From: Candidatus Saccharimonadota bacterium
GTDB lineage: Bacteria; Patescibacteriota; Saccharimonadia; Saccharimonadales; UBA4665
Length of the DNA: 57,469 bases
Direction of reading: 5' to 3'
Assembly (NCBI GenBank): GCA_029288365.1
Contig: JARIHI010000001.1
Location: 1 to 57,469, forward strand
Part shown: in pieces, positions 1 to 57,469 of the stretch
How the letters are laid out: each line of letters starts with the position of its first letter
How positions within the stretch are numbered: the first letter of the stretch is position 1
Translations under genes and position numbers: made by a program
The notes under the pieces: model-generated
What the model saw: the letters and a program-made list of their open reading frames with translations, nothing else
What the model was told of the DNA's origin: nothing
The model's database searches: none

Positions 1-187
1 AACCATCGGGTGCAGTGACTTCGTCACTTTCTACGGTGCTGGTTACCATAAGGCTGCGGTCAAGCAGAGACAAAGCTGAAGCCCGCTGAGCAGCCAGCAT
101 CGGCACCACAGAGGCAAGCAGCAGGATTGCTGTGCCGGCAAGCGCCGGAACACGTTCGAAAACGCGTTTTGGTTTTAAATGAATCAT
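1..187 (-). CDS. Exported protein, N-terminal part only
   Basis: This gene runs off the left edge of the window, so only about 62 codons are visible. The start at 187 is chosen because an AAGGAG ribosome site lies about 11 bases upstream; an in-frame ATG three codons earlier sits too close to that site. The N-terminus is basic and is followed by a hydrophobic stretch ending in an Ala-rich cleavage-like region, which is a signal peptide. The mature part begins with Ser/Thr/Glu-rich sequence. It points the same way as the exported protein at 321-1046 and may be co-transcribed with it. Function is not recognisable from this fragment. Confidence 0.6.
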   Translation of the reverse strand, partial: MIHLKPKRVFERVPALAGTAILLLASVVPMLAAQRASALSLLDRSLMVTSTVESDEVTAPDG

Positions 188-320
188 TATCTTCATTCTC
201 CTTGTTGTAATGTTTTTATTTTTATAGTTACAGGCGAAGTGTAGCATAAGCATAATAACACTGACAATACACTTATCCACAGAAATCTTAAATTTTTATT
301 TACTTCTGCTAATTGAGTAG

Positions 321-1046
321 CTAAAAGGCTGCGACTACTATGACCGATAGATCTGTTAGATACTTGCCGGCAGGAGTGTTGTTGGCCATATTTGCAATAA
401 AAGATACCGTGTAATTTGTCTGACCGCTACTTGAGTTGCTGGTGGCTACCGTATCGCCATCATTGTACATAAATTGATCAGAAATTGAGTAGTCTCCCGT
501 TGGTAGGCCAAAGCTAAAACTACTGTCCGGCACCTGCTCTACATCATCCCCAATATTCGGTGTGGCGTTGTCTACTAGATTAATGCCGAACTGTTCAGTG
601 CCGGCTTGAGCAGCTGTAGGGCTAGATGGGGCATCAAGGGGATGGCCAGCATATGTAGGAGCTGGACCGTCAATAATCATATTGTAGCCGCTTGATAAAT
701 ACGTACGTACCTGTACGTTTGCCGTGCCAGTGGCCGTAGTACTGGCATCCAGCAATCCAAAATCTACATCGCCATTGACCGCCACCTCTAGCACCGGTAC
801 ATCACTGGTATTAAAACCAACTTGGGCTTGATAGTTTGCGCTGGCAGTATGACCTACCGCTAGCTCGCCAGCGGATTGCTTAGAACAATAATTACTGGAA
901 CACGCGTTTAGCTCGCCGCCGGTACCAAAATAGTATTCGTCTACGCGGTAATTTGTCGATGTCGACTGAGCACTTGCGATGCCACCGAGTACTATGAGCG
1001 AACCGAAAGCTAATACAACCGATACCAGTGTTTGTTTCCAGCTCAT
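321..1046 (-). CDS. Exported surface protein of unknown function
   Basis: The 241-residue protein has a clear signal peptide (about residues 1-26, ending in ASAQ). The mature chain is rich in Thr, Ser, Asn, Gly and Asp and low in Lys, as expected for a secreted beta-rich domain. Two cysteines about five residues apart (near residues 48-53) could form a disulfide. The C-terminal pattern TPAGKYLTDLSVIVVAAF resembles the end of WxL-like or camelysin-like surface domains, but no WxL motif is present, so the family is only suggested. It has no sortase motif and no membrane anchor. The 134 bases between it and the upstream partial gene are AT-rich, with no other ORF. Confidence 0.6.
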   Translation of the reverse strand: MSWKQTLVSVVLAFGSLIVLGGIASAQSTSTNYRVDEYYFGTGGELNACSSNYCSKQSAGELAVGHTASANYQAQVGFNTSDVPVLEVAVNGDVDFGLLDASTTATGTANVQVRTYLSSGYNMIIDGPAPTYAGHPLDAPSSPTAAQAGTEQFGINLVDNATPNIGDDVEQVPDSSFSFGLPTGDYSISDQFMYNDGDTVATSNSSSGQTNYTVSFIANMANNTPAGKYLTDLSVIVVAAF

Positions 1047-1103
1047 AACCTACAGATACTATAGCATAAGCAGTGAGTGCCTGGTATCATAACTATAAGC
1101 GTT

Positions 1104-2105
1104 ATGGACAACGATAAAGGAAAAGATCAGCAGGACGAAAATGCGCTGGAGAAACCGCCCGAAGAGCTAAATGCGCTCGAAAGCTTGAGTGATACCGACG
1201 ATACGGTACACGCAGCTCCAGATGAAGCACAAAAGAAGCCAACCAAAAAGCCGGAAGACAAAAAAGGCTTTCGGAAAATTTTGGGGTTTTTCAACGTATA
1301 CCTGCTTATCTTCCTGCTTTTGGTGGTGGTAACCGGCATTGTATTTATCGTGTCATACATCAATAGCCAAAAAGAACCCCAGCAACCAACCACCGCTTTA
1401 CAAAACCTAACTCAAGAACAGCTCAGTGAAATAGCCAATGGTGACGCCAAAGTAGGCGATCCACGTTACGTATTAAATATTCAGTCCGATGCCGTATTTG
1501 CCGGTAATGCATTAGTAAAGGGCGACTTGAACGTAGCCGGTAGCGTACAGCTTGGCCAGGGCCTCACCATACCCACCCTTACCGTTTCGGGTGCTAGTAA
1601 CTTAGCTCAGGTACAAGCCAATACACTTCAGGTAGCTACTACGAGCGTATTTCAGGGCGCAGTTACTCTCCAGAATGATTTGACTGGCCGCAGTGCTAAT
1701 TTTGGCGGTAGCCTTACTGCCTCAACCATTAATACCGGAAGTTTGACGCTCGCAGGCAATGGCAGCCTGACGCTCAATAACCACATAAAAACCAGTGGAC
1801 CAACTCCCAGTCGTTCACAGGGCAGTGCTGTAGGATCGGGTGGGTCCTCTTCTGTTAGCGGCTCAGATATAGCAGGAACGCTAAATGTTAATACCGGAGG
1901 TAGTACAGCACCTGGATGTTTTGCCACTATCACCTTCCGGCAAAGTTTTTCTAGCACTCCCCGCGTGATTGTGTCGCCAGTAGGTAGCGCTGCTGGACAA
2001 ACCCAGCTTTACGTGAATCGCAGTACTACCAATTTTAGTATTTGTACTGCCAATGCCGCTCCCAGTGGCCGCAGCTTCGCTTTCGACTACTTCGTTATTA
2101 ACTAA
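1104..2105 (+). CDS. Membrane-anchored extracellular beta-repeat protein
   Basis: The ATG at 1104 (333 residues) is preferred over an upstream in-frame GTG at 1077. The first 60 residues are highly charged, with Glu, Asp and Lys. One transmembrane helix follows at about residues 62-85. The extracellular part has alternating short hydrophobic and Gly/Asn/Thr-rich steps (about 130-240), suggesting a bactofilin-like or fibre-like beta-helix. A Ser/Gly linker leads to a C-terminal domain with two cysteines and beta-strand character (about 260-333). It is convergent with the ATPase operon, only 15 bases apart. A role on the cell surface is inferred; the family is not named. Confidence 0.6.
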   Translation: MDNDKGKDQQDENALEKPPEELNALESLSDTDDTVHAAPDEAQKKPTKKPEDKKGFRKILGFFNVYLLIFLLLVVVTGIVFIVSYINSQKEPQQPTTALQNLTQEQLSEIANGDAKVGDPRYVLNIQSDAVFAGNALVKGDLNVAGSVQLGQGLTIPTLTVSGASNLAQVQANTLQVATTSVFQGAVTLQNDLTGRSANFGGSLTASTINTGSLTLAGNGSLTLNNHIKTSGPTPSRSQGSAVGSGGSSSVSGSDIAGTLNVNTGGSTAPGCFATITFRQSFSSTPRVIVSPVGSAAGQTQLYVNRSTTNFSICTANAAPSGRSFAFDYFVIN

Positions 2106-2120
2106 ACTAATAATCCCAAA

Positions 2121-4643
<2,523 letters not shown>

Positions 4644-4647
<4 letters not shown>

Positions 4648-6509
4648 GATTTCTGCTCCTCTTTTGTATCGCCAGGCTTCCCTTCCGGTTGCTTTTCTTC
4701 TGAGGGTGTCTCTTCAGCCTTCTTCTCTGCTAAGGCTTTATTAGGGTCTTCGATATCAGCGTCTACTTTTGTTTCGGGTACAATAACGCCTTCTTCCGGC
4801 TCTAAGACTGTGCCTGGTTTCTTGGTATCTTTGTGATTGTGATCTTCGGTTTCTTCTTTTTTCTTGTGTTTAAAACTGAACTTCTTTTTGTGTTCTTTTT
4901 TTTCTTCCTTGGATTTATCTTCGTCCTTATCGGACTTAGCATCAGTATCTTTTTTACCATCGTCTGCAGATTTGCTTTCACCGCCAGACTGCTTATCGGT
5001 TTCGGCTTTTGCTTTATCTTCATCGGAAGGCGGCGTAGTTTGTGGTGGTGCCGCCGCGGTATCTTCATCGACTTTTTGTACTAAAGATTTAGCTTTTAAT
5101 GCATCACGAGCTGCGATATACGTCTTTGATTCATCGCTACCGTCGTCATCTTCACCAACTTGGGCAGCGTGGTCTTTTACAGCTTTTTTCATAGCTTCCA
5201 TATCAAAAGATTCGCCCGGCGACATATTAACCACAATATCAAGCAGTAGCTGCTGCTCCATAAAACTATACGTTTCACCAACTACTTGATTAAACAGCTT
5301 GTACAAGTTTTTCCCACGCTCCAAGTCAGCAGCCGACTCGTCTGACAACTCCGAACCGAAGTGCGCGTACTCTTCAGCTTGCTTGTAAGCAGCCAGGGCT
5401 TTGCTAGTTTGTACCGCTAAGGCCTTTTGCCGCTTATTGTGCCCAGCACCACCCACTCGTGTCACGCTCAGGCCTGTGCTTACTGCTGGACGCATAATTT
5501 CACGGAACACTTCCATGTCCAATATCCACTGGCCGTCGGTCATGGACATTACGTTAGTTGGCAAGTACGCCGTAATATCTCCGCCTGGAGCATATACTAT
5601 CGGTAAAATTGTTTGGGTAGCTTTGTTGCGCTCTAACTTACCGGCACGTTCAACCAAAGACGAATGGGTGTAGAACATATCTCCCGGATATGAGTCACGG
5701 CCCGGACTCACGCCTGCCAACAATGAAATTTCACGGTAAGCCATAGCGTGGCTTGTCAGGTCATCATAAATTACCAGTGTATCCTGGCCAAGTTGCTGCC
5801 AAAAATATTCACCCATTGCGGCAGCCATGTATGGCGCTAAGTAGTTTAACACCAATGATTCAAACATCGTCGCCGCAATCACTATGGTCTTTTCCATAGC
5901 GCCGTTGTTCTCAAGCCGGTCTATAAGTTCGATCAAGTCAGCTCGACGTTTACCGATCAATACGTATACTGTGGTAATATCGGTGCTACGCTGGTTAATA
6001 GCAATCTGAGTTGCCAGTGAGCTTTTGCCGCTTTTGCCGTCACCCAAGAGCGCCATGCGCTGCCCACGAGCCAGCGAATACATAATATCTAGAGTGGTGA
6101 TGCCTGTTTCAAGCGGCGTATCAAGCAGGCAACGCTCGTACAACATCGGTGCAGTATGAAAAATCGGCCATGTACCATCAGGCTCTATTGGACCTTTGCC
6201 GTCCAGTGGCTCACCCAATACCGAGATAACTCGTCCAACGTAATTCTTGCCAACACGAGCTACTAATTTGTCGTGCTGCAGAACGACCACCATACCAATG
6301 GTTACTGTTTTAGCGCCTAAGTGCAGTACTACCACATAATCTTCGTACACATGATGCACATAGCCTTTGCTACCATCCTCAAAGAGTACTACCGCATGCG
6401 TGTTAATCGGTTGCAAACCCCTAACACGTATCAAAAAGTGGTCAACCGCAATAACCTCGCCGACCTGCTTTCCGCTTGCAACCAGTTTGTCAAACTGCGT
6501 TGAAGCCAT
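4644..6509 (-). CDS. atpA: F-type ATPase alpha subunit with long charged C-terminal tail
   Basis: The regulatory nucleotide-binding subunit. Walker A GDGKSGKS lies at about 156-163, the segment YREISLL...PGRDSYPGDMFY matches the family block, and SVTRVGGAGH carries the conserved arginine that reaches into the beta active site. The family core ends at about residue 460, where an ordinary alpha subunit (about 500-510 residues) would be nearly finished. Here a Lys/Glu/Asp-rich low-complexity tail follows to residue 621, with a run of His/Lys/Glu blocks. The tail is in frame with no stop, so it is part of the gene as read. It abuts atpH and overlaps atpG. Confidence 0.9.
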
Positions 6510-7025
6510 TTATTTCCCCGCTATCACTGCATTAATAGCTTGTATAAGCGCTGGCTGTTCATCCTTGAAGCGTTTACGCAAACTAAAGTCATAAATATGG
6601 TCTGGCGTACGCACCACGCATCCGCCAATCAAGGCCGGTTGCAACCCGACGGTTATTAGCGCTCGCGGATGCAAATTATGACGAATCCAGGCCACAAGCT
6701 GAGAGGTAATGTCTGGAGCGGGATCAACCGCAAAAGTAATCTGTACATTCGGCGCTTTATCCTTTGCCTCCCTTAGCGCATCGATCATGCGCTTCCGCTC
6801 TTCTAGATTGACTACGTCAATGTTATTCAGGGTAGCCGTTTCACTCAAAGCCCGACTCATTGCTGGTATGGTTAGAGGTTTTTCGGGTGTACGGATAGCT
6901 TGCGTTTCAAGCGCATAATCAACTTCTTCTATTTCACGAAGTAGGCGCGACACATCCGAGCGACCAATTAAAGCTGGTGGTAAACCAAACTGTGTATTGT
7001 CGTCTAGCTTTACAGCCTTGCTCAT
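6510..7025 (-). CDS. atpH: F-type ATPase delta subunit, divergent
   Basis: Delta joins the top of F1 to the peripheral stalk. The chosen ATG (7025, 171 residues) lies a few bases after an AAAGGAT site inside the end of atpF; a GTG two codons earlier is an alternative. The N-terminal half is helical. The C-terminal block LIGGCVVRTPDHIYDFSLRKRF matches the family LIGGxxLRxGDxxxDxSxxxRL pattern, which is the best evidence. The remaining sequence is poorly conserved. It sits in the standard order b-delta-alpha. Confidence 0.8.
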   Translation of the reverse strand: MSKAVKLDDNTQFGLPPALIGRSDVSRLLREIEEVDYALETQAIRTPEKPLTIPAMSRALSETATLNNIDVVNLEERKRMIDALREAKDKAPNVQITFAVDPAPDITSQLVAWIRHNLHPRALITVGLQPALIGGCVVRTPDHIYDFSLRKRFKDEQPALIQAINAVIAGK

Positions 7026-7657
7026 AGCCACATATCCTTTCGCATCGGCTCTTTTTGAGCCTCCATTTCACGCAAGATAAAGGCCATTTGATCCTTAAGG
7101 TCTATCTGCTCACCAACGGTTTTAATGATGTAGTGGCTAACTATTTCTGCCATATTGGCTTCAAACTGAGCTACAATTTGGGCTTTTTGGGCTTCAGTAT
7201 CTTGCTTCATTTTTTCAGTCAAGGCAAGTTGTTGTTCTTGAGCAGCAGCAACGGTTTTATTCAGTGAGTCAACAGCAGCCTGCTGCACATCTTTAATGGA
7301 TTGCTGATAGGCCGCAAATTCTTCTTCTAGTTTGCCGCTGATTTCTTTTTTGAGGTATTCGTTGATTTCTGAAGTAGTCAAACGCAAGTCTTGCTGTAAA
7401 AACATAGCGTTTTCACTGATGACTTTCTGAAAGTCCAAACGCGCCTTGTTGCGCAGCTCCTCATGAAATTCTTTACTAAAGATGTGGTAGACATCATCTT
7501 GCATGAGCTTTTCATACGATTCTGCAAGCTCTTTTTTTGATTTGGCAGCCGGTTTACCATCTTTCTTCTTCCCGCCGCTCGCCAAGATAATTACAATCAC
7601 AAGCAATACCAGCCCTGCTGCTGCCGCACCGATTATCACCATAATAGTCTTGTCCAT
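7022..7657 (-). CDS. atpF: F-type ATPase b-like peripheral stalk subunit
   Basis: The 211-residue protein has one N-terminal transmembrane helix (about 5-27), a short Gly/Lys-rich turn, and then a long charged helix rich in Glu, Gln, Lys and Ala over about 60-190, with heptad-like spacing suited to a coiled-coil stalk. The C-terminal end (about 190-211) would contact delta. It is longer than the usual 155-170 residues and has no sequence signature of its own, so assignment depends on topology and on its place directly before delta. Its last codons overlap the start region of atpH. Confidence 0.75.
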   Translation of the reverse strand: MDKTIMVIIGAAAAGLVLLVIVIILASGGKKKDGKPAAKSKKELAESYEKLMQDDVYHIFSKEFHEELRNKARLDFQKVISENAMFLQQDLRLTTSEINEYLKKEISGKLEEEFAAYQQSIKDVQQAAVDSLNKTVAAAQEQQLALTEKMKQDTEAQKAQIVAQFEANMAEIVSHYIIKTVGEQIDLKDQMAFILREMEAQKEPMRKDMWL

Positions 7658-7683
7658 AGCCTAGCCCACCGCTTTTCTGATAA

Positions 7684-8568
7684 TCATAACCTTAATAACA
7701 AATATACCGTAAATAGCCCGATTATCAAGACCAAAACACTTGTCAGAATGACTTGCAAAAGCCCACGCAAGATAGATTTTTTAGATAGCGGGTTACGACC
7801 AATTGAAATAATTGCACTTCGGACACCAGCATAGAGCAGCACCAAAGCAATAACGATAGTAATCGTTACCACTGCCATACTGATATAGATACGGATAGGA
7901 CTTATAGGTTTTTCCGCAATTAACCGGCCTATGCGTTGTAATTTTTCAGGAAGATTTGCCTTAGTACTTTTAGTTTCCGGATTTTTCATAATCTCAATTG
8001 AAATTGGGATTACACCTATACCAACTTGCTTAAAAGCGTTGCCTTTGGTGTCTTTGAGTGTAGTGCTGCCGATAGCATTATTTTTACCGTCAAAGCTAGC
8101 AAGTGCTTTGCCAAAGAGAATACGCTGCTTGTATGTAGATTTCATGAGTGTTCCGCTCAGCGAAGAAATCGCCAATGAATCCCCAGCTTTAATCGGACCA
8201 TTCTCACTTGTTACCAGCGCATCTCGGCTGCCATCTGTAGCTACAAACACCTGGTTGGCTGCGGTGTTGCTTGAGATAGTAATAGGCAAATCGTTGGTAG
8301 TGACTACTACTCCAAATGCTTTCTCTAGCTTGTCCTGCGTAGCAACTACAACTTTGGTAGACTCTTTTTCATCTGGCTGCACTATCGTGCCTACTTTAAA
8401 CCGAATATCTGACCCATAAGGCTGGGGCGTGAAACCAGTTTGGCTCAAATCTCGTACTTCGCTAGCAGTTTTCGTATCCTGAGAACTTGCGGCGGCAACT
8501 ACAACTACCCCTCCTACCGAGGTTATGACCACCGCACACACAACGACTGACAGTATTCTTCGAAGCAT
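7684..8568 (-). CDS. Exported protein with C-terminal hairpin resembling ATPase subunit c
   Basis: The ATG at 8568 (294 residues) follows AAAGGA closely; a TTG six codons upstream is possible. A signal peptide (about 1-28) leads into an extracytoplasmic domain of about 180 residues rich in Thr, Ser and Val. Two transmembrane helices lie at about 225-247 and 268-292, joined by a polar loop reading SIGRNPLSKKS. The RNP in this loop recalls the R(Q/N)P loop of ATPase subunit c. However, the second helix has no Glu or Asp where the ion-binding carboxylate should be. It stands exactly where atpB and atpE are expected. It may be the membrane partner of this F1, but that is inference. Confidence 0.6.
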   Translation of the reverse strand: MLRRILSVVVCAVVITSVGGVVVVAAASSQDTKTASEVRDLSQTGFTPQPYGSDIRFKVGTIVQPDEKESTKVVVATQDKLEKAFGVVVTTNDLPITISSNTAANQVFVATDGSRDALVTSENGPIKAGDSLAISSLSGTLMKSTYKQRILFGKALASFDGKNNAIGSTTLKDTKGNAFKQVGIGVIPISIEIMKNPETKSTKANLPEKLQRIGRLIAEKPISPIRIYISMAVVTITIVIALVLLYAGVRSAIISIGRNPLSKKSILRGLLQVILTSVLVLIIGLFTVYLLLRL

Positions 8569-8602
8569 AATTCCTTTACAGGCCAAGATAGCCGCTTATG
8601 CT

Positions 8603-9751
8603 TTAAGTATACAAGATATCTTTCAGGGTTTGTACGGTATAATCAATATCTTCTTTAGTAGTTGACGTACCCATCGTAAAACGCAAGCTAGCCTGGGCCT
8701 CCGCATCTGATAAGCCCATAGCACGAAGCACGTGACTTGGCTCCTCGTTGCTAGCGCTACAGGCCGAACCAGCCGCGGCTAGAATCCCTTGTTCATCCAA
8801 TGCAAAAATGAGCCGTTCATTATCCTGACCCGGCGTAGTAATATGCACGTTGTTTGGCAGTCGATACTTATGGGCGCCATTAATGACACAGTTTGGGATA
8901 GCGGACTGTAACGAGTTGATAAAATACCTCTGCAATTCCTGCATAGTTTTGGCACTTTCTTGTCGGAGGGCCTGAGCACGTTCTATAGCTTCTGCAATAC
9001 CTACAGCATGTGCTAAGTTTTCAGTACCACTGCGTAGATTCCGTTCTTGCCTACCACCCTCAATTTGCGGCTGTAAGCGTATGTGACTGGATACGTAGAG
9101 AATCCCCGACTGTTTGGGGCCATACAGTTTACCGCCATTTATCGTCATCATGTCTATTCCTAGACGAGAAACATGCAAATCCAGATAATTTCCCGCCTGA
9201 CAAGCATCAGTGTGCACATATAGCGGCATGGAGTTCCCAGCCTTGTGTCGCTCTTCTCTAATAATCTGTGCTAACTGGGTAATTTTACGAATAGGTTGTA
9301 TGGTGCCAACTTCATTATTAGCGTACATAACACTTATCAATACCGTCTTATCTGTGATTAAGCGAGCCATTTTGGGTATATCCACTGTAGCGTCGCTGGT
9401 CACAGGAATATGTGTATGAGCAAAGTGTGCAGCCGGTGCAAGCACCGATTCATGCTCTACGCTACTCACTAACACCTCACCGTCAGCATATTGTTGGAGT
9501 ACACCCTTGATAGCTAAGTTGTTGGCTTCAGTACCACCAGCCGTAAATACTATCTCACTAGGTCGACTACCGATAACGTGCGCTGCTTTTGCGCGAGCAG
9601 ATTCTAGTTCTTTTTTAAGATTCTGAGCAGCCAAATAGGTAGCCGAAGGATTATAAAATTTGTCCGTAAAGTAGGGCTGCATAGCCTCAAGCACTACTGG
9701 GTCCACTGGCGTAGCAGCAGCATAGTCAAGATAAACAGTTTTGTGTGTCAT
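8603..9751 (-). CDS. Cysteine desulfurase, NifS/IscS family
   Basis: This pyridoxal-phosphate enzyme takes sulfur from cysteine for tRNA thiolation or Fe-S clusters. The 382-residue length is normal. Visible family features are the N-terminal YLDYAAATPVD, the TAGGTEANN phosphate-binding region, the cofactor lysine in GGKLYGPK, and the catalytic cysteine loop GSACSASNEEPSHVL with the usual RFTMG block after it. It precedes the membrane protein of the ATPase operon by 34 bases and may be co-transcribed, but a functional link is not implied. No IscU or MnmA gene is seen nearby, so its partner lies outside the window. Confidence 0.93.
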   Translation of the reverse strand: MTHKTVYLDYAAATPVDPVVLEAMQPYFTDKFYNPSATYLAAQNLKKELESARAKAAHVIGSRPSEIVFTAGGTEANNLAIKGVLQQYADGEVLVSSVEHESVLAPAAHFAHTHIPVTSDATVDIPKMARLITDKTVLISVMYANNEVGTIQPIRKITQLAQIIREERHKAGNSMPLYVHTDACQAGNYLDLHVSRLGIDMMTINGGKLYGPKQSGILYVSSHIRLQPQIEGGRQERNLRSGTENLAHAVGIAEAIERAQALRQESAKTMQELQRYFINSLQSAIPNCVINGAHKYRLPNNVHITTPGQDNERLIFALDEQGILAAAGSACSASNEEPSHVLRAMGLSDAEAQASLRFTMGTSTTKEDIDYTVQTLKDILYT

Positions 9752-9772
9752 CTAAGAGAATAGTATAACGAA

Positions 9773-10153
9773 CTAGGCCATACCAAGCATACGACGATAC
9801 TCGCGGTCAACTTGACGCCTATAGGCAGCTACCGCTTGCTTGAAATTTCGTAATTCTTGAGGGCTGAGCGCTTGATACGACGCATGACCTTGCGATTTTA
9901 CAATACCACTTGGACGTACATCGTAACGAGTCGTTACTGCTTGGTGTTGTCCGTGTGCGTCAATCCACTCTTCATGCCACACCCAAGTATGTTCGTCTAA
10001 ACAAAAGAATTCACGACGGTGGTCTTTGGGGATATGGCCGAATAGCTGACCGCCAATCCGAGCTTCGAAATGAATCAAAGCCTTCTTAAATTGTGCTCGC
10101 TTATCGGCAGCACGCTGTTTTGATAAGCTGTTAAATAAATTGATCATAATCAT
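9773..10153 (-). CDS. Conserved small protein of unknown function
   Basis: The 126-residue protein starts at the ATG at 10153 (or 10147), just after a GGGGGTGG site inside the preceding small ORF. It is basic, with many Arg, His and Gln residues, and contains a beta-like central part (about 30-85, with aromatic residues in WVWHEEW) and two C-terminal helices (about 95-126). It has no signal peptide or membrane segment. The 5' end overlaps the small ORF at 10131-10274 in another frame, suggesting translational coupling. Family not recognised. Confidence 0.65.
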   Translation of the reverse strand: MIMINLFNSLSKQRAADKRAQFKKALIHFEARIGGQLFGHIPKDHRREFFCLDEHTWVWHEEWIDAHGQHQAVTTRYDVRPSGIVKSQGHASYQALSPQELRNFKQAVAAYRRQVDREYRRMLGMA

Positions 10154-10274
10154 CCACCCCCGGCTCACCCAGTACACGCATTGCGGCACGCATTACTACA
10201 TCATGACGCTCAACCACGTCAGGGACGTGCTCAGGCGCTAAATTACTACCGGTTTCAAATTGTGCTTCACTCAT
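10131..10274 (-). CDS. Small 47-residue ORF overlapping the next gene
   Basis: The ATG at 10274 is followed by an acidic 47-residue frame that ends inside the start of the 126-residue gene downstream, an arrangement typical of coupled translation. An AGAGAG-like ribosome site lies just upstream. It begins 11 bases after tatD ends, so tatD, this ORF and the next gene read as one operon. The sequence (Glu/Val/Asp-rich, helical) matches no family known to me. The coding call rests on spacing and ribosome site only. Confidence 0.45.
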   Translation of the reverse strand: MSEAQFETGSNLAPEHVPDVVERHDVVMRAAMRVLGEPGVDDYDQFI

Positions 10275-10285
10275 ATGTGTTCTCT

Positions 10286-11095
10286 CTATACTTGGAAAAG
10301 CTTTTGGGCGTTTGCAGTGGTCGCTTCGGCCAGTTCTTGCAAACTCTCCCCGCGCAGACTAGCCAAAAACTCGGCTATTGTCCTCACGTGCTTTAACTGA
10401 CAGATTGTACCACGGTAAGGCTCCGGTGTCAAGAAGGGCGCGTCGGTTTCAAGTAGTAATCTTTGCAACGGTATAGCGCGTGCAGCATCAAGCTGCATAG
10501 CATGCTTTGTAAAGGTCATAATGCCGTTCAGACCCACGTAGAGGCCGTCTCTGGCCAAAATCTGCTCTATGTCACCTTTGGTACTGCTAAAGCTATGAAT
10601 AACTCCTGTAAGGCCAGTATACTGGTCAAAAATCGGCCAAAAGTCCGAAAATGCCTCCCGGACATGAAAAATAACCGGTAAATCATGCTCTTTGGCCAAA
10701 TCGAGTTGAAATTTCAAAACCTCTATCTGCGCTTCTCTAGGAGAATGATTATAGTAAAAATCCAAGCCACACTCGCCGATGGCTTTAACTTTGTGGTTTG
10801 TCAGCAAATTCGTAAACGATTCTAATTTTTCGGGATGATCCAGGTGATCTTGAGCCTCGTGCGGATGAATGCCAACACTTGCCCAGAGATTATCGCGATT
10901 TTGGACGCACGCTACCGCCAGTTCACTATCCGGCGCGGTTGTACCGACGCAGATCGCGCGAGTAACGTTTACTGCACGCGCTTCGGTTAGCACAAGGTCT
11001 ACATCGGTAACACCGCCCTTTACCCACTTATCGTGTACTGGGGTCACGGGCCGCAAAATCTCATGGATATGGCAATGTGTATCAAAGAACTCCAC
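10286..11095 (-). CDS. tatD: TatD family metal-dependent DNase
   Basis: TatD proteins are two-metal TIM-barrel 3'-5' nucleases linked to DNA repair and turnover. All ligand motifs are visible in the 269-residue protein: DTHCHIH at residues 5-11, GECGLDFYY near 115, the HVREAF histidine near 150, IHSFSS near 175 and LETDAPFLTPEPYRG near 220. Length is normal. The gene begins three bases after metG ends, the common metG-tatD pairing. Confidence 0.95.
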   Translation of the reverse strand: MEFFDTHCHIHEILRPVTPVHDKWVKGGVTDVDLVLTEARAVNVTRAICVGTTAPDSELAVACVQNRDNLWASVGIHPHEAQDHLDHPEKLESFTNLLTNHKVKAIGECGLDFYYNHSPREAQIEVLKFQLDLAKEHDLPVIFHVREAFSDFWPIFDQYTGLTGVIHSFSSTKGDIEQILARDGLYVGLNGIMTFTKHAMQLDAARAIPLQRLLLETDAPFLTPEPYRGTICQLKHVRTIAEFLASLRGESLQELAEATTANAQKLFQV

Positions 11096-11098
11096 AGT

Positions 11099-12547
11099 TT
11101 ACTCCTGTGCAGTAGCGTGATCCTGCTTTGGGAACAGTGTCGTTGCCATAGGCCGCACTACGCCCTCTACAAAGGTATTGCGGATTTTCAACGCCGTATC
11201 AGGCAAGAATGGCTCTAGCAGATCAGCGATTTCCAGCAGACTACTTACTTGATAAGCCAGTACTTCACGCAGATGGTCCGTGTCGTCTTCTTTAGCGATT
11301 TCCCAGGGTTTTGTTTCGTCAATGTATTGGTTCAGCCCGCGTACTTGCTCCCAGATTCTATCAAGCGCTCGGTCAAACCGACAGGCTTCAAGCGCCTGCT
11401 CTATCGGTTCGGTATCATGACTGGACGGAGGAATTTCACCAATAACACCATTTTGATATTTCATAATCATCGCTGCGGTACGTTGCACGGCATTGCCCAA
11501 TTCATTGGCAAGCTCGTTGTTGTAAGCGGCTTCAAAAGTTGCCTGGGAAAAATCACCATCTTCATACGACGGAATGTGTCGGAGGAAGTAGTAGCGAAAG
11601 GCATCAACACCATACTGATTGACGATATCGGCGGGTGCGATAACATTGCCCAGGCTCTTGCTCATCTTTTGACCTTCTACGGTAATAAAGCTATGTACGT
11701 ACAGCTTGGCTGGCAGTTCAAGCCCAAGACCCATCAATATCGCCGGCCACACTGCGGCATGGAAACGTGTAATATCCTTACCAATAACCTGCACGGTGGC
11801 AGGCCAGAAATTCTTGAAGTCATCGTGTTCCGGGTATCCAAGCACCGTGATGTAGTTCATGAGCGCTTCAAACCATACGTACATCACCTGGTTTTTATCA
11901 CCTGGCACCGGTACGCCCCATGCTAGCTTGTCTTTAGGTCGGCTAATGCTGATATCTTCCAAACCTTCGTTTAGCAGTGCCAATATTTCATTTCGGCGGG
12001 TTTTGGGGATTATCTTGAACGTTTCGTTTTCAATAATCTCTTTAATTTGGCTGGTATATTTACTCAACGCAAAGAAATAATTCTCTTCTTCGAGTTTTTG
12101 ATAAGCCTGTGGATGGCTTGGCTGGGTACGAGCCGGGTCAATTTGGCCTTCGGGCACAAATTCTTCCTGACGCACATCGTACCAACCAGTGTATTTACCT
12201 TTGTAGATATCTTTTTCGAGGTTTTTCCAAATAAGCTGGGCGCGCTGTTCGTGGCCGGCATCTGTCGTACGAATAAAGCGATCATTACTGATGTTGAGCA
12301 TTTTGCCGAGTTCGCGGAACTTCTGACTGGTTTCATCAGCGAATTGTTTTGGCTCTTTGCCAAGACTTACGGCTTTTTCAGCTATTTTTGTGCCGTGTTC
12401 GTCGGTGCCAGTGCTAAAAATGACTGATTGTTTTTTAGCACGCGCATGGCGAGCCAGTACGTCAGCCATGATTAATTCCATAGCGTATCCAATGTGTGGA
12501 TCACCGTTTGTATATGCAATAGAAGTAGCAATGTAAAAGTTACTCAT
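11099..12547 (-). CDS. metG: Methionyl-tRNA synthetase
   Basis: It charges tRNA-Met in the cytoplasm. The class I signatures are present: PHIGYAM (HIGH-type) near residue 20 and KMSKS near residue 290. The 482-residue enzyme ends after the anticodon-binding helical domain and lacks the C-terminal EMAP-type dimer domain found in longer MetRS. The four-cysteine zinc knuckle seen in some MetRS is not evident, so this is the short zinc-less form. It leads the metG-tatD operon. Confidence 0.95.
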   Translation of the reverse strand: MSNFYIATSIAYTNGDPHIGYAMELIMADVLARHARAKKQSVIFSTGTDEHGTKIAEKAVSLGKEPKQFADETSQKFRELGKMLNISNDRFIRTTDAGHEQRAQLIWKNLEKDIYKGKYTGWYDVRQEEFVPEGQIDPARTQPSHPQAYQKLEEENYFFALSKYTSQIKEIIENETFKIIPKTRRNEILALLNEGLEDISISRPKDKLAWGVPVPGDKNQVMYVWFEALMNYITVLGYPEHDDFKNFWPATVQVIGKDITRFHAAVWPAILMGLGLELPAKLYVHSFITVEGQKMSKSLGNVIAPADIVNQYGVDAFRYYFLRHIPSYEDGDFSQATFEAAYNNELANELGNAVQRTAAMIMKYQNGVIGEIPPSSHDTEPIEQALEACRFDRALDRIWEQVRGLNQYIDETKPWEIAKEDDTDHLREVLAYQVSSLLEIADLLEPFLPDTALKIRNTFVEGVVRPMATTLFPKQDHATAQE

Positions 12548-12682
12548 CGTAGTGTATTGTACCTGAAGTTAGTTTATAAAGTAGGAAGTTGAAAGTAAAA
12601 ATAAAGCCCACTAGGGCATCGTCGCTTGTAGTGGTACAGTTCCGGATAAAACGTATAGGGAACGCATTGCTACTATTATACC

Positions 12683-13093
12683 TTACGTAAGTAGTTTGGC
12701 TATTTCCTCTTGATCACTTTCGTCTAAATCGGTGAATAAGTCCGTTTCAAACTGCTCGGAAACTTTATACAAATAATCTTCAAAATAACGTGGATAGATG
12801 TGGAAATGGACGTGATCTACCTTGAGTCGGCTTTGTTTTAAAAATGGCCGGTAATTCTGGCGTATATCGCAACCTTCTCCCAATTTGCCGATAATTTTCT
12901 TTTCAATAAAAAATATAAGTTCAAAGATGTCACTTAGCTCGTCTGGGCGGAGCTCCCACGGTTTTTCAATATGACGCTTTGGTATTACCAGAAAATGTCC
13001 CGGCATTTTCCGTGGATTACTTAAAATAACCATAGCATGGGTATTTTCTCTCAAGACTCGGTCTTTGGAATTACAAAATGGACAACTTTTCAT
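12683..13093 (-). CDS. HIT family nucleotide hydrolase/transferase
   Basis: The histidine-triad motif HVHFHIYP, with the nucleophilic central histidine, lies at about 97-104 of 136 residues. An N-terminal CPFC pair may bind zinc with later residues, as in many bacterial HIT proteins. The segment PGHFLVIPKRH is typical of the Hint/Fhit fold. It is monocistronic and faces two tRNA genes upstream. The substrate cannot be told from the sequence. The 135 bases between it and metG hold no ORF that I can support. Confidence 0.9.
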   Translation of the reverse strand: MKSCPFCNSKDRVLRENTHAMVILSNPRKMPGHFLVIPKRHIEKPWELRPDELSDIFELIFFIEKKIIGKLGEGCDIRQNYRPFLKQSRLKVDHVHFHIYPRYFEDYLYKVSEQFETDLFTDLDESDQEEIAKLLT

Positions 13094-13103
13094 AATGCTA
13101 ACG

Positions 13104-13191
13104 TGGTGGGCGAGGAGGGACTCGAACCCTCAAGCCTTATTCAGGCAACGGATTTTAAGTCCGTCGCGTATACCAATTCCGCCACTCGCCC
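13104..13191 (-). tRNA. tRNA-Leu (anticodon TAA)
   Basis: A full cloverleaf folds on the minus strand. The acceptor GGGCGAG pairs with CTCGCCC, the anticodon loop reads CTTAAAA (anticodon TAA), and a long variable arm marks it as class II (Leu). CCA is encoded at 13104-13106. Twelve bases separate it from tRNA-Cys, so they form a pair. Confidence 0.95.
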
Positions 13192-13203
13192 TTTTTCGTT
13201 TTG

Positions 13204-13277
13204 TGGAGGCACGTACCGGATTCGAACCGGTGTAAAAGGTTTTGCAGACCTCTGCGTAACCACTCCGCCAACGCGCC
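13204..13277 (-). tRNA. tRNA-Cys (anticodon GCA)
   Basis: The acceptor GGCGCGT pairs with ACGTGCC and the anticodon loop reads CTGCAAA, giving GCA. The T arm has the usual GGTTCGAATCC. CCA is encoded at 13204-13206. It lies upstream of tRNA-Leu in the same transcription unit. Confidence 0.95.
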
Positions 13278-13355
13278 CCATACTGCAAGAATACCCGAGT
13301 AGTATACCAGATAACACACTTCTGTAGCCATAACTTGAAGCCAAGTTTCTTATAA

Positions 13356-13772
13356 TTACCTGCGGTTTTTATCCAAGTAATCTTCTATTAACCTTACATC
13401 TGTAAAATCTTTTGATCGCCCCTCGTTTTTCAGCCAGCTTTTTTTAGCCGTTAATAAAAACTCGAGCGTTATATATCTCACCCCCTCAATTACTAATGAA
13501 ACTTCACGTAGCTCTTCATAGGTCCATATTTTACCTAGTACTTCCCAGTTTATGCCAATTTCAAACACTCCATCTGTTAATAGCTCCCTATTATGGACAT
13601 GTTTTGTGTCAAACTCCTTAGATTTACGTAAGCGACTAAACACTTCTTGTGTAACTACTACATCAATGTCACCACTTTCTCTAATAGAAAGTGCTTGTAA
13701 TATACCTGATCCAATAACTATCGAATTTGCAGGGGTAAGCCCAGTACTTGTGGCTAGTCTTGTGATGTTCAT
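13356..13772 (-). CDS. Nucleotidyltransferase-fold protein (MNT/AbiEii-like)
   Basis: The 138-residue protein shows GSGILQAL at about 22-29 and DIDVVV at about 36-41. This is the GS...DxD arrangement of the nucleotidyltransferase superfamily, including antitoxin or toxin members of MNT/HEPN and AbiE systems. The C-terminal KDFTDVRLIEDYL is also typical of these small proteins. No HEPN partner lies next to it, so a toxin-antitoxin role is not supported by context. It may be an orphan enzyme. It begins the accessory region after the tRNA pair. Confidence 0.6.
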   Translation of the reverse strand: MNITRLATSTGLTPANSIVIGSGILQALSIRESGDIDVVVTQEVFSRLRKSKEFDTKHVHNRELLTDGVFEIGINWEVLGKIWTYEELREVSLVIEGVRYITLEFLLTAKKSWLKNEGRSKDFTDVRLIEDYLDKNRR

Positions 13773-13805
13773 ATGATCATCTTAGCAAAAATGATACGCG
13801 ATTAT

Positions 13806-14192
13806 TTAGTCAGCCCACCAGCTTTGTACAAGTTCGGCATCGTTTTTTTCGGTAAATGGCGCACCAAAGATTAAGAGCTCCATGCCGTCGGGACCAGCCT
13901 CAAACCCACGCATCACTTCAGCTGGTATGCGGACAGCGTCACCCGCTCGTACATCACAAATATCGTCTTCTAGTTTCATTTTGCCACTACCCTTTAGTAC
14001 ATAAAAGATTTCTTCTTGTACCTCGTGTTTGTGCCCAAAACTCATTCGATAATTCGGTTCTAGTTTTTGATAGCCCAAACCTGATTTTTGTAAACCAAGT
14101 TGCTTGGTTGCAAAACGCGCCTCATAACCTTTACGACCAAACTTTGCCGCCATATCTTCTAAGTCATCCAGATGTAGTATCGTATAATCTGC
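13806..14192 (-). CDS. Cupin domain protein
   Basis: The start at 14192 (128 residues) begins at MADYTIL, just before the conserved part. The single cupin barrel is recognisable from GHKHEVQEEIFYVLKGSGKMKLE (the H-x-H...E metal-binding block) and the later AGDAVRIPAEVMRGFEAG strand pair. The metal and substrate are unknown. Enzymes of this size are often isomerases or small-molecule binding proteins. It stands alone between two unrelated genes with no visible ribosome site, so start choice is uncertain. Confidence 0.8.
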   Translation of the reverse strand, partial: ADYTILHLDDLEDMAAKFGRKGYEARFATKQLGLQKSGLGYQKLEPNYRMSFGHKHEVQEEIFYVLKGSGKMKLEDDICDVRAGDAVRIPAEVMRGFEAGPDGMELLIFGAPFTEKNDAELVQSWWAD

Positions 14193-14270
14193 CATGTACT
14201 TTATTCTAGCATTTTGACCTGTCTTATTTCCTGGACGCATATCAAACAAGCGTACAGCTAACTTTGATTT

Positions 14271-14648
14271 TTAAGCAGATAAAGCTACTGGTTCGCGTAC
14301 CATTATTACCAGATGTGTGTCTACACCTAGCTCAGGATCGGTTTGCAACATTGAATCTGTCGGGAAAGCAGTCACAACATTATATAGCCCATGTGTTTCT
14401 CTAAGAGTATGCATCATATCATCAAATGCTTGAGCATGTGCCTCATCTTCGGTAGACATTGGCAAGGGAATTGTGTAATAGTCATATTGTTGGCCAGGCT
14501 GAGGTACTCGTTCGGTGGGACGCTGCGGTGGCCTGCCTACTATAGCGTGCACTGCATAACCTTGCGCAATATAAGAATCAAATAATTTAGTTCTCCAATG
14601 CTGGGACTCAGCACTATCAACTCTTCGGCCTTCTCCTGAAGTATTCAT
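14271..14648 (-). CDS. Protein of unknown function, 125 residues
   Basis: Translation probably starts at the ATG at 14648, since the longer frame begins with TTG. The protein is soluble, with a proline/arginine-rich middle (RPPQRPTERVPQPG, about 40-53) and a C-terminal alpha/beta segment (about 65-120) in which strands alternate with an acidic helix. It has no signal peptide or catalytic motif I can name. It lies in a run of unrelated minus-strand genes, 40 bases after the HAD hydrolase gene ends. Confidence 0.5.
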   Translation of the reverse strand: MNTSGEGRRVDSAESQHWRTKLFDSYIAQGYAVHAIVGRPPQRPTERVPQPGQQYDYYTIPLPMSTEDEAHAQAFDDMMHTLRETHGLYNVVTAFPTDSMLQTDPELGVDTHLVIMVREPVALSA

Positions 14649-14687
14649 GTTACTTTTATACAAGATATCATGAATAAATGCAACTAC

Positions 14688-15149
14688 TTACCTGCGAAGA
14701 GTTGCTACAAGCCTCTGGGGATCAATAAATAAATCTAGAGCATCATTGATAGTAGGTATCACGATATCTGCAGCAGCCCACGTTTGAGTATGTACTCCTT
14801 CGCTTTGTAAGGTTACTATCCCGAGCTGTACTACCTTCATAAGCTCAAGATCTATTAATCCATTGCCGATAGCTACGCAAGTTTCGGGTTCAAGCTCTAG
14901 TGCTATGTCACGTTTATCTTCTGCAGTTTTAGCCAATTGCCACTCTATTCCAAGTTCTTCGGCTAGCTCATCTGCATCGTTTCGAGTATTTCCGGTAAGA
15001 AATAATGCTCTGAAGCCTAACCCTTTGATATCTCTAAGTCGTTCCGCAACTCCTTCCGGTATCTTTCCTCCAACCGATAAAGTGCCGTTCAAATCTAAAA
15101 TGATCGTCCGCAAGTCCAGCCGCTCTCGACCAGGAATATCATAAATCAT
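14688..15149 (-). CDS. HAD-superfamily hydrolase, soluble P-type-ATPase-like
   Basis: Motif I reads DLNGT near residue 19, with the nucleophilic Asp kept but Asn where most HAD phosphatases have a second Asp; P-type-ATPase-like members have DKTGT here. Motif II is FLTGN near 51, the conserved Lys region near 78, and motif III GNGLIDLELM near 92-102. The 153-residue size, without a cap domain, fits the small soluble HAD group. The missing acid/base Asp suggests phosphotransfer chemistry closer to P-type ATPases, or reduced activity. Substrate unknown. Confidence 0.75.
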   Translation of the reverse strand: MIYDIPGRERLDLRTIILDLNGTLSVGGKIPEGVAERLRDIKGLGFRALFLTGNTRNDADELAEELGIEWQLAKTAEDKRDIALELEPETCVAIGNGLIDLELMKVVQLGIVTLQSEGVHTQTWAAADIVIPTINDALDLFIDPQRLVATLRR

Positions 15150-15206
15150 AAGATAATTCTAGCAGAGTGTAAGCCAATCCTCTCTATCAAGTTCCAAGGA
15201 AGATCA

Positions 15207-15515
15207 TCAACTGCCGGCAAAAGGAGTCCCGAAGACCCCAACTGCAAGCTCTGCCCAAACGAGCAAGAATATTACTACGAGCAAAATCGTGAGCATAGTT
15301 CGAGATTTGGAGCTATGGGTTTTTACTATGAATTCATAGGTAAGCGCAGCACCAAATAGCAGCACGCCAGCTATAATAAAATCATCTACGCTCCACACTA
15401 CTTCATCTGTAAATTGCATAGCAAGTAAAGGTACGAGTAGCAGCCCCAACGTTGCGGATGCTGCACGAAGGAATTTTTTATCTCGTGCATCGGTGTAAGC
15501 GACTTTGCTTTTCAT
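15207..15515 (-). CDS. Small integral membrane protein
   Basis: Three hydrophobic segments (about 18-35, 42-62 and 75-97) span the 102-residue protein. The N-terminus and the TM2-TM3 loop (KTHSSKSRT) are basic, placing both in the cytoplasm by the positive-inside rule. A weak AAGG site precedes the ATG. It lies between the HAD gene and the DNA methyltransferase, with no clear link to either. Not assigned to a family. Confidence 0.6.
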   Translation of the reverse strand: MKSKVAYTDARDKKFLRAASATLGLLLVPLLAMQFTDEVVWSVDDFIIAGVLLFGAALTYEFIVKTHSSKSRTMLTILLVVIFLLVWAELAVGVFGTPFAGS

Positions 15516-15549
15516 GCCTTAATTATATCAAAATACTTTTCAGCCGTAT

Positions 15550-16938
15550 CTAGGCCCTCGGTTTCTCAACAGTCAGAACTTCTTCAAATAGATTGTATTT
15601 GTGCGAAGTACTGGCCTTGTGCTGCCATAGCTCAATATGAGGCTTAACTAGCCCTGCCTTAACTGCAACCTCGGCAAGGATCTCTGCCGTTTCAATATGA
15701 ACCATCTTGAATGCATGAGAATCGCTTACCAGCAACACAAACTTCCCGCCCGGTTTGAGCGATTTCTTTGCCTCTTGAAAAACCCTATACATTCCACCAA
15801 AGTACTCCCATACCAATTTTGTATAGAGTTTCTCAAATCCACTCGTAGCGTTATCTTCTTTTAGCCGACGGTCTATTTCGTCTGTTACTGCTCTAATGGA
15901 CTGCATATCACGCACGAGGTCACCATCATGATCTTCTTTGTAGATATTCGTTGTGGATCCTCGAAGCATTCTTTTCTTAATGACCCTAAATTCCTGAATA
16001 TCAGTAGCAAAGTCCATACATATCAATTCAATTTTAGAATGTTTTGTATACTCGTGATCCCCTGGATAAGGCGGCGAAGTAATCATCAAATCAACAGTGT
16101 CTGTCCCAAAGCATTCACTCATCAGCCGAGCATCGCCTAAGTAAGTTTTTGAGTCGACTTCGACTTTACCCGAACTCTGCACGCTTAAGTCGTCGATCAT
16201 TCTCTTGAGCTTGGCCTTGAATAGTTTGTACACGTCCACATCTAGTTTTGGCTTACGCACCCCAAACCCAGGACCGTAGTATACATTTGACGCCGGGAGT
16301 GTAATGGTAGTGAATGCCATGACAAATAAACGCTTAATTGACTCATTGGGATAGTGGAATGACTTTATGATTTTTTTCAGGAGCATCAGCCTCACAAGTG
16401 GCGCGTCAGAGATATATCTTTCGGGTAAGGCCGAGGGTCGTAACTTTACGGCTGCTTCTTGATAGTCTGCGCCTTTCCCGGCAATCAATGACAACTGATT
16501 TTTTTGATCTACAGCTGGCCAATTGTATTTTTTAAGCGCTGTTTCATATTGTTTCAAAATCGCCGCTGCAACCGACTTAGCACTCTGTATATCTATGCTC
16601 CAATTGAGTTTTGTCTCAGCTGCAAAATGAAAGAAATCATTGGCATCAAGCCCTAAGCTCTCCACCCCACGAGACTTAGCACAGATATTCGTGGTACCGG
16701 AACCCATAAAAGGGTCTGCGACAACGGAGTTGGTCGTGACCTTTTCCCTCTCCATAATATAGTCCGGGAACCGTGGGCTATATCCCAGCACAAAGTTATA
16801 CCAATTATGTATAGGAAAATTGTCGGCATTGGAAGCCCTGCCGTCCATCGTGGTTACCAGAGGCTTCTCGTGTTTATCGATTATTCTTTCACAAACCTTA
16901 CACTCTTTACGTGTCGGTGGGTGGTAAGTAAATGCCAT
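15550..16938 (-). CDS. Type II DNA methyltransferase (SPPY type)
   Basis: The AdoMet-binding motif DPFMGSGTT lies near residues 73-81 and the catalytic TSPPYPGDHEY near 275-285. SPPY is characteristic of N4-cytosine or N6-adenine methyltransferases. Motif I preceding motif IV differs from the usual beta-class order, so the domain is circularly permuted relative to that class. The region between them (about 120-260) would hold target recognition. The N-terminal CKVC pair and PIHNWYNFVLGYSPRFP are seen in related MTases. The restriction gene lies 42 bases upstream on the same strand. The recognition site cannot be deduced. Confidence 0.88.
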   Translation of the reverse strand: MAFTYHPPTRKECKVCERIIDKHEKPLVTTMDGRASNADNFPIHNWYNFVLGYSPRFPDYIMEREKVTTNSVVADPFMGSGTTNICAKSRGVESLGLDANDFFHFAAETKLNWSIDIQSAKSVAAAILKQYETALKKYNWPAVDQKNQLSLIAGKGADYQEAAVKLRPSALPERYISDAPLVRLMLLKKIIKSFHYPNESIKRLFVMAFTTITLPASNVYYGPGFGVRKPKLDVDVYKLFKAKLKRMIDDLSVQSSGKVEVDSKTYLGDARLMSECFGTDTVDLMITSPPYPGDHEYTKHSKIELICMDFATDIQEFRVIKKRMLRGSTTNIYKEDHDGDLVRDMQSIRAVTDEIDRRLKEDNATSGFEKLYTKLVWEYFGGMYRVFQEAKKSLKPGGKFVLLVSDSHAFKMVHIETAEILAEVAVKAGLVKPHIELWQHKASTSHKYNLFEEVLTVEKPRA

Positions 16939-16980
16939 TCTAACCCATCTTAGAATACTTACTTGACGATGTACAGAACG

Positions 16981-17799
16981 TTACTTCCAGTTTTCTATAA
17001 CCGGATCAAACATAACTCGCACGCAGCGATCCGGTTTCGTTGGGGCCAAATTAGGCGGAAATATCGCAATGTCAATGCCATTTGGTATCATTCGTACTGC
17101 TATTTGCTGTACGCCTACCTTTAAGCCCATGGTATCAAGCTTTGCTATAACTGTTCGAAAACCACCTTCCATCTGATCAAGGTTGATATCGTCACCAGTA
17201 GTAAGTGCTTTCGCTTCTACTGGATAGACGAATGTCTTATTTTGCACCGTTGCAGTATAAAATCCATCTATTTCATTGGGTTGCCATTTCATAGGGTTTT
17301 GTACTCTATGTACTGTGTGACCCATAACTTTAGTAAGTACGTCCAAATAGTCCATAACCGAGAACAAGCCAGCTTCATCGTTACGCACAATCCGGCGCGC
17401 AAGAGAGGGAATTAAGGTCGAGTCTATTTCAATGGTTTCAAGATCATCAGGCCAGGTCAGCCAAGATTCTAGCTGCTTCCCCACGCCCACATACACAAAT
17501 TCGCCTGCATAATTGCCGTCGCTGCCCGGGCCAGTTCTCTTCTTTAGGTCATAGCCAAGTGCCGAAATACTTGCAGGCACACGCGAATCAATGCTTCCTT
17601 TTTTGCGACATAAATCTAATATCGTATTTGATATTGACGCTGGTTCAGCAATACCTACTGCACGATAACCTTCAGAAATGTCACGTAGGTAAAATGTTAT
17701 GGTCTCTTTATTTTTGGCGGTATCAAAATACTTCTGAAAAACATATTCCAGCATCGGATGCTTTTTTGATCTGTACGACTTACCTTTATGAATAATCAC
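16981..17799 (-). CDS. Probable type II restriction endonuclease (PD-(D/E)xK)
   Basis: The 272-residue protein carries EIDGFY near residue 180 followed about 18 residues later by YPVEAKAL, the D...ExK arrangement of the PD-(D/E)xK nuclease core. The N-terminal half (about 1-110) is alpha/beta and would bind DNA. It is transcribed just before the methyltransferase, the standard layout of a type II restriction-modification unit. Together they would cleave unmodified foreign DNA. I do not recognise a named isoschizomer, so the specificity is unknown. Confidence 0.75.
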   Translation of the reverse strand: MIIHKGKSYRSKKHPMLEYVFQKYFDTAKNKETITFYLRDISEGYRAVGIAEPASISNTILDLCRKKGSIDSRVPASISALGYDLKKRTGPGSDGNYAGEFVYVGVGKQLESWLTWPDDLETIEIDSTLIPSLARRIVRNDEAGLFSVMDYLDVLTKVMGHTVHRVQNPMKWQPNEIDGFYTATVQNKTFVYPVEAKALTTGDDINLDQMEGGFRTVIAKLDTMGLKVGVQQIAVRMIPNGIDIAIFPPNLAPTKPDRCVRVMFDPVIENWK

Positions 17800-17880
17800 T
17801 GTGAAATCTCCGAAGCATTAATCTTATTCCAGAATATACCAAAACAGTATACTTAGTATATTAATCTGGAGAACTGTTTC

Positions 17881-18056
17881 GCTCTTTTGAGCTCATCAGC
17901 ATGAATACACATTCATGGACAGTAAAATGCGTGGAGTGGAGGGTGGTCTTGACGATGAAGGTATATGCCGCACCAAGTGCGAACAACTTCATCGCCAAGA
18001 CTCCCAAGTCTTCCACACCCACGCGCACAACCTGTAAAGGTTGCACCCGTCACTTC
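17881..18056 (-). ncRNA. Hairpin-rich trailer, candidate structured RNA
   Basis: Directly downstream of the GC-rich gene at 18057-18527 the minus strand can form several stems: 10 bp between 17951-17960 and 17987-17996 (one G-U), AAGACT/AGTCTT at 17997-18012, an outer GCGTGG/CCACGC at 17929-17934 and 18019-18024 that encloses both, ATGAAT/ATTCAT at 17901-17916, and GCTC/GAGC at 17881-17892. No U-run follows. A stabilised 3' UTR or a processed small RNA are both possible. ORFs through this region look like chance readings. Confidence 0.45.
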
Positions 18057-18527
18057 CTACGCGCTGACGGCGAAGAGCTCGCGAGTAGCCGCTTGGGCCT
18101 CCTGCAGCTGCTGCAGCACATGAGCTGCTTGCCGCTCCAGGTGATCCACAGCGTCGTCGTAGATCTTGCCGTGGGCTCCCTGCTGATCGCGGAGCTTCTC
18201 CAGGTGGCCCATGATGGTCTGGTACTGCTCGCCGAGCGAGTTCAGCCGGTAGGTCAGCGCCGCAGCGACGACCTGGTCGGAGTATTCCGCGAGTCTCTGG
18301 ACGAGCTCTTGGTTCTGCGTGAACCGCTCGGTCAGCCCCAGCACAGCGTTGACCGCCACGTAGTGCCGGGTGTCCTGCTTGACTTGCTCGAGCGCGTCGC
18401 CGATGGCGATGGACATCACTCGACTTGAGCGCTGACGTACCAGCATGCTCAGGACGATGAGCCCGAACACCACCGCGATGATGCCGAGCACCAGGACAGC
18501 GATGCCCAGTCCTTGCGTAGTACTCAC
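18057..18527 (-). CDS. GC-rich orphan: single-pass membrane protein with helical domain
   Basis: A GTG start at 18527 is fixed by GAGGAGGG six bases upstream. The 156-residue protein has an N-terminal transmembrane helix (about 8-30), then a long Gln/Leu/Ala/Glu-rich helical region (about 40-150) likely to form a coiled coil on the cytoplasmic side. Codons are strongly G/C-ending, unlike the AT-leaning neighbours on both sides. It has its own promoter (18584-18612) and a hairpin-rich trailer. The frame on the other strand (17901-18428) is a compositional shadow. Function unknown. Confidence 0.7.
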   Translation of the reverse strand: MSTTQGLGIAVLVLGIIAVVFGLIVLSMLVRQRSSRVMSIAIGDALEQVKQDTRHYVAVNAVLGLTERFTQNQELVQRLAEYSDQVVAAALTYRLNSLGEQYQTIMGHLEKLRDQQGAHGKIYDDAVDHLERQAAHVLQQLQEAQAATRELFAVSA

Positions 18528-18583
18528 GACAGACCCTCCTCAGGGGGATTGACAGGTTATGCAGACAGTATCTGCAGATCTAT

Positions 18584-18612
18584 ATTATAACAAAATTTTC
18601 ATAATATTGCAA
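18584..18612 (-). promoter_or_regulatory. Sigma-70-type promoter of the GC-rich gene
   Basis: On the minus strand TTGCAA (18607-18612) and TATAAT (18584-18589) are 17 bases apart. The leader to the GTG is about 50 bases and contains a GCAGA/TCTGC hairpin (18561-18575) before the ribosome site. Confidence 0.6.
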
Positions 18613-18653
18613 ATAAGGTTCCCTTTTCGCCCGAGAAACTTGAGATTACATGT

Positions 18654-19490
18654 TTATTGAAAATGATGGTATTGATAAGGAGGTCTCTTCCCTGCTTCAA
18701 ATTCTTTTTGCCGCTTGTCCCACTTTTCAACCTTACTTGGATACCAAGTTTGGTTTTTCAGAGACTTATCATTTTTATGCTTGTTATAAATGTATTCAAA
18801 AGCTCTCGCCCATGAACTGTATTGGGTTTTAGAAACAAGGTTATCGCTCCCAAAGCGTTGGGTATATCGTTGTAATACTACTGGCACATACAGAAAGCCT
18901 TTGGGATACCTTTCGCCAATACTCAGCATAAACTCCCAGTCTTCCATAAGAGCCAGCTCTTCATCCCATTGAATACCTTCATCATAGAGGCGCCGCAAAT
19001 GCGTAAAGCCATTGGGTGAAAAACCTGCGTTTCTATCAAATACATCCTGAATCGTAAATTCTGGCGGTGTATCTCCAGAATCATCAATAGATTTCGTAAG
19101 TTCTCCATTTACGTATAACTCAAGGATCCTCGTTGAGCGTGGAAAAGCAAAAACTGCTTGAGGGTTTTTATTTAGCCACTCGATTGTCGTTTCTACACAT
19201 TTTGGCAGTAATTCATCGTCGCTATCCAAATACATGATCCACTTGCCTTTGGCATGCTTAATCCCATAGTTCCTAGCCTTACTTGGCCCACCATTCTCTT
19301 TACGAAAATACTTTATTCTTTTATCTTTATTTTGTTTGACAATGGCTTCAGTATCATCATCTGAGCCATCGTCAATAATTATGTGCTCCCAATTATCATA
19401 CGTTTGAGCTAATACACTATCAATTGCTTTTTGGATAAGATGAGACCTATTAAAAGTCGGTGTAATCACAGACGTAAGAGGCTTTTGCAT
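18654..19490 (-). CDS. Family 2 glycosyltransferase
   Basis: The GT-A signature is clear: SVITPTFNR near residue 7, IDDGSDDDT near 38 and the metal-binding YLDSDDE near 88. A conserved EDWEFMLS segment near 180 matches the catalytic-base region of the family. The 278 residues include no membrane helix, so it acts as a soluble or peripheral enzyme adding a sugar to an envelope glycan or glycoprotein. No other glycan genes adjoin it, so the acceptor is unknown. It lies next to an MFS exporter gene, divergently transcribed. Confidence 0.9.
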   Translation of the reverse strand: MQKPLTSVITPTFNRSHLIQKAIDSVLAQTYDNWEHIIIDDGSDDDTEAIVKQNKDKRIKYFRKENGGPSKARNYGIKHAKGKWIMYLDSDDELLPKCVETTIEWLNKNPQAVFAFPRSTRILELYVNGELTKSIDDSGDTPPEFTIQDVFDRNAGFSPNGFTHLRRLYDEGIQWDEELALMEDWEFMLSIGERYPKGFLYVPVVLQRYTQRFGSDNLVSKTQYSSWARAFEYIYNKHKNDKSLKNQTWYPSKVEKWDKRQKEFEAGKRPPYQYHHFQ

Positions 19491-19592
19491 ACGTTCATAA
19501 TATCAAAAGAATAAAAATGGTCATGCGTTTGTTTTACAAAATCTAAACCTAGTAATGTGCTATTCTGAGATAAGTTTAGAGGAGGATTAGAT

Positions 19593-21050
19593 ATGTCTGC
19601 AAAGCAACAAAGAAAGTTATCCCGTCATTCAGAAAATAAATGGATAGTGCTTGGGCTGCTAGCTTTAGCCCAGTTTATGGTTGTCCTTGACGTTGCAATC
19701 GTAAACGTTGCCCTGCCCTCAATAGCCACAGAGCTACACTTCCAGCAAAATAACTTACAGTGGGTTGTTACTGCCTATACCTTAACCTTTGGTGGCTTCT
19801 TGCTTTTGGGAGGACGAGCGTCCGACCTATTCGGCAGGCGCAAAATATTCCTGGGCGCTGTGACTGGCTTTTTTCTCGCTTCACTGCTCTGTGGGTTAGC
19901 GACAACAGAAGCTCAGTTAATCATTGCTAGAGCCGTACAAGGTTTGGCTGCCGCTATCATGTCACCAGCCGCTCTTTCTATAGTATTATCTGAATTTAAA
20001 GAGGGTAGTGAGCGCAACAAAGCCTTGGGGGTATGGGCGGCAGTAGCTGCGGGAGGTGCAGCAGCAGGAGTATTGCTTGGCGGTATACTCACCCAATATC
20101 TAAATTGGCGATGGAATTTCTTTGTAAATGTGCCGGTAGGTATATGTGTTGCTCTGGCGGGCTTGAGGTTACTTCCACATCATATTGGTGAAGAAAACCG
20201 TAAGATTAGCCTGGATTTACCGGGGGCAGTTTTAGCAACCAGCGGCTTAATGTCGTTAGTTTATGGTCTGTCTAAAGCTCCGAATAACGGCTGGGATTCT
20301 GCAGCAGTGTGGGGTTTTATAGGCGCTTCATTTGTATTGCTCGCTGCTTTTGTTTGGAACGAACGGCGGGCAAGTCAGCCGTTAATGCCTCTAAAAATAT
20401 TCAAGATCAGAAATGTATCCGGAGGCAATTTAGCCTTTTTGGGAGTAGCTTGTACGTTATTTTCGATGTTCTTTTTCCTAACCTTATACGTGCAAACCGT
20501 ACTTGGCTATTCTCCTGTTAAAACCGGTTTCTCATTCTTGCCGATTACAATAATCATTGCCATCACCTCAGGGATAGTTTCTAATTTCGTAGGCAAACTA
20601 GGATACAAACCTTTCATGATAGCCGGTCCGCTCGTATTAGCCACCGGCCTCTTTACACTTAGCCATACCTTAAAAGTTGGTGGCGCGTATTGGGAAAATG
20701 TATTTCCCGGGCTAGCTTTATGTGCGCTCGGCATGGGCCTGACATTTGTTTCCGGCACTTTAGCAGCTACTTCTGGGGTTCCAAAGCACTTTTCAGGGCT
20801 AGCTTCGGGGATTCTAAATACTTCTCAGCAAGTCGGAGGAGCCATAGGCTTAGCCATTCTTTCTGCAGTAGCCTATACCACAATCAATACAGACTTACTT
20901 AGTGGAACTATGCCCCTACAGGCTAAAGTTAATGGCTATCAAGCCGCGCTACACGTTGGCGTAGGGCTTGCGCTTGCAGCAGCCGTAGTAGTACTACTTG
21001 TGGTCAAAAACAAAAAGGTTGACCCACACAAAGCAATGCCCGGCGCATAG
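19593..21050 (+). CDS. MFS transporter, DHA2 (14-TM drug:H+ antiporter) family
   Basis: The 485-residue protein has 14 hydrophobic segments, as in the EmrB/QacA group. The motif LDVAIVNVALPSI in TM1 and GGRASDLFGRR between TM2 and TM3 are diagnostic of DHA2 antiporters. A strong AGGAGG site stands before the ATG. It should export small toxic compounds with proton exchange. It is divergent from the glycosyltransferase and convergent with the reductase gene. Such exporters are uncommon in reduced Patescibacteria, and transfer is plausible. Confidence 0.93.
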   Translation: MSAKQQRKLSRHSENKWIVLGLLALAQFMVVLDVAIVNVALPSIATELHFQQNNLQWVVTAYTLTFGGFLLLGGRASDLFGRRKIFLGAVTGFFLASLLCGLATTEAQLIIARAVQGLAAAIMSPAALSIVLSEFKEGSERNKALGVWAAVAAGGAAAGVLLGGILTQYLNWRWNFFVNVPVGICVALAGLRLLPHHIGEENRKISLDLPGAVLATSGLMSLVYGLSKAPNNGWDSAAVWGFIGASFVLLAAFVWNERRASQPLMPLKIFKIRNVSGGNLAFLGVACTLFSMFFFLTLYVQTVLGYSPVKTGFSFLPITIIIAITSGIVSNFVGKLGYKPFMIAGPLVLATGLFTLSHTLKVGGAYWENVFPGLALCALGMGLTFVSGTLAATSGVPKHFSGLASGILNTSQQVGGAIGLAILSAVAYTTINTDLLSGTMPLQAKVNGYQAALHVGVGLALAAAVVVLLVVKNKKVDPHKAMPGA

Positions 21051-21079
21051 AGAACTTCGATTATAGTTATATTTAGTAT

Positions 21080-21688
21080 TTAGGCAAATGAACCGGTCTT
21101 AACGTCACCTACTTTTTTATAGTTGGCGAAGATGACGCCACGTGGCGAAATTTTAGATTCCATTAGCTCAAACGCTGCTGGCATTGTGCCTTCCGCAAAT
21201 AGCCGTTTGCCACTGCCTAGCGTCACCGGAAATATCTTGAGCCATAGTTCATCAACAAGATCGTTCTGAAGCAACGTTTGTATTAAATTGCCGCTTCCGT
21301 GCACTTGTAGCATTGATCCGTCCTGCTGTTTCAGCTCTTGTAGCTTTGCGACCACATCACCCTCGACGAGTACAGAATTTTCCCAAGCCAGTTCTGGTGA
21401 TGAGGCAGACACGACATATTTTGTCGCTTTATTAAATGGTGCTGCTACTGGGTGTGCCGGATCCTGTTTCGGCCAGTAGCCTGCGAAGATATCATAAGTT
21501 TTACGTCCGAGTAATAGATCGAACGGCATATTCATTTGTTCGCCCATTACATTACCTGAAAATTCATCAAAATACGGAACGGTCCAGCCACCATACTGAA
21601 AACCGCCCGAAGTGTCTTCTTCGGGTCCGCCTGGAGCCTGCATGACACCGTCAAGACTGATAAAACTTAATACGACTATTTTTCTCAT
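21080..21688 (-). CDS. Dihydrofolate reductase family protein (RibD C-terminal type)
   Basis: The 202-residue protein fits the RibD-C/DHFR-like fold: N-terminal SLDGVMQAPGG, LLGRKTYDIFAGYWP near 70 (NADPH-binding region), HGSGNLIQTLL near 135 and the C-terminal strand. Many such proteins are stand-alone reductases of unknown substrate, and a true folate role is not established. It is alone between the MFS and hydrolase genes. Confidence 0.88.
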   Translation of the reverse strand: MRKIVVLSFISLDGVMQAPGGPEEDTSGGFQYGGWTVPYFDEFSGNVMGEQMNMPFDLLLGRKTYDIFAGYWPKQDPAHPVAAPFNKATKYVVSASSPELAWENSVLVEGDVVAKLQELKQQDGSMLQVHGSGNLIQTLLQNDLVDELWLKIFPVTLGSGKRLFAEGTMPAAFELMESKISPRGVIFANYKKVGDVKTGSFA

Positions 21689-21806
21689 ACTTCTATCATA
21701 ACAAATTCAGGCAAATTTTGATGTTATGTGAAGTTAGCAAACCTAGTTAAGTTACTGACACTTATACGTAATCATTGTGTTAGAGCCTTGCCTACTTAAC
21801 CAAACG

Positions 21807-22391
21807 TTAACCCTTAGAATCTTTGTCGATTAATTCGTCAAGTAATACAGGAAATTCGGGGCCAGTCATATTATGTCCAATTCGGAAATGACCATACCCA
21901 TCCAATTCAACAAGTCTAGCAGTAGGAAATGCTTCAACAATGTCATGCGTACGTCTTTGGATAGCCTCATCATCGTCCAGCGAACTGATAACCGTAAGTT
22001 TGCCCACGCGTTCAGCCAAGTCTCTATCGAGGGTATATTTTGAAAAGTCACCATACTTTCCTGCATAGTCACAATACGGTGCTACGAGGACTACCCTCTC
22101 CAATGCAGTGTTTTTATTAGAAGAAAGCCATCGCAAGATAAACTCCGCGCCAGCACTGTGACCTACCAACACAGTATCAGTGCCAACTTCTTGTGCTTCA
22201 AGTACTTTTTTCCAATCTTCATATACTGGAAAATATGGTTTAGGTAATGGCGGTATGGAAACTTGGATACCCGCTTCTAAAAGTTTTGCTCCTATCCATG
22301 GAAACCAGTTAGCCTCATGGGGCTTTGGTACTGTCGGGTCTAAGTACCGTTCCCGAGTAGGTTTGCCATGTAAAATAACGGCATTTTTCAT
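21807..22391 (-). CDS. Alpha/beta hydrolase, RBBP9/YdeN-like
   Basis: The nucleophile elbow GHSAG lies near residue 82 and the terminal histidine in GYGHF near 168. An Asp pair near 142 (SSLDDDE) supplies the acid. The 194-residue size and the short N-terminal strand AVILHGKP fit the serine-hydrolase group related to RBBP9. Substrate unknown. No signal peptide is present, so it is cytoplasmic. Confidence 0.85.
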   Translation of the reverse strand: MKNAVILHGKPTRERYLDPTVPKPHEANWFPWIGAKLLEAGIQVSIPPLPKPYFPVYEDWKKVLEAQEVGTDTVLVGHSAGAEFILRWLSSNKNTALERVVLVAPYCDYAGKYGDFSKYTLDRDLAERVGKLTVISSLDDDEAIQRRTHDIVEAFPTARLVELDGYGHFRIGHNMTGPEFPVLLDELIDKDSKG

Positions 22392-22514
22392 TTACATAAA
22401 ATATCATAATTATGTAATTTTGTACAGAGTTGGCTTCGACCTAACTGTATTAAAAGTTGTTTCTTAGAAATCACTATTGTTTACTAAATTCAACAAACAC
22501 TGGTACTTGTGTTG

Positions 22515-23222
22515 CTACAGCTTATTGAGCACGCCTCCATAGTTGTATGGCGTAAAGCTGTCACCAATAAAAATTGGATAAGCAGGAACACTGACACCCA
22601 TAGCCTTAGCTATCTTGTCGTCCATACGTTGAAATGCATTTAAGTTTTGCTCATCTAAATTAAATTTTTCTTTGTCTTCCAATGTCATACGATACACAAA
22701 ACGATAACGTTCAATTTTAGGTTTAGTACTAAAGTCTTCAATAAGACTTAGTTGTTTTATTCGTTCATACCAAAGCTCGGGCTTATTAAATAAACTGTCT
22801 AGGCTAATTTCCACGGACAGACAGTTACTCGCAAACTTATTTATGCAGTCATAGTCCGCAACGATTAATCTATCTAGGCCAAGTAACCACGCGACTTCGT
22901 AAAGCTTGCCATTCGCCGTATCTCCAACAAACCCACAGTCATTATTTGGACAGCAGGTGTTGTGGAAGTCCAAAACAACGTTATATTTTTGTGTTAGTTT
23001 AAGGAGTTGTGCCGCCCTTCTCGACTCATAATCCTTACTTTTTTTATTACCTGGGAAAGAACGATTTAAGTCTTGGACGCTGAAGCGACTACTGGCTTCA
23101 ATGGCTAGCTCGTTAGCCAACACTACATCAATGTTTTTCACCGGTTTTTCCTGAAACAGCTTTACAACAGCCAACCCTAGTGGTTCATTGCCATGCATGC
23201 CGCCGATTACTAAAATACGCAT
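22515..23222 (-). CDS. Zinc carboxypeptidase-like deacylase (succinylglutamate desuccinylase/aspartoacylase family)
   Basis: The zinc ligands appear as GGMHGNE (residues 7-13, His and Glu) and DFHNT near 96 (third His). DLNRSFPG near 51 carries the Asn-Arg substrate-binding pair, a family hallmark. The 235-residue length is a little short. It would release an acyl group from an N-acyl amino acid, or a terminal amino acid, but the substrate is unknown. It ends a two-gene unit begun by the gene at 23226-23882, with only three bases between them. Confidence 0.88.
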   Translation of the reverse strand: MRILVIGGMHGNEPLGLAVVKLFQEKPVKNIDVVLANELAIEASSRFSVQDLNRSFPGNKKSKDYESRRAAQLLKLTQKYNVVLDFHNTCCPNNDCGFVGDTANGKLYEVAWLLGLDRLIVADYDCINKFASNCLSVEISLDSLFNKPELWYERIKQLSLIEDFSTKPKIERYRFVYRMTLEDKEKFNLDEQNLNAFQRMDDKIAKAMGVSVPAYPIFIGDSFTPYNYGGVLNKL

Positions 23223-23225
23223 CTA

Positions 23226-23882
23226 CTACTCCTTGTTTAGTTTAATAACAACAAAATCTCGCCTGTCTGGCACGTCATTCTGGCGACAAAATATTTCTGC
23301 ATTTTCACCAAAATCTCGCTCCGCAACCGTCAACATACGAGGCTCAATCGTTCGGTAGGCAACTGTTCTCATATCTAGCATTCTTGCCAGACCTCTGACA
23401 AACGTACCAAAATTTTGTAAATTGCCCTTTGGCTTCAACTCTTTGTTAGCAAAGACTTCGTCAAGCCACATTATTTCATCACTACCGAGCTTATCCTCTA
23501 ACCATTTAGTCATCGCTGGAACATCGCTATATTTTTCATTGGCAACAATACCGGACTTCACTGCCCATGCTACAGCAGCAAGAGTTACCCCACTGCCATT
23601 CTGCTCGACATACCAAGCAGTTGGACGTGAAGCCCCGAGGGCATTAAATCTATCAATCATCTCATCAGTTTCGTATGCCGGACGCACAAGGCAGTTATCA
23701 CACAGCTCGCACGTTGCTCCCAGTGCGAGAGAAGACAAACCACCCGCACAACGCTGAAACCGATCAGCGCACTTGCTTACTTCATACCACGGCTCAGCCG
23801 CAAATGCTGCTTGATAAGCAGGAACAAGGTCACTATAAAGCGGTACCACCGCTCTAGGCGTATACAAATTACCTACACTCAT
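23226..23882 (-). CDS. Cysteine-cluster protein, possible GNAT-type acetyltransferase
   Basis: The 218-residue protein has a cysteine-rich part (about 38-65) with CADRFQRC followed by CELCDNC, able to bind zinc or an Fe-S cluster. The remainder (about 75-215) alternates strands and helices and has an R-x-L-A-R-M region suggestive of an acetyltransferase fold, but no clear acetyl-CoA loop, so that is a guess. It is coupled to the deacylase gene, hinting at a shared acyl-amino-acid substrate. Context only; not recognised with confidence. Confidence 0.5.
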   Translation of the reverse strand: MSVGNLYTPRAVVPLYSDLVPAYQAAFAAEPWYEVSKCADRFQRCAGGLSSLALGATCELCDNCLVRPAYETDEMIDRFNALGASRPTAWYVEQNGSGVTLAAVAWAVKSGIVANEKYSDVPAMTKWLEDKLGSDEIMWLDEVFANKELKPKGNLQNFGTFVRGLARMLDMRTVAYRTIEPRMLTVAERDFGENAEIFCRQNDVPDRRDFVVIKLNKE

Positions 23883-23914
23883 ATTTTCCTCTCAAAAAAG
23901 CTTATATAAAACAA

Positions 23915-23940
23915 AAACGCCGGAGCAATGTCCGGCGTTT
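23915..23940. terminator. Bidirectional hairpin terminator
   Basis: AAACGCCGGA (23915-23924) pairs with TCCGGCGTTT (23931-23940) over a six-base loop, with A/T runs on both sides. It separates the gene at 23226-23882 from upstream sequence. The remaining intergenic sequence to 24165 holds no ORF I can support. Confidence 0.75.
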
Positions 23941-24165
23941 TATTTTTAAGCAATCCTTAACTAACCGACATGCTCCGGCAAAATATGCAGATGGTGGTTA
24001 GTCTGATAAAACATATATTTAAATTTATTATAATTTTGTCAATATTGCAACATAGTTGACATATGTTAAATGGCAATTACGCTTGCTCAAGTGGATTATA
24101 AGCTAAAACATCTGGCGAAATAATACGATAGATTTTTGTATGGTGCTTAATATCTAGATTAAAGT

Positions 24166-24546
24166 TTAGCCTTCAACTGCTACTGCAAATCCCCCGTATG
24201 CCATTCTGCTCATTTGTACAGGCATTTCAAAATCGTCCTTATCCTTAAAGCTTTCGCTCATCTCATCCATAACTTTTTTATTTACCTCGTCTCGGTGTTC
24301 TTTCGAGTTAAACACAATGAAAGAGAACCATACATTGTCATCGGCTGTTGCGCCAGCCATCTCCTGAAAAGCTCGAGATTTTTGGTCACCCATCTCTTGC
24401 TGATTAAGATCATCACCTCTACATTCAAAGTACTGAAGTGCTCCATGCTTCATCCATGAATCCCGACCCAATTTTGCCATCTCTTCGTATTCAGCTTCTT
24501 TGCCTTTAGGCACTACGAGCACAAATCCATCAATATATTTAGCCAT
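24166..24546 (-). CDS. DUF1428-family protein
   Basis: The ATG at 24546 follows AAAGGAG by eight bases, giving 126 residues; an upstream in-frame ATG lies before the ribosome site and is rejected. The N-terminal YIDGFVLVVPK and the central VWFSFIVFNSKEHRDEVNKKVM are the familiar pattern of this ferredoxin-fold (dimeric alpha/beta barrel) family, whose function is not established. It is monocistronic, in an accessory region of unrelated enzymes. Confidence 0.85.
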   Translation of the reverse strand: MAKYIDGFVLVVPKGKEAEYEEMAKLGRDSWMKHGALQYFECRGDDLNQQEMGDQKSRAFQEMAGATADDNVWFSFIVFNSKEHRDEVNKKVMDEMSESFKDKDDFEMPVQMSRMAYGGFAVAVEG

Positions 24547-24659
24547 TATTCCTACTCCTTTCATTAAAGTTGTATCCTTACTAATTTTACCACTCTATTT
24601 AAACCAAAAAGGACACCGAAGTGCCGGAAAATTCCCATTTGGTGCAATATTTTGAGTCA

Positions 24660-24764
24660 GTTTGCATGGAGTTGAAGAGGAGATAGCTAGACGGGGCAAG
24701 ATATTGGAAAATCTTTATCCAGAATACTTAATGAATGCGCAAGAGATCAGAGCTGTATCGTGAA
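24660..24764 (+). pseudogene. Possible remnant of a protein-coding gene
   Basis: A short plus-strand frame reads GVEEEIARRGKILENLYPEY and ends with a stop at 24764. It looks protein-like (helical, charged), but there is no start or ribosome site and a stop lies just upstream. It may be the C-terminal scrap of a decayed gene. The call is weak. Confidence 0.2.
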
Positions 24765-24766
24765 CT

Positions 24767-25801
24767 CTAACTATATGTTGCAGCAAATGAATCGGCAGCT
24801 CGCAAATATACTTCAAGATCTGTGACCTTCTCACCCAAGGTTTTTCGAACATTATTTAGCGAAGGTCCTTGATTTGATTCCAAGAAGTAAAAATCTCCTT
24901 GTCCACTTTGTATAAGGTCAATGCCCGTTATAATTCCCTGCGAAGGACCAAGGACCTTTGCGACATCCACCGCAGCAGTAAAAGCTGCTTCGGGCACTTG
25001 TCTATCTGTTATTCCATGCAGCTCAAGAACTTGTTGCTGTTCACGACTCAGTTCACCCACAACACTATGGTTAGGTGTAGATAAGGCTATAGATTCCCCG
25101 CCAGTCATGCTATTAGAAGTAATCGCTCTGGTGCCTAGATATAGCGAATGCTTAGGGTCCACAAATGGACGCAGTAGAGGATCACTAATTACGGGACGTG
25201 CGTTACTTGAGGACTGTGCGTAGTTGAACGTTGCAGCTACAATCTGCCCACTTGCAATAGCAGTGAATCTGTAAGAATTCATAAAACCGTCTATCTCCTC
25301 TACAAAAGGCTCTAAATAAAACTCTCCGTCATTACCTATCGCATCAGCATTCAGCGCTAACCATGTAGCCAGCTTTTCCAGCTGCTCTTCTGTCTCAAAA
25401 AGAAGCTTATTCTTGCCCCCTTGGTCTTTCCCATTTTTCAATACATAAGGCTGCTTGTCAGCCAACTCAGGTATAGGTCCCTTGAGATCAATTGGCACTA
25501 ACGTTCTTACGTCGGGGGCATAGCTACCTAAGAGCTCTCTTTCTTCCCCGTTAATAAGACCCACCCCTCGTGTTACAAATCGGTCTGTGCCTGGGGTTGT
25601 ATCTATCACCATGTCAGGAGTGGTAAAGACAACTTCAATATCCCTCTCCATCAAGCGTCTTGCTGTATGACCAAGAATGAAAATCTCTTCAAGCCCAATT
25701 ACTTCAATTAAATGCCTCAGGTTAGCCTGGTCGCCTGCTCGTTGGGCGTTCACATAATCTGAAACTACTAAATCGTAGACTACTGGTGATATCTCACTCA
25801 T
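24767..25801 (-). CDS. ATP-grasp-like protein
   Basis: The 344-residue protein has the central ATP-grasp elements: a strand-turn KNGKDQGG near 143 resembling the glycine-rich phosphate loop, the hinge FYLEPFVEE near 180, and the C-terminal GIDLI...DFYFLESNQGPSL block near 300 with acidic metal ligands. These enzymes join a carboxylate to an amine through an acyl phosphate. The substrate cannot be inferred. It has no neighbouring biosynthetic genes, unlike the ATP-grasp at 40011. Confidence 0.7.
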   Translation of the reverse strand: MSEISPVVYDLVVSDYVNAQRAGDQANLRHLIEVIGLEEIFILGHTARRLMERDIEVVFTTPDMVIDTTPGTDRFVTRGVGLINGEERELLGSYAPDVRTLVPIDLKGPIPELADKQPYVLKNGKDQGGKNKLLFETEEQLEKLATWLALNADAIGNDGEFYLEPFVEEIDGFMNSYRFTAIASGQIVAATFNYAQSSSNARPVISDPLLRPFVDPKHSLYLGTRAITSNSMTGGESIALSTPNHSVVGELSREQQQVLELHGITDRQVPEAAFTAAVDVAKVLGPSQGIITGIDLIQSGQGDFYFLESNQGPSLNNVRKTLGEKVTDLEVYLRAADSFAATYS

Positions 25802-25967
25802 ATTAGTAATATTATAATATGAAACTTGATATGCGTCAACTTCACCCTGAACAATGAAAGCCTATGATGCCAGATAGCAGACTTATTTCTAACTCTAAAT
25901 CTTAACCGATATGACAATTATAAGGTGCAGGAAATTGCCAGGCGATTCAACTCGTCACTAGACTTGA

Positions 25968-26147
25968 TTATTTAGCCTTTGAAACTTTTAGATAAATGAA
26001 AGCTACCGGCACAAATATAATCATTGCTAGTACTGTAACTATAAGTAGGTTTGGTCCTTCGGGGTCATTGATTAGAAAAAACACAAACCTTGAAATAATA
26101 AAAGAAAATATAAGGAGTACCAATAAAGTAATTTTTTTCGTAGTCAT
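25968..26147 (-). CDS. Small 59-residue membrane protein
   Basis: The ATG at 26147 begins a frame with two hydrophobic segments (about 6-24 and 34-53) separated by a short polar turn (NDPEGPN). It has a basic start and a basic end, giving a hairpin with both ends in the cytoplasm. There is no strong ribosome site. The flanking intergenic parts (25802-25967 and 26148-26278) hold nothing else I can support. Confidence 0.45.
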   Translation of the reverse strand: MTTKKITLLVLLIFSFIISRFVFFLINDPEGPNLLIVTVLAMIIFVPVAFIYLKVSKAK

Positions 26148-26278
26148 TTTTATATTTTAACAAATTATTTGTTTGGGTCTTTTATTGGTTGAGCTAAAAA
26201 ACACCGATTATCTCGATGCTTTACGGTGGTAGTAGTTTGCGAAACCATTGGTGCATCATTATTGCTGAAAGTGTAAAC

Positions 26279-26854
26279 TTACTCGCGATGTAAGACCCAA
26301 GCGCCCCGCTTTGCGCCTAACTCATTCAGGCGATTAAATATGGAGCTATATGTCTTTTCCTGTTGATTACTCCAGCGTAATTCAAGAGGCTGTGTGAGGT
26401 TTTTAGGCACAGGGTATTTACCGCCCCATGTACCAACACGCGTTAGTATTTCAAGCAATTCTAATTCTTCCTTTGTAGGCTCGATGCCGGTCTTTTTTAC
26501 TAACCACTCTAGGTCGTGTCCATGTGTACCCCATGGGAATTCTACACGACCATTTTTAGAGCGAACTTCTTCTGGCCACATTTTGACTATAATTCCCTTG
26601 CAAAGGGCTTCGAGAGCAAAGGCCCATAGCATCACCGCAGAAAAAAGCATCCACATCTCAGGCATCCCAATGATTTCGAAGCGTTTCTGCATATCATTTT
26701 CTTGTTGCTCTAGCTGGATAAGCTCGTCACGTCGTCGAGTAATAGCATTGCCTGCGGCTGCCGAGTAACCTGCCTGGGTGTGCCAAGCACTTGGGTCCTT
26801 GGATTTTCTGAGTATCTCTTTTGCCAACCATTCTTCATCCAGATTCATATTCAA
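26279..26854 (-). CDS. Unknown protein, HEPN-like pattern
   Basis: The 191-residue protein is mostly helical. The central part ALEALCKGI...GHDLEWLVKKTG (about 80-125) resembles HEPN-like helical proteins, where an E..LK helix and a GHDL segment are common; no Rx4-6H catalytic motif is present. RVGTWGGKYP near 147 recalls a related pattern. It could be a non-catalytic HEPN relative or an unrelated helical protein. Its upstream region is one of two similar segments (26870-27017 and 27804-27931). Confidence 0.5.
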   Translation of the reverse strand: MNMNLDEEWLAKEILRKSKDPSAWHTQAGYSAAAGNAITRRRDELIQLEQQENDMQKRFEIIGMPEMWMLFSAVMLWAFALEALCKGIIVKMWPEEVRSKNGRVEFPWGTHGHDLEWLVKKTGIEPTKEELELLEILTRVGTWGGKYPVPKNLTQPLELRWSNQQEKTYSSIFNRLNELGAKRGAWVLHRE

Positions 26855-26869
26855 AGAGTACCACGGAAA

Positions 26870-27017
26870 GTTATAGCAATCATTTCAATCTGTAAAATCA
26901 CACATTTAGTCCCGCGAGGTCGACTTCACCGGACGTAAGTTGAAACCGTCGGCCCGATCAATAAATAAAAAGCTCCTGAACAAGGGAGCTTTTCTAAGTG
27001 TCATATTGGTGCAGCAT
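26870..27017. repeat. Intergenic duplicated segment, copy 1
   Basis: It matches copy 2 (27804-27931) imperfectly from GTTATA through CATTTCAATCTGTAAAAT to GGGAGCTTTTCTAAGTGTCAT. It contains a terminator hairpin (26968-26993) that copy 2 has lost. It lies upstream of the gene at 26279-26854 in transcription order. Confidence 0.7.
26968..26993. terminator. Hairpin terminator
   Basis: AAAAGCTCC (26968-26976) pairs with GGAGCTTTT (26985-26993) with T-runs in both directions. On the minus strand it ends transcripts from the gene at 27044-27763. Confidence 0.7.
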
Positions 27018-27043
27018 TGTTGCTGTGGCTATAGCTACTAATC

Positions 27044-27763
27044 TTACTTGGCTTTATTTGAACGGAATATGTAAACTTTTTCAGATAACTCATGATTCAG
27101 ATACGAAAGTTCTTTTTGTGCACCAGTCACAATCTCTTCTTTGTCTTTAATTCTTCGTTTCCATTGATTGAGCCAATCTTTGAGTGCATCCTCGTCTTCA
27201 TCATCAATTTCTGCAGCTAATGTAGGTCGTAGATAATGATCTATATTGGCATAGTACAATTTGTGCGTCAGCTGATTCCTATTTTTCACAAGGTTACCCA
27301 GTGGGTTTGTAGAGTTGGCGTCGAACTTTTTTATCAAACCGTGTAATTTAGCTTTTTTAACTGTCGTATGATTGAGCATAGTTGCAACACGAACATCATG
27401 TTCAGGCCATTCTACTGGGAGTGCTGCATTAATAAAATGTAGACTTTTCTCTCTAAGGACAAATATTCTTACTGCATAATTTTCATAGTGATAAACGAAA
27501 TCTCGTACCGACTCATACACTTTATTCGGAGAAGGCATATAAGGCTTGCTGTTTGTGATTGAATCAATATTCAGATAGCAGATTTGGGCACTAGTAATCA
27601 GTTTGCCATACGTGTATTGCAGACTCTGGAGAGTACGTAATACATCATCTCGATACTTCTGAGCGGGCGTGTCTTTACGTATGAATTTCGCTGGTATCTC
27701 ATTAAGGTGAAGGTGCGGAACTTTTTCACCATTAATTGTAAATTGCTGCTTAGTATTTGCCAT
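27044..27763 (-). CDS. Unknown protein with HEPN-type Rx4H motif
   Basis: The conserved part begins at the ATG at 27763 (239 residues); the longer frame upstream runs through the repeat. The protein is helical, acidic in the middle (about 185-200) and contains NRNQLTHK near 170, which fits the Rx4-6H active-site motif of HEPN ribonucleases. The rest shows no other feature. The gene is bracketed by the two intergenic repeats. A defence or toxin role is suggested by the motif and the neighbouring proteins but is unproven. Confidence 0.5.
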   Translation of the reverse strand: MANTKQQFTINGEKVPHLHLNEIPAKFIRKDTPAQKYRDDVLRTLQSLQYTYGKLITSAQICYLNIDSITNSKPYMPSPNKVYESVRDFVYHYENYAVRIFVLREKSLHFINAALPVEWPEHDVRVATMLNHTTVKKAKLHGLIKKFDANSTNPLGNLVKNRNQLTHKLYYANIDHYLRPTLAAEIDDEDEDALKDWLNQWKRRIKDKEEIVTGAQKELSYLNHELSEKVYIFRSNKAK

Positions 27764-27803
27764 GATTTGATTATAGGAAGTTTTGATTAAATTGTCATGA
27801 AAA

Positions 27804-27931
27804 GTTATAACCTTCATTTCAATCTGTAAAATGGTATGTTTTGTCTCGTGAGGTCTACAAATCCGGACGACAGTTATAACCAATCCGCCGATCAAGGGAG
27901 CTTTTCTAAGTGTCATCTTGGTGCGCATATT
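27804..27931. repeat. Intergenic duplicated segment, copy 2
   Basis: This copy is similar to 26870-27017, about 20 bases shorter, and keeps only the right arm of the terminator hairpin. It lies just upstream of the gene at 27044-27763 and downstream of the gene at 27956-28852. Confidence 0.7.
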
Positions 27932-27955
27932 GCAACGAAGTTAAAACGCTACTTC

Positions 27956-28852
27956 TTAAAGATTTATCCCGAGAAAATTTAAAAGTGATTTCGTATTAGA
28001 CCATGCAAGACCATAATCAATGGCAAGTAAAGTAATCAGGGCAATTACGAAACCGACTAACGACTTTATCTTGTTGCTCACAATTATCCTGTAAATAAGA
28101 GTCAGGCCTCGAAACAGAAGCCAAAATGGATTAGTGTAATGCCATACACTGGTCGTCTTGGGCTCTGGCTGCTCTTTTTTAGAAGTACTCTGTTTAGATA
28201 ACGCATGTTTAGTTATTACTGGCTCCACAGGCTCTACTAGATGCGATAGTTTTAACAATTCTTTAGCTGCCTGCATATTCAACCTTAAAGCTTGTCCGAA
28301 CCCAAGACACTGTATATGTGGTGGCACTTGTATGCCTTGGTGCATTGCTTTTGAGTCACGAGAGGTAACTGTTCGAGGTGTTCTAATGCGTATGTAATTA
28401 CCTATATTGAACGAGACATCTACATCATTTATTTTTTTCTTTAGGATTTTATTATTAGTTGCGAGTTCTAGTTGTAGCTTTAGGTCTTTGATTAGCTCCT
28501 GTAGTTCATCTAACTTGGAGTCTGCTTCATCTAGGTCAAACTTATAAGCTGATTTAGCGCTTACATATTGCCACACTTCGTCTAATGTTTTGCTCTGCCA
28601 CCCAGGGTCGTAGCCACCATGAAAAACACCTGCCCCTCCCCATTCTGAGTCAAACATCTCTTGTACGGTTGGCGTCTGATAGTTTTTGAAGTACAAGTTA
28701 GCATGATAGCCAGCCCAAGAACCAGACCATGTCTTCTCAAGACTATTACAGATGTCGATAATGTTTTTAGAAACCTTTTCAAAGTAAGCACTTTCTTTGC
28801 TTACATAGGCTTCAACCTCGTCAGTAGCGGATTTTAAGTTAACCTTACCCAT
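27956..28852 (-). CDS. Unknown protein with C-terminal membrane helix
   Basis: The 298-residue protein is soluble for about 240 residues. It has Trp- and Gly-rich stretches (about 42-95), a coiled-coil-like helix (about 108-145, Leu/Asp/Lys), then one hydrophobic segment near the C-terminus (about 265-285). A tail-anchored membrane protein is the simplest reading. It lies in the group of unknown genes at 26-30 kb and faces the divergent gene at 28946. No family recognised. Confidence 0.5.
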   Translation of the reverse strand: MGKVNLKSATDEVEAYVSKESAYFEKVSKNIIDICNSLEKTWSGSWAGYHANLYFKNYQTPTVQEMFDSEWGGAGVFHGGYDPGWQSKTLDEVWQYVSAKSAYKFDLDEADSKLDELQELIKDLKLQLELATNNKILKKKINDVDVSFNIGNYIRIRTPRTVTSRDSKAMHQGIQVPPHIQCLGFGQALRLNMQAAKELLKLSHLVEPVEPVITKHALSKQSTSKKEQPEPKTTSVWHYTNPFWLLFRGLTLIYRIIVSNKIKSLVGFVIALITLLAIDYGLAWSNTKSLLNFLGINL

Positions 28853-28945
28853 AATTATTCAATAATAACAGAGAAAAATTACTTAAGGCGTTTTTTCGTC
28901 TTCTGCCGAGTCTTAAGATAGCCTTTGTGAGTTAAAATAAACTTA

Positions 28946-29740
28946 ATGGATTATTCAGTTACATTTCACAATCTAATAACCACCATTTCTATTAGCCCCG
29001 AGGTATCACTGAAACAGGCCCGATTTGAATACAGCAGAAGTGGTGGCTCAAAGAACCCCGATAATGGGAAAGTGTATCCCGAAATAAGAGGTATGGAAGT
29101 ATTTTGTCACTTAGACAAAGAACCAGACGAAACGCGTAAAGTTCAAGAAGAGCTAGAGATAGCACTCTATTTAGCAGAAGAGATATTCACGGGACTTGTA
29201 GCTACTACGCAAGAAGAATGTTATCTGGCTAGACCAATTACGTGTACCTATAAAGGCAAGCTTTACACGGTTAGTGACGGCTTTTGGAGCGAAATTATAC
29301 CACCAGATAACGTGTATATGGGCGGCGAAGCATATCTAGACGATGTAAGTTTCATTGATGAAAATAAGAATTTTCACCCAATGTTCCACTTCTATCGTGC
29401 TGCCAAAGATGAAACCAACTCGAAGGATTACAGAGCACTGAATGCATGGCGATTTCTGGAAGCTCTACACGGAAAGAGCGATAGTGACTTAGTTGAACAT
29501 CTAATAAACACTGAGAAACAACCTGAGAAAATTGTCAAAGACTTCTATAAGAACATCCGCTGCGCAGTTGCGCATGCAAAACTAATTAAAACAAAACCAG
29601 GTACACAAAAAGTAATACTACCTAGAGCGTTTGAAACGGAATTTGATGGCGGCTTATTCTGGGATTTAATTCAAATGCTTAAGTACCTCGACGACGTGGT
29701 AAAGAAGCTTAATCCAACTACAACTGATATAGCTCGTTAA
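28946..29740 (+). CDS. Unknown protein with possible HEPN-type motif
   Basis: The 264-residue protein has an N-terminal beta-rich half (about 1-140) and a helical C-terminal half. NIRCAVAHAKL near 212 gives R-x4-H, as in HEPN nucleases, within a helix flanked by polar residues. It is the only plus-strand gene in this group and is divergent from the gene at 27956. No catalytic or binding domain of the N-terminal half is recognised. A defence function is a hypothesis from the motif and from the neighbouring genes. Confidence 0.45.
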   Translation: MDYSVTFHNLITTISISPEVSLKQARFEYSRSGGSKNPDNGKVYPEIRGMEVFCHLDKEPDETRKVQEELEIALYLAEEIFTGLVATTQEECYLARPITCTYKGKLYTVSDGFWSEIIPPDNVYMGGEAYLDDVSFIDENKNFHPMFHFYRAAKDETNSKDYRALNAWRFLEALHGKSDSDLVEHLINTEKQPEKIVKDFYKNIRCAVAHAKLIKTKPGTQKVILPRAFETEFDGGLFWDLIQMLKYLDDVVKKLNPTTTDIAR

Positions 29741-29861
29741 TACAGGTTAAAACCTGTTTGGATTATTATCATCTTCTCTGTTAAGGCACGGACTTTCTAA
29801 CTTTTTCGTCTCGTCTCTTATCGCTAGGAATTAGAAATGTTAAAACCCGAAATTAACAGAT

Positions 29862-29884
29862 AAAAAAGAGCCCTTTCGGGCTCT
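29862..29884 (-). terminator. Terminator after tRNA-Gly
   Basis: AGAGCCC (29867-29873) pairs with GGGCTCT (29878-29884) over a four-base loop, followed on the minus strand by a T-run (29862-29867). Confidence 0.85.
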
Positions 29885-29895
29885 AAAATTGCGAA

Positions 29896-29972
29896 TGGTG
29901 CGGGTGAGGGGACTCTAACCCCTGGCCTCATCCTTGGCAAGGATGCGCTCTAAACAACTGAGCTACACCCGC
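29896..29972 (-). tRNA. tRNA-Gly (anticodon GCC)
   Basis: The acceptor GCGGGTG pairs with CACCCGC and the anticodon loop reads TTGCCAA (GCC). CCA is encoded at 29896-29898. A TATAAT lies about 20 bases upstream. Its 5' part (29948-29974) is repeated exactly at 30133-30159, within a separate element. Confidence 0.93.
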
Positions 29973-30023
29973 ATGTATAAGTTTGTATGAATTATAAAGG
30001 TTATGGGGTATTTTTTGGAAGCG

Positions 30024-30159
30024 CATCCTTGGCCTGGCAAGAATGGCCACATCCTGCGGCCCCGAAACTTCGCTATCCAGCAACAAGTTGCTGTCGGAAG
30101 ATTTCCTTGCGAACTGCCACTGGCAGCTCTCACTCTAAACAACTGAGCTACACCCGCAT
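30024..30159 (-). repeat. tRNA-fragment-embedded structured element, copy A
   Basis: The core (about 30058-30133) resembles a second copy at 56840-56913. On the minus strand it starts with the tRNA-Gly 5' half (30133-30159, 27 bases identical to 29948-29974). It then forms an 8-bp hairpin around CTGCC/GGCAG, a conserved GCAAGGAAA, and a CAGCAA-CTTG-TTGCTG hairpin. The left side (30024-30045) recalls the tRNA-Gly anticodon arm. It is followed by the intact tRNA-Gly gene, and a promoter lies upstream at 30170. See the finding on compensatory changes. Confidence 0.6.
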
Positions 30160-30169
30160 GACTCGAAGT

Positions 30170-30197
30170 ATTATAGCGTACGACTACTGTTTTACAA
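30170..30197 (-). promoter_or_regulatory. Promoter upstream of element A
   Basis: TTGTAA (30192-30197) and TATAAT (30170-30175) on the minus strand are 16 bases apart. It would start a transcript through the duplicated tRNA half and element A, toward tRNA-Gly. Confidence 0.5.
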
Positions 30198-30237
30198 ATA
30201 TAAATTTGTCTACGTTGTGCTTGATAGGGATGAAGCA

Positions 30238-30313
30238 GGCTGGGGGTCGGAAGATATAACTTCCTCTTACCGACCCCCAGCCAGTCCACGAAACGAGTAC
30301 CCCGAAAGGTACT
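30238..30313 (-). other. Inverted repeats downstream of a GC-rich gene
   Basis: A perfect 13-bp inverted repeat (30238-30250 with 30270-30282) has a 19-base loop, and a 6-bp hairpin AGTACC/GGTACT lies at 30296-30313, just after the stop codon of the gene at 30314-30844. No U-run follows on the minus strand. It could act as a transcript-protecting structure or as an atypical terminator. Confidence 0.55.
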
Positions 30314-30844
30314 TCACGCCGTGGCTGTCGCCAGTTCTGCCACCCGTGGGGTGACGATCTCGACGACTGGTTGCGCTCTCTTGGTGGTTCTGCCCATGGC
30401 GATCAGCTCCTCCACCAGCGCGAGCGCGGCAGCGTGGGTCTGATCTGTGTGCCGACGGATCGAGCGTGCCGCACAGGTGCCGGCGGCCTCGATGCCGAAG
30501 CGAGAGTCTGGCGACTCTCGTCGCGAGAACACCCGTCGCGAGCACGACTGACGCATCTCGTCGATCCACTCGAGGCAGCGACGTTCGCGCATCTGCTCGA
30601 TCTCCGGGGTCGCCCTGGTGCCGACGACCTCCGACGCGTAGCGGTAGAGGGTCTGACGACGCGTGTCGTCCACACGGTCGTTGTAGGCGCGCATGAAGCC
30701 GATGATGACCGGGCAGACGCTGGCCGGGCGGTCTGTGAACGGCTCGCCTGCGAGCATGGAGGCCAGCTCCATGACGCACGCACCCTCGCCAGGCCCACCA
30801 TGTTTTCCCTTGCTGAGGCGCATCGTTTGATGCGATGGAGTCAC
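30314..30844 (-). CDS. GC-rich orphan, actinobacteria-like conserved protein
   Basis: A GTG start at 30844 follows AAAGGA by eight bases, giving 176 residues. The N-terminal half (KGKHGG near 12, GACVMELASMLAGEPFTDRP near 21-40, CPVIIGFMRAYND near 44-56) closely recalls a family common in actinobacteria, whose function I do not know. The C-terminal half is Arg/Ala-rich and helical. Codons are sharply G/C-ending compared with all neighbours. It has its own promoter, a leader with hairpins (30874-30888) and a structured trailer. Long frames in other registers (30267-30779, 30371-30883) are shadows. Confidence 0.7.
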   Translation of the reverse strand: MTPSHQTMRLSKGKHGGPGEGACVMELASMLAGEPFTDRPASVCPVIIGFMRAYNDRVDDTRRQTLYRYASEVVGTRATPEIEQMRERRCLEWIDEMRQSCSRRVFSRRESPDSRFGIEAAGTCAARSIRRHTDQTHAAALALVEELIAMGRTTKRAQPVVEIVTPRVAELATATA

Positions 30845-30986
30845 TGCAACTATCCTTTCGTCGGTCCGCGGATACTGGTCTAACCAGTCCTCAATCCACC
30901 ATAGAATGAGAGCGGAAGTATAGTCTTGTATATCTAGGTCAAGTCTACGCCTCCGCTTTCATCTGTTGTTAAAGTACACTTTTTAT

Positions 30987-31014
30987 ATTATAGTATTTTT
31001 AATTGTATTGTCAA
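30987..31014 (-). promoter_or_regulatory. Consensus sigma-70 promoter of the GC-rich gene
   Basis: TTGACA (31009-31014) and TATAAT (30987-30992) on the minus strand, 16 bases apart, are both perfect consensus hexamers. The leader of about 135 bases holds an AGCGGA/TCCGCT pair (30911-30957) and an ACTGGT/ACCAGT hairpin (30874-30888). Confidence 0.75.
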
Positions 31015-31078
31015 TAATGCAGATAGTCAGCATCTTGCTTGAGTTATTTGGTTGTCCAGTTCTCGTCTGAAAGCCAAG

Positions 31079-31102
31079 AAAAAACCCGACATAAAGTCGG
31101 GC
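31079..31102 (-). terminator. Terminator after tRNA-Phe
   Basis: CCCGAC (31086-31091) pairs with GTCGGG (31097-31102), followed on the minus strand by a T-run. Confidence 0.85.
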
Positions 31103-31110
31103 ACTTTCGT

Positions 31111-31185
31111 GGTGGCTCCTCCCAGACTCGAACTGGGGACACAAGGCTCTTCAGGCCTCTGCTCTACCAACTGAGCTAAAGAGCC
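31111..31185 (-). tRNA. tRNA-Phe (anticodon GAA)
   Basis: The acceptor GGCTCTT pairs with AGGAGCC (one G-U) and the anticodon loop reads CTGAAGA, giving GAA. CCA is encoded at 31111-31113. A terminator follows at 31079-31102. Confidence 0.94.
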
Positions 31186-31238
31186 AGGTCAAGCGAACTT
31201 CATCATTGTACCGTAACAGGGGCAAGTACGCAATCCTG

Positions 31239-32516
31239 CTACACTTGTTTGTCTATGAATTCTTGGCAAAATCGTTCGAAGACCGCATTGGTCCATCCAA
31301 ACCCGGTCTGCGAAGGATACACTCCACGAACCGGCGGCTTGTCCGGTGCCACTATATTGTATTTTTCCAAAAAAACCGCGTGGTGATTAAACCAATCTAA
31401 ATTAGTCTTTATCCATTTTCTGGCAATCCGCTCGGCATCTTTGTGGTAACCATAACGCTGTAGCCCTTTCACTACAATAAAATGCAGCGGCGCCCATCCG
31501 TTCGGATGCGCCCACTGGGTTGGCAAAGCGCCTGGCACATACTGAGCCAGTGGCAAAGCATCGGTTGTAGCCAACCCGCCTTTATTTTCGAAGCGACGTA
31601 GTGATTTAACCAGCGCTGCGGCCTGGCCTCTATCTACCATGCCTGCCCAGAGTGGATAATACGCTGCCAGTGAATTAATATTACCGCGCTTCTTTTTGGC
31701 ATAGTTATAGTCGTAATACAAGCCGCGTGCCTTATCCCACATAAGTTTATTCATGGTTTTGGCTCGAGTTTTAGCGGCAAGTTCCCACTTGGCAATCTCG
31801 CGTTTGTCATTAAATATTCGGGCGGCGGCGGCAAAGTCCATTTCGTACTTGTATAGCAAGGCATTTAGATCCGCTGGCAAACAATCCAAAGCTCTGCGAT
31901 TAAATCGAGGTGTCATGTCCCAGCCACTCTCCGCCTCGGCCAGGTCATGGAGCATATTGATATCATAGTATCGACTCAAGCCTTGATATACTTGCCGCCA
32001 ATGGGGCTTTGCTGTACCCATCCAGACAGTTTCATATTCTTGCTTGGCTACTTCGATTCGATCTCTTAGCCAATCTTTGTCTAGTTTGTAGGCATTGTAT
32101 ATATCAAATATAAAACTCGTTAGCATGGGTGGCTGTGAACGACCCATCAAATAAGTTCGGGAAGCATTTGGTATGGTATGAAATCGCAGAAACATAGTTT
32201 CTAGGTTATCCAAAATTCCCATGACCAGGTCTTTGTGCTCTTCATCAAGCATACCTTGCACCATAAAGTAGCTGTCCCAATAGTACATTTCGTTGAAGTC
32301 AAACTCGTGACCTTCCTCGCTGGCCGGTACAAGGTATGGGTTAGGTAAGCCGATAAGACTACCCTCGTCTTTAGTATTGACGCGCTGCAGCTTTCCCCAG
32401 TAGGCATGTATGTACGCCCGGGCTGGCTTTACGTCCTCGACGTGCAGAGTTGTATCATGCCCAAAAGAAAACAGGCCAGTTTTGCTAACAATTTTTTTTG
32501 CTTTTTCCCCTATCAT
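31239..32516 (-). CDS. Trehalase family glycoside hydrolase (GH37-like)
   Basis: Trehalases split trehalose into two glucoses. The signatures are present in a 425-residue protein: FDFNEMYYWDSYF near 70-85 (family F-E-x-Y-x-W-D-x-Y), ESGWDMTPRF near 205 and QWAHPNGWAP near 345. The order and spacing suit the (alpha/alpha)6 barrel. The catalytic Asp lies in ESGWD. There is no signal peptide, so it is cytoplasmic. The size is smaller than in most GH37 enzymes, and activity on another disaccharide is possible. It stands alone. Confidence 0.85.
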   Translation of the reverse strand: MIGEKAKKIVSKTGLFSFGHDTTLHVEDVKPARAYIHAYWGKLQRVNTKDEGSLIGLPNPYLVPASEEGHEFDFNEMYYWDSYFMVQGMLDEEHKDLVMGILDNLETMFLRFHTIPNASRTYLMGRSQPPMLTSFIFDIYNAYKLDKDWLRDRIEVAKQEYETVWMGTAKPHWRQVYQGLSRYYDINMLHDLAEAESGWDMTPRFNRRALDCLPADLNALLYKYEMDFAAAARIFNDKREIAKWELAAKTRAKTMNKLMWDKARGLYYDYNYAKKKRGNINSLAAYYPLWAGMVDRGQAAALVKSLRRFENKGGLATTDALPLAQYVPGALPTQWAHPNGWAPLHFIVVKGLQRYGYHKDAERIARKWIKTNLDWFNHHAVFLEKYNIVAPDKPPVRGVYPSQTGFGWTNAVFERFCQEFIDKQV

Positions 32517-32569
32517 ATAGGTTTAAGACTAAGAGGTATAAACATACAAGTCAAGAAAAAGCTTAAACT

Positions 32570-32731
32570 TTACCAGGTAGTGGCTAAGTGCCATAAATTG
32601 CAATATTTACAACGGTAAGGCTTTACGCGAATACCATGTTGGTAGCGGGCCACAGTAGCAGCTGCTTGTGCCGCTTTTTGCGAGTCAAAAGCTATCTTAT
32701 CGACGCATGGTAAAGCCGCAGATTCTTCCAT
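32570..32731 (-). CDS. Small zinc-ribbon-like protein
   Basis: The ATG at 32731 starts a 53-residue frame that ends at 32570. Its C-terminus reads PYRCKYCNLWHL, a CxxC knuckle with a following His as a likely zinc ligand; a further cysteine lies near residue 9. The central part is an Ala-rich helix. Such small zinc-finger ORFs are common in this kind of genome. Function unknown. Confidence 0.6.
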   Translation of the reverse strand: MEESAALPCVDKIAFDSQKAAQAAATVARYQHGIRVKPYRCKYCNLWHLATTW

Positions 32732-32778
32732 TGCCCTATCATAGCAAATACTGCTACGTTGTATATTTGGAGCTTATT

Positions 32779-32934
32779 TCATTCATTTTTTTCAGGTGCC
32801 TTACCGCCTTCGCGACGTGCCTTACTTAAGCCAACAGCTACGGCTTGTTTATTGCTTTTGTACTTGCCCTTATGCTTATGCTCGTGCATTGCTTTACGTA
32901 CTTCTTCTTGAGCTTTCTCGCCATATTTAGCCAT
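32779..32934 (-). CDS. Small basic protein (DUF6496-like)
   Basis: The ATG at 32934 is supported by AAGAGGTAAGAG upstream; a longer in-frame start is rejected. The 51 residues are rich in Lys, His, Glu and Ala. The C-terminal part KSNKQAVAVGLSKARREGGK is typical of DUF6496-type proteins. It shares the K(x)AVAVG block with the next gene upstream (32939-33100), so the two look like paralogues. Its basic character suggests nucleic-acid binding; function unknown. Confidence 0.7.
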   Translation of the reverse strand: MAKYGEKAQEEVRKAMHEHKHKGKYKSNKQAVAVGLSKARREGGKAPEKNE

Positions 32935-32938
32935 ACTC

Positions 32939-33100
32939 TTACCTCTTGCCTTTCCGCTTGATTGATCCGCTGGCATGAGCGCGCTCAATCTTATTGTGGC
33001 CCACCGCTACCGCCAACTTATGCCCGCGATAGCGGCGTTCACGTCGATGGATATGCATATTTTCATGCGTTTCTTCGGGTTCGTATCCATAGTTTGTCAT
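32939..33100 (-). CDS. Small basic protein, paralogue of the downstream gene
   Basis: The 53-residue frame (ATG at 33100) has an acidic start (YEPEETHEN), then a very basic middle rich in His and Arg, and the block KLAVAVGHNK also found in the DUF6496-like neighbour. Its stop lies four bases before that neighbour's ATG, so the ribosome site of the next gene is within this one. The two are probably co-translated. Confidence 0.6.
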   Translation of the reverse strand: MTNYGYEPEETHENMHIHRRERRYRGHKLAVAVGHNKIERAHASGSIKRKGKR

Positions 33101-33112
33101 GACGATCTCCGT

Positions 33113-33478
33113 TTAGCCGAGTAGAGCTACTGTCTTGTTTGAGAGCTGAGATTTAATATCGTCAATCTCTCCAGGAGATATAGCCTTTTTTAGCGCGTGC
33201 CAGGTGACTTTGATTTGTTTCTTGGCATGGTTCTCGTCTATATTTTGTAAATCCATAAACTGCTGTAGCATATCAACTTTTCGATCTTCACTAGTCGAAC
33301 GGACAGACAGTGCGATGTCTTTGAGCTCGGTGGGCAGCTGACTTGCAAAGTCTTTGCGCTCACCCTCGGTCAAGCGTACCGCCAAGCTTTCCACCATTAG
33401 CTGCAGCGCATCTTGAGATTCGGCATCCGAAAAGCCCGAATCGTGCTGTATCCGTTTTATCAGCTCACGATATTTCAT
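33113..33478 (-). CDS. DUF2267 family protein
   Basis: The start at 33478 (121 residues) follows GGGAGGA by six bases; the longer upstream frame runs over that site. The protein is helical: MKYRELIKRIQHDSGFSDAESQDAL begins the family pattern, and LTEGERKDFASQLP near 53 is the second conserved block. DUF2267 proteins are soluble and of unknown role. It lies upstream of the small basic genes and may be co-transcribed. Confidence 0.85.
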   Translation of the reverse strand: MKYRELIKRIQHDSGFSDAESQDALQLMVESLAVRLTEGERKDFASQLPTELKDIALSVRSTSEDRKVDMLQQFMDLQNIDENHAKKQIKVTWHALKKAISPGEIDDIKSQLSNKTVALLG

Positions 33479-33582
33479 AGGCATATCCTCCCACTTACGG
33501 TACTTCTCATTGTGAGGCATTACAACTGCATAGCTATGAGCTTTTTTACATACGGACAACGAGCCTTAGTGTTAAAGACTTT

Positions 33583-34341
33583 CTATTGATGCATCTTCTT
33601 GTATTCGGTTATTAGCTTTTTCTTTTTACTGTCTACGAAGGTTTTTTCGGAAATCTGTTTTTCCTTACGATTTTTGCGTTCATACAGTTTTAAGTTGGCA
33701 TTTTGCTGAGTAATCTTTATGCCTTTAAAAACGTACTTACCGTGTTTGTCGGTTTTGGCACGCTTGATTTTCTTCCCATTCACAGCAAGTACAACTTCAC
33801 GATTGGGTTTATACTTCCCCTTAATGTCATACTTATTTTTCTTTTTTGTAGCTACAATACCGGATATATTCGCAACTGGCTTGATGCGTTTACCAATTAC
33901 AGTAACTTTAGTGATCGGCTTGGCGACTATCTCTGTTTTCTTAGTGACTCTACCTGTTTCTACGTTGTCAGTATACGTAACCTCTATATAGTTTCGTTTT
34001 ATGCCGGCAACGCCTGCCTGGGTAATTTTCCGGAATCCTACATACTCCTTACCTGTCTTTCTCACGCGACTTTGATAGGCTATAGATTCATCACTTATAA
34101 TAGTCTTTTTGCTAATAACCGGTATGCGCCGACTAGGTATGGTGGGCGTCTGTGGCGTAGATTTATTGGGGCATTCAGAATAGTAACCCAAGTCGCCACA
34201 CACATAGCTACCCGTATCACTCGGGCACGAATGCCATCGGTGACACCCATCTCTATGAGCGCTAACAAGCGTAACAGAAAATAATAATCCTCCCGCTACG
34301 AGAACTCCGGCCACCAATAGCCGTTGTATTAAGATTTTCAT
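33583..34341 (-). CDS. Exported G5-domain protein with cysteine-rich module
   Basis: A signal peptide (about 1-28) precedes HRDGCHRWHSCPSDTG, a His/Cys module of about 30 residues, also seen at the ends of some secreted nucleases and probably metal-binding. A G5-like domain follows (about 75-145, beta-rich, with VTYTDN), then a basic carboxypeptidase-regulatory-like beta domain (about 160-220) and a Lys-rich tail. G5 domains bind sugars on cell walls. It is transcribed away from the LPKTG protein at 34504, and both probably act at the cell surface. Confidence 0.7.
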   Translation of the reverse strand: MKILIQRLLVAGVLVAGGLLFSVTLVSAHRDGCHRWHSCPSDTGSYVCGDLGYYSECPNKSTPQTPTIPSRRIPVISKKTIISDESIAYQSRVRKTGKEYVGFRKITQAGVAGIKRNYIEVTYTDNVETGRVTKKTEIVAKPITKVTVIGKRIKPVANISGIVATKKKNKYDIKGKYKPNREVVLAVNGKKIKRAKTDKHGKYVFKGIKITQQNANLKLYERKNRKEKQISEKTFVDSKKKKLITEYKKMHQ

Positions 34342-34503
34342 CTAAGCAAATTATAGATGTAAAACGTTAAATAAATCTTAAATATTCAATTTTCTTTAAA
34401 TTTATTTAAACTATTTCTTATAAAAATTACGCGGAGTGTGAATTACTTTACTGAAACCAGCCCTATACACCTTATAGGCTTAGAGATATAAGGAGGGAAG
34501 AGC

Positions 34504-35406
34504 GTGACTACACATGTTGCACGACTGAAACATACAACGTATAGCATTATCCTGGGCGTTATTGGTCTTTTGCTCATTTCTGCCAGTTTTTATATACCCT
34601 CCGCCCATGCTCTTACTTTAGATGCACAGCGTGACTGCGACGCCAATGCCGTAATCAAATGTGGAGCGTTAAGCACCGAGGAGCTCTTGCAAAAATACAA
34701 TAACCAACCTGATGTACAAGCTATCTTTGGTCAATTTGGTATCAGTGCGCAAGATATGGCACAAATAGGCTCTACTGCCGTTGCCGGCACTGTAAACCGT
34801 GATGGACAAGTTACCGTCAATGGAAAAGTAATAGCAACCAATGCCACAACAGCAGGGCGTCAAAACATCTCAGGTAGCACGCAGACAACTGGTGGTGGCA
34901 GCCAGTTTTATATGCGCTCACCCAGTGCATCTTTTCAGACCCACAGACTCAAAGCTTTTGTGGTAAAAGGTAAAAACGGTCAGTTTGCTTTTGCAATTTT
35001 GGCAAGCTGCGGCAACCCGGTTAAAGCCAAGCCTGTACATGTGGTACATCGTCCTGCACCACCAGCTCCGGTAAAACCAAAGCCCAAACAACCCAAATCA
35101 CAGCCCGCTCCTCAGCAGCAACAACAGCAACAGCAAAGTCAGTCACAGCAACAATCAATAACGATCAATCAAACCACACCTCCGCCACCCACGCCACCTA
35201 CCGTACAAAAAACTGTTGAAAAGGTACAGGTACCTGTACCCACTACCGTTGTACAGCCTGTAGCTACGCCTGCTCCAGCTCCTGTCGAAGAGCTACCCAA
35301 AACCGGCATAGAAACCACTGGCAGCACTCTAGGTATTGCTGGGTTAGCAACCCTCGGAGGTACTTTACTTCACTTCCTATACGTCCGTCGCAAAAGTACT
35401 TTATAA
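34504..35406 (+). CDS. LPKTG-type sortase-anchored surface protein
   Basis: A GTG start follows AAGGAGGG, a strong site. The signal peptide ends near residue 37 (SAHA). A Cys-containing domain (about 40-175) is followed by a Pro/Gln/Lys-rich spacer (about 180-260), with poly-Gln runs and paired VPVPT motifs. It ends in LPKTG near 270, a hydrophobic helix and RRK, the sorting signal read by sortases. The protein would be covalently attached to the cell wall of a Gram-positive-type envelope. The sortase gene is not in this window. The flank to 34342 holds no ORF. Confidence 0.85.
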   Translation: MTTHVARLKHTTYSIILGVIGLLLISASFYIPSAHALTLDAQRDCDANAVIKCGALSTEELLQKYNNQPDVQAIFGQFGISAQDMAQIGSTAVAGTVNRDGQVTVNGKVIATNATTAGRQNISGSTQTTGGGSQFYMRSPSASFQTHRLKAFVVKGKNGQFAFAILASCGNPVKAKPVHVVHRPAPPAPVKPKPKQPKSQPAPQQQQQQQQSQSQQQSITINQTTPPPPTPPTVQKTVEKVQVPVPTTVVQPVATPAPAPVEELPKTGIETTGSTLGIAGLATLGGTLLHFLYVRRKSTL

Positions 35407-35465
35407 TAAATAAATTTCTTAAGATTTTTCACCAGTAGTTATATGCGATCCGGAGGTTGCAGAAC

Positions 35466-35966
35466 CTAATATGGCCATTCTTTGGTTTGTGTGCTTGTGA
35501 GTATAGGCTGCCCATTGTAGACCACTGCGTGTTCTGCCCAGTACGACTCGCTTTGCTCGGTAGCTTCATCGGTTCCTGGGATTGCCGGAAACGTCTTCCC
35601 AATCCAAACGCTTCTTAATTCATAATCTCCGTCACTATCCTGGTATAAAACAATTGATAAAAATGAGGTCGGACTAGTTTTTCGGTTTTTGACAAACCGA
35701 GTATACGCGCTGGACTTGGATTGCTTAGCATAAAAAATAATATCTTTTTCGCGTGTTTTTAGCAGCTCTTCATAACCAATTGTTCGACCCATATCCTGCT
35801 CAAGGCTTATCTGCGGCGTAGTAAGGTTCAAAGATTCCACTACTTCTTTAATAAGCGTAACCAAGTGTGGCTGACGACTTATCTGTATAGCTACTGGCGT
35901 TTGAATTAGGTAAGTATATATTTGTTTCTTGTTCGCGGATACTGCAATGACGTGCTTCTTAGACAT
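35466..35966 (-). CDS. Conserved protein of unknown function
   Basis: The 166-residue protein has an ATG preceded by GAGGG. The N-terminal half mixes strands and helices, and the C-terminal half includes SVWIGKTFPAIPGTDEAT near 115-135, a block I associate with conserved Patescibacteria proteins of unknown role. It is soluble with no catalytic motif. It follows a 20-residue ORF in what looks like an operon. Confidence 0.55.
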   Translation of the reverse strand: MSKKHVIAVSANKKQIYTYLIQTPVAIQISRQPHLVTLIKEVVESLNLTTPQISLEQDMGRTIGYEELLKTREKDIIFYAKQSKSSAYTRFVKNRKTSPTSFLSIVLYQDSDGDYELRSVWIGKTFPAIPGTDEATEQSESYWAEHAVVYNGQPILTSTQTKEWPY

Positions 35967-35987
35967 ACAACTTTCCCTCAGCTCCGC

Positions 35988-36050
35988 CTAAACTTTTGGC
36001 TTGACCTGTTTAGGCTTCTTGACTTCTTTTCGGCCTTTATCTTTTGGCAT
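35988..36050 (-). CDS. 20-residue basic ORF
   Basis: The ATG at 36050 is preceded by AGGAG at ideal distance and followed by 19 more residues, mostly Lys/Arg/Pro/Val, before a stop at 35988. It lies just upstream of the gene at 35466-35966. It could be a small basic protein or a leader peptide; the strong ribosome site is the only support. Confidence 0.35.
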   Translation of the reverse strand: MPKDKGRKEVKKPKQVKPKV

Positions 36051-36104
36051 AGTTTTCTCCTAGCTTGATCAGAGCCTGGCATATGCTAGGCTCTGAGCGG
36101 TTAA

Positions 36105-36242
36105 TTAGTTTGCTTCGGGTTTTGGGGCCGAAGTATCTTCCTCGGTGGTTTTCGTTTCCTCCGCTGGCTTGTCTTCGTTACGGATATACTCCGAAATACG
36201 AACTTTAGGTTTATAAGTTTTAGTTGGAGTTAGTACAGACAT
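36105..36242 (-). CDS. Small acidic-tailed protein
   Basis: The probable start at 36242 gives 45 residues. A Lys/Thr-rich N-terminus (TPTKTYKPKVRISEY) is followed by a Glu/Thr/Pro tail. It is probably disordered. An inverted repeat CAGAGCCT/AGGCTCTG (36070-36095) lies just after the stop. Function unknown. The stretch 36297-36423 holds nothing I can support. Confidence 0.4.
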   Translation of the reverse strand: MSVLTPTKTYKPKVRISEYIRNEDKPAEETKTTEEDTSAPKPEAN

Positions 36243-36423
36243 TGTGAGTTGCCCTTTCATAGAAATGTTGATGAACCGTCGTAGCCCAGGCAACAATCTT
36301 TATGCGACTCCTCATAGATGTTTAGTGTTGTAGCTGTCTAAGTTACTTCTTAGTATACGCTTCAAGGTGTATTTAACCTAACATACCGCTTGATGATACT
36401 CCTTGAAAAATGATTAATAAAGC

Positions 36424-36443
36424 AAAAACCCGACCTAAGTCGG
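36424..36443 (-). terminator. Terminator after tmRNA
   Basis: CCGAC (36430-36434) pairs with GTCGG (36439-36443), and a T-run on the minus strand follows (36424-36428). Confidence 0.8.
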
Positions 36444-36453
36444 ATCCTTATTT

Positions 36454-36836
36454 TGGTGGAGCTGGCGGGTACTGCCCCCGCGTCCGTCGGTTTATCTTGG
36501 CTAGTCGTCTACAGGCTTAGGTCATTTGAATACCAATGTGTTGATTAATGACCAAAAGGCACATTGGGTCGCTCTAATCTTAGCAATCATCACGAGCAGT
36601 GAGTGACTGAGCAATCAGATGATATAAAACGCGTTCGTTATATCTGATGTCTAACTAGGCGTTGTTCACGTACTTAAGCGTAAACTGTTGCGAGTGGTGC
36701 TGGAGCAAAGAAATTCTTTACTGAAGCAACTACGCGATCTCTAAGTGTTGCACTTAAAAAAGTTTGCCTATAACGCTGACAAGCGACCTGCTGATCTAAC
36801 CGATAAAGTCCTACGTCGAGCTTAAAATTCAGCCCC
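36454..36836 (-). ncRNA. ssrA: Transfer-messenger RNA
   Basis: On the minus strand the 5' end GGGGCUG (from 36836) pairs with the 3' CAGCUCC, then A and the encoded CCA (36454-36456). The T arm reads GCGGGGGCAGUACCCGC, with the T-loop deviating from TTCGA. The mRNA-like part (36674-36727) has UAGUU before a GCU resume codon and ends with UAA. The tag would be ASVKNFFAPAPLATVYA, ending in VYA rather than the usual LAA. It rescues stalled ribosomes with SmpB. Confidence 0.85.
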
Positions 36837-36889
36837 ATGTAATGGTCTTTTGACCGTGTATTATTATACCACAAACTGTACCTATAATG

Positions 36890-37303
36890 CTAGTGTTTTT
36901 GCAGAATATTTAGTAGTTTATAAAGTTTTTGTCCTTCTGCAGTATCGAGATTAGCAAAGAAAGTTCGATGATACATACTCAAAGTTTTTTCAGCCGTAAC
37001 AATGACTTGGCTACCGCTATTAGTAAGGTTCACTATATGTTTTCGGCGGTTTTGTGGATTTTTGTTCACTGTAAGCATACCTTGTCGACGCAATAGCTTT
37101 ATTTGGCGGCTCACGCTAGCTTCGGTTTGTCCAAGCTTTTTTGCTATGGTTTGCTGCATACGCGGACTTTTTTGTAAGACAGTTAAAATTTTATATTGTG
37201 ACAAACCAATGCCAAGCTGTTCTTGTAAAATCTGATCTGTCTCACGAGACAATAAAGAAACAGTTTGGTATAAACGCGCCGCAACATCATTAGCAGTATG
37301 CAT
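36890..37303 (-). CDS. MarR family transcriptional regulator
   Basis: The 137-residue protein has the winged helix-turn-helix of MarR: LSQYKILTVL near 34, IAKKLGQTEASVSRQIKLLRRQGML (about 58-85) as recognition helix and wing start, and NPQNRRKHIVNLT as the wing. Dimerisation helices lie at both ends. It is separate from, and faces no obvious, target gene. It may regulate itself or the neighbouring rsmA unit; no operator was identified. Confidence 0.88.
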   Translation of the reverse strand: MHTANDVAARLYQTVSLLSRETDQILQEQLGIGLSQYKILTVLQKSPRMQQTIAKKLGQTEASVSRQIKLLRRQGMLTVNKNPQNRRKHIVNLTNSGSQVIVTAEKTLSMYHRTFFANLDTAEGQKLYKLLNILQKH

Positions 37304-37324
37304 ACGTGCATAATATCACAATAC

Positions 37325-38113
37325 TTAGCGTGTTAAGTATGCGTTGTACAACCGGTACCAATCTTCAACCGACAACGCTTGTGCACGGAGGCTTGGATCA
37401 ATACTGGCTTCTTGTAATAACGCTTCGGCATCTGGTTTAGATATATGCAGGCCACCACTTAAGCTGCTACGTAGCTTTTTGCGCCGTTCACTAAAGCCTG
37501 CTTTAACGAGCCTGAAAAAAACTTTAGTGTTTACATCTGGAAAAAGTGGCGTGGTGCGGTACCGCAAACCAAGGATTTGCGAATCTACCTTGGGTGGCGG
37601 CGTAAATAGTTCTGCTGGAACGACCACGCTTAGCTGCACTTCGCAATAAAATTGCACACTGACGCTCAACAGGCTCATCGCACCAGGCTTTGCAGCAATA
37701 CGTTCTGCAACTTCTTTTTGTATGAGTAAAGCAGCTGTATCGAATGGATTTGCGCTCTCACACAGTACACGAAGCAAGTTACTTGTAAGATAATACGGTA
37801 TGTTAGCAGCAACTTTATAGCCGCGTGGTAACTGAGCGAAGTCAAAGCTTAAAATATCTTGTTCAATAACCTGTAAATCTTTATGAGGCACACGACTTGG
37901 TAATGCGCTAGCTAGCTCCTGATCGAACTCCACTGCCACAACCCCTGCCCCTCGAGATAACAATTCTTTGGTGAGCGTTCCTAGCCCTGGCCCTATCTCA
38001 AGCACAGTGTCACCCGCTTGTATATCGGCAATATCTGCCATAGCCTCTAGCGACAATTCATCGTGCAGCCAATGTTGCCCTAAAGATTTTTTTGGAGTTT
38101 GGCCATAATCCAT
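37325..38113 (-). CDS. rsmA: 16S rRNA dimethyladenosine transferase
   Basis: RsmA (KsgA) dimethylates two adjacent adenines near the 3' end of 16S rRNA. The ATG at 38113 gives 262 residues and overlaps the end of the previous gene. KSLGQHWL near the N-terminus, the AdoMet motif LEIGPGLGTLT near 40 and the catalytic NIPYYLTS near 105 are diagnostic. The C-terminal helical part is present. It is co-transcribed with the G5/SLT envelope gene upstream, a pairing known from Gram-positive genomes. Confidence 0.95.
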   Translation of the reverse strand: MDYGQTPKKSLGQHWLHDELSLEAMADIADIQAGDTVLEIGPGLGTLTKELLSRGAGVVAVEFDQELASALPSRVPHKDLQVIEQDILSFDFAQLPRGYKVAANIPYYLTSNLLRVLCESANPFDTAALLIQKEVAERIAAKPGAMSLLSVSVQFYCEVQLSVVVPAELFTPPPKVDSQILGLRYRTTPLFPDVNTKVFFRLVKAGFSERRKKLRSSLSGGLHISKPDAEALLQEASIDPSLRAQALSVEDWYRLYNAYLTR

Positions 38114-38115
38114 AA

Positions 38116-39357
38116 CTACCAACTATGCGCCGAAAGCCAGTGATTATACGCACTTGCCCAGCTACCATACCTTCCTTGCGCATAGCCACTGCACCACTTG
38201 AGTTGTGTGACTGGATTACTTTGCCAATCAGCACCGGCACTAGCCATCTTGCTACCAGGCAAAGCTTGACATAGACCCCACGTACGTCCATTGGTGGCAA
38301 ATGGCCGCCACCCAGATTCACGACTAACAATATAATCGACATAGGTGAAGTCGCTTCGTGCTATGCCCGCCGCTGCCATAACCCCCTGTTTATCACTTGG
38401 TATATTTACGTAAGTACCTCGAGCTACGATTTGAGCAACTGGAGGCTGTATGATGATGTCTTGCAGCTTAACCTTTGCTCCTGTTTGGGTGTTAATCTGA
38501 TAGGTCACAATCCGTTTGCCAGGTGTTCCTTGTTGTCGGACAGCTTCTACTCCGAATGTTAGTTTGCTATCCTCAACAAACTGCGTATCTGGTGCAATGT
38601 CTTCGGTAGCAACCTGTACGGTTACGCCTTTACGGTTTACAAAGATCGGCTGCGTAGAGTTGATAGGTGAATCTAGGCTCGGCTGAACGGTTTCACCCGC
38701 GGCCAGTTTAATATTTTTTTCCTTTAGAAACGCTCCTACGGTTTTCGCGTGCGTGCGTGCAACCAGTGGCGCGCCATATAAATTTAGGTTCACCGGCGTA
38801 GCCCGATTTACTACCAAGCGCTGTCCAATGACGCCTTGTGTAATAAAATCATTCGCAGGATCAAGCGTTACTCGATCTTCCGGATAAGCAGTAATGCCCG
38901 ACTGCTTGGCAATACTTCGTGGCGTTGCAGCGGCGCTGAGAGCTCTGACTTTTTTATCGCCATCCACAATAGTAACTGGCAGCGCTCGATACACGTTTAC
39001 ACGAAAGTTATCGCTCACTATTTCAGTATTTTTTGCGGGTTCTACGACATCTCCTTCGTTTAGCGTAATGTGCAGTCTCTGCAAGAGCTCGCCCACGGTA
39101 TCGGCACGCGTTGGCAATATCCGCTCCTTGTCATCCACATTCATAATCACTACCCGAGAGTTACTCGTCGATAATACAGGAGTAGAGTTCCCGCGATTGA
39201 TAATAAGTAGAGCCATCGCGCCACCCACAAAGAGCACACCGAATGTAAGTGCCGGCACAAAAAATACCGGGTGTTTGTGTACCCGCTTAACTGCTCGAAC
39301 CCGACGTCGATGAGGTAATACGTACTGCCGTTTAAATAACCGAAAGCGCTTGCGCAT
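38116..39357 (-). CDS. YabE-like muralytic protein (Ubl-G5-SLT-like)
   Basis: The 413-residue protein has a basic N-terminus (Arg/Lys-rich, about 1-30), one membrane helix (about 32-53), repeated beta-rich DUF348-type domains (about 68-230), a G5 domain (about 235-310) and a C-terminal transglycosylase-like region containing IVSRESGWRPFATN and WGLCQALPGSKMASAG. This C-terminal domain cleaves peptidoglycan glycan strands in resuscitation factors and aggregation-promoting factors. The likely catalytic Glu is in SRESGW. The order upstream of rsmA matches yabE-rnmV-ksgA-type layouts. Confidence 0.88.
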   Translation of the reverse strand: MRKRFRLFKRQYVLPHRRRVRAVKRVHKHPVFFVPALTFGVLFVGGAMALLIINRGNSTPVLSTSNSRVVIMNVDDKERILPTRADTVGELLQRLHITLNEGDVVEPAKNTEIVSDNFRVNVYRALPVTIVDGDKKVRALSAAATPRSIAKQSGITAYPEDRVTLDPANDFITQGVIGQRLVVNRATPVNLNLYGAPLVARTHAKTVGAFLKEKNIKLAAGETVQPSLDSPINSTQPIFVNRKGVTVQVATEDIAPDTQFVEDSKLTFGVEAVRQQGTPGKRIVTYQINTQTGAKVKLQDIIIQPPVAQIVARGTYVNIPSDKQGVMAAAGIARSDFTYVDYIVSRESGWRPFATNGRTWGLCQALPGSKMASAGADWQSNPVTQLKWCSGYAQGRYGSWASAYNHWLSAHSW

Positions 39358-39423
39358 AAATAAGTAACTTTTCTTTTTCTATAGGCTCATAGTAGACTCA
39401 TGCTCTCTAGAAAAAGCCTTGCT

Positions 39424-39894
39424 TTATTGTACCAAAGCCCCGTAAGCGGATAAAGCATAGCGAGCATCGGACCCCAACCGATAGCGTGTCAGTTCCTTTA
39501 TAGGAACCCATTGGGCTTCAAGTATTTCTGGTAAATGTGCTTGGGGAGTGATTGGCTGAGCAAGTTTGACTACAAAATAATGGCAGGTGAACTTTAACTT
39601 GTATTCAGTATGTACTTTGACGCCCAAAGGACGTAGCTGATCTACACCTAAAGCAACGCTTGTTTCCTCCATGAGTTCACGCGATGCAGCCGCTGCATTA
39701 TCTTCGTTTCTGCGCACGCCACCCCCCGGCAGTGACCAAGCGCCAGGACCATGCCATGTCTGCACCAATAACACTTTATCGCCCGTTACCACTAAAATCC
39801 GAGTCCGCTCTGCCTGGCGCAAATACACATACGAAAACGGCCAGCTCAACCAAAAAGCTATTGTTCCAATCATCCGCATTAATTGCTTCATCAC
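39424..39894 (-). CDS. Nudix hydrolase
   Basis: The Nudix box GGGVRRNEDNAAAASRELMEET (about 58-79) fits Gx5Ex7REUxEE, with Ser after it in place of the usual Gly. The N-terminus has a short hydrophobic stretch (about 8-25) that may be a membrane-associated helix. At 156 residues it would hydrolyse a nucleoside diphosphate linked to another group; the substrate is unknown. The gene ends the conserved block; the next region is accessory. Confidence 0.9.
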   Translation of the reverse strand: MMKQLMRMIGTIAFWLSWPFSYVYLRQAERTRILVVTGDKVLLVQTWHGPGAWSLPGGGVRRNEDNAAAASRELMEETSVALGVDQLRPLGVKVHTEYKLKFTCHYFVVKLAQPITPQAHLPEILEAQWVPIKELTRYRLGSDARYALSAYGALVQ

Positions 39895-40010
39895 TCTACT
39901 GTATCACTTCACGTTGAGTAACTTGCCGTTTGATGAGTTAAAAACCTATTTGTAAATATTTTCTAACATTTCTCTTCTATAACTTCGATACTCCCTATTA
40001 TTGGAGTTGT

Positions 40011-41351
40011 ATGGATTACGTCTTTGACAAAGATATGCACACGAACGATGTGCAATATTTTTTTTCGTTGCATGGGCCAAGATTTGAGCATATGAACAAA
40101 GCCATGGCTACATCGCTAACCAAAAGATTTGGAAAAGAATTTCGGCCAATTCGCATATTTAGCGCCTGGCCTAGCGAGCATTATGCAAAACCCAATTATA
40201 TTGTGCTCAACAAGAATGCTTACGGACTTAAAGCACAGCTTGGGCTCCCAGTAATTAATTTGCCAGAGTACGAAGATATAAATGTAGAATTTTCTGAAAG
40301 TACTTGGATCAGAAATCTGACTTTACGTCTTTTAGAAAAACAAAAAACGGTGCTGGTTTATCCGTTTACTACATCCTTTTTACAGCTAGATAAAAAACTG
40401 TTCACTATTTTGGGTCCTGACGCAAAATTAGCGAAGAAATTTGACAATAAAGTTAGCCAGTTAGAACTATTTCAAGAGCTTGAACTACCCCATAATAACG
40501 CTCGAATTATACAAGACCAACAAGAACTCATAAAGCAAAAATCAACAATCGCTCCCTGTTATTTGACAGCAGCCTATACTTCTGGCGGCAATGAAAGCAG
40601 CCTTATATACAATGAAAAAATGGTTGATGAATTCTTAAGTAAAATTCGGCCCGTAAATCGTCAACAGTCTTTTATAGCTGCTGAAATCTTTAAAAACATT
40701 GTTATAAGCCCTAATGTAAACGCTTTGGTAACTACCGATAAAAAAGTGTATATTCTTGTGATGTCTGACCAAATTCTTCATGGTAACCGTTATCTTGGTA
40801 ATATATATCCTTCGACTGCAGGTACTGTATCTCAAAAGCAAATTTACCAGATTACACAATCCATAGGCACTCATTTGGCTCAGCAAGGTTACACAGGATT
40901 ATTTGGATGTGATTTTTTAATAAATGAAGCCGGGGAAATAGTAGTTGTCGACGTAAATCCGCGACACCAAGGAGGGTATACATGTAACGGCCTGATGCTT
41001 CAACAAAAAGGTATTTCTTTAACTGACATTGAGCTTGCTACATTGCTAGGAGAAGGCATAAAACTTTCTCAAGCGGTACTAGACAGGCCGTTAGACTATG
41101 TATGGGGGCACAGTAAATTTATCCCTCCCGAAAAAGGGCAAAAGATCAAAGGTGAATATACATCTGGCACAATCAGTGATCCATTTTGTAATATTGGTTA
41201 TTCTTTTGTTACGGAATTCTATGAAAAGGACTCTATATTCTTAGATGGATACACAGGATATCAGGTGTGCACTGAAAAAAGTTACACGAGTCTGGAGACA
41301 AAAATGACCCATGAAAGAGAACAGCTTATTCGAGAAGCACTCGGTTTATAG
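40011..41351 (+). CDS. ATP-grasp ligase of a putative biosynthetic cluster
   Basis: The 446-residue protein has ATP-grasp features: phosphate-binding YTSGGNES near 190, a hinge near 220, and FGCDFLINEAGEIVVVDVNPRHQGG near 300-325 with acidic metal ligands and Asn-Pro-Arg. The N-terminal third (about 1-140) is alpha/beta and would bind the substrate. Enzymes of this type make amide or peptide bonds. It precedes a carbamoyltransferase, a radical SAM enzyme, a regulator and a monooxygenase. The next gene overlaps its 3' end on the opposite strand. Substrate unknown. Confidence 0.8.
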   Translation: MDYVFDKDMHTNDVQYFFSLHGPRFEHMNKAMATSLTKRFGKEFRPIRIFSAWPSEHYAKPNYIVLNKNAYGLKAQLGLPVINLPEYEDINVEFSESTWIRNLTLRLLEKQKTVLVYPFTTSFLQLDKKLFTILGPDAKLAKKFDNKVSQLELFQELELPHNNARIIQDQQELIKQKSTIAPCYLTAAYTSGGNESSLIYNEKMVDEFLSKIRPVNRQQSFIAAEIFKNIVISPNVNALVTTDKKVYILVMSDQILHGNRYLGNIYPSTAGTVSQKQIYQITQSIGTHLAQQGYTGLFGCDFLINEAGEIVVVDVNPRHQGGYTCNGLMLQQKGISLTDIELATLLGEGIKLSQAVLDRPLDYVWGHSKFIPPEKGQKIKGEYTSGTISDPFCNIGYSFVTEFYEKDSIFLDGYTGYQVCTEKSYTSLETKMTHEREQLIREALGL

Positions 41352-42254
41352 ATAAAAATGCTGAAAAACAGCCATGCGAACGTAAAGAGCTAAGGCATTT
41401 TGCTCAAAATAATAAGCAACTGGCAAAGCGTCTACTTCATAATCTATTTCATCTATCCTTGGTAACGGATTCAGGATAATACAGTTATTGCCTAATTTTT
41501 GGGCAATTTTAACAGTGATTTTGTAATTATTTCTTATTGTTTGCGAAAATGTACCACTGGGATTTTTTGGGGCAAACCCGGTACTATACACAACTTGTTC
41601 CTTGCCCCATTTTGGTTTGGCAAGATGTATATATTGGTTGTTGTTTGCTATAAAGATATTTTTATATGCCTCTTGCATTCTAAGATCGTCTGGGGCAAAT
41701 TCATAAATGGTTATGTTTTTAAATTTTGCTAAAAGTAATAAAAACGAATGAGCAGCACGGGAATAACGTGGTGCTCCGACAATAGTAACGCGTATATCAT
41801 CCAGCCTCTTAAGGTATGTCCATATAGCATACGCATCGATTAAAGCCTGGAGAGGATGCTCATCATGCCCATTACCGCAATTAATTACAGGTTTGTCTGT
41901 GTAAGGTAAAACTTGGTCAAATATACGGCTTTCTGGATGTCGAATACAGTAATAGTCAACGTAGGCATTGAGAGTACGAATAGTATCTGAGAGACTTTCT
42001 GCTTTAACCATAGTGCGTTCTAGTTTTGTCTGATATACCCCTACTGGCTTGATCCCTAATTTCCAGAACGCTACCTCAAGGCCAATTCGCGTACGAGTAG
42101 ATGGTTGAAAAAATAAAAGTCCCCCAATCTGCGTATTGGGTATAATTACCGGTAAGTCAACTCTCTTTCTTAAATGATCAGCCCGGTCAAATATCGCCAG
42201 AATATCGTCTTTGCTTAAATCGTTAGCACTGAGAATATTACGCTGCTGCTGCAT
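41346..42254 (-). CDS. Aspartate/ornithine carbamoyltransferase family protein
   Basis: The carbamoyl-phosphate signature FFQPSTRTR lies near residues 48-56, followed by a divergent IGLE (usually SFE). HP-QAL near 137 and NPLPRIDEI near 268 also match the family. Asp/orn-binding loops deviate, so it may transfer carbamoyl groups to another amine, as in natural-product clusters. The 302-residue size is normal. No other pyrimidine or arginine genes are in the window, which argues against a housekeeping role. It overlaps the radical SAM gene at its start. Confidence 0.8.
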   Translation of the reverse strand: MQQQRNILSANDLSKDDILAIFDRADHLRKRVDLPVIIPNTQIGGLLFFQPSTRTRIGLEVAFWKLGIKPVGVYQTKLERTMVKAESLSDTIRTLNAYVDYYCIRHPESRIFDQVLPYTDKPVINCGNGHDEHPLQALIDAYAIWTYLKRLDDIRVTIVGAPRYSRAAHSFLLLLAKFKNITIYEFAPDDLRMQEAYKNIFIANNNQYIHLAKPKWGKEQVVYSTGFAPKNPSGTFSQTIRNNYKITVKIAQKLGNNCIILNPLPRIDEIDYEVDALPVAYYFEQNALALYVRMAVFQHFYL

Positions 42255-43398
42255 TCAAAGGTCTTGTGATAGCATCTTCTTTGCCAATGTAAAAATCACT
42301 ACCATCATGAAAGCTGACCGTATTATGAGAGCAGGCATTACAGCGCGGCCCAGGCTTAACTCCAGAATTAGAGTCACTACAAATTTTCATAGCGGTTTCA
42401 TATACAATTTCCATCTCTTCTTGCGTGGCAGGCTCTTCTCTTTCCATAGGAGTGTTCGGATCGGGTCGGAAAGGGCTTAGCACCGGTATACAGCCTCGAT
42501 CTACTAAATCTTGCACTCCTTCCAGTGTACTTTCGATTGGCTCAACCGATGAGCCAAATACAATAAGAGACTGGACATTACCAACCCCCAGATCATTGAC
42601 TGCTCTCTCTATGTAGTCAAGATAGTATCTTTTTCCTAACATTTTTGCCTTTACGGGAGTAATCTGTCGTGCTCTTTCTTCATCAGAGATTTCTAAATTA
42701 ACCGACAACATATTTACTCCTACCGACCCTAGCCATGCGGGATAAGCTATATTATCACGAGCCGGCATCATCACATCTACCGGAAGTGGTGATTGATCAG
42801 CCAAATATTCATAAACTTCATCAATCCACCCTTCGTCACTTTTTCTTGGCGTTCCACCACTAATGAGGACGTGTCTGGCAGGTGCTTGTACATCTTCAGT
42901 AGCTACACCTATAACCCTTAAAAGCTCTTCCATGGGCTTTTTGCGATACTTAAACTCATACGGAAGATTACAAAAATCGCACCGCCAGGCGCATCCCTCT
43001 ATCGGTGAAACCCTAACTCGATCCGTATGGGTTACACCTAGGTTTGTATACGGATACTGCTTGTCACCATCTGTGTAGCTCTGCTGATGGTATGCAGGCA
43101 CAGGAACAACTTCGACTGGATACTCTATACCAGCGTGCTGTATGACAAATCCCGCGTCATGCGCTAACCTAGCCTGAGATGCCTGGGCAAATTCATGAAT
43201 ATAAGGAGCGTTCGCCCATACCCCATCTTTTCCGTCTTCAATTTTTAAGCATAGCCCGCTCGTTGAAGCGTACTCGTTAAGGCTCATAGGACCCTTGAAC
43301 TCATCTCGCCATACCTCTTCTGCTTCAGGATCAACCGTAATGCCGTTGGCAAACAAATATAGTTTTAGGTTTTGCTCCGCAGTTAATGCATTCGTCAT
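42238..43398 (-). CDS. Radical SAM enzyme
   Basis: The 4Fe-4S cluster motif GCAWRCDFC (CxxxCxxC) lies near residues 135-142. The remaining 386 residues fit a TIM-barrel with a GGTPR motif near 200 and a C-terminal CNACSH pair near 365 that may bind an auxiliary cluster or zinc. It uses S-adenosylmethionine to make a radical; the substrate is not evident. It overlaps the carbamoyltransferase start by 17 bases, so the two are coupled. Confidence 0.88.
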   Translation of the reverse strand: MTNALTAEQNLKLYLFANGITVDPEAEEVWRDEFKGPMSLNEYASTSGLCLKIEDGKDGVWANAPYIHEFAQASQARLAHDAGFVIQHAGIEYPVEVVPVPAYHQQSYTDGDKQYPYTNLGVTHTDRVRVSPIEGCAWRCDFCNLPYEFKYRKKPMEELLRVIGVATEDVQAPARHVLISGGTPRKSDEGWIDEVYEYLADQSPLPVDVMMPARDNIAYPAWLGSVGVNMLSVNLEISDEERARQITPVKAKMLGKRYYLDYIERAVNDLGVGNVQSLIVFGSSVEPIESTLEGVQDLVDRGCIPVLSPFRPDPNTPMEREEPATQEEMEIVYETAMKICSDSNSGVKPGPRCNACSHNTVSFHDGSDFYIGKEDAITRPLNAAAA

Positions 43399-43465
43399 TT
43401 AGCCAATACTAATCTGCGACTAAAAAAATTAGTATTTTTGTAAGGAAAAATATTACAATATCATT

Positions 43466-44218
43466 ATGAATTTAACAAAAGATCTAGCAAGTCGTCTGAG
43501 CCTTAAAGAAAAAGAGGCCTTATTTTATGTGGAACTGCTTACCTATGGGCCTCAAACAGTCAAAACACTAAGCATGAAAACTGGTGAGCAACGTACAAAC
43601 TGCTACCTGATTCTAGAAAGCCTGATTGAACAAAGCTTAGTTGAACGTGATGAAAGCAAACCCGTCGCACGTTTTCGTGCTGCGCATCCGAGCAATTTGC
43701 GCCGCTTAGCTATTGCGAAACAAAAAGAAGCAACTGATCACGTACGTGATCTCGCTACTGTCTTGCCTGATCTGACTTCCCTGTACAGATTAACGACTGA
43801 AAAAGAAGGGATTTCGTATTTTACCGGCCCACAAGCTTACGAAGCGGTACTTGAAGATATGGCCCATGTAGATGAAGTGCTGGTGTTTATTAGTAAAACT
43901 ATATTTTTAAAACAACCTAAAATTTACGACTTATTGCAGCAGAAACTAAGCCAACGAGGGAAAAATAAAGTTCGTTCACGCTTTTTAACATGTGCAGACT
44001 CTAAGCCGTTTGTTCATACTGTTCATTTTAACCACTCAAATATGGAGGTCCGTGCTACTCCAGCTGACCTATTCGATGGAGAAATAGCAATCTATAACAA
44101 TAAAGTGGTGCTAACGACTTACGAAGTAAACACATTGACCACCTTGGTTATAACCGATCCTGCTCAGGCACAAACCTTTAAATCAATTTTTGAAATGATT
44201 TGGAAGTGGGCAGAATAA
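43466..44218 (+). CDS. TrmB family transcriptional regulator
   Basis: The N-terminal winged helix (about 1-75) with LSLKEKEALFYVELLTYGPQTVKTLS is typical of the TrmB group, mostly known from archaea and found in Patescibacteria. The C-terminal region (about 95-250) forms the sensor part; the sugar-binding residues of classic TrmB are not evident. It lies divergently from the radical SAM gene and upstream of the monooxygenase, a good position to control both sides of the cluster. Confidence 0.85.
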   Translation: MNLTKDLASRLSLKEKEALFYVELLTYGPQTVKTLSMKTGEQRTNCYLILESLIEQSLVERDESKPVARFRAAHPSNLRRLAIAKQKEATDHVRDLATVLPDLTSLYRLTTEKEGISYFTGPQAYEAVLEDMAHVDEVLVFISKTIFLKQPKIYDLLQQKLSQRGKNKVRSRFLTCADSKPFVHTVHFNHSNMEVRATPADLFDGEIAIYNNKVVLTTYEVNTLTTLVITDPAQAQTFKSIFEMIWKWAE

Positions 44219-44310
44219 TCGTCATAAAAAATTTACAAACATAAACCCTCAGAAGTATTTCGTATATCTTAGTTTTTAACCAGTTAGAGTTAACGAGGTA
44301 AAAAACTAGA

Positions 44311-45663
44311 GTGAGCGAACAATCCAAGGTGCAATTTGATCGAGCTATCATACTTGGCGGTAGTATAGGCGGATTAGCTGCAGCTGCTGCACTACATGAG
44401 CACTGCGAAGAGGTTGTCCTCATCGAAAAAGATGACGTAGATTTTTTAACCCCACAGCCTACACTGCGCAGAGGAGTACCTCAAAGTGGTCAATTACATA
44501 ACATCGTAGGTAGAGGGCAGCAAAGTCTTGAAATGCTCTTTCCAGGAATACTAGATTCCCTTCAAGATGCGGGCGCTAAAACAGCAAATGTCTCAGAAGA
44601 TACTCATGTCTTTGAGCTGGGACATGTAATGCCAGAGAGAAACTTAGGCTTAAGCCTTTTATCTGTCAAGCGCCCCGTATTAGAGTACGTAGTAAGGCAA
44701 GCCTTAGAAAAACTAGCGACCCACAGCAACGTCCAAGTACTAAAGAACACTCAAGCAACTGGACTTATAGTCTCTGCTGACCATAGAGTAGAAGGGGTCG
44801 CTGCAAAAAGCCCTAGGTCTCAGAGCGAAACAATACTTGGAGGCCTAATAGTAGATGCTACTGGATCAAGTACCAGGGCTCTTGACTGGCTTAAAGCATG
44901 CAGACATGATATTCCGCAACTAGAAAAAAGGCGATTTGACCAATGGTACGTCAGTACAGTTTTTAAACGCCCTAAAACATACGAAGAGCAGTCTGATTTT
45001 TGGCTAACCTTTGCCACGCCGCCCAAAAGTCGAGGAGGATTAATCTCGCCCGTGGATGATGATAAGTGGTATGTATCTGTATCTGGGCGCGCAAACGACC
45101 CAGTACCCAGGACTATAGAGGAAGTAAAAGCTTACGCTGCAACACTAGAAGACCCTACTATATTTGAGCTTATTAAACCGGCTGATGCAATAAGCTCACC
45201 TCACCGATTTACAAGGACATGGGCAACTTGGCGCCGTTATGACCTTATGCCACAACCCTTATCAGGTTTTTTGCCTATAGGAGATGCCTTTGCAGCTCTC
45301 AATCCTTTGTTTGGCCAGGGTACGTCAATAGCATCTTGGCAGGCAGCTGAGCTGTCAGCCTTACTAAAAAACCAAGAAGGTGTTGACACACTAACGAGCA
45401 CCTATTTAGCAAGAGCTGCACAAGCATGCAACGCTGCGTGGGATTTAGGAAAAGTTGTAGACAACGCTATCACCCGTTCTGATACCTCCAATGATAGTCT
45501 GAGTGAAAATGAACGCAAGATTTTCACTTCTTTACTCTTTAAAGATCCTGCGCTGCATCGTTTATATGTTAGGGTGTGGCATTTACTTGAGCCCGTTGAA
45601 AGTTTACAGACTTACTATGATCATATGGCTCAACAAAAAGTTCCTTATATTACCACTGTGTAG
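44311..45663 (+). CDS. FAD-dependent monooxygenase/halogenase-like
   Basis: The GTG start lies about 12 bases after a GAGG site. The Rossmann motif GGSIGGLAAA near residue 17 and the dinucleotide-binding pattern GDAFAALNPLFGQG near 325-338 (family GDAxH..P..GQG) mark a class A flavoprotein of the PHBH/halogenase group. The second Gly-rich element VDATGSSTRA near 190 is also present. It would hydroxylate or epoxidise, and with other residues halogenate, a small molecule; I do not see a clear halogenase Lys motif. It closes the cluster started by the ATP-grasp enzyme. Confidence 0.88.
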   Translation: MSEQSKVQFDRAIILGGSIGGLAAAAALHEHCEEVVLIEKDDVDFLTPQPTLRRGVPQSGQLHNIVGRGQQSLEMLFPGILDSLQDAGAKTANVSEDTHVFELGHVMPERNLGLSLLSVKRPVLEYVVRQALEKLATHSNVQVLKNTQATGLIVSADHRVEGVAAKSPRSQSETILGGLIVDATGSSTRALDWLKACRHDIPQLEKRRFDQWYVSTVFKRPKTYEEQSDFWLTFATPPKSRGGLISPVDDDKWYVSVSGRANDPVPRTIEEVKAYAATLEDPTIFELIKPADAISSPHRFTRTWATWRRYDLMPQPLSGFLPIGDAFAALNPLFGQGTSIASWQAAELSALLKNQEGVDTLTSTYLARAAQACNAAWDLGKVVDNAITRSDTSNDSLSENERKIFTSLLFKDPALHRLYVRVWHLLEPVESLQTYYDHMAQQKVPYITTV

Positions 45664-45676
45664 CTTTTCAGTAATT

Positions 45677-47824
45677 TTATAACTTCTCCAGGGGAGCAAA
45701 AGCAGTGTTGAGTTTTTTGAGGCCTTTACCTTTGAAGAAAATGTTAGCGGTATCACCCTCCATCTCCACCACAGTACCCTCACCAAATACTTGATGCTTT
45801 ACCGCATCGCCCTCATGTAACTCCGGCACGTAGCGCGGTTCGTTAAGGTTCGGTGCAAATAAACTTTCGGTTGCAACCGGTGGCGTAAAGCCGAAGCTGG
45901 CGGTGTCATACTGGACTTGACCATCAACTTCGCTGAGGAATCGGCTAGGTGGATTGTGTTGCACACCTCCGTAGAGCATGCGTCCGGTAGCTGAAATAAG
46001 ATATAACTCTTCCCTGGCTCGTGTCATTCCTACGTAACACAGTCGGCGCTCTTCTTCCATTTCAGATTGATCATATAGTGCACGAGAATGCGGGAAAATC
46101 GTCTCTTCCATACCCACCATAAATACCACCGGGAACTCCAAGCCTTTAGCTGCATGAAGTGTCATAAGCGTCATAGCATCGCTGTTAAAATCAGCTTGGT
46201 CTACATCGCTGATTAGCGCTACTTCCTCTAAAAAGCCTTCCAGGCCGACATCTTGATACGATCCTGCTACACCAATGAGTTCCTTAACATTTTCCTGACG
46301 TGACTCACCCTGTGCTGTGCCATCATCCAGATAGCTCAGATAATCGATACGGCGCACCAATGAATCAATAAGTGCTGCCGGTGGAACTTCGTCCACTAGT
46401 TCACGCAGTGCAGTCAGCATGTCATTGAGTTCATACAAGGCTTTGCGAGCCCGTGGCGTAATATCGGTACATTCCATACTTTGTTGGAGTGCCTCAAGCA
46501 AAGTAAGGCTTGAAAGCCGTTGCCAAGCGAAAAACGTTTCTACTGATTTTGCACCAACACCCCGAGTCGGCACATTAACAATTCGCTCAAAACTAACCCT
46601 ATCTTCTGGCTGAAAAATAAGGCGCACATATGCCAGCAAATCTTTTATTTCTTTGCGATCATAAAACCGTGTACCCCCGACAATTTTATAAGGGATACCG
46701 TAGTGAATACATGTTTCTTCAATAGCCCGGCTTTGGGCGTTGGTACGATACAGCACAGCATAATCTTGATATTTTCTGATACCCCTATCGACTCCGTTGC
46801 GAACCCGCCGAACAATTGCTTCACCTTCGGCCCGTTCGTTCGAAAGCTGCAAAATCTGTACCGGCATACCCCCCTCAGCTGCTGTCCAGAGTTTTTTATC
46901 TGAACGTTGTTGGTTGCGCGTGATTACACCATGAGCAGCATCTAAAATATGCTTGGTGCTACGATAGTTTTGCTCCAATTTTATAATGGTGCAGTCTGGG
47001 TAATCTCGCTCAAAATTTAATATATTACGAAAATCTGCCCCTCGCCAGCTATAGATACTTTGCCAATCATCACCCACTACTGCGATATTTTTGTTCTGGT
47101 TTGTTACTAGTTTTACAAGCTTATATTGTGCAGCATTTGTATCCTGATATTCGTCAATCATGATGTATTTGAATTGGGTTTGCCATTTTGCCCGAATTTC
47201 CGGTTGCGTTTCGAGCATGTTGACCGTCCGTGCGATCAAATCATCAAAATCCAACGCTGCTGCATCACGAAGCGCCTGCTGGTACAAAGGAAACACTTGT
47301 GCAGCTGCTCTTTGGGCTGGGCTTGCCACCATATCGGTGTATTCTGCAGGTGTTATAAGGTCATTTTTAGCGCTACTAATGAGTCCCGATAGCGTACGGG
47401 CGGGAAAACTTTTTTCATCGATATGGAGCTGCTTGCTAGCTTGTTTGATAGCATTAATTCGATCTGATTCATCAAAAATCACAAAACTTCTCGGAATACC
47501 AATATGTTCGCCGTCTTGACGGAGTAAGCGCACGCAAATGGAGTGAAACGTGCCCATATAGGGCATAAAGCCACGATTTTCCGCGTGATCGCCCAGTAAC
47601 TTAGCGACGCGTTCACGCATTTCTTTGGCCGCCTTATTTGTAAATGTCACCGCCAAAATATTTGTTGGGTAAGCTTTCTTGGCAGCAATAATATATGCGA
47701 TACGATGTGTGAGAGTCTTGGTCTTGCCTGACCCTGCCCCAGCCTGAATAAGAAGTGGTCCTTCTGTTGTTTCAACTGCGCGCTTTTGTTCGTCGTTCAG
47801 CCCCTCAAAGAGATACTCATGCAT
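45677..47824 (-). CDS. uvrD: UvrD/PcrA-type DNA helicase
   Basis: The SF1A helicase motifs are complete: the Q motif LNDEQKRAV near 8, Walker A AGAGSGKT near 28, DEYQDTN near 225, GDDWQSIYSWRGA near 250, QNYRST near 285 and VFMVGMEE near 560. The 715-residue length is normal. It unwinds DNA in repair and removes proteins from DNA. The C-terminal extension contains a Tudor-like end (HQVFGEGTVVEMEG). Its 3' end faces the monooxygenase gene. Confidence 0.95.
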   Translation of the reverse strand: MHEYLFEGLNDEQKRAVETTEGPLLIQAGAGSGKTKTLTHRIAYIIAAKKAYPTNILAVTFTNKAAKEMRERVAKLLGDHAENRGFMPYMGTFHSICVRLLRQDGEHIGIPRSFVIFDESDRINAIKQASKQLHIDEKSFPARTLSGLISSAKNDLITPAEYTDMVASPAQRAAAQVFPLYQQALRDAAALDFDDLIARTVNMLETQPEIRAKWQTQFKYIMIDEYQDTNAAQYKLVKLVTNQNKNIAVVGDDWQSIYSWRGADFRNILNFERDYPDCTIIKLEQNYRSTKHILDAAHGVITRNQQRSDKKLWTAAEGGMPVQILQLSNERAEGEAIVRRVRNGVDRGIRKYQDYAVLYRTNAQSRAIEETCIHYGIPYKIVGGTRFYDRKEIKDLLAYVRLIFQPEDRVSFERIVNVPTRGVGAKSVETFFAWQRLSSLTLLEALQQSMECTDITPRARKALYELNDMLTALRELVDEVPPAALIDSLVRRIDYLSYLDDGTAQGESRQENVKELIGVAGSYQDVGLEGFLEEVALISDVDQADFNSDAMTLMTLHAAKGLEFPVVFMVGMEETIFPHSRALYDQSEMEEERRLCYVGMTRAREELYLISATGRMLYGGVQHNPPSRFLSEVDGQVQYDTASFGFTPPVATESLFAPNLNEPRYVPELHEGDAVKHQVFGEGTVVEMEGDTANIFFKGKGLKKLNTAFAPLEKL

Positions 47825-47868
47825 CGTCTTATTGTAGCAAAAAACTACCGTGCGATTCCTATATGCAC

Positions 47869-48606
47869 CTAGTAACTATCTTGGATAAAATCTGTCGGCG
47901 GAGTAACACCAACATCAAGCAAACCGGCATCAAGCGCAGCTAGCAGACTGATTACAATCAGTATTATCAGCACCACCACCAGAATAACTTCCTTGTAACG
48001 GCGTTTTTGTACTGCGTTAATTGGCACAAAAAATTGCTTATTGTTTATAAGAGCCTCTACTTCTGCTTGCTGCTTGTGTGCTTCGGCCTCCTGTTTTGAA
48101 GCCTTGGTTTGCTCTTCTTTTTTTGCCGTTGCTTCAGCGGCTGCTTCTGATATTTCACCAGTTTCTTCGTTTTTCGCGTTGTCAGATTCTGTAACCTCAT
48201 CTTGCGCTTGGTTGGACGGTTCATTTTCTTCAGGCATCACACTCTCGTCGCTTGTATCAGGCATATCACTATCTGCTTCATCTGGACTCACATCTGTATG
48301 CAGAGGCTCGATCCGATTTTTTTTGGGAGTTTCCATAATCATTTCCGAACCCTCGCCTGCGGTAGGTTCCTCGGTTGTACCTTGGTCTTTCGATGGCTGA
48401 TTCGTTCGCGAAACCATAGGGTCAGCGATATTGGGCTTATGGGTTACGATAACCGGTCTGCTACTAGCCGAAGGTATTGATTTGCCGGGGTGGGTTATAT
48501 CAAACACTTTTTGTGCTGGCTTGTTGCTTTTTTCTTCGGCCACCTTTGCTTGGTGGTGAATAATCTTTGCATCGACAGTTTTGGTAGCTTTCTTTTGCTG
48601 CTTCAT
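47869..48606 (-). CDS. Acidic protein with C-terminal membrane anchor
   Basis: The 245 residues contain a long Glu/Ala/Ser/Pro-rich low-complexity region (about 25-190) likely to be disordered, a basic stretch KRRYKE and one transmembrane helix (about 208-228) followed by a short hydrophilic end. The start overlaps the stop of tpiA (ATGA). It is probably a tail-anchored membrane protein. It is co-transcribed with the glycolytic genes, but I see no link in function. Confidence 0.55.
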   Translation of the reverse strand: MKQQKKATKTVDAKIIHHQAKVAEEKSNKPAQKVFDITHPGKSIPSASSRPVIVTHKPNIADPMVSRTNQPSKDQGTTEEPTAGEGSEMIMETPKKNRIEPLHTDVSPDEADSDMPDTSDESVMPEENEPSNQAQDEVTESDNAKNEETGEISEAAAEATAKKEEQTKASKQEAEAHKQQAEVEALINNKQFFVPINAVQKRRYKEVILVVVLIILIVISLLAALDAGLLDVGVTPPTDFIQDSY

Positions 48607-49391
48607 TGACCATGACTCTCACGGGCTACGGCATGGGCCGCCTCAACAATGCGGGTAAACTTATGATGTTGCAAACTAGCGCCTCCTACAAGCGCACCGT
48701 TACACTCCTTCAACTCTAGATACCCCCGAGCAGTGTGCTGATCCACACTTCCGCCGTACAATACACGTATTTTCTCGGCTGCTGCCTTACCATACAGTTC
48801 GGCAACTTGGCTACGGATAAAATTTATTTCTTTCTGAACATCGGCGGGTTTTGCCAACTCACCACCGAACGTACTAATAGCCCAAACCGGTTCATAAGCT
48901 ATGACTACGTTTTCTATATCTTCGCTAGTTAAATTACTTAGCGCTGTCGTTATTTGATCGTGCAATACCTGTTTGGTTTCGCCGAGTCGGCGCTCTTGTT
49001 GTGTTTCGCCTACGCATAGGATCGGTGAAATATCATTACGTACAGCCGCTGCTACTTTGTCACGGATAAGCTCCAACGATTCGTTAAAATACAGACGCCG
49101 TTCTGAGTGACCAACAATCACATATTGCACAAGGTGTCGAAGCATCGTAAAAGACACTTCCCCTGTGAACGCACCACTATCTTTATGATAAGCGTTCTGG
49201 GCAGCTAAACGAAATTTGCGATGGTCAATTTGCTGATGTAGTGGCTGCAAATGCACAAAACTCGGCGCTAATACTACTTCTACATCACGATATGCCTTGA
49301 GGCTTTTTTCCAGATGATGTACTAAAATACTAGCCTCATGAGTAGTGAGATTCATCTTCCAGTTCGCGGCAATTAAATATTCTTTTGTCAT
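48603..49391 (-). CDS. tpiA: Triosephosphate isomerase
   Basis: It interconverts dihydroxyacetone phosphate and glyceraldehyde 3-phosphate. The catalytic Lys is in NWKMN near 10, the His in VGHSERR near 95 and the Glu in YEPVWAI near 165; GGSV near 210 is the phosphate loop. The 262-residue length is normal. It belongs to a run with pgk and pyk, giving lower glycolysis in one stretch. Confidence 0.97.
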   Translation of the reverse strand: MTKEYLIAANWKMNLTTHEASILVHHLEKSLKAYRDVEVVLAPSFVHLQPLHQQIDHRKFRLAAQNAYHKDSGAFTGEVSFTMLRHLVQYVIVGHSERRLYFNESLELIRDKVAAAVRNDISPILCVGETQQERRLGETKQVLHDQITTALSNLTSEDIENVVIAYEPVWAISTFGGELAKPADVQKEINFIRSQVAELYGKAAAEKIRVLYGGSVDQHTARGYLELKECNGALVGGASLQHHKFTRIVEAAHAVARESHGQ

Positions 49392-49415
49392 AACGTATAT
49401 GCTTATTGTATCACT

Positions 49416-50708
49416 CTACTGGTGCTCCTTATCTTCTAGTGCAGCAACCCCGGGCAACGTACGTCCGCTCATCAACTCCAAACTAGCACCACCCCCTGTT
49501 GAGACATGATTAAAGGCCTGTACTAACTTTTGTTGCTCGATGTATCCAACTGTGTCACCGCCACCTACCACGGTAAAGGGCTTATGCCCAAACTCACCCA
49601 GCATAGCTTCAACTATTGTTTCAGTGCCGTGAGCAAATGGTCCGACTGCTCCTTGCAAGGCAGGCGTTTCTGTAACACCCATTGTACCGTTCCACACCAC
49701 CGTACGTGCTAGCTGCGTACCGCCAGCAACAAACGCCGCCGAAAACGGCCCAATGTCCAACAACATTTCATCTGCTTTCATGTGGCTGGACTCGCGAGGT
49801 GGTCGTTTTGGATAATTTTCAATGCTCGATATAACGTGCGCGCTCCAGTCTACTATCCGTGTGTGTACCTTGCTGTCTATAGCCCTGGCCGCTACGCCGT
49901 CGTGTGGCAAGTAAAAAATAAATTGACTTTCTTTGGCTTTAGCACGAGCCTTTTCCAAGATAGACTTAGCTAGAGGAATATCATCATGATCAACTAAGCT
50001 CTTCGCCATATCAATGCCTTCAGCTGCCAAAAATGTATTGGCCATTGCTCCGCCAACTGCTACAAAGTCAGCAATATCAATAAATTTTTGTAATATTTCA
50101 ATTTTATCGGATATTTTCGCACCGCCAATGATTGCCATCAATGGCCGTTCAGGCGCTTCCATAACCTTGGTGATAGTATCTACTTCCCGCTCCAAGAGCA
50201 GCCCTGCCACACTTGGCAAGTGGTGAGTAACCGCTTCGGTACTGGCGTGAGCCCGGTGTACCACGCCAAAACCATCTTGCACAAAAACATCAGCGAGCTT
50301 TGCCAAGCTAGCAGCAAAATTATCATCGTTTTCCTCTTCTTCTGCATGAAAACGTAAGTTTTCTAGCAGCAATACTTCTCCTGGCTGTAGCTTTTTGGCT
50401 ACTTTTTCTGCCTTTTCTCCTACGCAATCCTCTACGAATGATACTTCGCTTTCTAAAAGCTCATTCAAACGCTTTGCAACTGGCCATAAAGAAGCTTCAG
50501 GATTTGGCTTGCCGTCCGGCCTCCCCAAATGAGAACAAATAATCAATTTCGCGCCATGATCTAATAGATACCGAACCGTAGGTAATGATTGGTGGATCCG
50601 ATAATCGTCTGTTATCTTGCCGTTCGCGATGGGCACGTTGTAGTCAGCCCGCAGTAGTACGGTTTTACCCTTTACATTGATGTCACGGATCGTTTTTTTC
50701 GTAAACAC
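49416..50708 (-). CDS. pgk: Phosphoglycerate kinase
   Basis: It makes ATP from 1,3-bisphosphoglycerate. LRADYNVP near 20, SHLGRP near 58, GGAKISDKIE near 195 and the nucleotide-binding GGGDTVGY near 385 are all present. The sequence has 430 residues, somewhat longer than the usual 390-400, partly from a segment around 280-315. It lies 24 bases upstream of tpiA and probably shares its transcript. Confidence 0.97.
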   Translation of the reverse strand: MFTKKTIRDINVKGKTVLLRADYNVPIANGKITDDYRIHQSLPTVRYLLDHGAKLIICSHLGRPDGKPNPEASLWPVAKRLNELLESEVSFVEDCVGEKAEKVAKKLQPGEVLLLENLRFHAEEEENDDNFAASLAKLADVFVQDGFGVVHRAHASTEAVTHHLPSVAGLLLEREVDTITKVMEAPERPLMAIIGGAKISDKIEILQKFIDIADFVAVGGAMANTFLAAEGIDMAKSLVDHDDIPLAKSILEKARAKAKESQFIFYLPHDGVAARAIDSKVHTRIVDWSAHVISSIENYPKRPPRESSHMKADEMLLDIGPFSAAFVAGGTQLARTVVWNGTMGVTETPALQGAVGPFAHGTETIVEAMLGEFGHKPFTVVGGGDTVGYIEQQKLVQAFNHVSTGGGASLELMSGRTLPGVAALEDKEHQ

Positions 50709-50728
50709 AGTCCCACCCTTGGTTTTCT

Positions 50729-52165
50729 TTATTCTAGCATGCGCACTTTAATTGTGTCAGTCGTCCCCACTACTCCTGGCTGTCGGCCCGATGCTGTCAC
50801 TACAATATCTCCCTTGTGTAGCACCTTTTCTCGCCGCAACCATTCAGTCAATTTAGCAGCCGCTAATCTATCTGCAGGGCGCACATAGCTTTTGACGCTG
50901 TAAATTAAAGCAAGTTGTTGGGCAATCCGCTGGTCGTCAGTCACTGCAACTATCGGTATAAGAGGACGCCGAGCTGCAATCTGCAAAGCCGTTGCGCCAG
51001 ATTTCGTTTCAGCCACAATTGCCTTAGCTTGTATAGTTTCAGCTAGGTGAATAATACTGTTTGAAATTGCCGCTTGCCGTGAATGGTCGGCCTCAGTGGC
51101 AAATACCGCCTTAAGCGGTGCGTTTACTTCTGTATATCGTACAACTCGTTTCATGACCTGCACCGCCTCAAGCGGATATTTACCACTGGCTGTTTCATCG
51201 CTCAACATAACACAATCCGCGCCCACAATTACCGCTGTAGCCACATCAGACACTTCTGCCCGTGTCGGTTCTGGTGCCTCAGTCATGCTGCCCATCATCT
51301 GCGTAGCCACAATTGTCGGTTTAGCATACTGCAGCCCAAGTCCAATAATTTTACGCTGTACGATTGGCACTGACTCAGCCGGAGTTTCAACCGCCAGGTC
51401 ACCACGCGCGATCATTACCGCATCGGCTTCTTGCACAATAGCATCAATATTTTCAACCGCCGCTTTGGTTTCTATTTTAGCTATAATCTTGGCCGTGCTA
51501 CCCAGGTTTTTCAATCGTCGCCGAAGAGCCACGATGTCACTAGCAGTTTGTATAAAGCTCAAAGCCACATAATCAATATCCTGAGCCGACCCAAACGCGA
51601 TATCTTCTTTGTCTTTAGCCGTAATAATGTCGCCACCGAAGTCAGTATCCGGCAAGTTCATACCCTTGCGCTTAATTAAGATGCCGTCATTTTCGGCCCG
51701 TACATGTACTGCTCCGTTTTGTACGCTGGTAACTACGGTGCGCACTTTGCCGTCGTATATATACAGTCGTTCGCCCCTCTTTACTTTCTTTGCAAGATCG
51801 TACTGTATAGGAATATTGCCAGTTTTTTCATAATCTGCTTGATATGCAAATACTAGTGACTGCCCTGTTTGAACACTAATCACACCATCAAAATCACCCA
51901 GCCGGATTTTGGGACCTTGTAAATCTTGTATGATAGCCACGGGTTTACCGAGCGCTTTGCTGGCTTTACGTATCCATGTTATTTGGCGCTCGCGCTCGTC
52001 GTATGTACCATGGCTGAAATTCAAGCGTATACCATTAGCGCCAGCCTTGATCAAGTCGCATAGCGCCTCATAGGTATCGCTCGAAGGACCCACCGTTACC
52101 AAGATTTTCGTTCGTTTAAACTCTTCAAGTGGCACTCGAGGTGCTTTATGGGTTGTTGTTACCAC
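50729..52165 (-). CDS. pyk: Pyruvate kinase
   Basis: It converts phosphoenolpyruvate to pyruvate with ATP formation. RLNFSHG near 45, the metal and substrate segment KIIAKIET near 220, MIARGDLAVE near 255 and DETASGKYP near 318 are the family signatures. The 478 residues include the A, B and C domains; the extra phosphoenolpyruvate-domain found in Bacillus enzymes is absent. It begins the glycolytic run pyk-pgk-tpiA. Confidence 0.97.
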   Translation of the reverse strand: MVTTTHKAPRVPLEEFKRTKILVTVGPSSDTYEALCDLIKAGANGIRLNFSHGTYDERERQITWIRKASKALGKPVAIIQDLQGPKIRLGDFDGVISVQTGQSLVFAYQADYEKTGNIPIQYDLAKKVKRGERLYIYDGKVRTVVTSVQNGAVHVRAENDGILIKRKGMNLPDTDFGGDIITAKDKEDIAFGSAQDIDYVALSFIQTASDIVALRRRLKNLGSTAKIIAKIETKAAVENIDAIVQEADAVMIARGDLAVETPAESVPIVQRKIIGLGLQYAKPTIVATQMMGSMTEAPEPTRAEVSDVATAVIVGADCVMLSDETASGKYPLEAVQVMKRVVRYTEVNAPLKAVFATEADHSRQAAISNSIIHLAETIQAKAIVAETKSGATALQIAARRPLIPIVAVTDDQRIAQQLALIYSVKSYVRPADRLAAAKLTEWLRREKVLHKGDIVVTASGRQPGVVGTTDTIKVRMLE

Positions 52166-52226
52166 GTTTCTCCACCATTTCTTTCAGTGTCAGTATACCA
52201 CTGTAACCTCAAAATCGTAAGCAGTA

Positions 52227-52361
52227 TTATTCTACTGTACGCATCTCGGTTATGCGCTCTGTTTCCTCGCTTGGCTTATCAAATGTGGTAGCAGCTATCG
52301 ATACTAGCAACCCGCCCAATATAAAACCAATAATTCCATATAATAACGGCTTGGTTTCCAT
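52227..52361 (-). CDS. Small membrane protein, 44 residues
   Basis: GAGGAGGAT precedes the ATG at 52361, an excellent site. The protein has a hydrophobic helix (about 7-26, IIGFILGGLLVSIAA) and a hydrophilic C-terminal tail with acidic and Thr residues. It follows the DUF4396 gene by 12 bases, so both would be translated from one mRNA. Probably a small membrane subunit; function unknown. Confidence 0.7.
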   Translation of the reverse strand: METKPLLYGIIGFILGGLLVSIAATTFDKPSEETERITEMRTVE

Positions 52362-52373
52362 AACTATCCTCCT

Positions 52374-52829
52374 CTATGTATGTTTGTGATCTCCGTGATA
52401 TTTGTGCACCAGAGCATGCCCTTTACCCCGCTCTAATAAATACTTATTGACTGGTACTGCTGCCCAGAAGGCTACAAACAGCGAGAGTGCCAAGCTCAGC
52501 CAAAATATCGGATTTACCAATCCAGCGTTCATAGCCCCTGGCACAGCCATTATCACCGCGTTATCGACCACTTCCATAGTCAAGATCGATAGCGTATCTG
52601 CTGCTAATACTACTGTTAAGGCTGTCTTTGCGGGCAATTTTGCTTGTAATAGCGGCAAAATCGACAAGCTATACCCAAACAGAAATGCCAATCCGATAGA
52701 CATGCCTACCGTCGCCACGTTAGCCAAGCCCAGAATAGTGCCTATGATGAGTCCTGTTATTTCGCCAATTGCGCAACCCGTAAGACAGTGTAGCGTAGCG
52801 TTGATAGCCATAGAAGTAGTATGCGTCAT
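52374..52829 (-). CDS. DUF4396-type membrane protein
   Basis: Four or more hydrophobic segments are spread over 151 residues. The first contains LHCLTGCAIGEITGLIIG, the conserved Cys/His-bearing motif of DUF4396, and the C-terminus is His-rich (HALVHKYHGDHKH), possibly metal-binding. Metal transport or binding is a guess. It precedes the small membrane gene in the same operon. Confidence 0.75.
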   Translation of the reverse strand: MTHTTSMAINATLHCLTGCAIGEITGLIIGTILGLANVATVGMSIGLAFLFGYSLSILPLLQAKLPAKTALTVVLAADTLSILTMEVVDNAVIMAVPGAMNAGLVNPIFWLSLALSLFVAFWAAVPVNKYLLERGKGHALVHKYHGDHKHT

Positions 52830-52871
52830 ATCTAAAGTATATACTCACCGCGACGCATCCACCGAAACCAT

Positions 52872-52978
52872 AATCCCCAAGTATCACCATAGCTGATGAG
52901 ACTTGGGGATTGCCTTAAGATAACTAGAAGTTATACGGTTCACTCTGCGAGAGAGTGTAAGGCACCCCGTGATGGGTG
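52872..52978 (-). ncRNA. Hairpin-rich trailer of a GC-rich gene
   Basis: Just after the stop of the gene at 52982-53437 the minus strand can form CACCC/GGGTG (52963-52978), CACTCT/AGAGTG (52941-52957), TAACT/AGTTA (52921-52933), an outer GCCTTA/TAAGGC (52912-52963) that encloses the middle two, and an 11-bp perfect stem AATCCCCAAGT/ACTTGGGGATT (52872-52911). The outer stem overlaps the first hairpin by one base. It resembles a structured 3' end; no U-run is seen. Confidence 0.5.
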
Positions 52979-52981
52979 GAG

Positions 52982-53437
52982 CTAGGGAGCGACAGGTGCT
53001 GCGGGCCGAAGGAGTTCCTCCGGAATGTGCGACAGGCGCACGTTTCGCACGAACTCGTCCTGCAGGTCCAGCGCTCTCGCACGCAGCTTGGCCAGCTCCG
53101 CGTCGGTCACCTCGTGGCGCTCGCCATTCGGCAAGTCCATGAAGATCGTCCATCTCGGATCCATGCCCCTTCTGCGGGCCACCGGGTAGATGCCGAAGAC
53201 GAGGCAGATGGGGCCGCCGAGGAAGAGGCGCAGTCTGTTGTGCCGGATGTCGTACTCGGCTCGCACCGCGTCTCCGCTGAGACCCATGCTGTAGGCGTTG
53301 TTGAGCTGCCCGATGATCTTGATTCGATCATTTCTGACAGCTGCTTGCGCGGCCTTGTGCTGCTTGTTTCGTCGGATCGCGTAGATCCCGACAGTTGCCA
53401 GGATGAAGAATCCGACAAGCAAAGGAATGGGGGGCAC
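52982..53437 (-). CDS. GC-rich orphan membrane protein
   Basis: A GTG at 53437 is favoured because GGAAGGAG lies six bases before it; a GTG 18 codons upstream (53491) is weaker. The 151 residues include an N-terminal transmembrane helix (about 4-22), a basic turn (RRNKQHK), a second hydrophobic segment (about 70-85, GGPICLVFGIYPV) and a hydrophilic C-terminal half. Codons are G/C-ending, unlike the flanking genes. It has its own promoter (53509-53537) and a structured trailer. The reverse transcriptase gene lies just upstream. Function unknown. Confidence 0.65.
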   Translation of the reverse strand: MPPIPLLVGFFILATVGIYAIRRNKQHKAAQAAVRNDRIKIIGQLNNAYSMGLSGDAVRAEYDIRHNRLRLFLGGPICLVFGIYPVARRRGMDPRWTIFMDLPNGERHEVTDAELAKLRARALDLQDEFVRNVRLSHIPEELLRPAAPVAP

Positions 53438-53508
53438 TGTGTGCTCCTTCCATGTGTAGAGTCGCGACCAGTTAAGGCCACCTTGTGTCACCTCATGGTA
53501 ACTGTACT

Positions 53509-53537
53509 ATTATAGCATAGTTTGTCAAAAATTTCAA
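53509..53537 (-). promoter_or_regulatory. Sigma-70-type promoter of the GC-rich gene
   Basis: TTGAAA (53532-53537) and TATAAT (53509-53514) on the minus strand are 17 bases apart, in AT-rich DNA between the reverse transcriptase gene and the GC-rich gene. Confidence 0.6.
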
Positions 53538-53604
53538 TACTTTCTTATATAAAATTAAGTAAAAGTTAATTAAATAACACTTCTGGAGTTAGTTATAACA
53601 TGTT

Positions 53605-54612
53605 TTATACTTCAGAATTTGTATAAGAGGCAGTGTACGCCATGTCACGTTCCCAAGCTATGGTCTGTAACATCTGCGACAGATGATAAGCCTGAGCATG
53701 AGTACAAAGCCCCATATACGAACTAAGGTTATGTTTCGTAACTTTCGAGGTCATACGGCGGCGCGTTTTGGTACGCAACGTCACTACTTGTGGTCGCAGC
53801 ACATACCCAAGAAAATCTACCCCTTGTGGCCAAGAGCGGATTGTTACTTTTTTAGGATGCAAATCAAGCATCAAGTGTGTATGTAAAAATTGCCGAATCG
53901 GTGCAATGAGCGATAAAAGATAGGTTCGATCAGTTGAAACTACAACAAAATCATCACAATAACGAATATACTGTGCTACTCGCAAATGTTGCTTCACAAA
54001 CCAATCTAGTTCATGAAGATAAACATTGGCAAAAAGCTGACTTGTTATGTTACCAAGGGGAATACCCCGCCCTACCTCAGCACCATGACTAAGTAAAACT
54101 GTGCGGACGAGTTCCAGGATCGCCTCATCATGTACGTGGCGAGTTATGAGTCCCATAAGTATCTCGTGATCAATTGAAGCAAAGTACTTGCTGATATCAC
54201 ACTTCAGCACATACACCTTTTGCGTATTATTGCTGCTGGCACGGCGTAAAAACGTTTGTAATCTGTTAACGCCAGCATGAGTGCCCTTATTTTTTCGGCA
54301 CGAATAGCTGTCATAAATAAATCGTTGCTCAAAAGCCGGCTCAATTGCCGACACAATAGCCTGATGCATCAACCGATCTTGTACGGTTGCTTTGTGAATG
54401 CGGCGCTGCTTAGGATCATGAATTGTAAATATCCGATATGGCCCATGTTTGTATTGCCCGGAAAAAACTGCCTTATGCAGCTGCAAAATATTGGTTTCTA
54501 GGTCTTTTTGGTAGGCAATGACGTCCTTCCGTGAACTTTTTCCGCGTGAAAACTTTTGCCAAGCAGCTGTTAATGCTTTAATAGAGGTGATGTCTGTAAT
54601 GTCTGTGAGCAC
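53605..54612 (-). CDS. Reverse transcriptase of a diversity-generating retroelement
   Basis: It copies the template RNA with adenine infidelity. The core has FTIHDPKQRRI, DISKYFASID (motif A), LGNITSQLF near 186-194 and YIRYCDDF near 215-222 (motif C, with YCDD) and the DFLGYVL strand. The [IVL]GxxxSQ form of motif B is a hallmark of DGR reverse transcriptases; retron and group II enzymes have QGxxxSP. A GTG at 54612 gives 335 residues; a TTG at 54660 is an alternative. No maturase, endonuclease or integrase domain is present. The avd ORF abuts its 5' end on the other strand. Confidence 0.93.
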   Translation of the reverse strand: MLTDITDITSIKALTAAWQKFSRGKSSRKDVIAYQKDLETNILQLHKAVFSGQYKHGPYRIFTIHDPKQRRIHKATVQDRLMHQAIVSAIEPAFEQRFIYDSYSCRKNKGTHAGVNRLQTFLRRASSNNTQKVYVLKCDISKYFASIDHEILMGLITRHVHDEAILELVRTVLLSHGAEVGRGIPLGNITSQLFANVYLHELDWFVKQHLRVAQYIRYCDDFVVVSTDRTYLLSLIAPIRQFLHTHLMLDLHPKKVTIRSWPQGVDFLGYVLRPQVVTLRTKTRRRMTSKVTKHNLSSYMGLCTHAQAYHLSQMLQTIAWERDMAYTASYTNSEV

Positions 54613-54615
54613 TTT

Positions 54616-55005
54616 ATGAATTCTACTGTTTCTCCCCGCAAACCCCCAGTTCAATTTCAAAATGTCCCAATTATTGCCTGTACCTATCAGTTATACGGCT
54701 CATTTCATGAAACGCTGGTACTATTTCCGAAGTCCGAGCGATATAGCCTGGGCGCAACCTGTCAAAACGAAATACTTGAGCTTCTCAGGCTATGCTTGCG
54801 TGCTGCCGGAACGAGTCTTCATGAGGATAAAATTGCCTTCCTTAAAGAGGCCTCGGTGCATTTGGATAGTATCCGCCTGCTACTAAATCTCTGTAAAGAT
54901 TGTCGCTGCATCCCCAATCACACCTACCAACAACTTGACTCGACCTGCGCCGAGATCGGACGTATGCTGGGGGGTTGGTTAAAATCTATTTCGAGTAGTC
55001 CCTGA
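54616..55005 (+). CDS. avd: Avd-like DGR accessory protein (four-helix bundle)
   Basis: The 129-residue protein follows the Avd/four-helix-bundle pattern: YQLYGSFHETLVLFPKSERYSLG (about 24-46), a middle helix ending KIAFLKEASVHLDSIRLLLNLCKD (about 73-96), and EIGRMLGGWLKS (about 114-125). In known DGRs the Avd pentamer binds the reverse transcriptase and template RNA. The start at 54616 has no clear ribosome site, and the gene is opposite in strand to the reverse transcriptase, only three bases from its start. The last codons overlap the template repeat. Confidence 0.82.
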   Translation: MNSTVSPRKPPVQFQNVPIIACTYQLYGSFHETLVLFPKSERYSLGATCQNEILELLRLCLRAAGTSLHEDKIAFLKEASVHLDSIRLLLNLCKDCRCIPNHTYQQLDSTCAEIGRMLGGWLKSISSSP

Positions 55006-55108
55006 CCGAGGGCGAACCCCAGTTCGAGTTGGCGTTGCTCGCCCAGTCGGTGTTGAAGTTGAGCTGACGGATGTCGTCCCACCGGTTCAGGTACGGCACG
55101 TTCGACCA
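54994..55108 (-). repeat. DGR template repeat (TR)
   Basis: On the minus strand these 115 bases match the variable repeat at 55467-55581. Twelve positions differ; 11 are adenines in the TR, and the one other is near the 3' edge. Seven AAC codons in the TR reading frame give the usual flexible sites. Its GC-only 3' part (about 21 bases before the edge) would be the homing region. The TR does not encode a full protein: a stop lies 10 codons upstream in the target-like frame. Confidence 0.92.
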
Positions 55109-55340
55109 AACGGTAAAGCGCAATCTGCCATCTTAAGCCACTGCATTCAGACGCATCCGAAAACTGTATTGTTTTTGAGATATAAAATCTCCAGCAGATC
55201 ACACGGAGTACTCGATATTTTGTCTGTTCACTTGCCGTATCCGTAGACACAATAACTCTGTCAGTTTCAAAACACGGGATTGGTGATGTACACCCTTGAG
55301 CGCACATGCAATAACCCATCCAGTTTTTACTATATCAAAA

Positions 55341-55365
55341 CAAAAAACTCCGCGGACACGCGGAG
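55341..55365 (-). terminator. Terminator after the DGR target gene
   Basis: CTCCGCG (55348-55354) pairs with CGCGGAG (55359-55365) over a four-base loop, followed on the minus strand by a T-run (55342-55347). It ends the target transcript before the template region. A GC-rich 7-bp stem with a 4-base loop also resembles the DNA hairpins beside homing sites in other DGRs, although it is about 100 bases from the VR. Confidence 0.7.
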
Positions 55366-55394
55366 GACAAAAAAACAACAATGAGTATTCGGCG

Positions 55395-55445
55395 CCGGAG
55401 GGGAGGTTTCAAGGATTAAGATCCAAGAAAACAACACCCCTCCGG
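55395..55445 (-). other. Long inverted repeat downstream of the VR
   Basis: CCGGAGGGG (55395-55403) pairs with CCCCTCCGG (55437-55445), extended by a further four pairs with one bulge. The 33-base loop holds a 4-bp GGAT/ATCC hairpin. It begins about 20 bases past the end of the VR, on the side where homing needs a stem-loop in some DGRs. A transcript-stabilising role is also possible. Confidence 0.6.
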
Positions 55446-55464
55446 ACACCGAGAACCCGAGTAG

Positions 55465-56112
55465 CTAGTACTCCCTGACCGAGGGCGAACCCCAGCTCGA
55501 GTCGGCGTTGCTCGCCCAGTCGGTGCTGAAGCGGAGCCGACGGATGCCGTCCCACCGGCGCAGGTACGGCACGCGCGACCACGGGGTCGACGAGTCGTCC
55601 CAGTTGAACTGCAGGCCGGAGAGCCAGGGGTAGGGGTTGGTGGACCCGTCCCATCTGGTAGCCCAGTCGGGGAACTGCACGAGGGCCATGAGGACCTCGA
55701 GGCCGGCCAGCTGGACGTTGTCCTCCGTGGCTCTGGCCAGGGCGGACTCGGGCGACAGCCCGTGGTAGGCGTTCGGGTTGAACACCACCCAGCGGACGCC
55801 CGGTCTGTAGTCGTGGCCCGGCGCCAGGCGGAGGTGCTTGGCGTCGCTTCTCAGGCCCTCCCAGCGGCTCTTGTCGTAGCCGGACAGGCCGATCAGGTCC
55901 CAGAGCTCCTCGAGGGTGCGCCGGAGGCCGGACTGCTTGCCCCGCTGCGGGGACAGGTAGGTCGCCAGCAACAGCACCTCGCCCTCGTTGAGGGTGACGT
56001 CCTGCGGGACCTCCGGGAAGTCCGCCTCGGCGAACCCCCAGTCGCGCTCCTGGTTGAGCTGCTTGACGCGCTCGAGCTGCTGGGCCGGCGCGACGTCGGT
56101 GATGATGCTCAC
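55465..56112 (-). CDS. DGR target protein with C-terminal variable region
   Basis: A GTG start at 56112 follows GAAGGAG by eight bases. The 215-residue protein has no signal peptide or membrane helix. The first 140 residues contain EADFPEVP near 28 and EGEVLLLATYLS near 43, then DELW-type helical sequence. The C-terminal part (about 150-215) is Trp/Asp/Asn/Ser-rich and ends in the variable region WSxVPYLxRWDxIRxLxF. Its codons are GC-rich, and it recalls the GC-rich CPR proteins ending in WASPSVRE-type sequence. The diversified residues probably lie on a ligand-binding face. The ligand is unknown. Confidence 0.85.
   Translation of the reverse strand: MSIITDVAPAQQLERVKQLNQERDWGFAEADFPEVPQDVTLNEGEVLLLATYLSPQRGKQSGLRRTLEELWDLIGLSGYDKSRWEGLRSDAKHLRLAPGHDYRPGVRWVVFNPNAYHGLSPESALARATEDNVQLAGLEVLMALVQFPDWATRWDGSTNPYPWLSGLQFNWDDSSTPWSRVPYLRRWDGIRRLRFSTDWASNADSSWGSPSVREY
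55467..55581 (-). repeat. DGR variable repeat (VR)
   Basis: This is the last 115 bases of the target coding region and its stop codon area. Compared with the template, eight codons are changed: three AAC to CGC, two AAC to AGC, one AAC to GAC, GAC to GGC, and CAG to CGG. All other bases are identical except one G/C exchange near the stop. Confidence 0.92.
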
Positions 56113-56164
56113 GACAACTTCTCCTTCGTTCGAGTGGCTTCAGGCCACAGGTACCCAGTAGGTA

Positions 56165-56219
56165 GAGAACAGCGTACTAGCTTTCTACTCAGTAGGCAGC
56201 AAGCTACAACGCTGTTCTC
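56165..56219 (-). promoter_or_regulatory. Leader stem-loop of the DGR target gene
   Basis: An 11-bp perfect outer stem (56165-56175 with 56209-56219) continues as TAGCTT/AAGCTA (56178-56183 with 56201-56206) and an inner CTAC/GTAG (56186-56196). It lies in the leader between promoter and ribosome site. A second hairpin GTGGC/GCCAC follows (56134-56148). The structure could stabilise the mRNA or serve as a binding site. Confidence 0.65.
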
Positions 56220-56255
56220 ACAGAAGTACTAGTTACTTGTTAAGGTTCGTGTTAT

Positions 56256-56284
56256 ATTATACTACTTTTTTAAAGAATATGCAA
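56256..56284 (-). promoter_or_regulatory. Sigma-70-type promoter of the DGR target gene
   Basis: TTGCAT (56279-56284) and TATAAT (56256-56261) on the minus strand are 17 bases apart. The transcript would have a leader of about 135 bases. Confidence 0.65.
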
Positions 56285-56401
56285 TACCTATTGACTAACT
56301 TTTGAGCAATAACACCTTTTGTAACCAACTTTAAAGGGTAATTATTGCCTGTTTTACCCAACTACAGAGGTTAGCGCCTGCTCGCTGTATAATACTAGTA
56401 C

Positions 56402-56803
56402 ATGCTTAAATACAGCACCAAAGCCGCATACTTTTATGGGGTTTTATCAATAGTTTTAGGCCCTGCAATAGGGCTCTTTGGGTTTGGACTCACCTCTGGT
56501 GGTGGTGACTGCACCGATGCAGCATATGGATACGGTGGGGTCTCATTTGCGCAGCGAGACATTGAATTTCAACAAGCACAGGTAGTTATGAGCATTGGTG
56601 CAGGAATAATGTTGAGCATCGGTATAGTGTTGCTCGGTTTATTGCTCTATAGCGCATGCTTTGCACAGCATAAAGGCAATTTTGCTACATACGCTCTTAG
56701 ATATATTGGCCCCTTATGTCTCTTGTTAGTGATGATCGCGGGATACAGCTTTATACTCATAATTGCGCAAAGTCTGGAGTGCGAGCCTGTGAGTGGGGGT
56801 TGA
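56402..56803 (+). CDS. Small multi-pass membrane protein
   Basis: The 133 residues contain four hydrophobic segments (about 8-30, 58-82, 98-120 and a weaker part). Cysteines are present in two extracellular loops (GGGDCTD and LECEP). The start is an ATG with a TATAAT-like box about 10 bases upstream, so the leader would be very short. Family not recognised. It is convergent with the element and tRNA-Glu on the other strand. Confidence 0.55.
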   Translation: MLKYSTKAAYFYGVLSIVLGPAIGLFGFGLTSGGGDCTDAAYGYGGVSFAQRDIEFQQAQVVMSIGAGIMLSIGIVLLGLLLYSACFAQHKGNFATYALRYIGPLCLLLVMIAGYSFILIIAQSLECEPVSGG

Positions 56804-56814
56804 TAATGGTAGTT

Positions 56815-56921
56815 ACGGGGAATCGATCCACCTCCGGCAGGCCCGAAACTTCACGATTGAAAACAAGTTTTCATCGGGAGGTTTCCTTGCGAACTGCCAC
56901 TGGCAGTTCTCACCCGATTGC
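56815..56921 (-). repeat. tRNA-fragment-embedded structured element, copy B
   Basis: The core (56840-56913) resembles copy A at 30058-30133. The flanks resemble the T arm of the neighbouring tRNA-Glu: ACGGGGAATCGA at 56815-56826 equals 57002-57013, and CCCGATTGC at 56913-56921 equals 57016-57024. In the tRNA these two words are two bases apart; here 86 bases lie between them. On the minus strand the core forms GAACTGCC-AGT-GGCAGTTC and TGAAAA-CTTG-TTTTCA hairpins. Confidence 0.6.
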
Positions 56922-56958
56922 GGCAATCGGGACACGATAACTCATAATGTAGCCAAAA

Positions 56959-56982
56959 CAAAAACCCGATCTTATGATCGGG
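56959..56982 (-). terminator. Terminator after tRNA-Glu
   Basis: CCCGATC (56965-56971) pairs with GATCGGG (56976-56982), followed on the minus strand by a T-run. Confidence 0.85.
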
Positions 56983-56991
56983 CTCTTGTTT

Positions 56992-57066
56992 TGGTGACCT
57001 CACGGGGAATCGAACCCCGATTGCCAGGATGAAAACCTGGTGTCCTAGCCGTTAGACGATGAGGCC
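56992..57066 (-). tRNA. tRNA-Glu (anticodon TTC)
   Basis: The acceptor GGCCTCA pairs with TGAGGTC (one G-U), and the anticodon loop reads TTTTCAT (TTC). The T arm has GGTTCGATTCC. CCA is encoded at 56992-56994. Element B lies downstream of its terminator. Confidence 0.94.
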
Positions 57067-57469
57067 ATTTTCGGAGGAAGGCGGAAATTGTGCTTGCATA
57101 TTTCCATCTTCCGAGAAAATGGGTTCATACCCTGAAAGGGTATAAGGCCGTGTGTGTACTGTAATAAAGTGCATCCTGTCTCCGTATAATCCGAGTGAGC
57201 GGTCTGTGATATGGTCCTTTAGGATCCATATGAGGCCATGGGTGCCCAACTTATATCCCTTCAAAGAACCCTCTAAAGAAATATACCGCAAAATTGTACC
57301 ATAATAGAGGTACTTTTCCAATACTTTTACCAAACAATCACTGATCTTCAATCTGTCTGTACACTCTTGGGGTGTACATGGGTGAAACAGGGGGCGGTGG
57401 TGATATCGGATAAATGAGCGTAAGCTCACAAATCTTTCTATCACGCACCGCGAACCCTGTTCTTCACCG
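57067..57469. other. Edge region with hairpins and no convincing gene
   Basis: This stretch lies between tRNA-Glu and the window end. It holds several inverted repeats, including ATACCCT/AGGGTAT near 57126-57145 and TGTACAC/GTGTACA near 57357-57378. A 130-residue minus-strand frame (57052-57444) overlaps the tRNA-Glu 5' end and has no family resemblance, so I do not call it. The region may be a leader or part of an RNA gene that continues past the edge. Confidence 0.3.

Follow-up and report, generated by a model that had tools for sequence, protein, structure and literature searches.

A complete diversity-generating retroelement with an antisense avd gene in a Saccharibacteria-type genome, and a probable phase-variable switch in its relatives

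Introduction

The regulation of targeted hypermutation is largely an open matter, above all in uncultivated Patescibacteria, where the reverse transcriptases (RTs) of diversity-generating retroelements (DGRs) are very common. That DGRs are known in this phylum, as the original prediction for the present locus had it, is supported by Roux et al., who defined a DGR clade that is restricted to Patescibacteria and significantly less active (PMC8144416). The locus described here lies within a stretch of 57,469 nucleotides (the window) and raises two questions, namely whether it is a complete DGR and whether its activity is subject to a switch.

The reading preferred here, with a probability of roughly 0.8, is that the window holds a complete chromosomal DGR without a repeat tract, probably locked ON, which belongs to a phase-variable family of DGRs with an antisense avd gene. 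The element is a complete DGR, as originally predicted, in all features open to testing on sequence, its activity in the population being inferred; it has the RT, Avd, the template and variable repeats (TR and VR), a target resembling a lectin, an IMH/IMH* difference and, after the VR, a hairpin. The antisense orientation of avd, its commonness among relatives and the frame-shifting repeats of these relatives go beyond that prediction.

Genomic setting

The source genome is small and of Saccharibacteria type (908 kb, 97% complete) and contains a single RVT_1 gene. A phage origin of the DGR was considered and rejected, and a prophage setting is unlikely, because the viral relatives of the RT reach 43% identity at best and all have avd on the same strand, and because the contig with the DGR also encodes a TIM-PGK-PK glycolysis run. 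The element is thus regarded as chromosomal. An Rfam search gave no relevant match.

Two further features flank the element. The gene at 52982-53491 (minus strand) encodes a 169-amino-acid protein with a membrane-like stretch and no family match, and has a GC content of 0.61 in a contig of 45% GC. Just upstream of the target gene start, at 56165-56219, lies a 22-bp inverted repeat (86% complementary, 11-nt loop), which is possibly a regulatory or terminator element.

The reverse transcriptase and Avd

The RT gene (53605-54660, minus strand) encodes a protein of 351 residues from a TTG start, with the motifs LGNITSQ and YCDD and an RVT_1 match of 6.7e-23. Its best match in the PDB is 8ub7 (E = 7.5e-46), an entry titled "Reverse transcriptase" which is the RT of the BPP-1 DGR, far ahead of the next match, a group II RT at 1.5e-21. 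A group II or retron RT was considered, the top NCBIfam match being a group II RT model that scores 160.6 against a cut-off of 300; the PDB search decides for a DGR RT. The protein also groups with RTs that have adenine-limited TR/VR pairs. A grouping with group II introns or retrons, which would have refuted the original prediction of a DGR-type RT, is therefore not what is found. Motif 4 of RTs of the DGR clade is (I/V/L)GxxxSQ (PMC3521204), with which LGNITSQ agrees.

The gene predicted to be Avd-like (54616-55005, plus strand, 129 residues) is indeed avd, as it matches the Pfam family bAvd with 60.5 bits (cut-off 40) and PHROG 3206, "Avd protein of DGR"; against NCBIfam NF033474 it scores 70.3 bits, below the cut-off of 80. 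It lies antisense to the RT gene, the TR and the target gene. The coding starts of RT and avd overlap head to head over 45 bp (54616-54660), and at the other end the 3'-terminal codons of avd run antisense to the final 12 bases of the TR and to bases 3' of it. With avd antisense, the parts of the DGR need at least two transcripts, and these elements are not expressible from a single one.

The layout is not peculiar to the window and is the usual one among its relatives. The search for relatives covered GTDB genomes as well as 380 genomes from the phylum, and loci were ranked by how closely their RT resembles that of the window; a relative of the RT was found in 109 of the 380. In 129 loci, the window included, avd is antisense to and upstream of the RT gene. 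A tree of 98 RTs requires one switch between antisense and same-strand avd, although the direction of the inversion cannot be given, as the root is unsure and the group II outgroup sequences are long branches. No description of an antisense avd of this kind was found in a literature search, which was not exhaustive.

Another arrangement is seen in seven loci (L131-L136 and L142), where avd is antisense but downstream of the RT gene, tail to tail, and the usual repeat tract is absent in or near RT; in two of them (L132 and L133), runs of C9-C10 lie around +1280 to +1310.

The template and variable repeats

The TR (54994-55108) and the VR (55467-55581), both on the minus strand and 115 nt long, align without gaps at the positions originally predicted. 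They differ at 12 positions, 11 of which are TR adenines, and the base-by-base alignment bears out this earlier count; with 25 adenines in the TR on the minus strand, the hypergeometric P for at least 11 of 12 differences at A is 6.6e-8. The 11 differences comprise eight A>G and three A>C, each at the first or second position of a target codon. The absence of A>T was considered as a special feature and rejected, since A>T is the rarest change in the antisense-avd relatives as well (39/252). The twelfth difference, predicted to adjoin the homing edge, is a C>G at 55471, close to the end of the VR. The 3' boundary of the VR is two bases short of the end of the target open reading frame (55465-56112, minus strand), in agreement with the predicted place of the VR at the 3' end of this gene.

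Among the relatives of the RT, 980 of 1,021 TR/VR differences are at A, which is supporting evidence only, as the search for these pairs favoured A mismatches. A search with the TR across the 908-kb genome returned only the TR and the VR, with no second VR and no further targets. The parts of the element, its adenine specificity and the antisense layout are thus observed, while mutagenic activity is inferred from the intact parts and the adenine-limited differences.

The target gene

The target gene encodes 215 residues from a GTG start and by sequence has no match in Pfam, NCBIfam, PHROG or the PDB. Its AF2 model (mean pLDDT 91) matches C-type lectin folds over residues 36-215, with a best Z of 7.9 followed by many lectins at 5-6.8. 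These scores are moderate but consistent, and with moderate confidence the model indicates a C-type-lectin-like fold, the last strands of which are encoded by the VR. Homologous targets are present in relatives. The GC content of the gene is 0.70 in a contig of 45% GC, a feature that was considered as peculiar to the window and rejected, because a GC-rich target is common to the whole family. In one relative, L184 (genome G301), the target homologue is on a different contig from the RT gene, avd and the tract, and this DGR may serve a distant target.

Hairpins and a probable spacer RNA stem

The C>G difference is one stem base of a short hairpin, GAGTA-CTAGC-TACTC (55459-55473, minus strand), at the end of the VR and the stop codon of the target; as the difference falls in the stem, the TR is unable to form this hairpin. 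The same difference occurs at the same place in L011 and L013, as would be expected of IMH versus IMH*, a function that is inferred from the position alone. Beyond the VR lies a nested hairpin (55390-55451, minus strand) with an outer stem of TCCGGAGGGG and CCCCTCCGG, a CTT/TTG internal loop and an inner stem GGAT-CTTA-ATCC. Its DNA fold has a z of -4.85, and the closest relatives have comparable hairpins after the VR, with stems that are changed yet complementary.

In BPP-1 the RNA 3' of the TR is a spacer that binds RT-Avd and primes cDNA synthesis (reviewed in PMC12875486). In the window a probable spacer RNA stem is predicted at 54912-54984 (minus strand), antisense to the 3' end of avd. 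In nine relatives of Saccharibacteria type 90.8% of its pair cells are standard, a value not reached by any of 500 shuffles, and 2 of the 500 shuffles reach its covariation score. The stem is graded no higher than probable because the RNAalifold covariation term is about zero and part of the sequence is constrained by the coding of avd. Synonymous identity in the last third of avd is 0.53, versus 0.38 and 0.29 elsewhere, which together with the conserved stem indicates that a single stretch of DNA probably serves twice, its two strands encoding the C-terminus of Avd and the spacer RNA, respectively.

A separate 9-bp covarying hairpin is found in an Uhrbacteria group (L016-L019, L037, L186, L187 and L021) between the end of the TR and the stop codon of avd; it is either a spacer RNA element or an avd terminator.

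It could be argued that the DGR of the window has decayed and is inactive. Of the 25 TR adenines 11 differ, there are no population data, and Roux et al. report below-average activity for the Patescibacteria clade (PMC8144416). However, the frames of RT, avd and target are all intact, and the sole TR/VR difference outside adenines is the IMH-type C>G that is common to relatives, which makes decay unlikely.

Repeat tracts in related loci

In 97 of the 129 antisense-avd loci a simple repeat is found, either at the 5' end of the avd coding sequence or within the RT gene. In 80 of 129 loci the repeat is located where avd and RT start together, within the 100 bp that precede the RT domain, and 19 of 128 have it at +500 to +600 from the start of this domain, while every other 100-bp bin within 1.4 kb holds no more than one repeat across the 129 loci. 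The tracts at the shared start include G8-G12, (CT)n, (GA)n, (GT)n and (CTGTC)n, and among those within the RT gene, at roughly +500 to +600, are (AGCC)n and (CAGT)n. Runs of eight or more G occur in 57 of 129 start windows versus none of 1,138 control windows. The repeat units are of 1, 2, 4 or 5 nt only, never 3 or 6. The two sites are nearly exclusive of each other, with both occupied in two loci, one in 95 and neither in 32 (P = 8e-7).

The tracts are reflected in the reading frames. The avd gene is in frame with an ATG in 25 of 80 loci with a 5' tract versus 45 of 49 without (P = 3e-12). In the loci with a 5' tract, the avd frame is open through the tract in 79 of 80; an ATG precedes the tract in some frame in 77 of 80 and in the current frame in 24 of 80, about one third, and an ATG follows the tract in only two. 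Some start codon for avd, including TTG or GTG after the tract, is available in 55 of 80, and because of these later TTG and GTG starts the OFF state may be leaky. The RT has its own ATG after the 5' tract in 37 of 80 loci, which suggests that the gene gated first by this tract is avd. For the internal tract it is the RT that is affected, being in one frame in 11 of 27 loci with the tract versus 193 of 212 without (P = 6e-9). All start codons in this analysis are predicted.

These counts treat related loci as independent and their P values are consequently too strong. A tree of 161 RTs answers part of this concern: the place or presence of the tract changes at least 33 times, and the tract has therefore been lost and regained repeatedly. 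The contigs L020 and L058 are 99.6% identical over 7 kb and differ inside the RT gene by G9 versus G11 and one substitution, the RT being intact in L020 and split in L058. This is the sole near-identical pair with a change in tract length, it concerns an element with same-strand avd, and assembly error is not excluded. More generally, the loci come from assemblies of uncultured organisms, in which homopolymer lengths may be wrong, although tracts of di- to pentanucleotides are less affected.

Tract position, unit length, mutual exclusivity, the frames, the L020/L058 pair and the tree are together characteristic of phase variation through slipped-strand mispairing. What is observed are the places of the repeats, the lengths of their units and the frames; slippage itself, and that an OFF frame stops retrohoming, are inferred. 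One rival explanation is that of an ordinary constitutive DGR, in which avd became antisense by a neutral rearrangement and the repeats of the relatives are incidental. It is in line with the intact, tractless copy of the window and with the 32 of 129 loci that have no tract, but the position of the tracts, their frame-shifting units, mutual exclusion and frame statistics are far from chance, and so many gains and losses on the tree also speak against it; this explanation is considered quite unlikely.

The tracts might instead serve programmed transcriptional or ribosomal slippage that keeps Avd or RT at a steady low level, with no heritable switch in the DNA. Poly-G and poly-GA could slip during expression, and many out-of-phase avd and RT frames are still open and conserved. 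On the other hand, tetra- and pentanucleotide tracts are poor sites for ribosome slippage, tract length differs between L020 and L058, with the reservation given above, and (CT)n tracts of 15, 29 and 47 nt are found among Saccharibacteria. Little weight is accordingly given to slippage during expression.

Phase variation at the DNA level thus remains the preferred reading. It is considered likely that Patescibacteria DGRs are phase-variable through a tract in avd or RT, with part of the cells ON, and that the element of the window has lost the switch and is locked ON. In the proposed mechanism a TR-bearing RNA, transcribed in the direction of the target and RT genes, would fold 3' of the TR; RT and Avd would make adenine-mutagenised cDNA, which would replace the VR at the end of the lectin-fold target gene. 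In most relatives, a frame-shifting repeat, either early in the avd coding sequence or within RT, would make one of these proteins phase-variable, and only cells whose tract has the right length would have retrohoming ON.

Tracts are also found outside the antisense-avd group, with G or GA tracts at +330 to +400 in ten same-strand-avd loci. In eight loci with same-strand avd (L055, L058, L059, L062, L063, L068, L075 and L079) the RT is split over two frames at +356 to +390, in each case with the break at a (GA)n or poly-G tract, which is likely an RT switch outside the antisense-avd group.

Long G runs were also counted genome-wide. By hand count, thirty genomes, mostly picked for having a G tract in their DGR, contain 83 separate G9 runs, 28 of them at the DGR tract site, and this is the sole G9 run in ten genomes. 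The 0.7 Mb of genome G301 hold about 22 distinct G9 runs, far above most relatives, and this genome is possibly rich in phase-variable genes.

The tract site in the window

The DGR of the window has no frame-shifting repeat in avd or RT, its longest G run being of 5 with no other repeat, and a genome-wide count found no G9 run in its genome. The site that holds the tract in relatives corresponds to avd codons 7-11 (54634-54647, plus strand), where the sequence CCCCGCAAACCCCC is interrupted and in frame, and avd is in frame from its ATG, with the RT intact. The closest relatives have (CT)n of 15, 29 and 47 nt (L011, L012 and L013, respectively) or G8-G11 (L014, L015, L183 and L184). In the tree of 161 RTs the window nests in a supported set of eight loci, and as the other seven have a tract, its loss in the window is the simplest reading. 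Judged from these frames and this placement, it is probable that the element is locked ON. The proposed switch is thus a finding on the family, reached from the window locus, and does not describe the window locus itself.

If this is true, an on/off switch in a mutator would form two layers of contingency, in which slippage picks the cells that diversify and the DGR decides how. Such a switch could explain the lower activity of the Patescibacteria DGR clade (PMC8144416). It is also a warning that automated gene calling will leave many such RTs and avds labelled as broken, or will miss them.

Comparison with known systems

A non-exhaustive literature search for DGRs together with phase variation, slipped-strand, homopolymer or frameshift found no phase-variable DGR. 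Length-variable repeats have been discussed in another CPR genome, for a different gene (PMC6851277).

The DGR of Bordetella phage BPP-1 (mtd-avd-TR-brt) likewise has an RT, Avd, a TR and a VR at the end of a lectin-fold target, with adenine-limited differences and a hairpin after the VR. In BPP-1, however, all parts are on one strand and avd precedes the TR, while in the window avd is on the plus strand, between the TR and the RT gene and overlapping both, with RT, TR and target on the minus strand; the BPP-1 arrangement, with avd on the strand of the TR and RT, is therefore not met. BPP-1 is moreover a phage, and the DGR of the window is in a cellular genome.

DGR clade 2 of Roux et al. (2021, PMC8144416) shares with the window the Patescibacteria host, the cellular setting and a target without a transmembrane domain, and membership of the window's DGR in this clade would rest on this likeness only. 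The main text of that paper does not mention frameshifts or avd, and for clade 2 neither the antisense avd nor the repeat tracts of the window's family are mentioned there.

The "inverted" group 4 DGRs of Shewanella, Vibrio and Photobacterium (Schillinger et al. 2012) also have their parts on two strands, and in Shewanella baltica an avd-like gene is antisense to RT, as in the window. In group 4, however, RT is opposite to the TR, VR and target (PMC3521204), an arrangement that the window does not have, as all four are on the minus strand and only avd is opposite.

The closest parallel to the tracts is with the simple-sequence contingency loci of Neisseria, Haemophilus and Campylobacter, which, like the relatives of the window, have coding tracts of G8-G12 and of di-, tetra- and pentanucleotides with frame-shifting units. 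The copy in the window is without such a tract. Known contingency loci mostly gate surface structures, whereas the tract-bearing DGR relatives would gate the machinery of targeted hypermutation.
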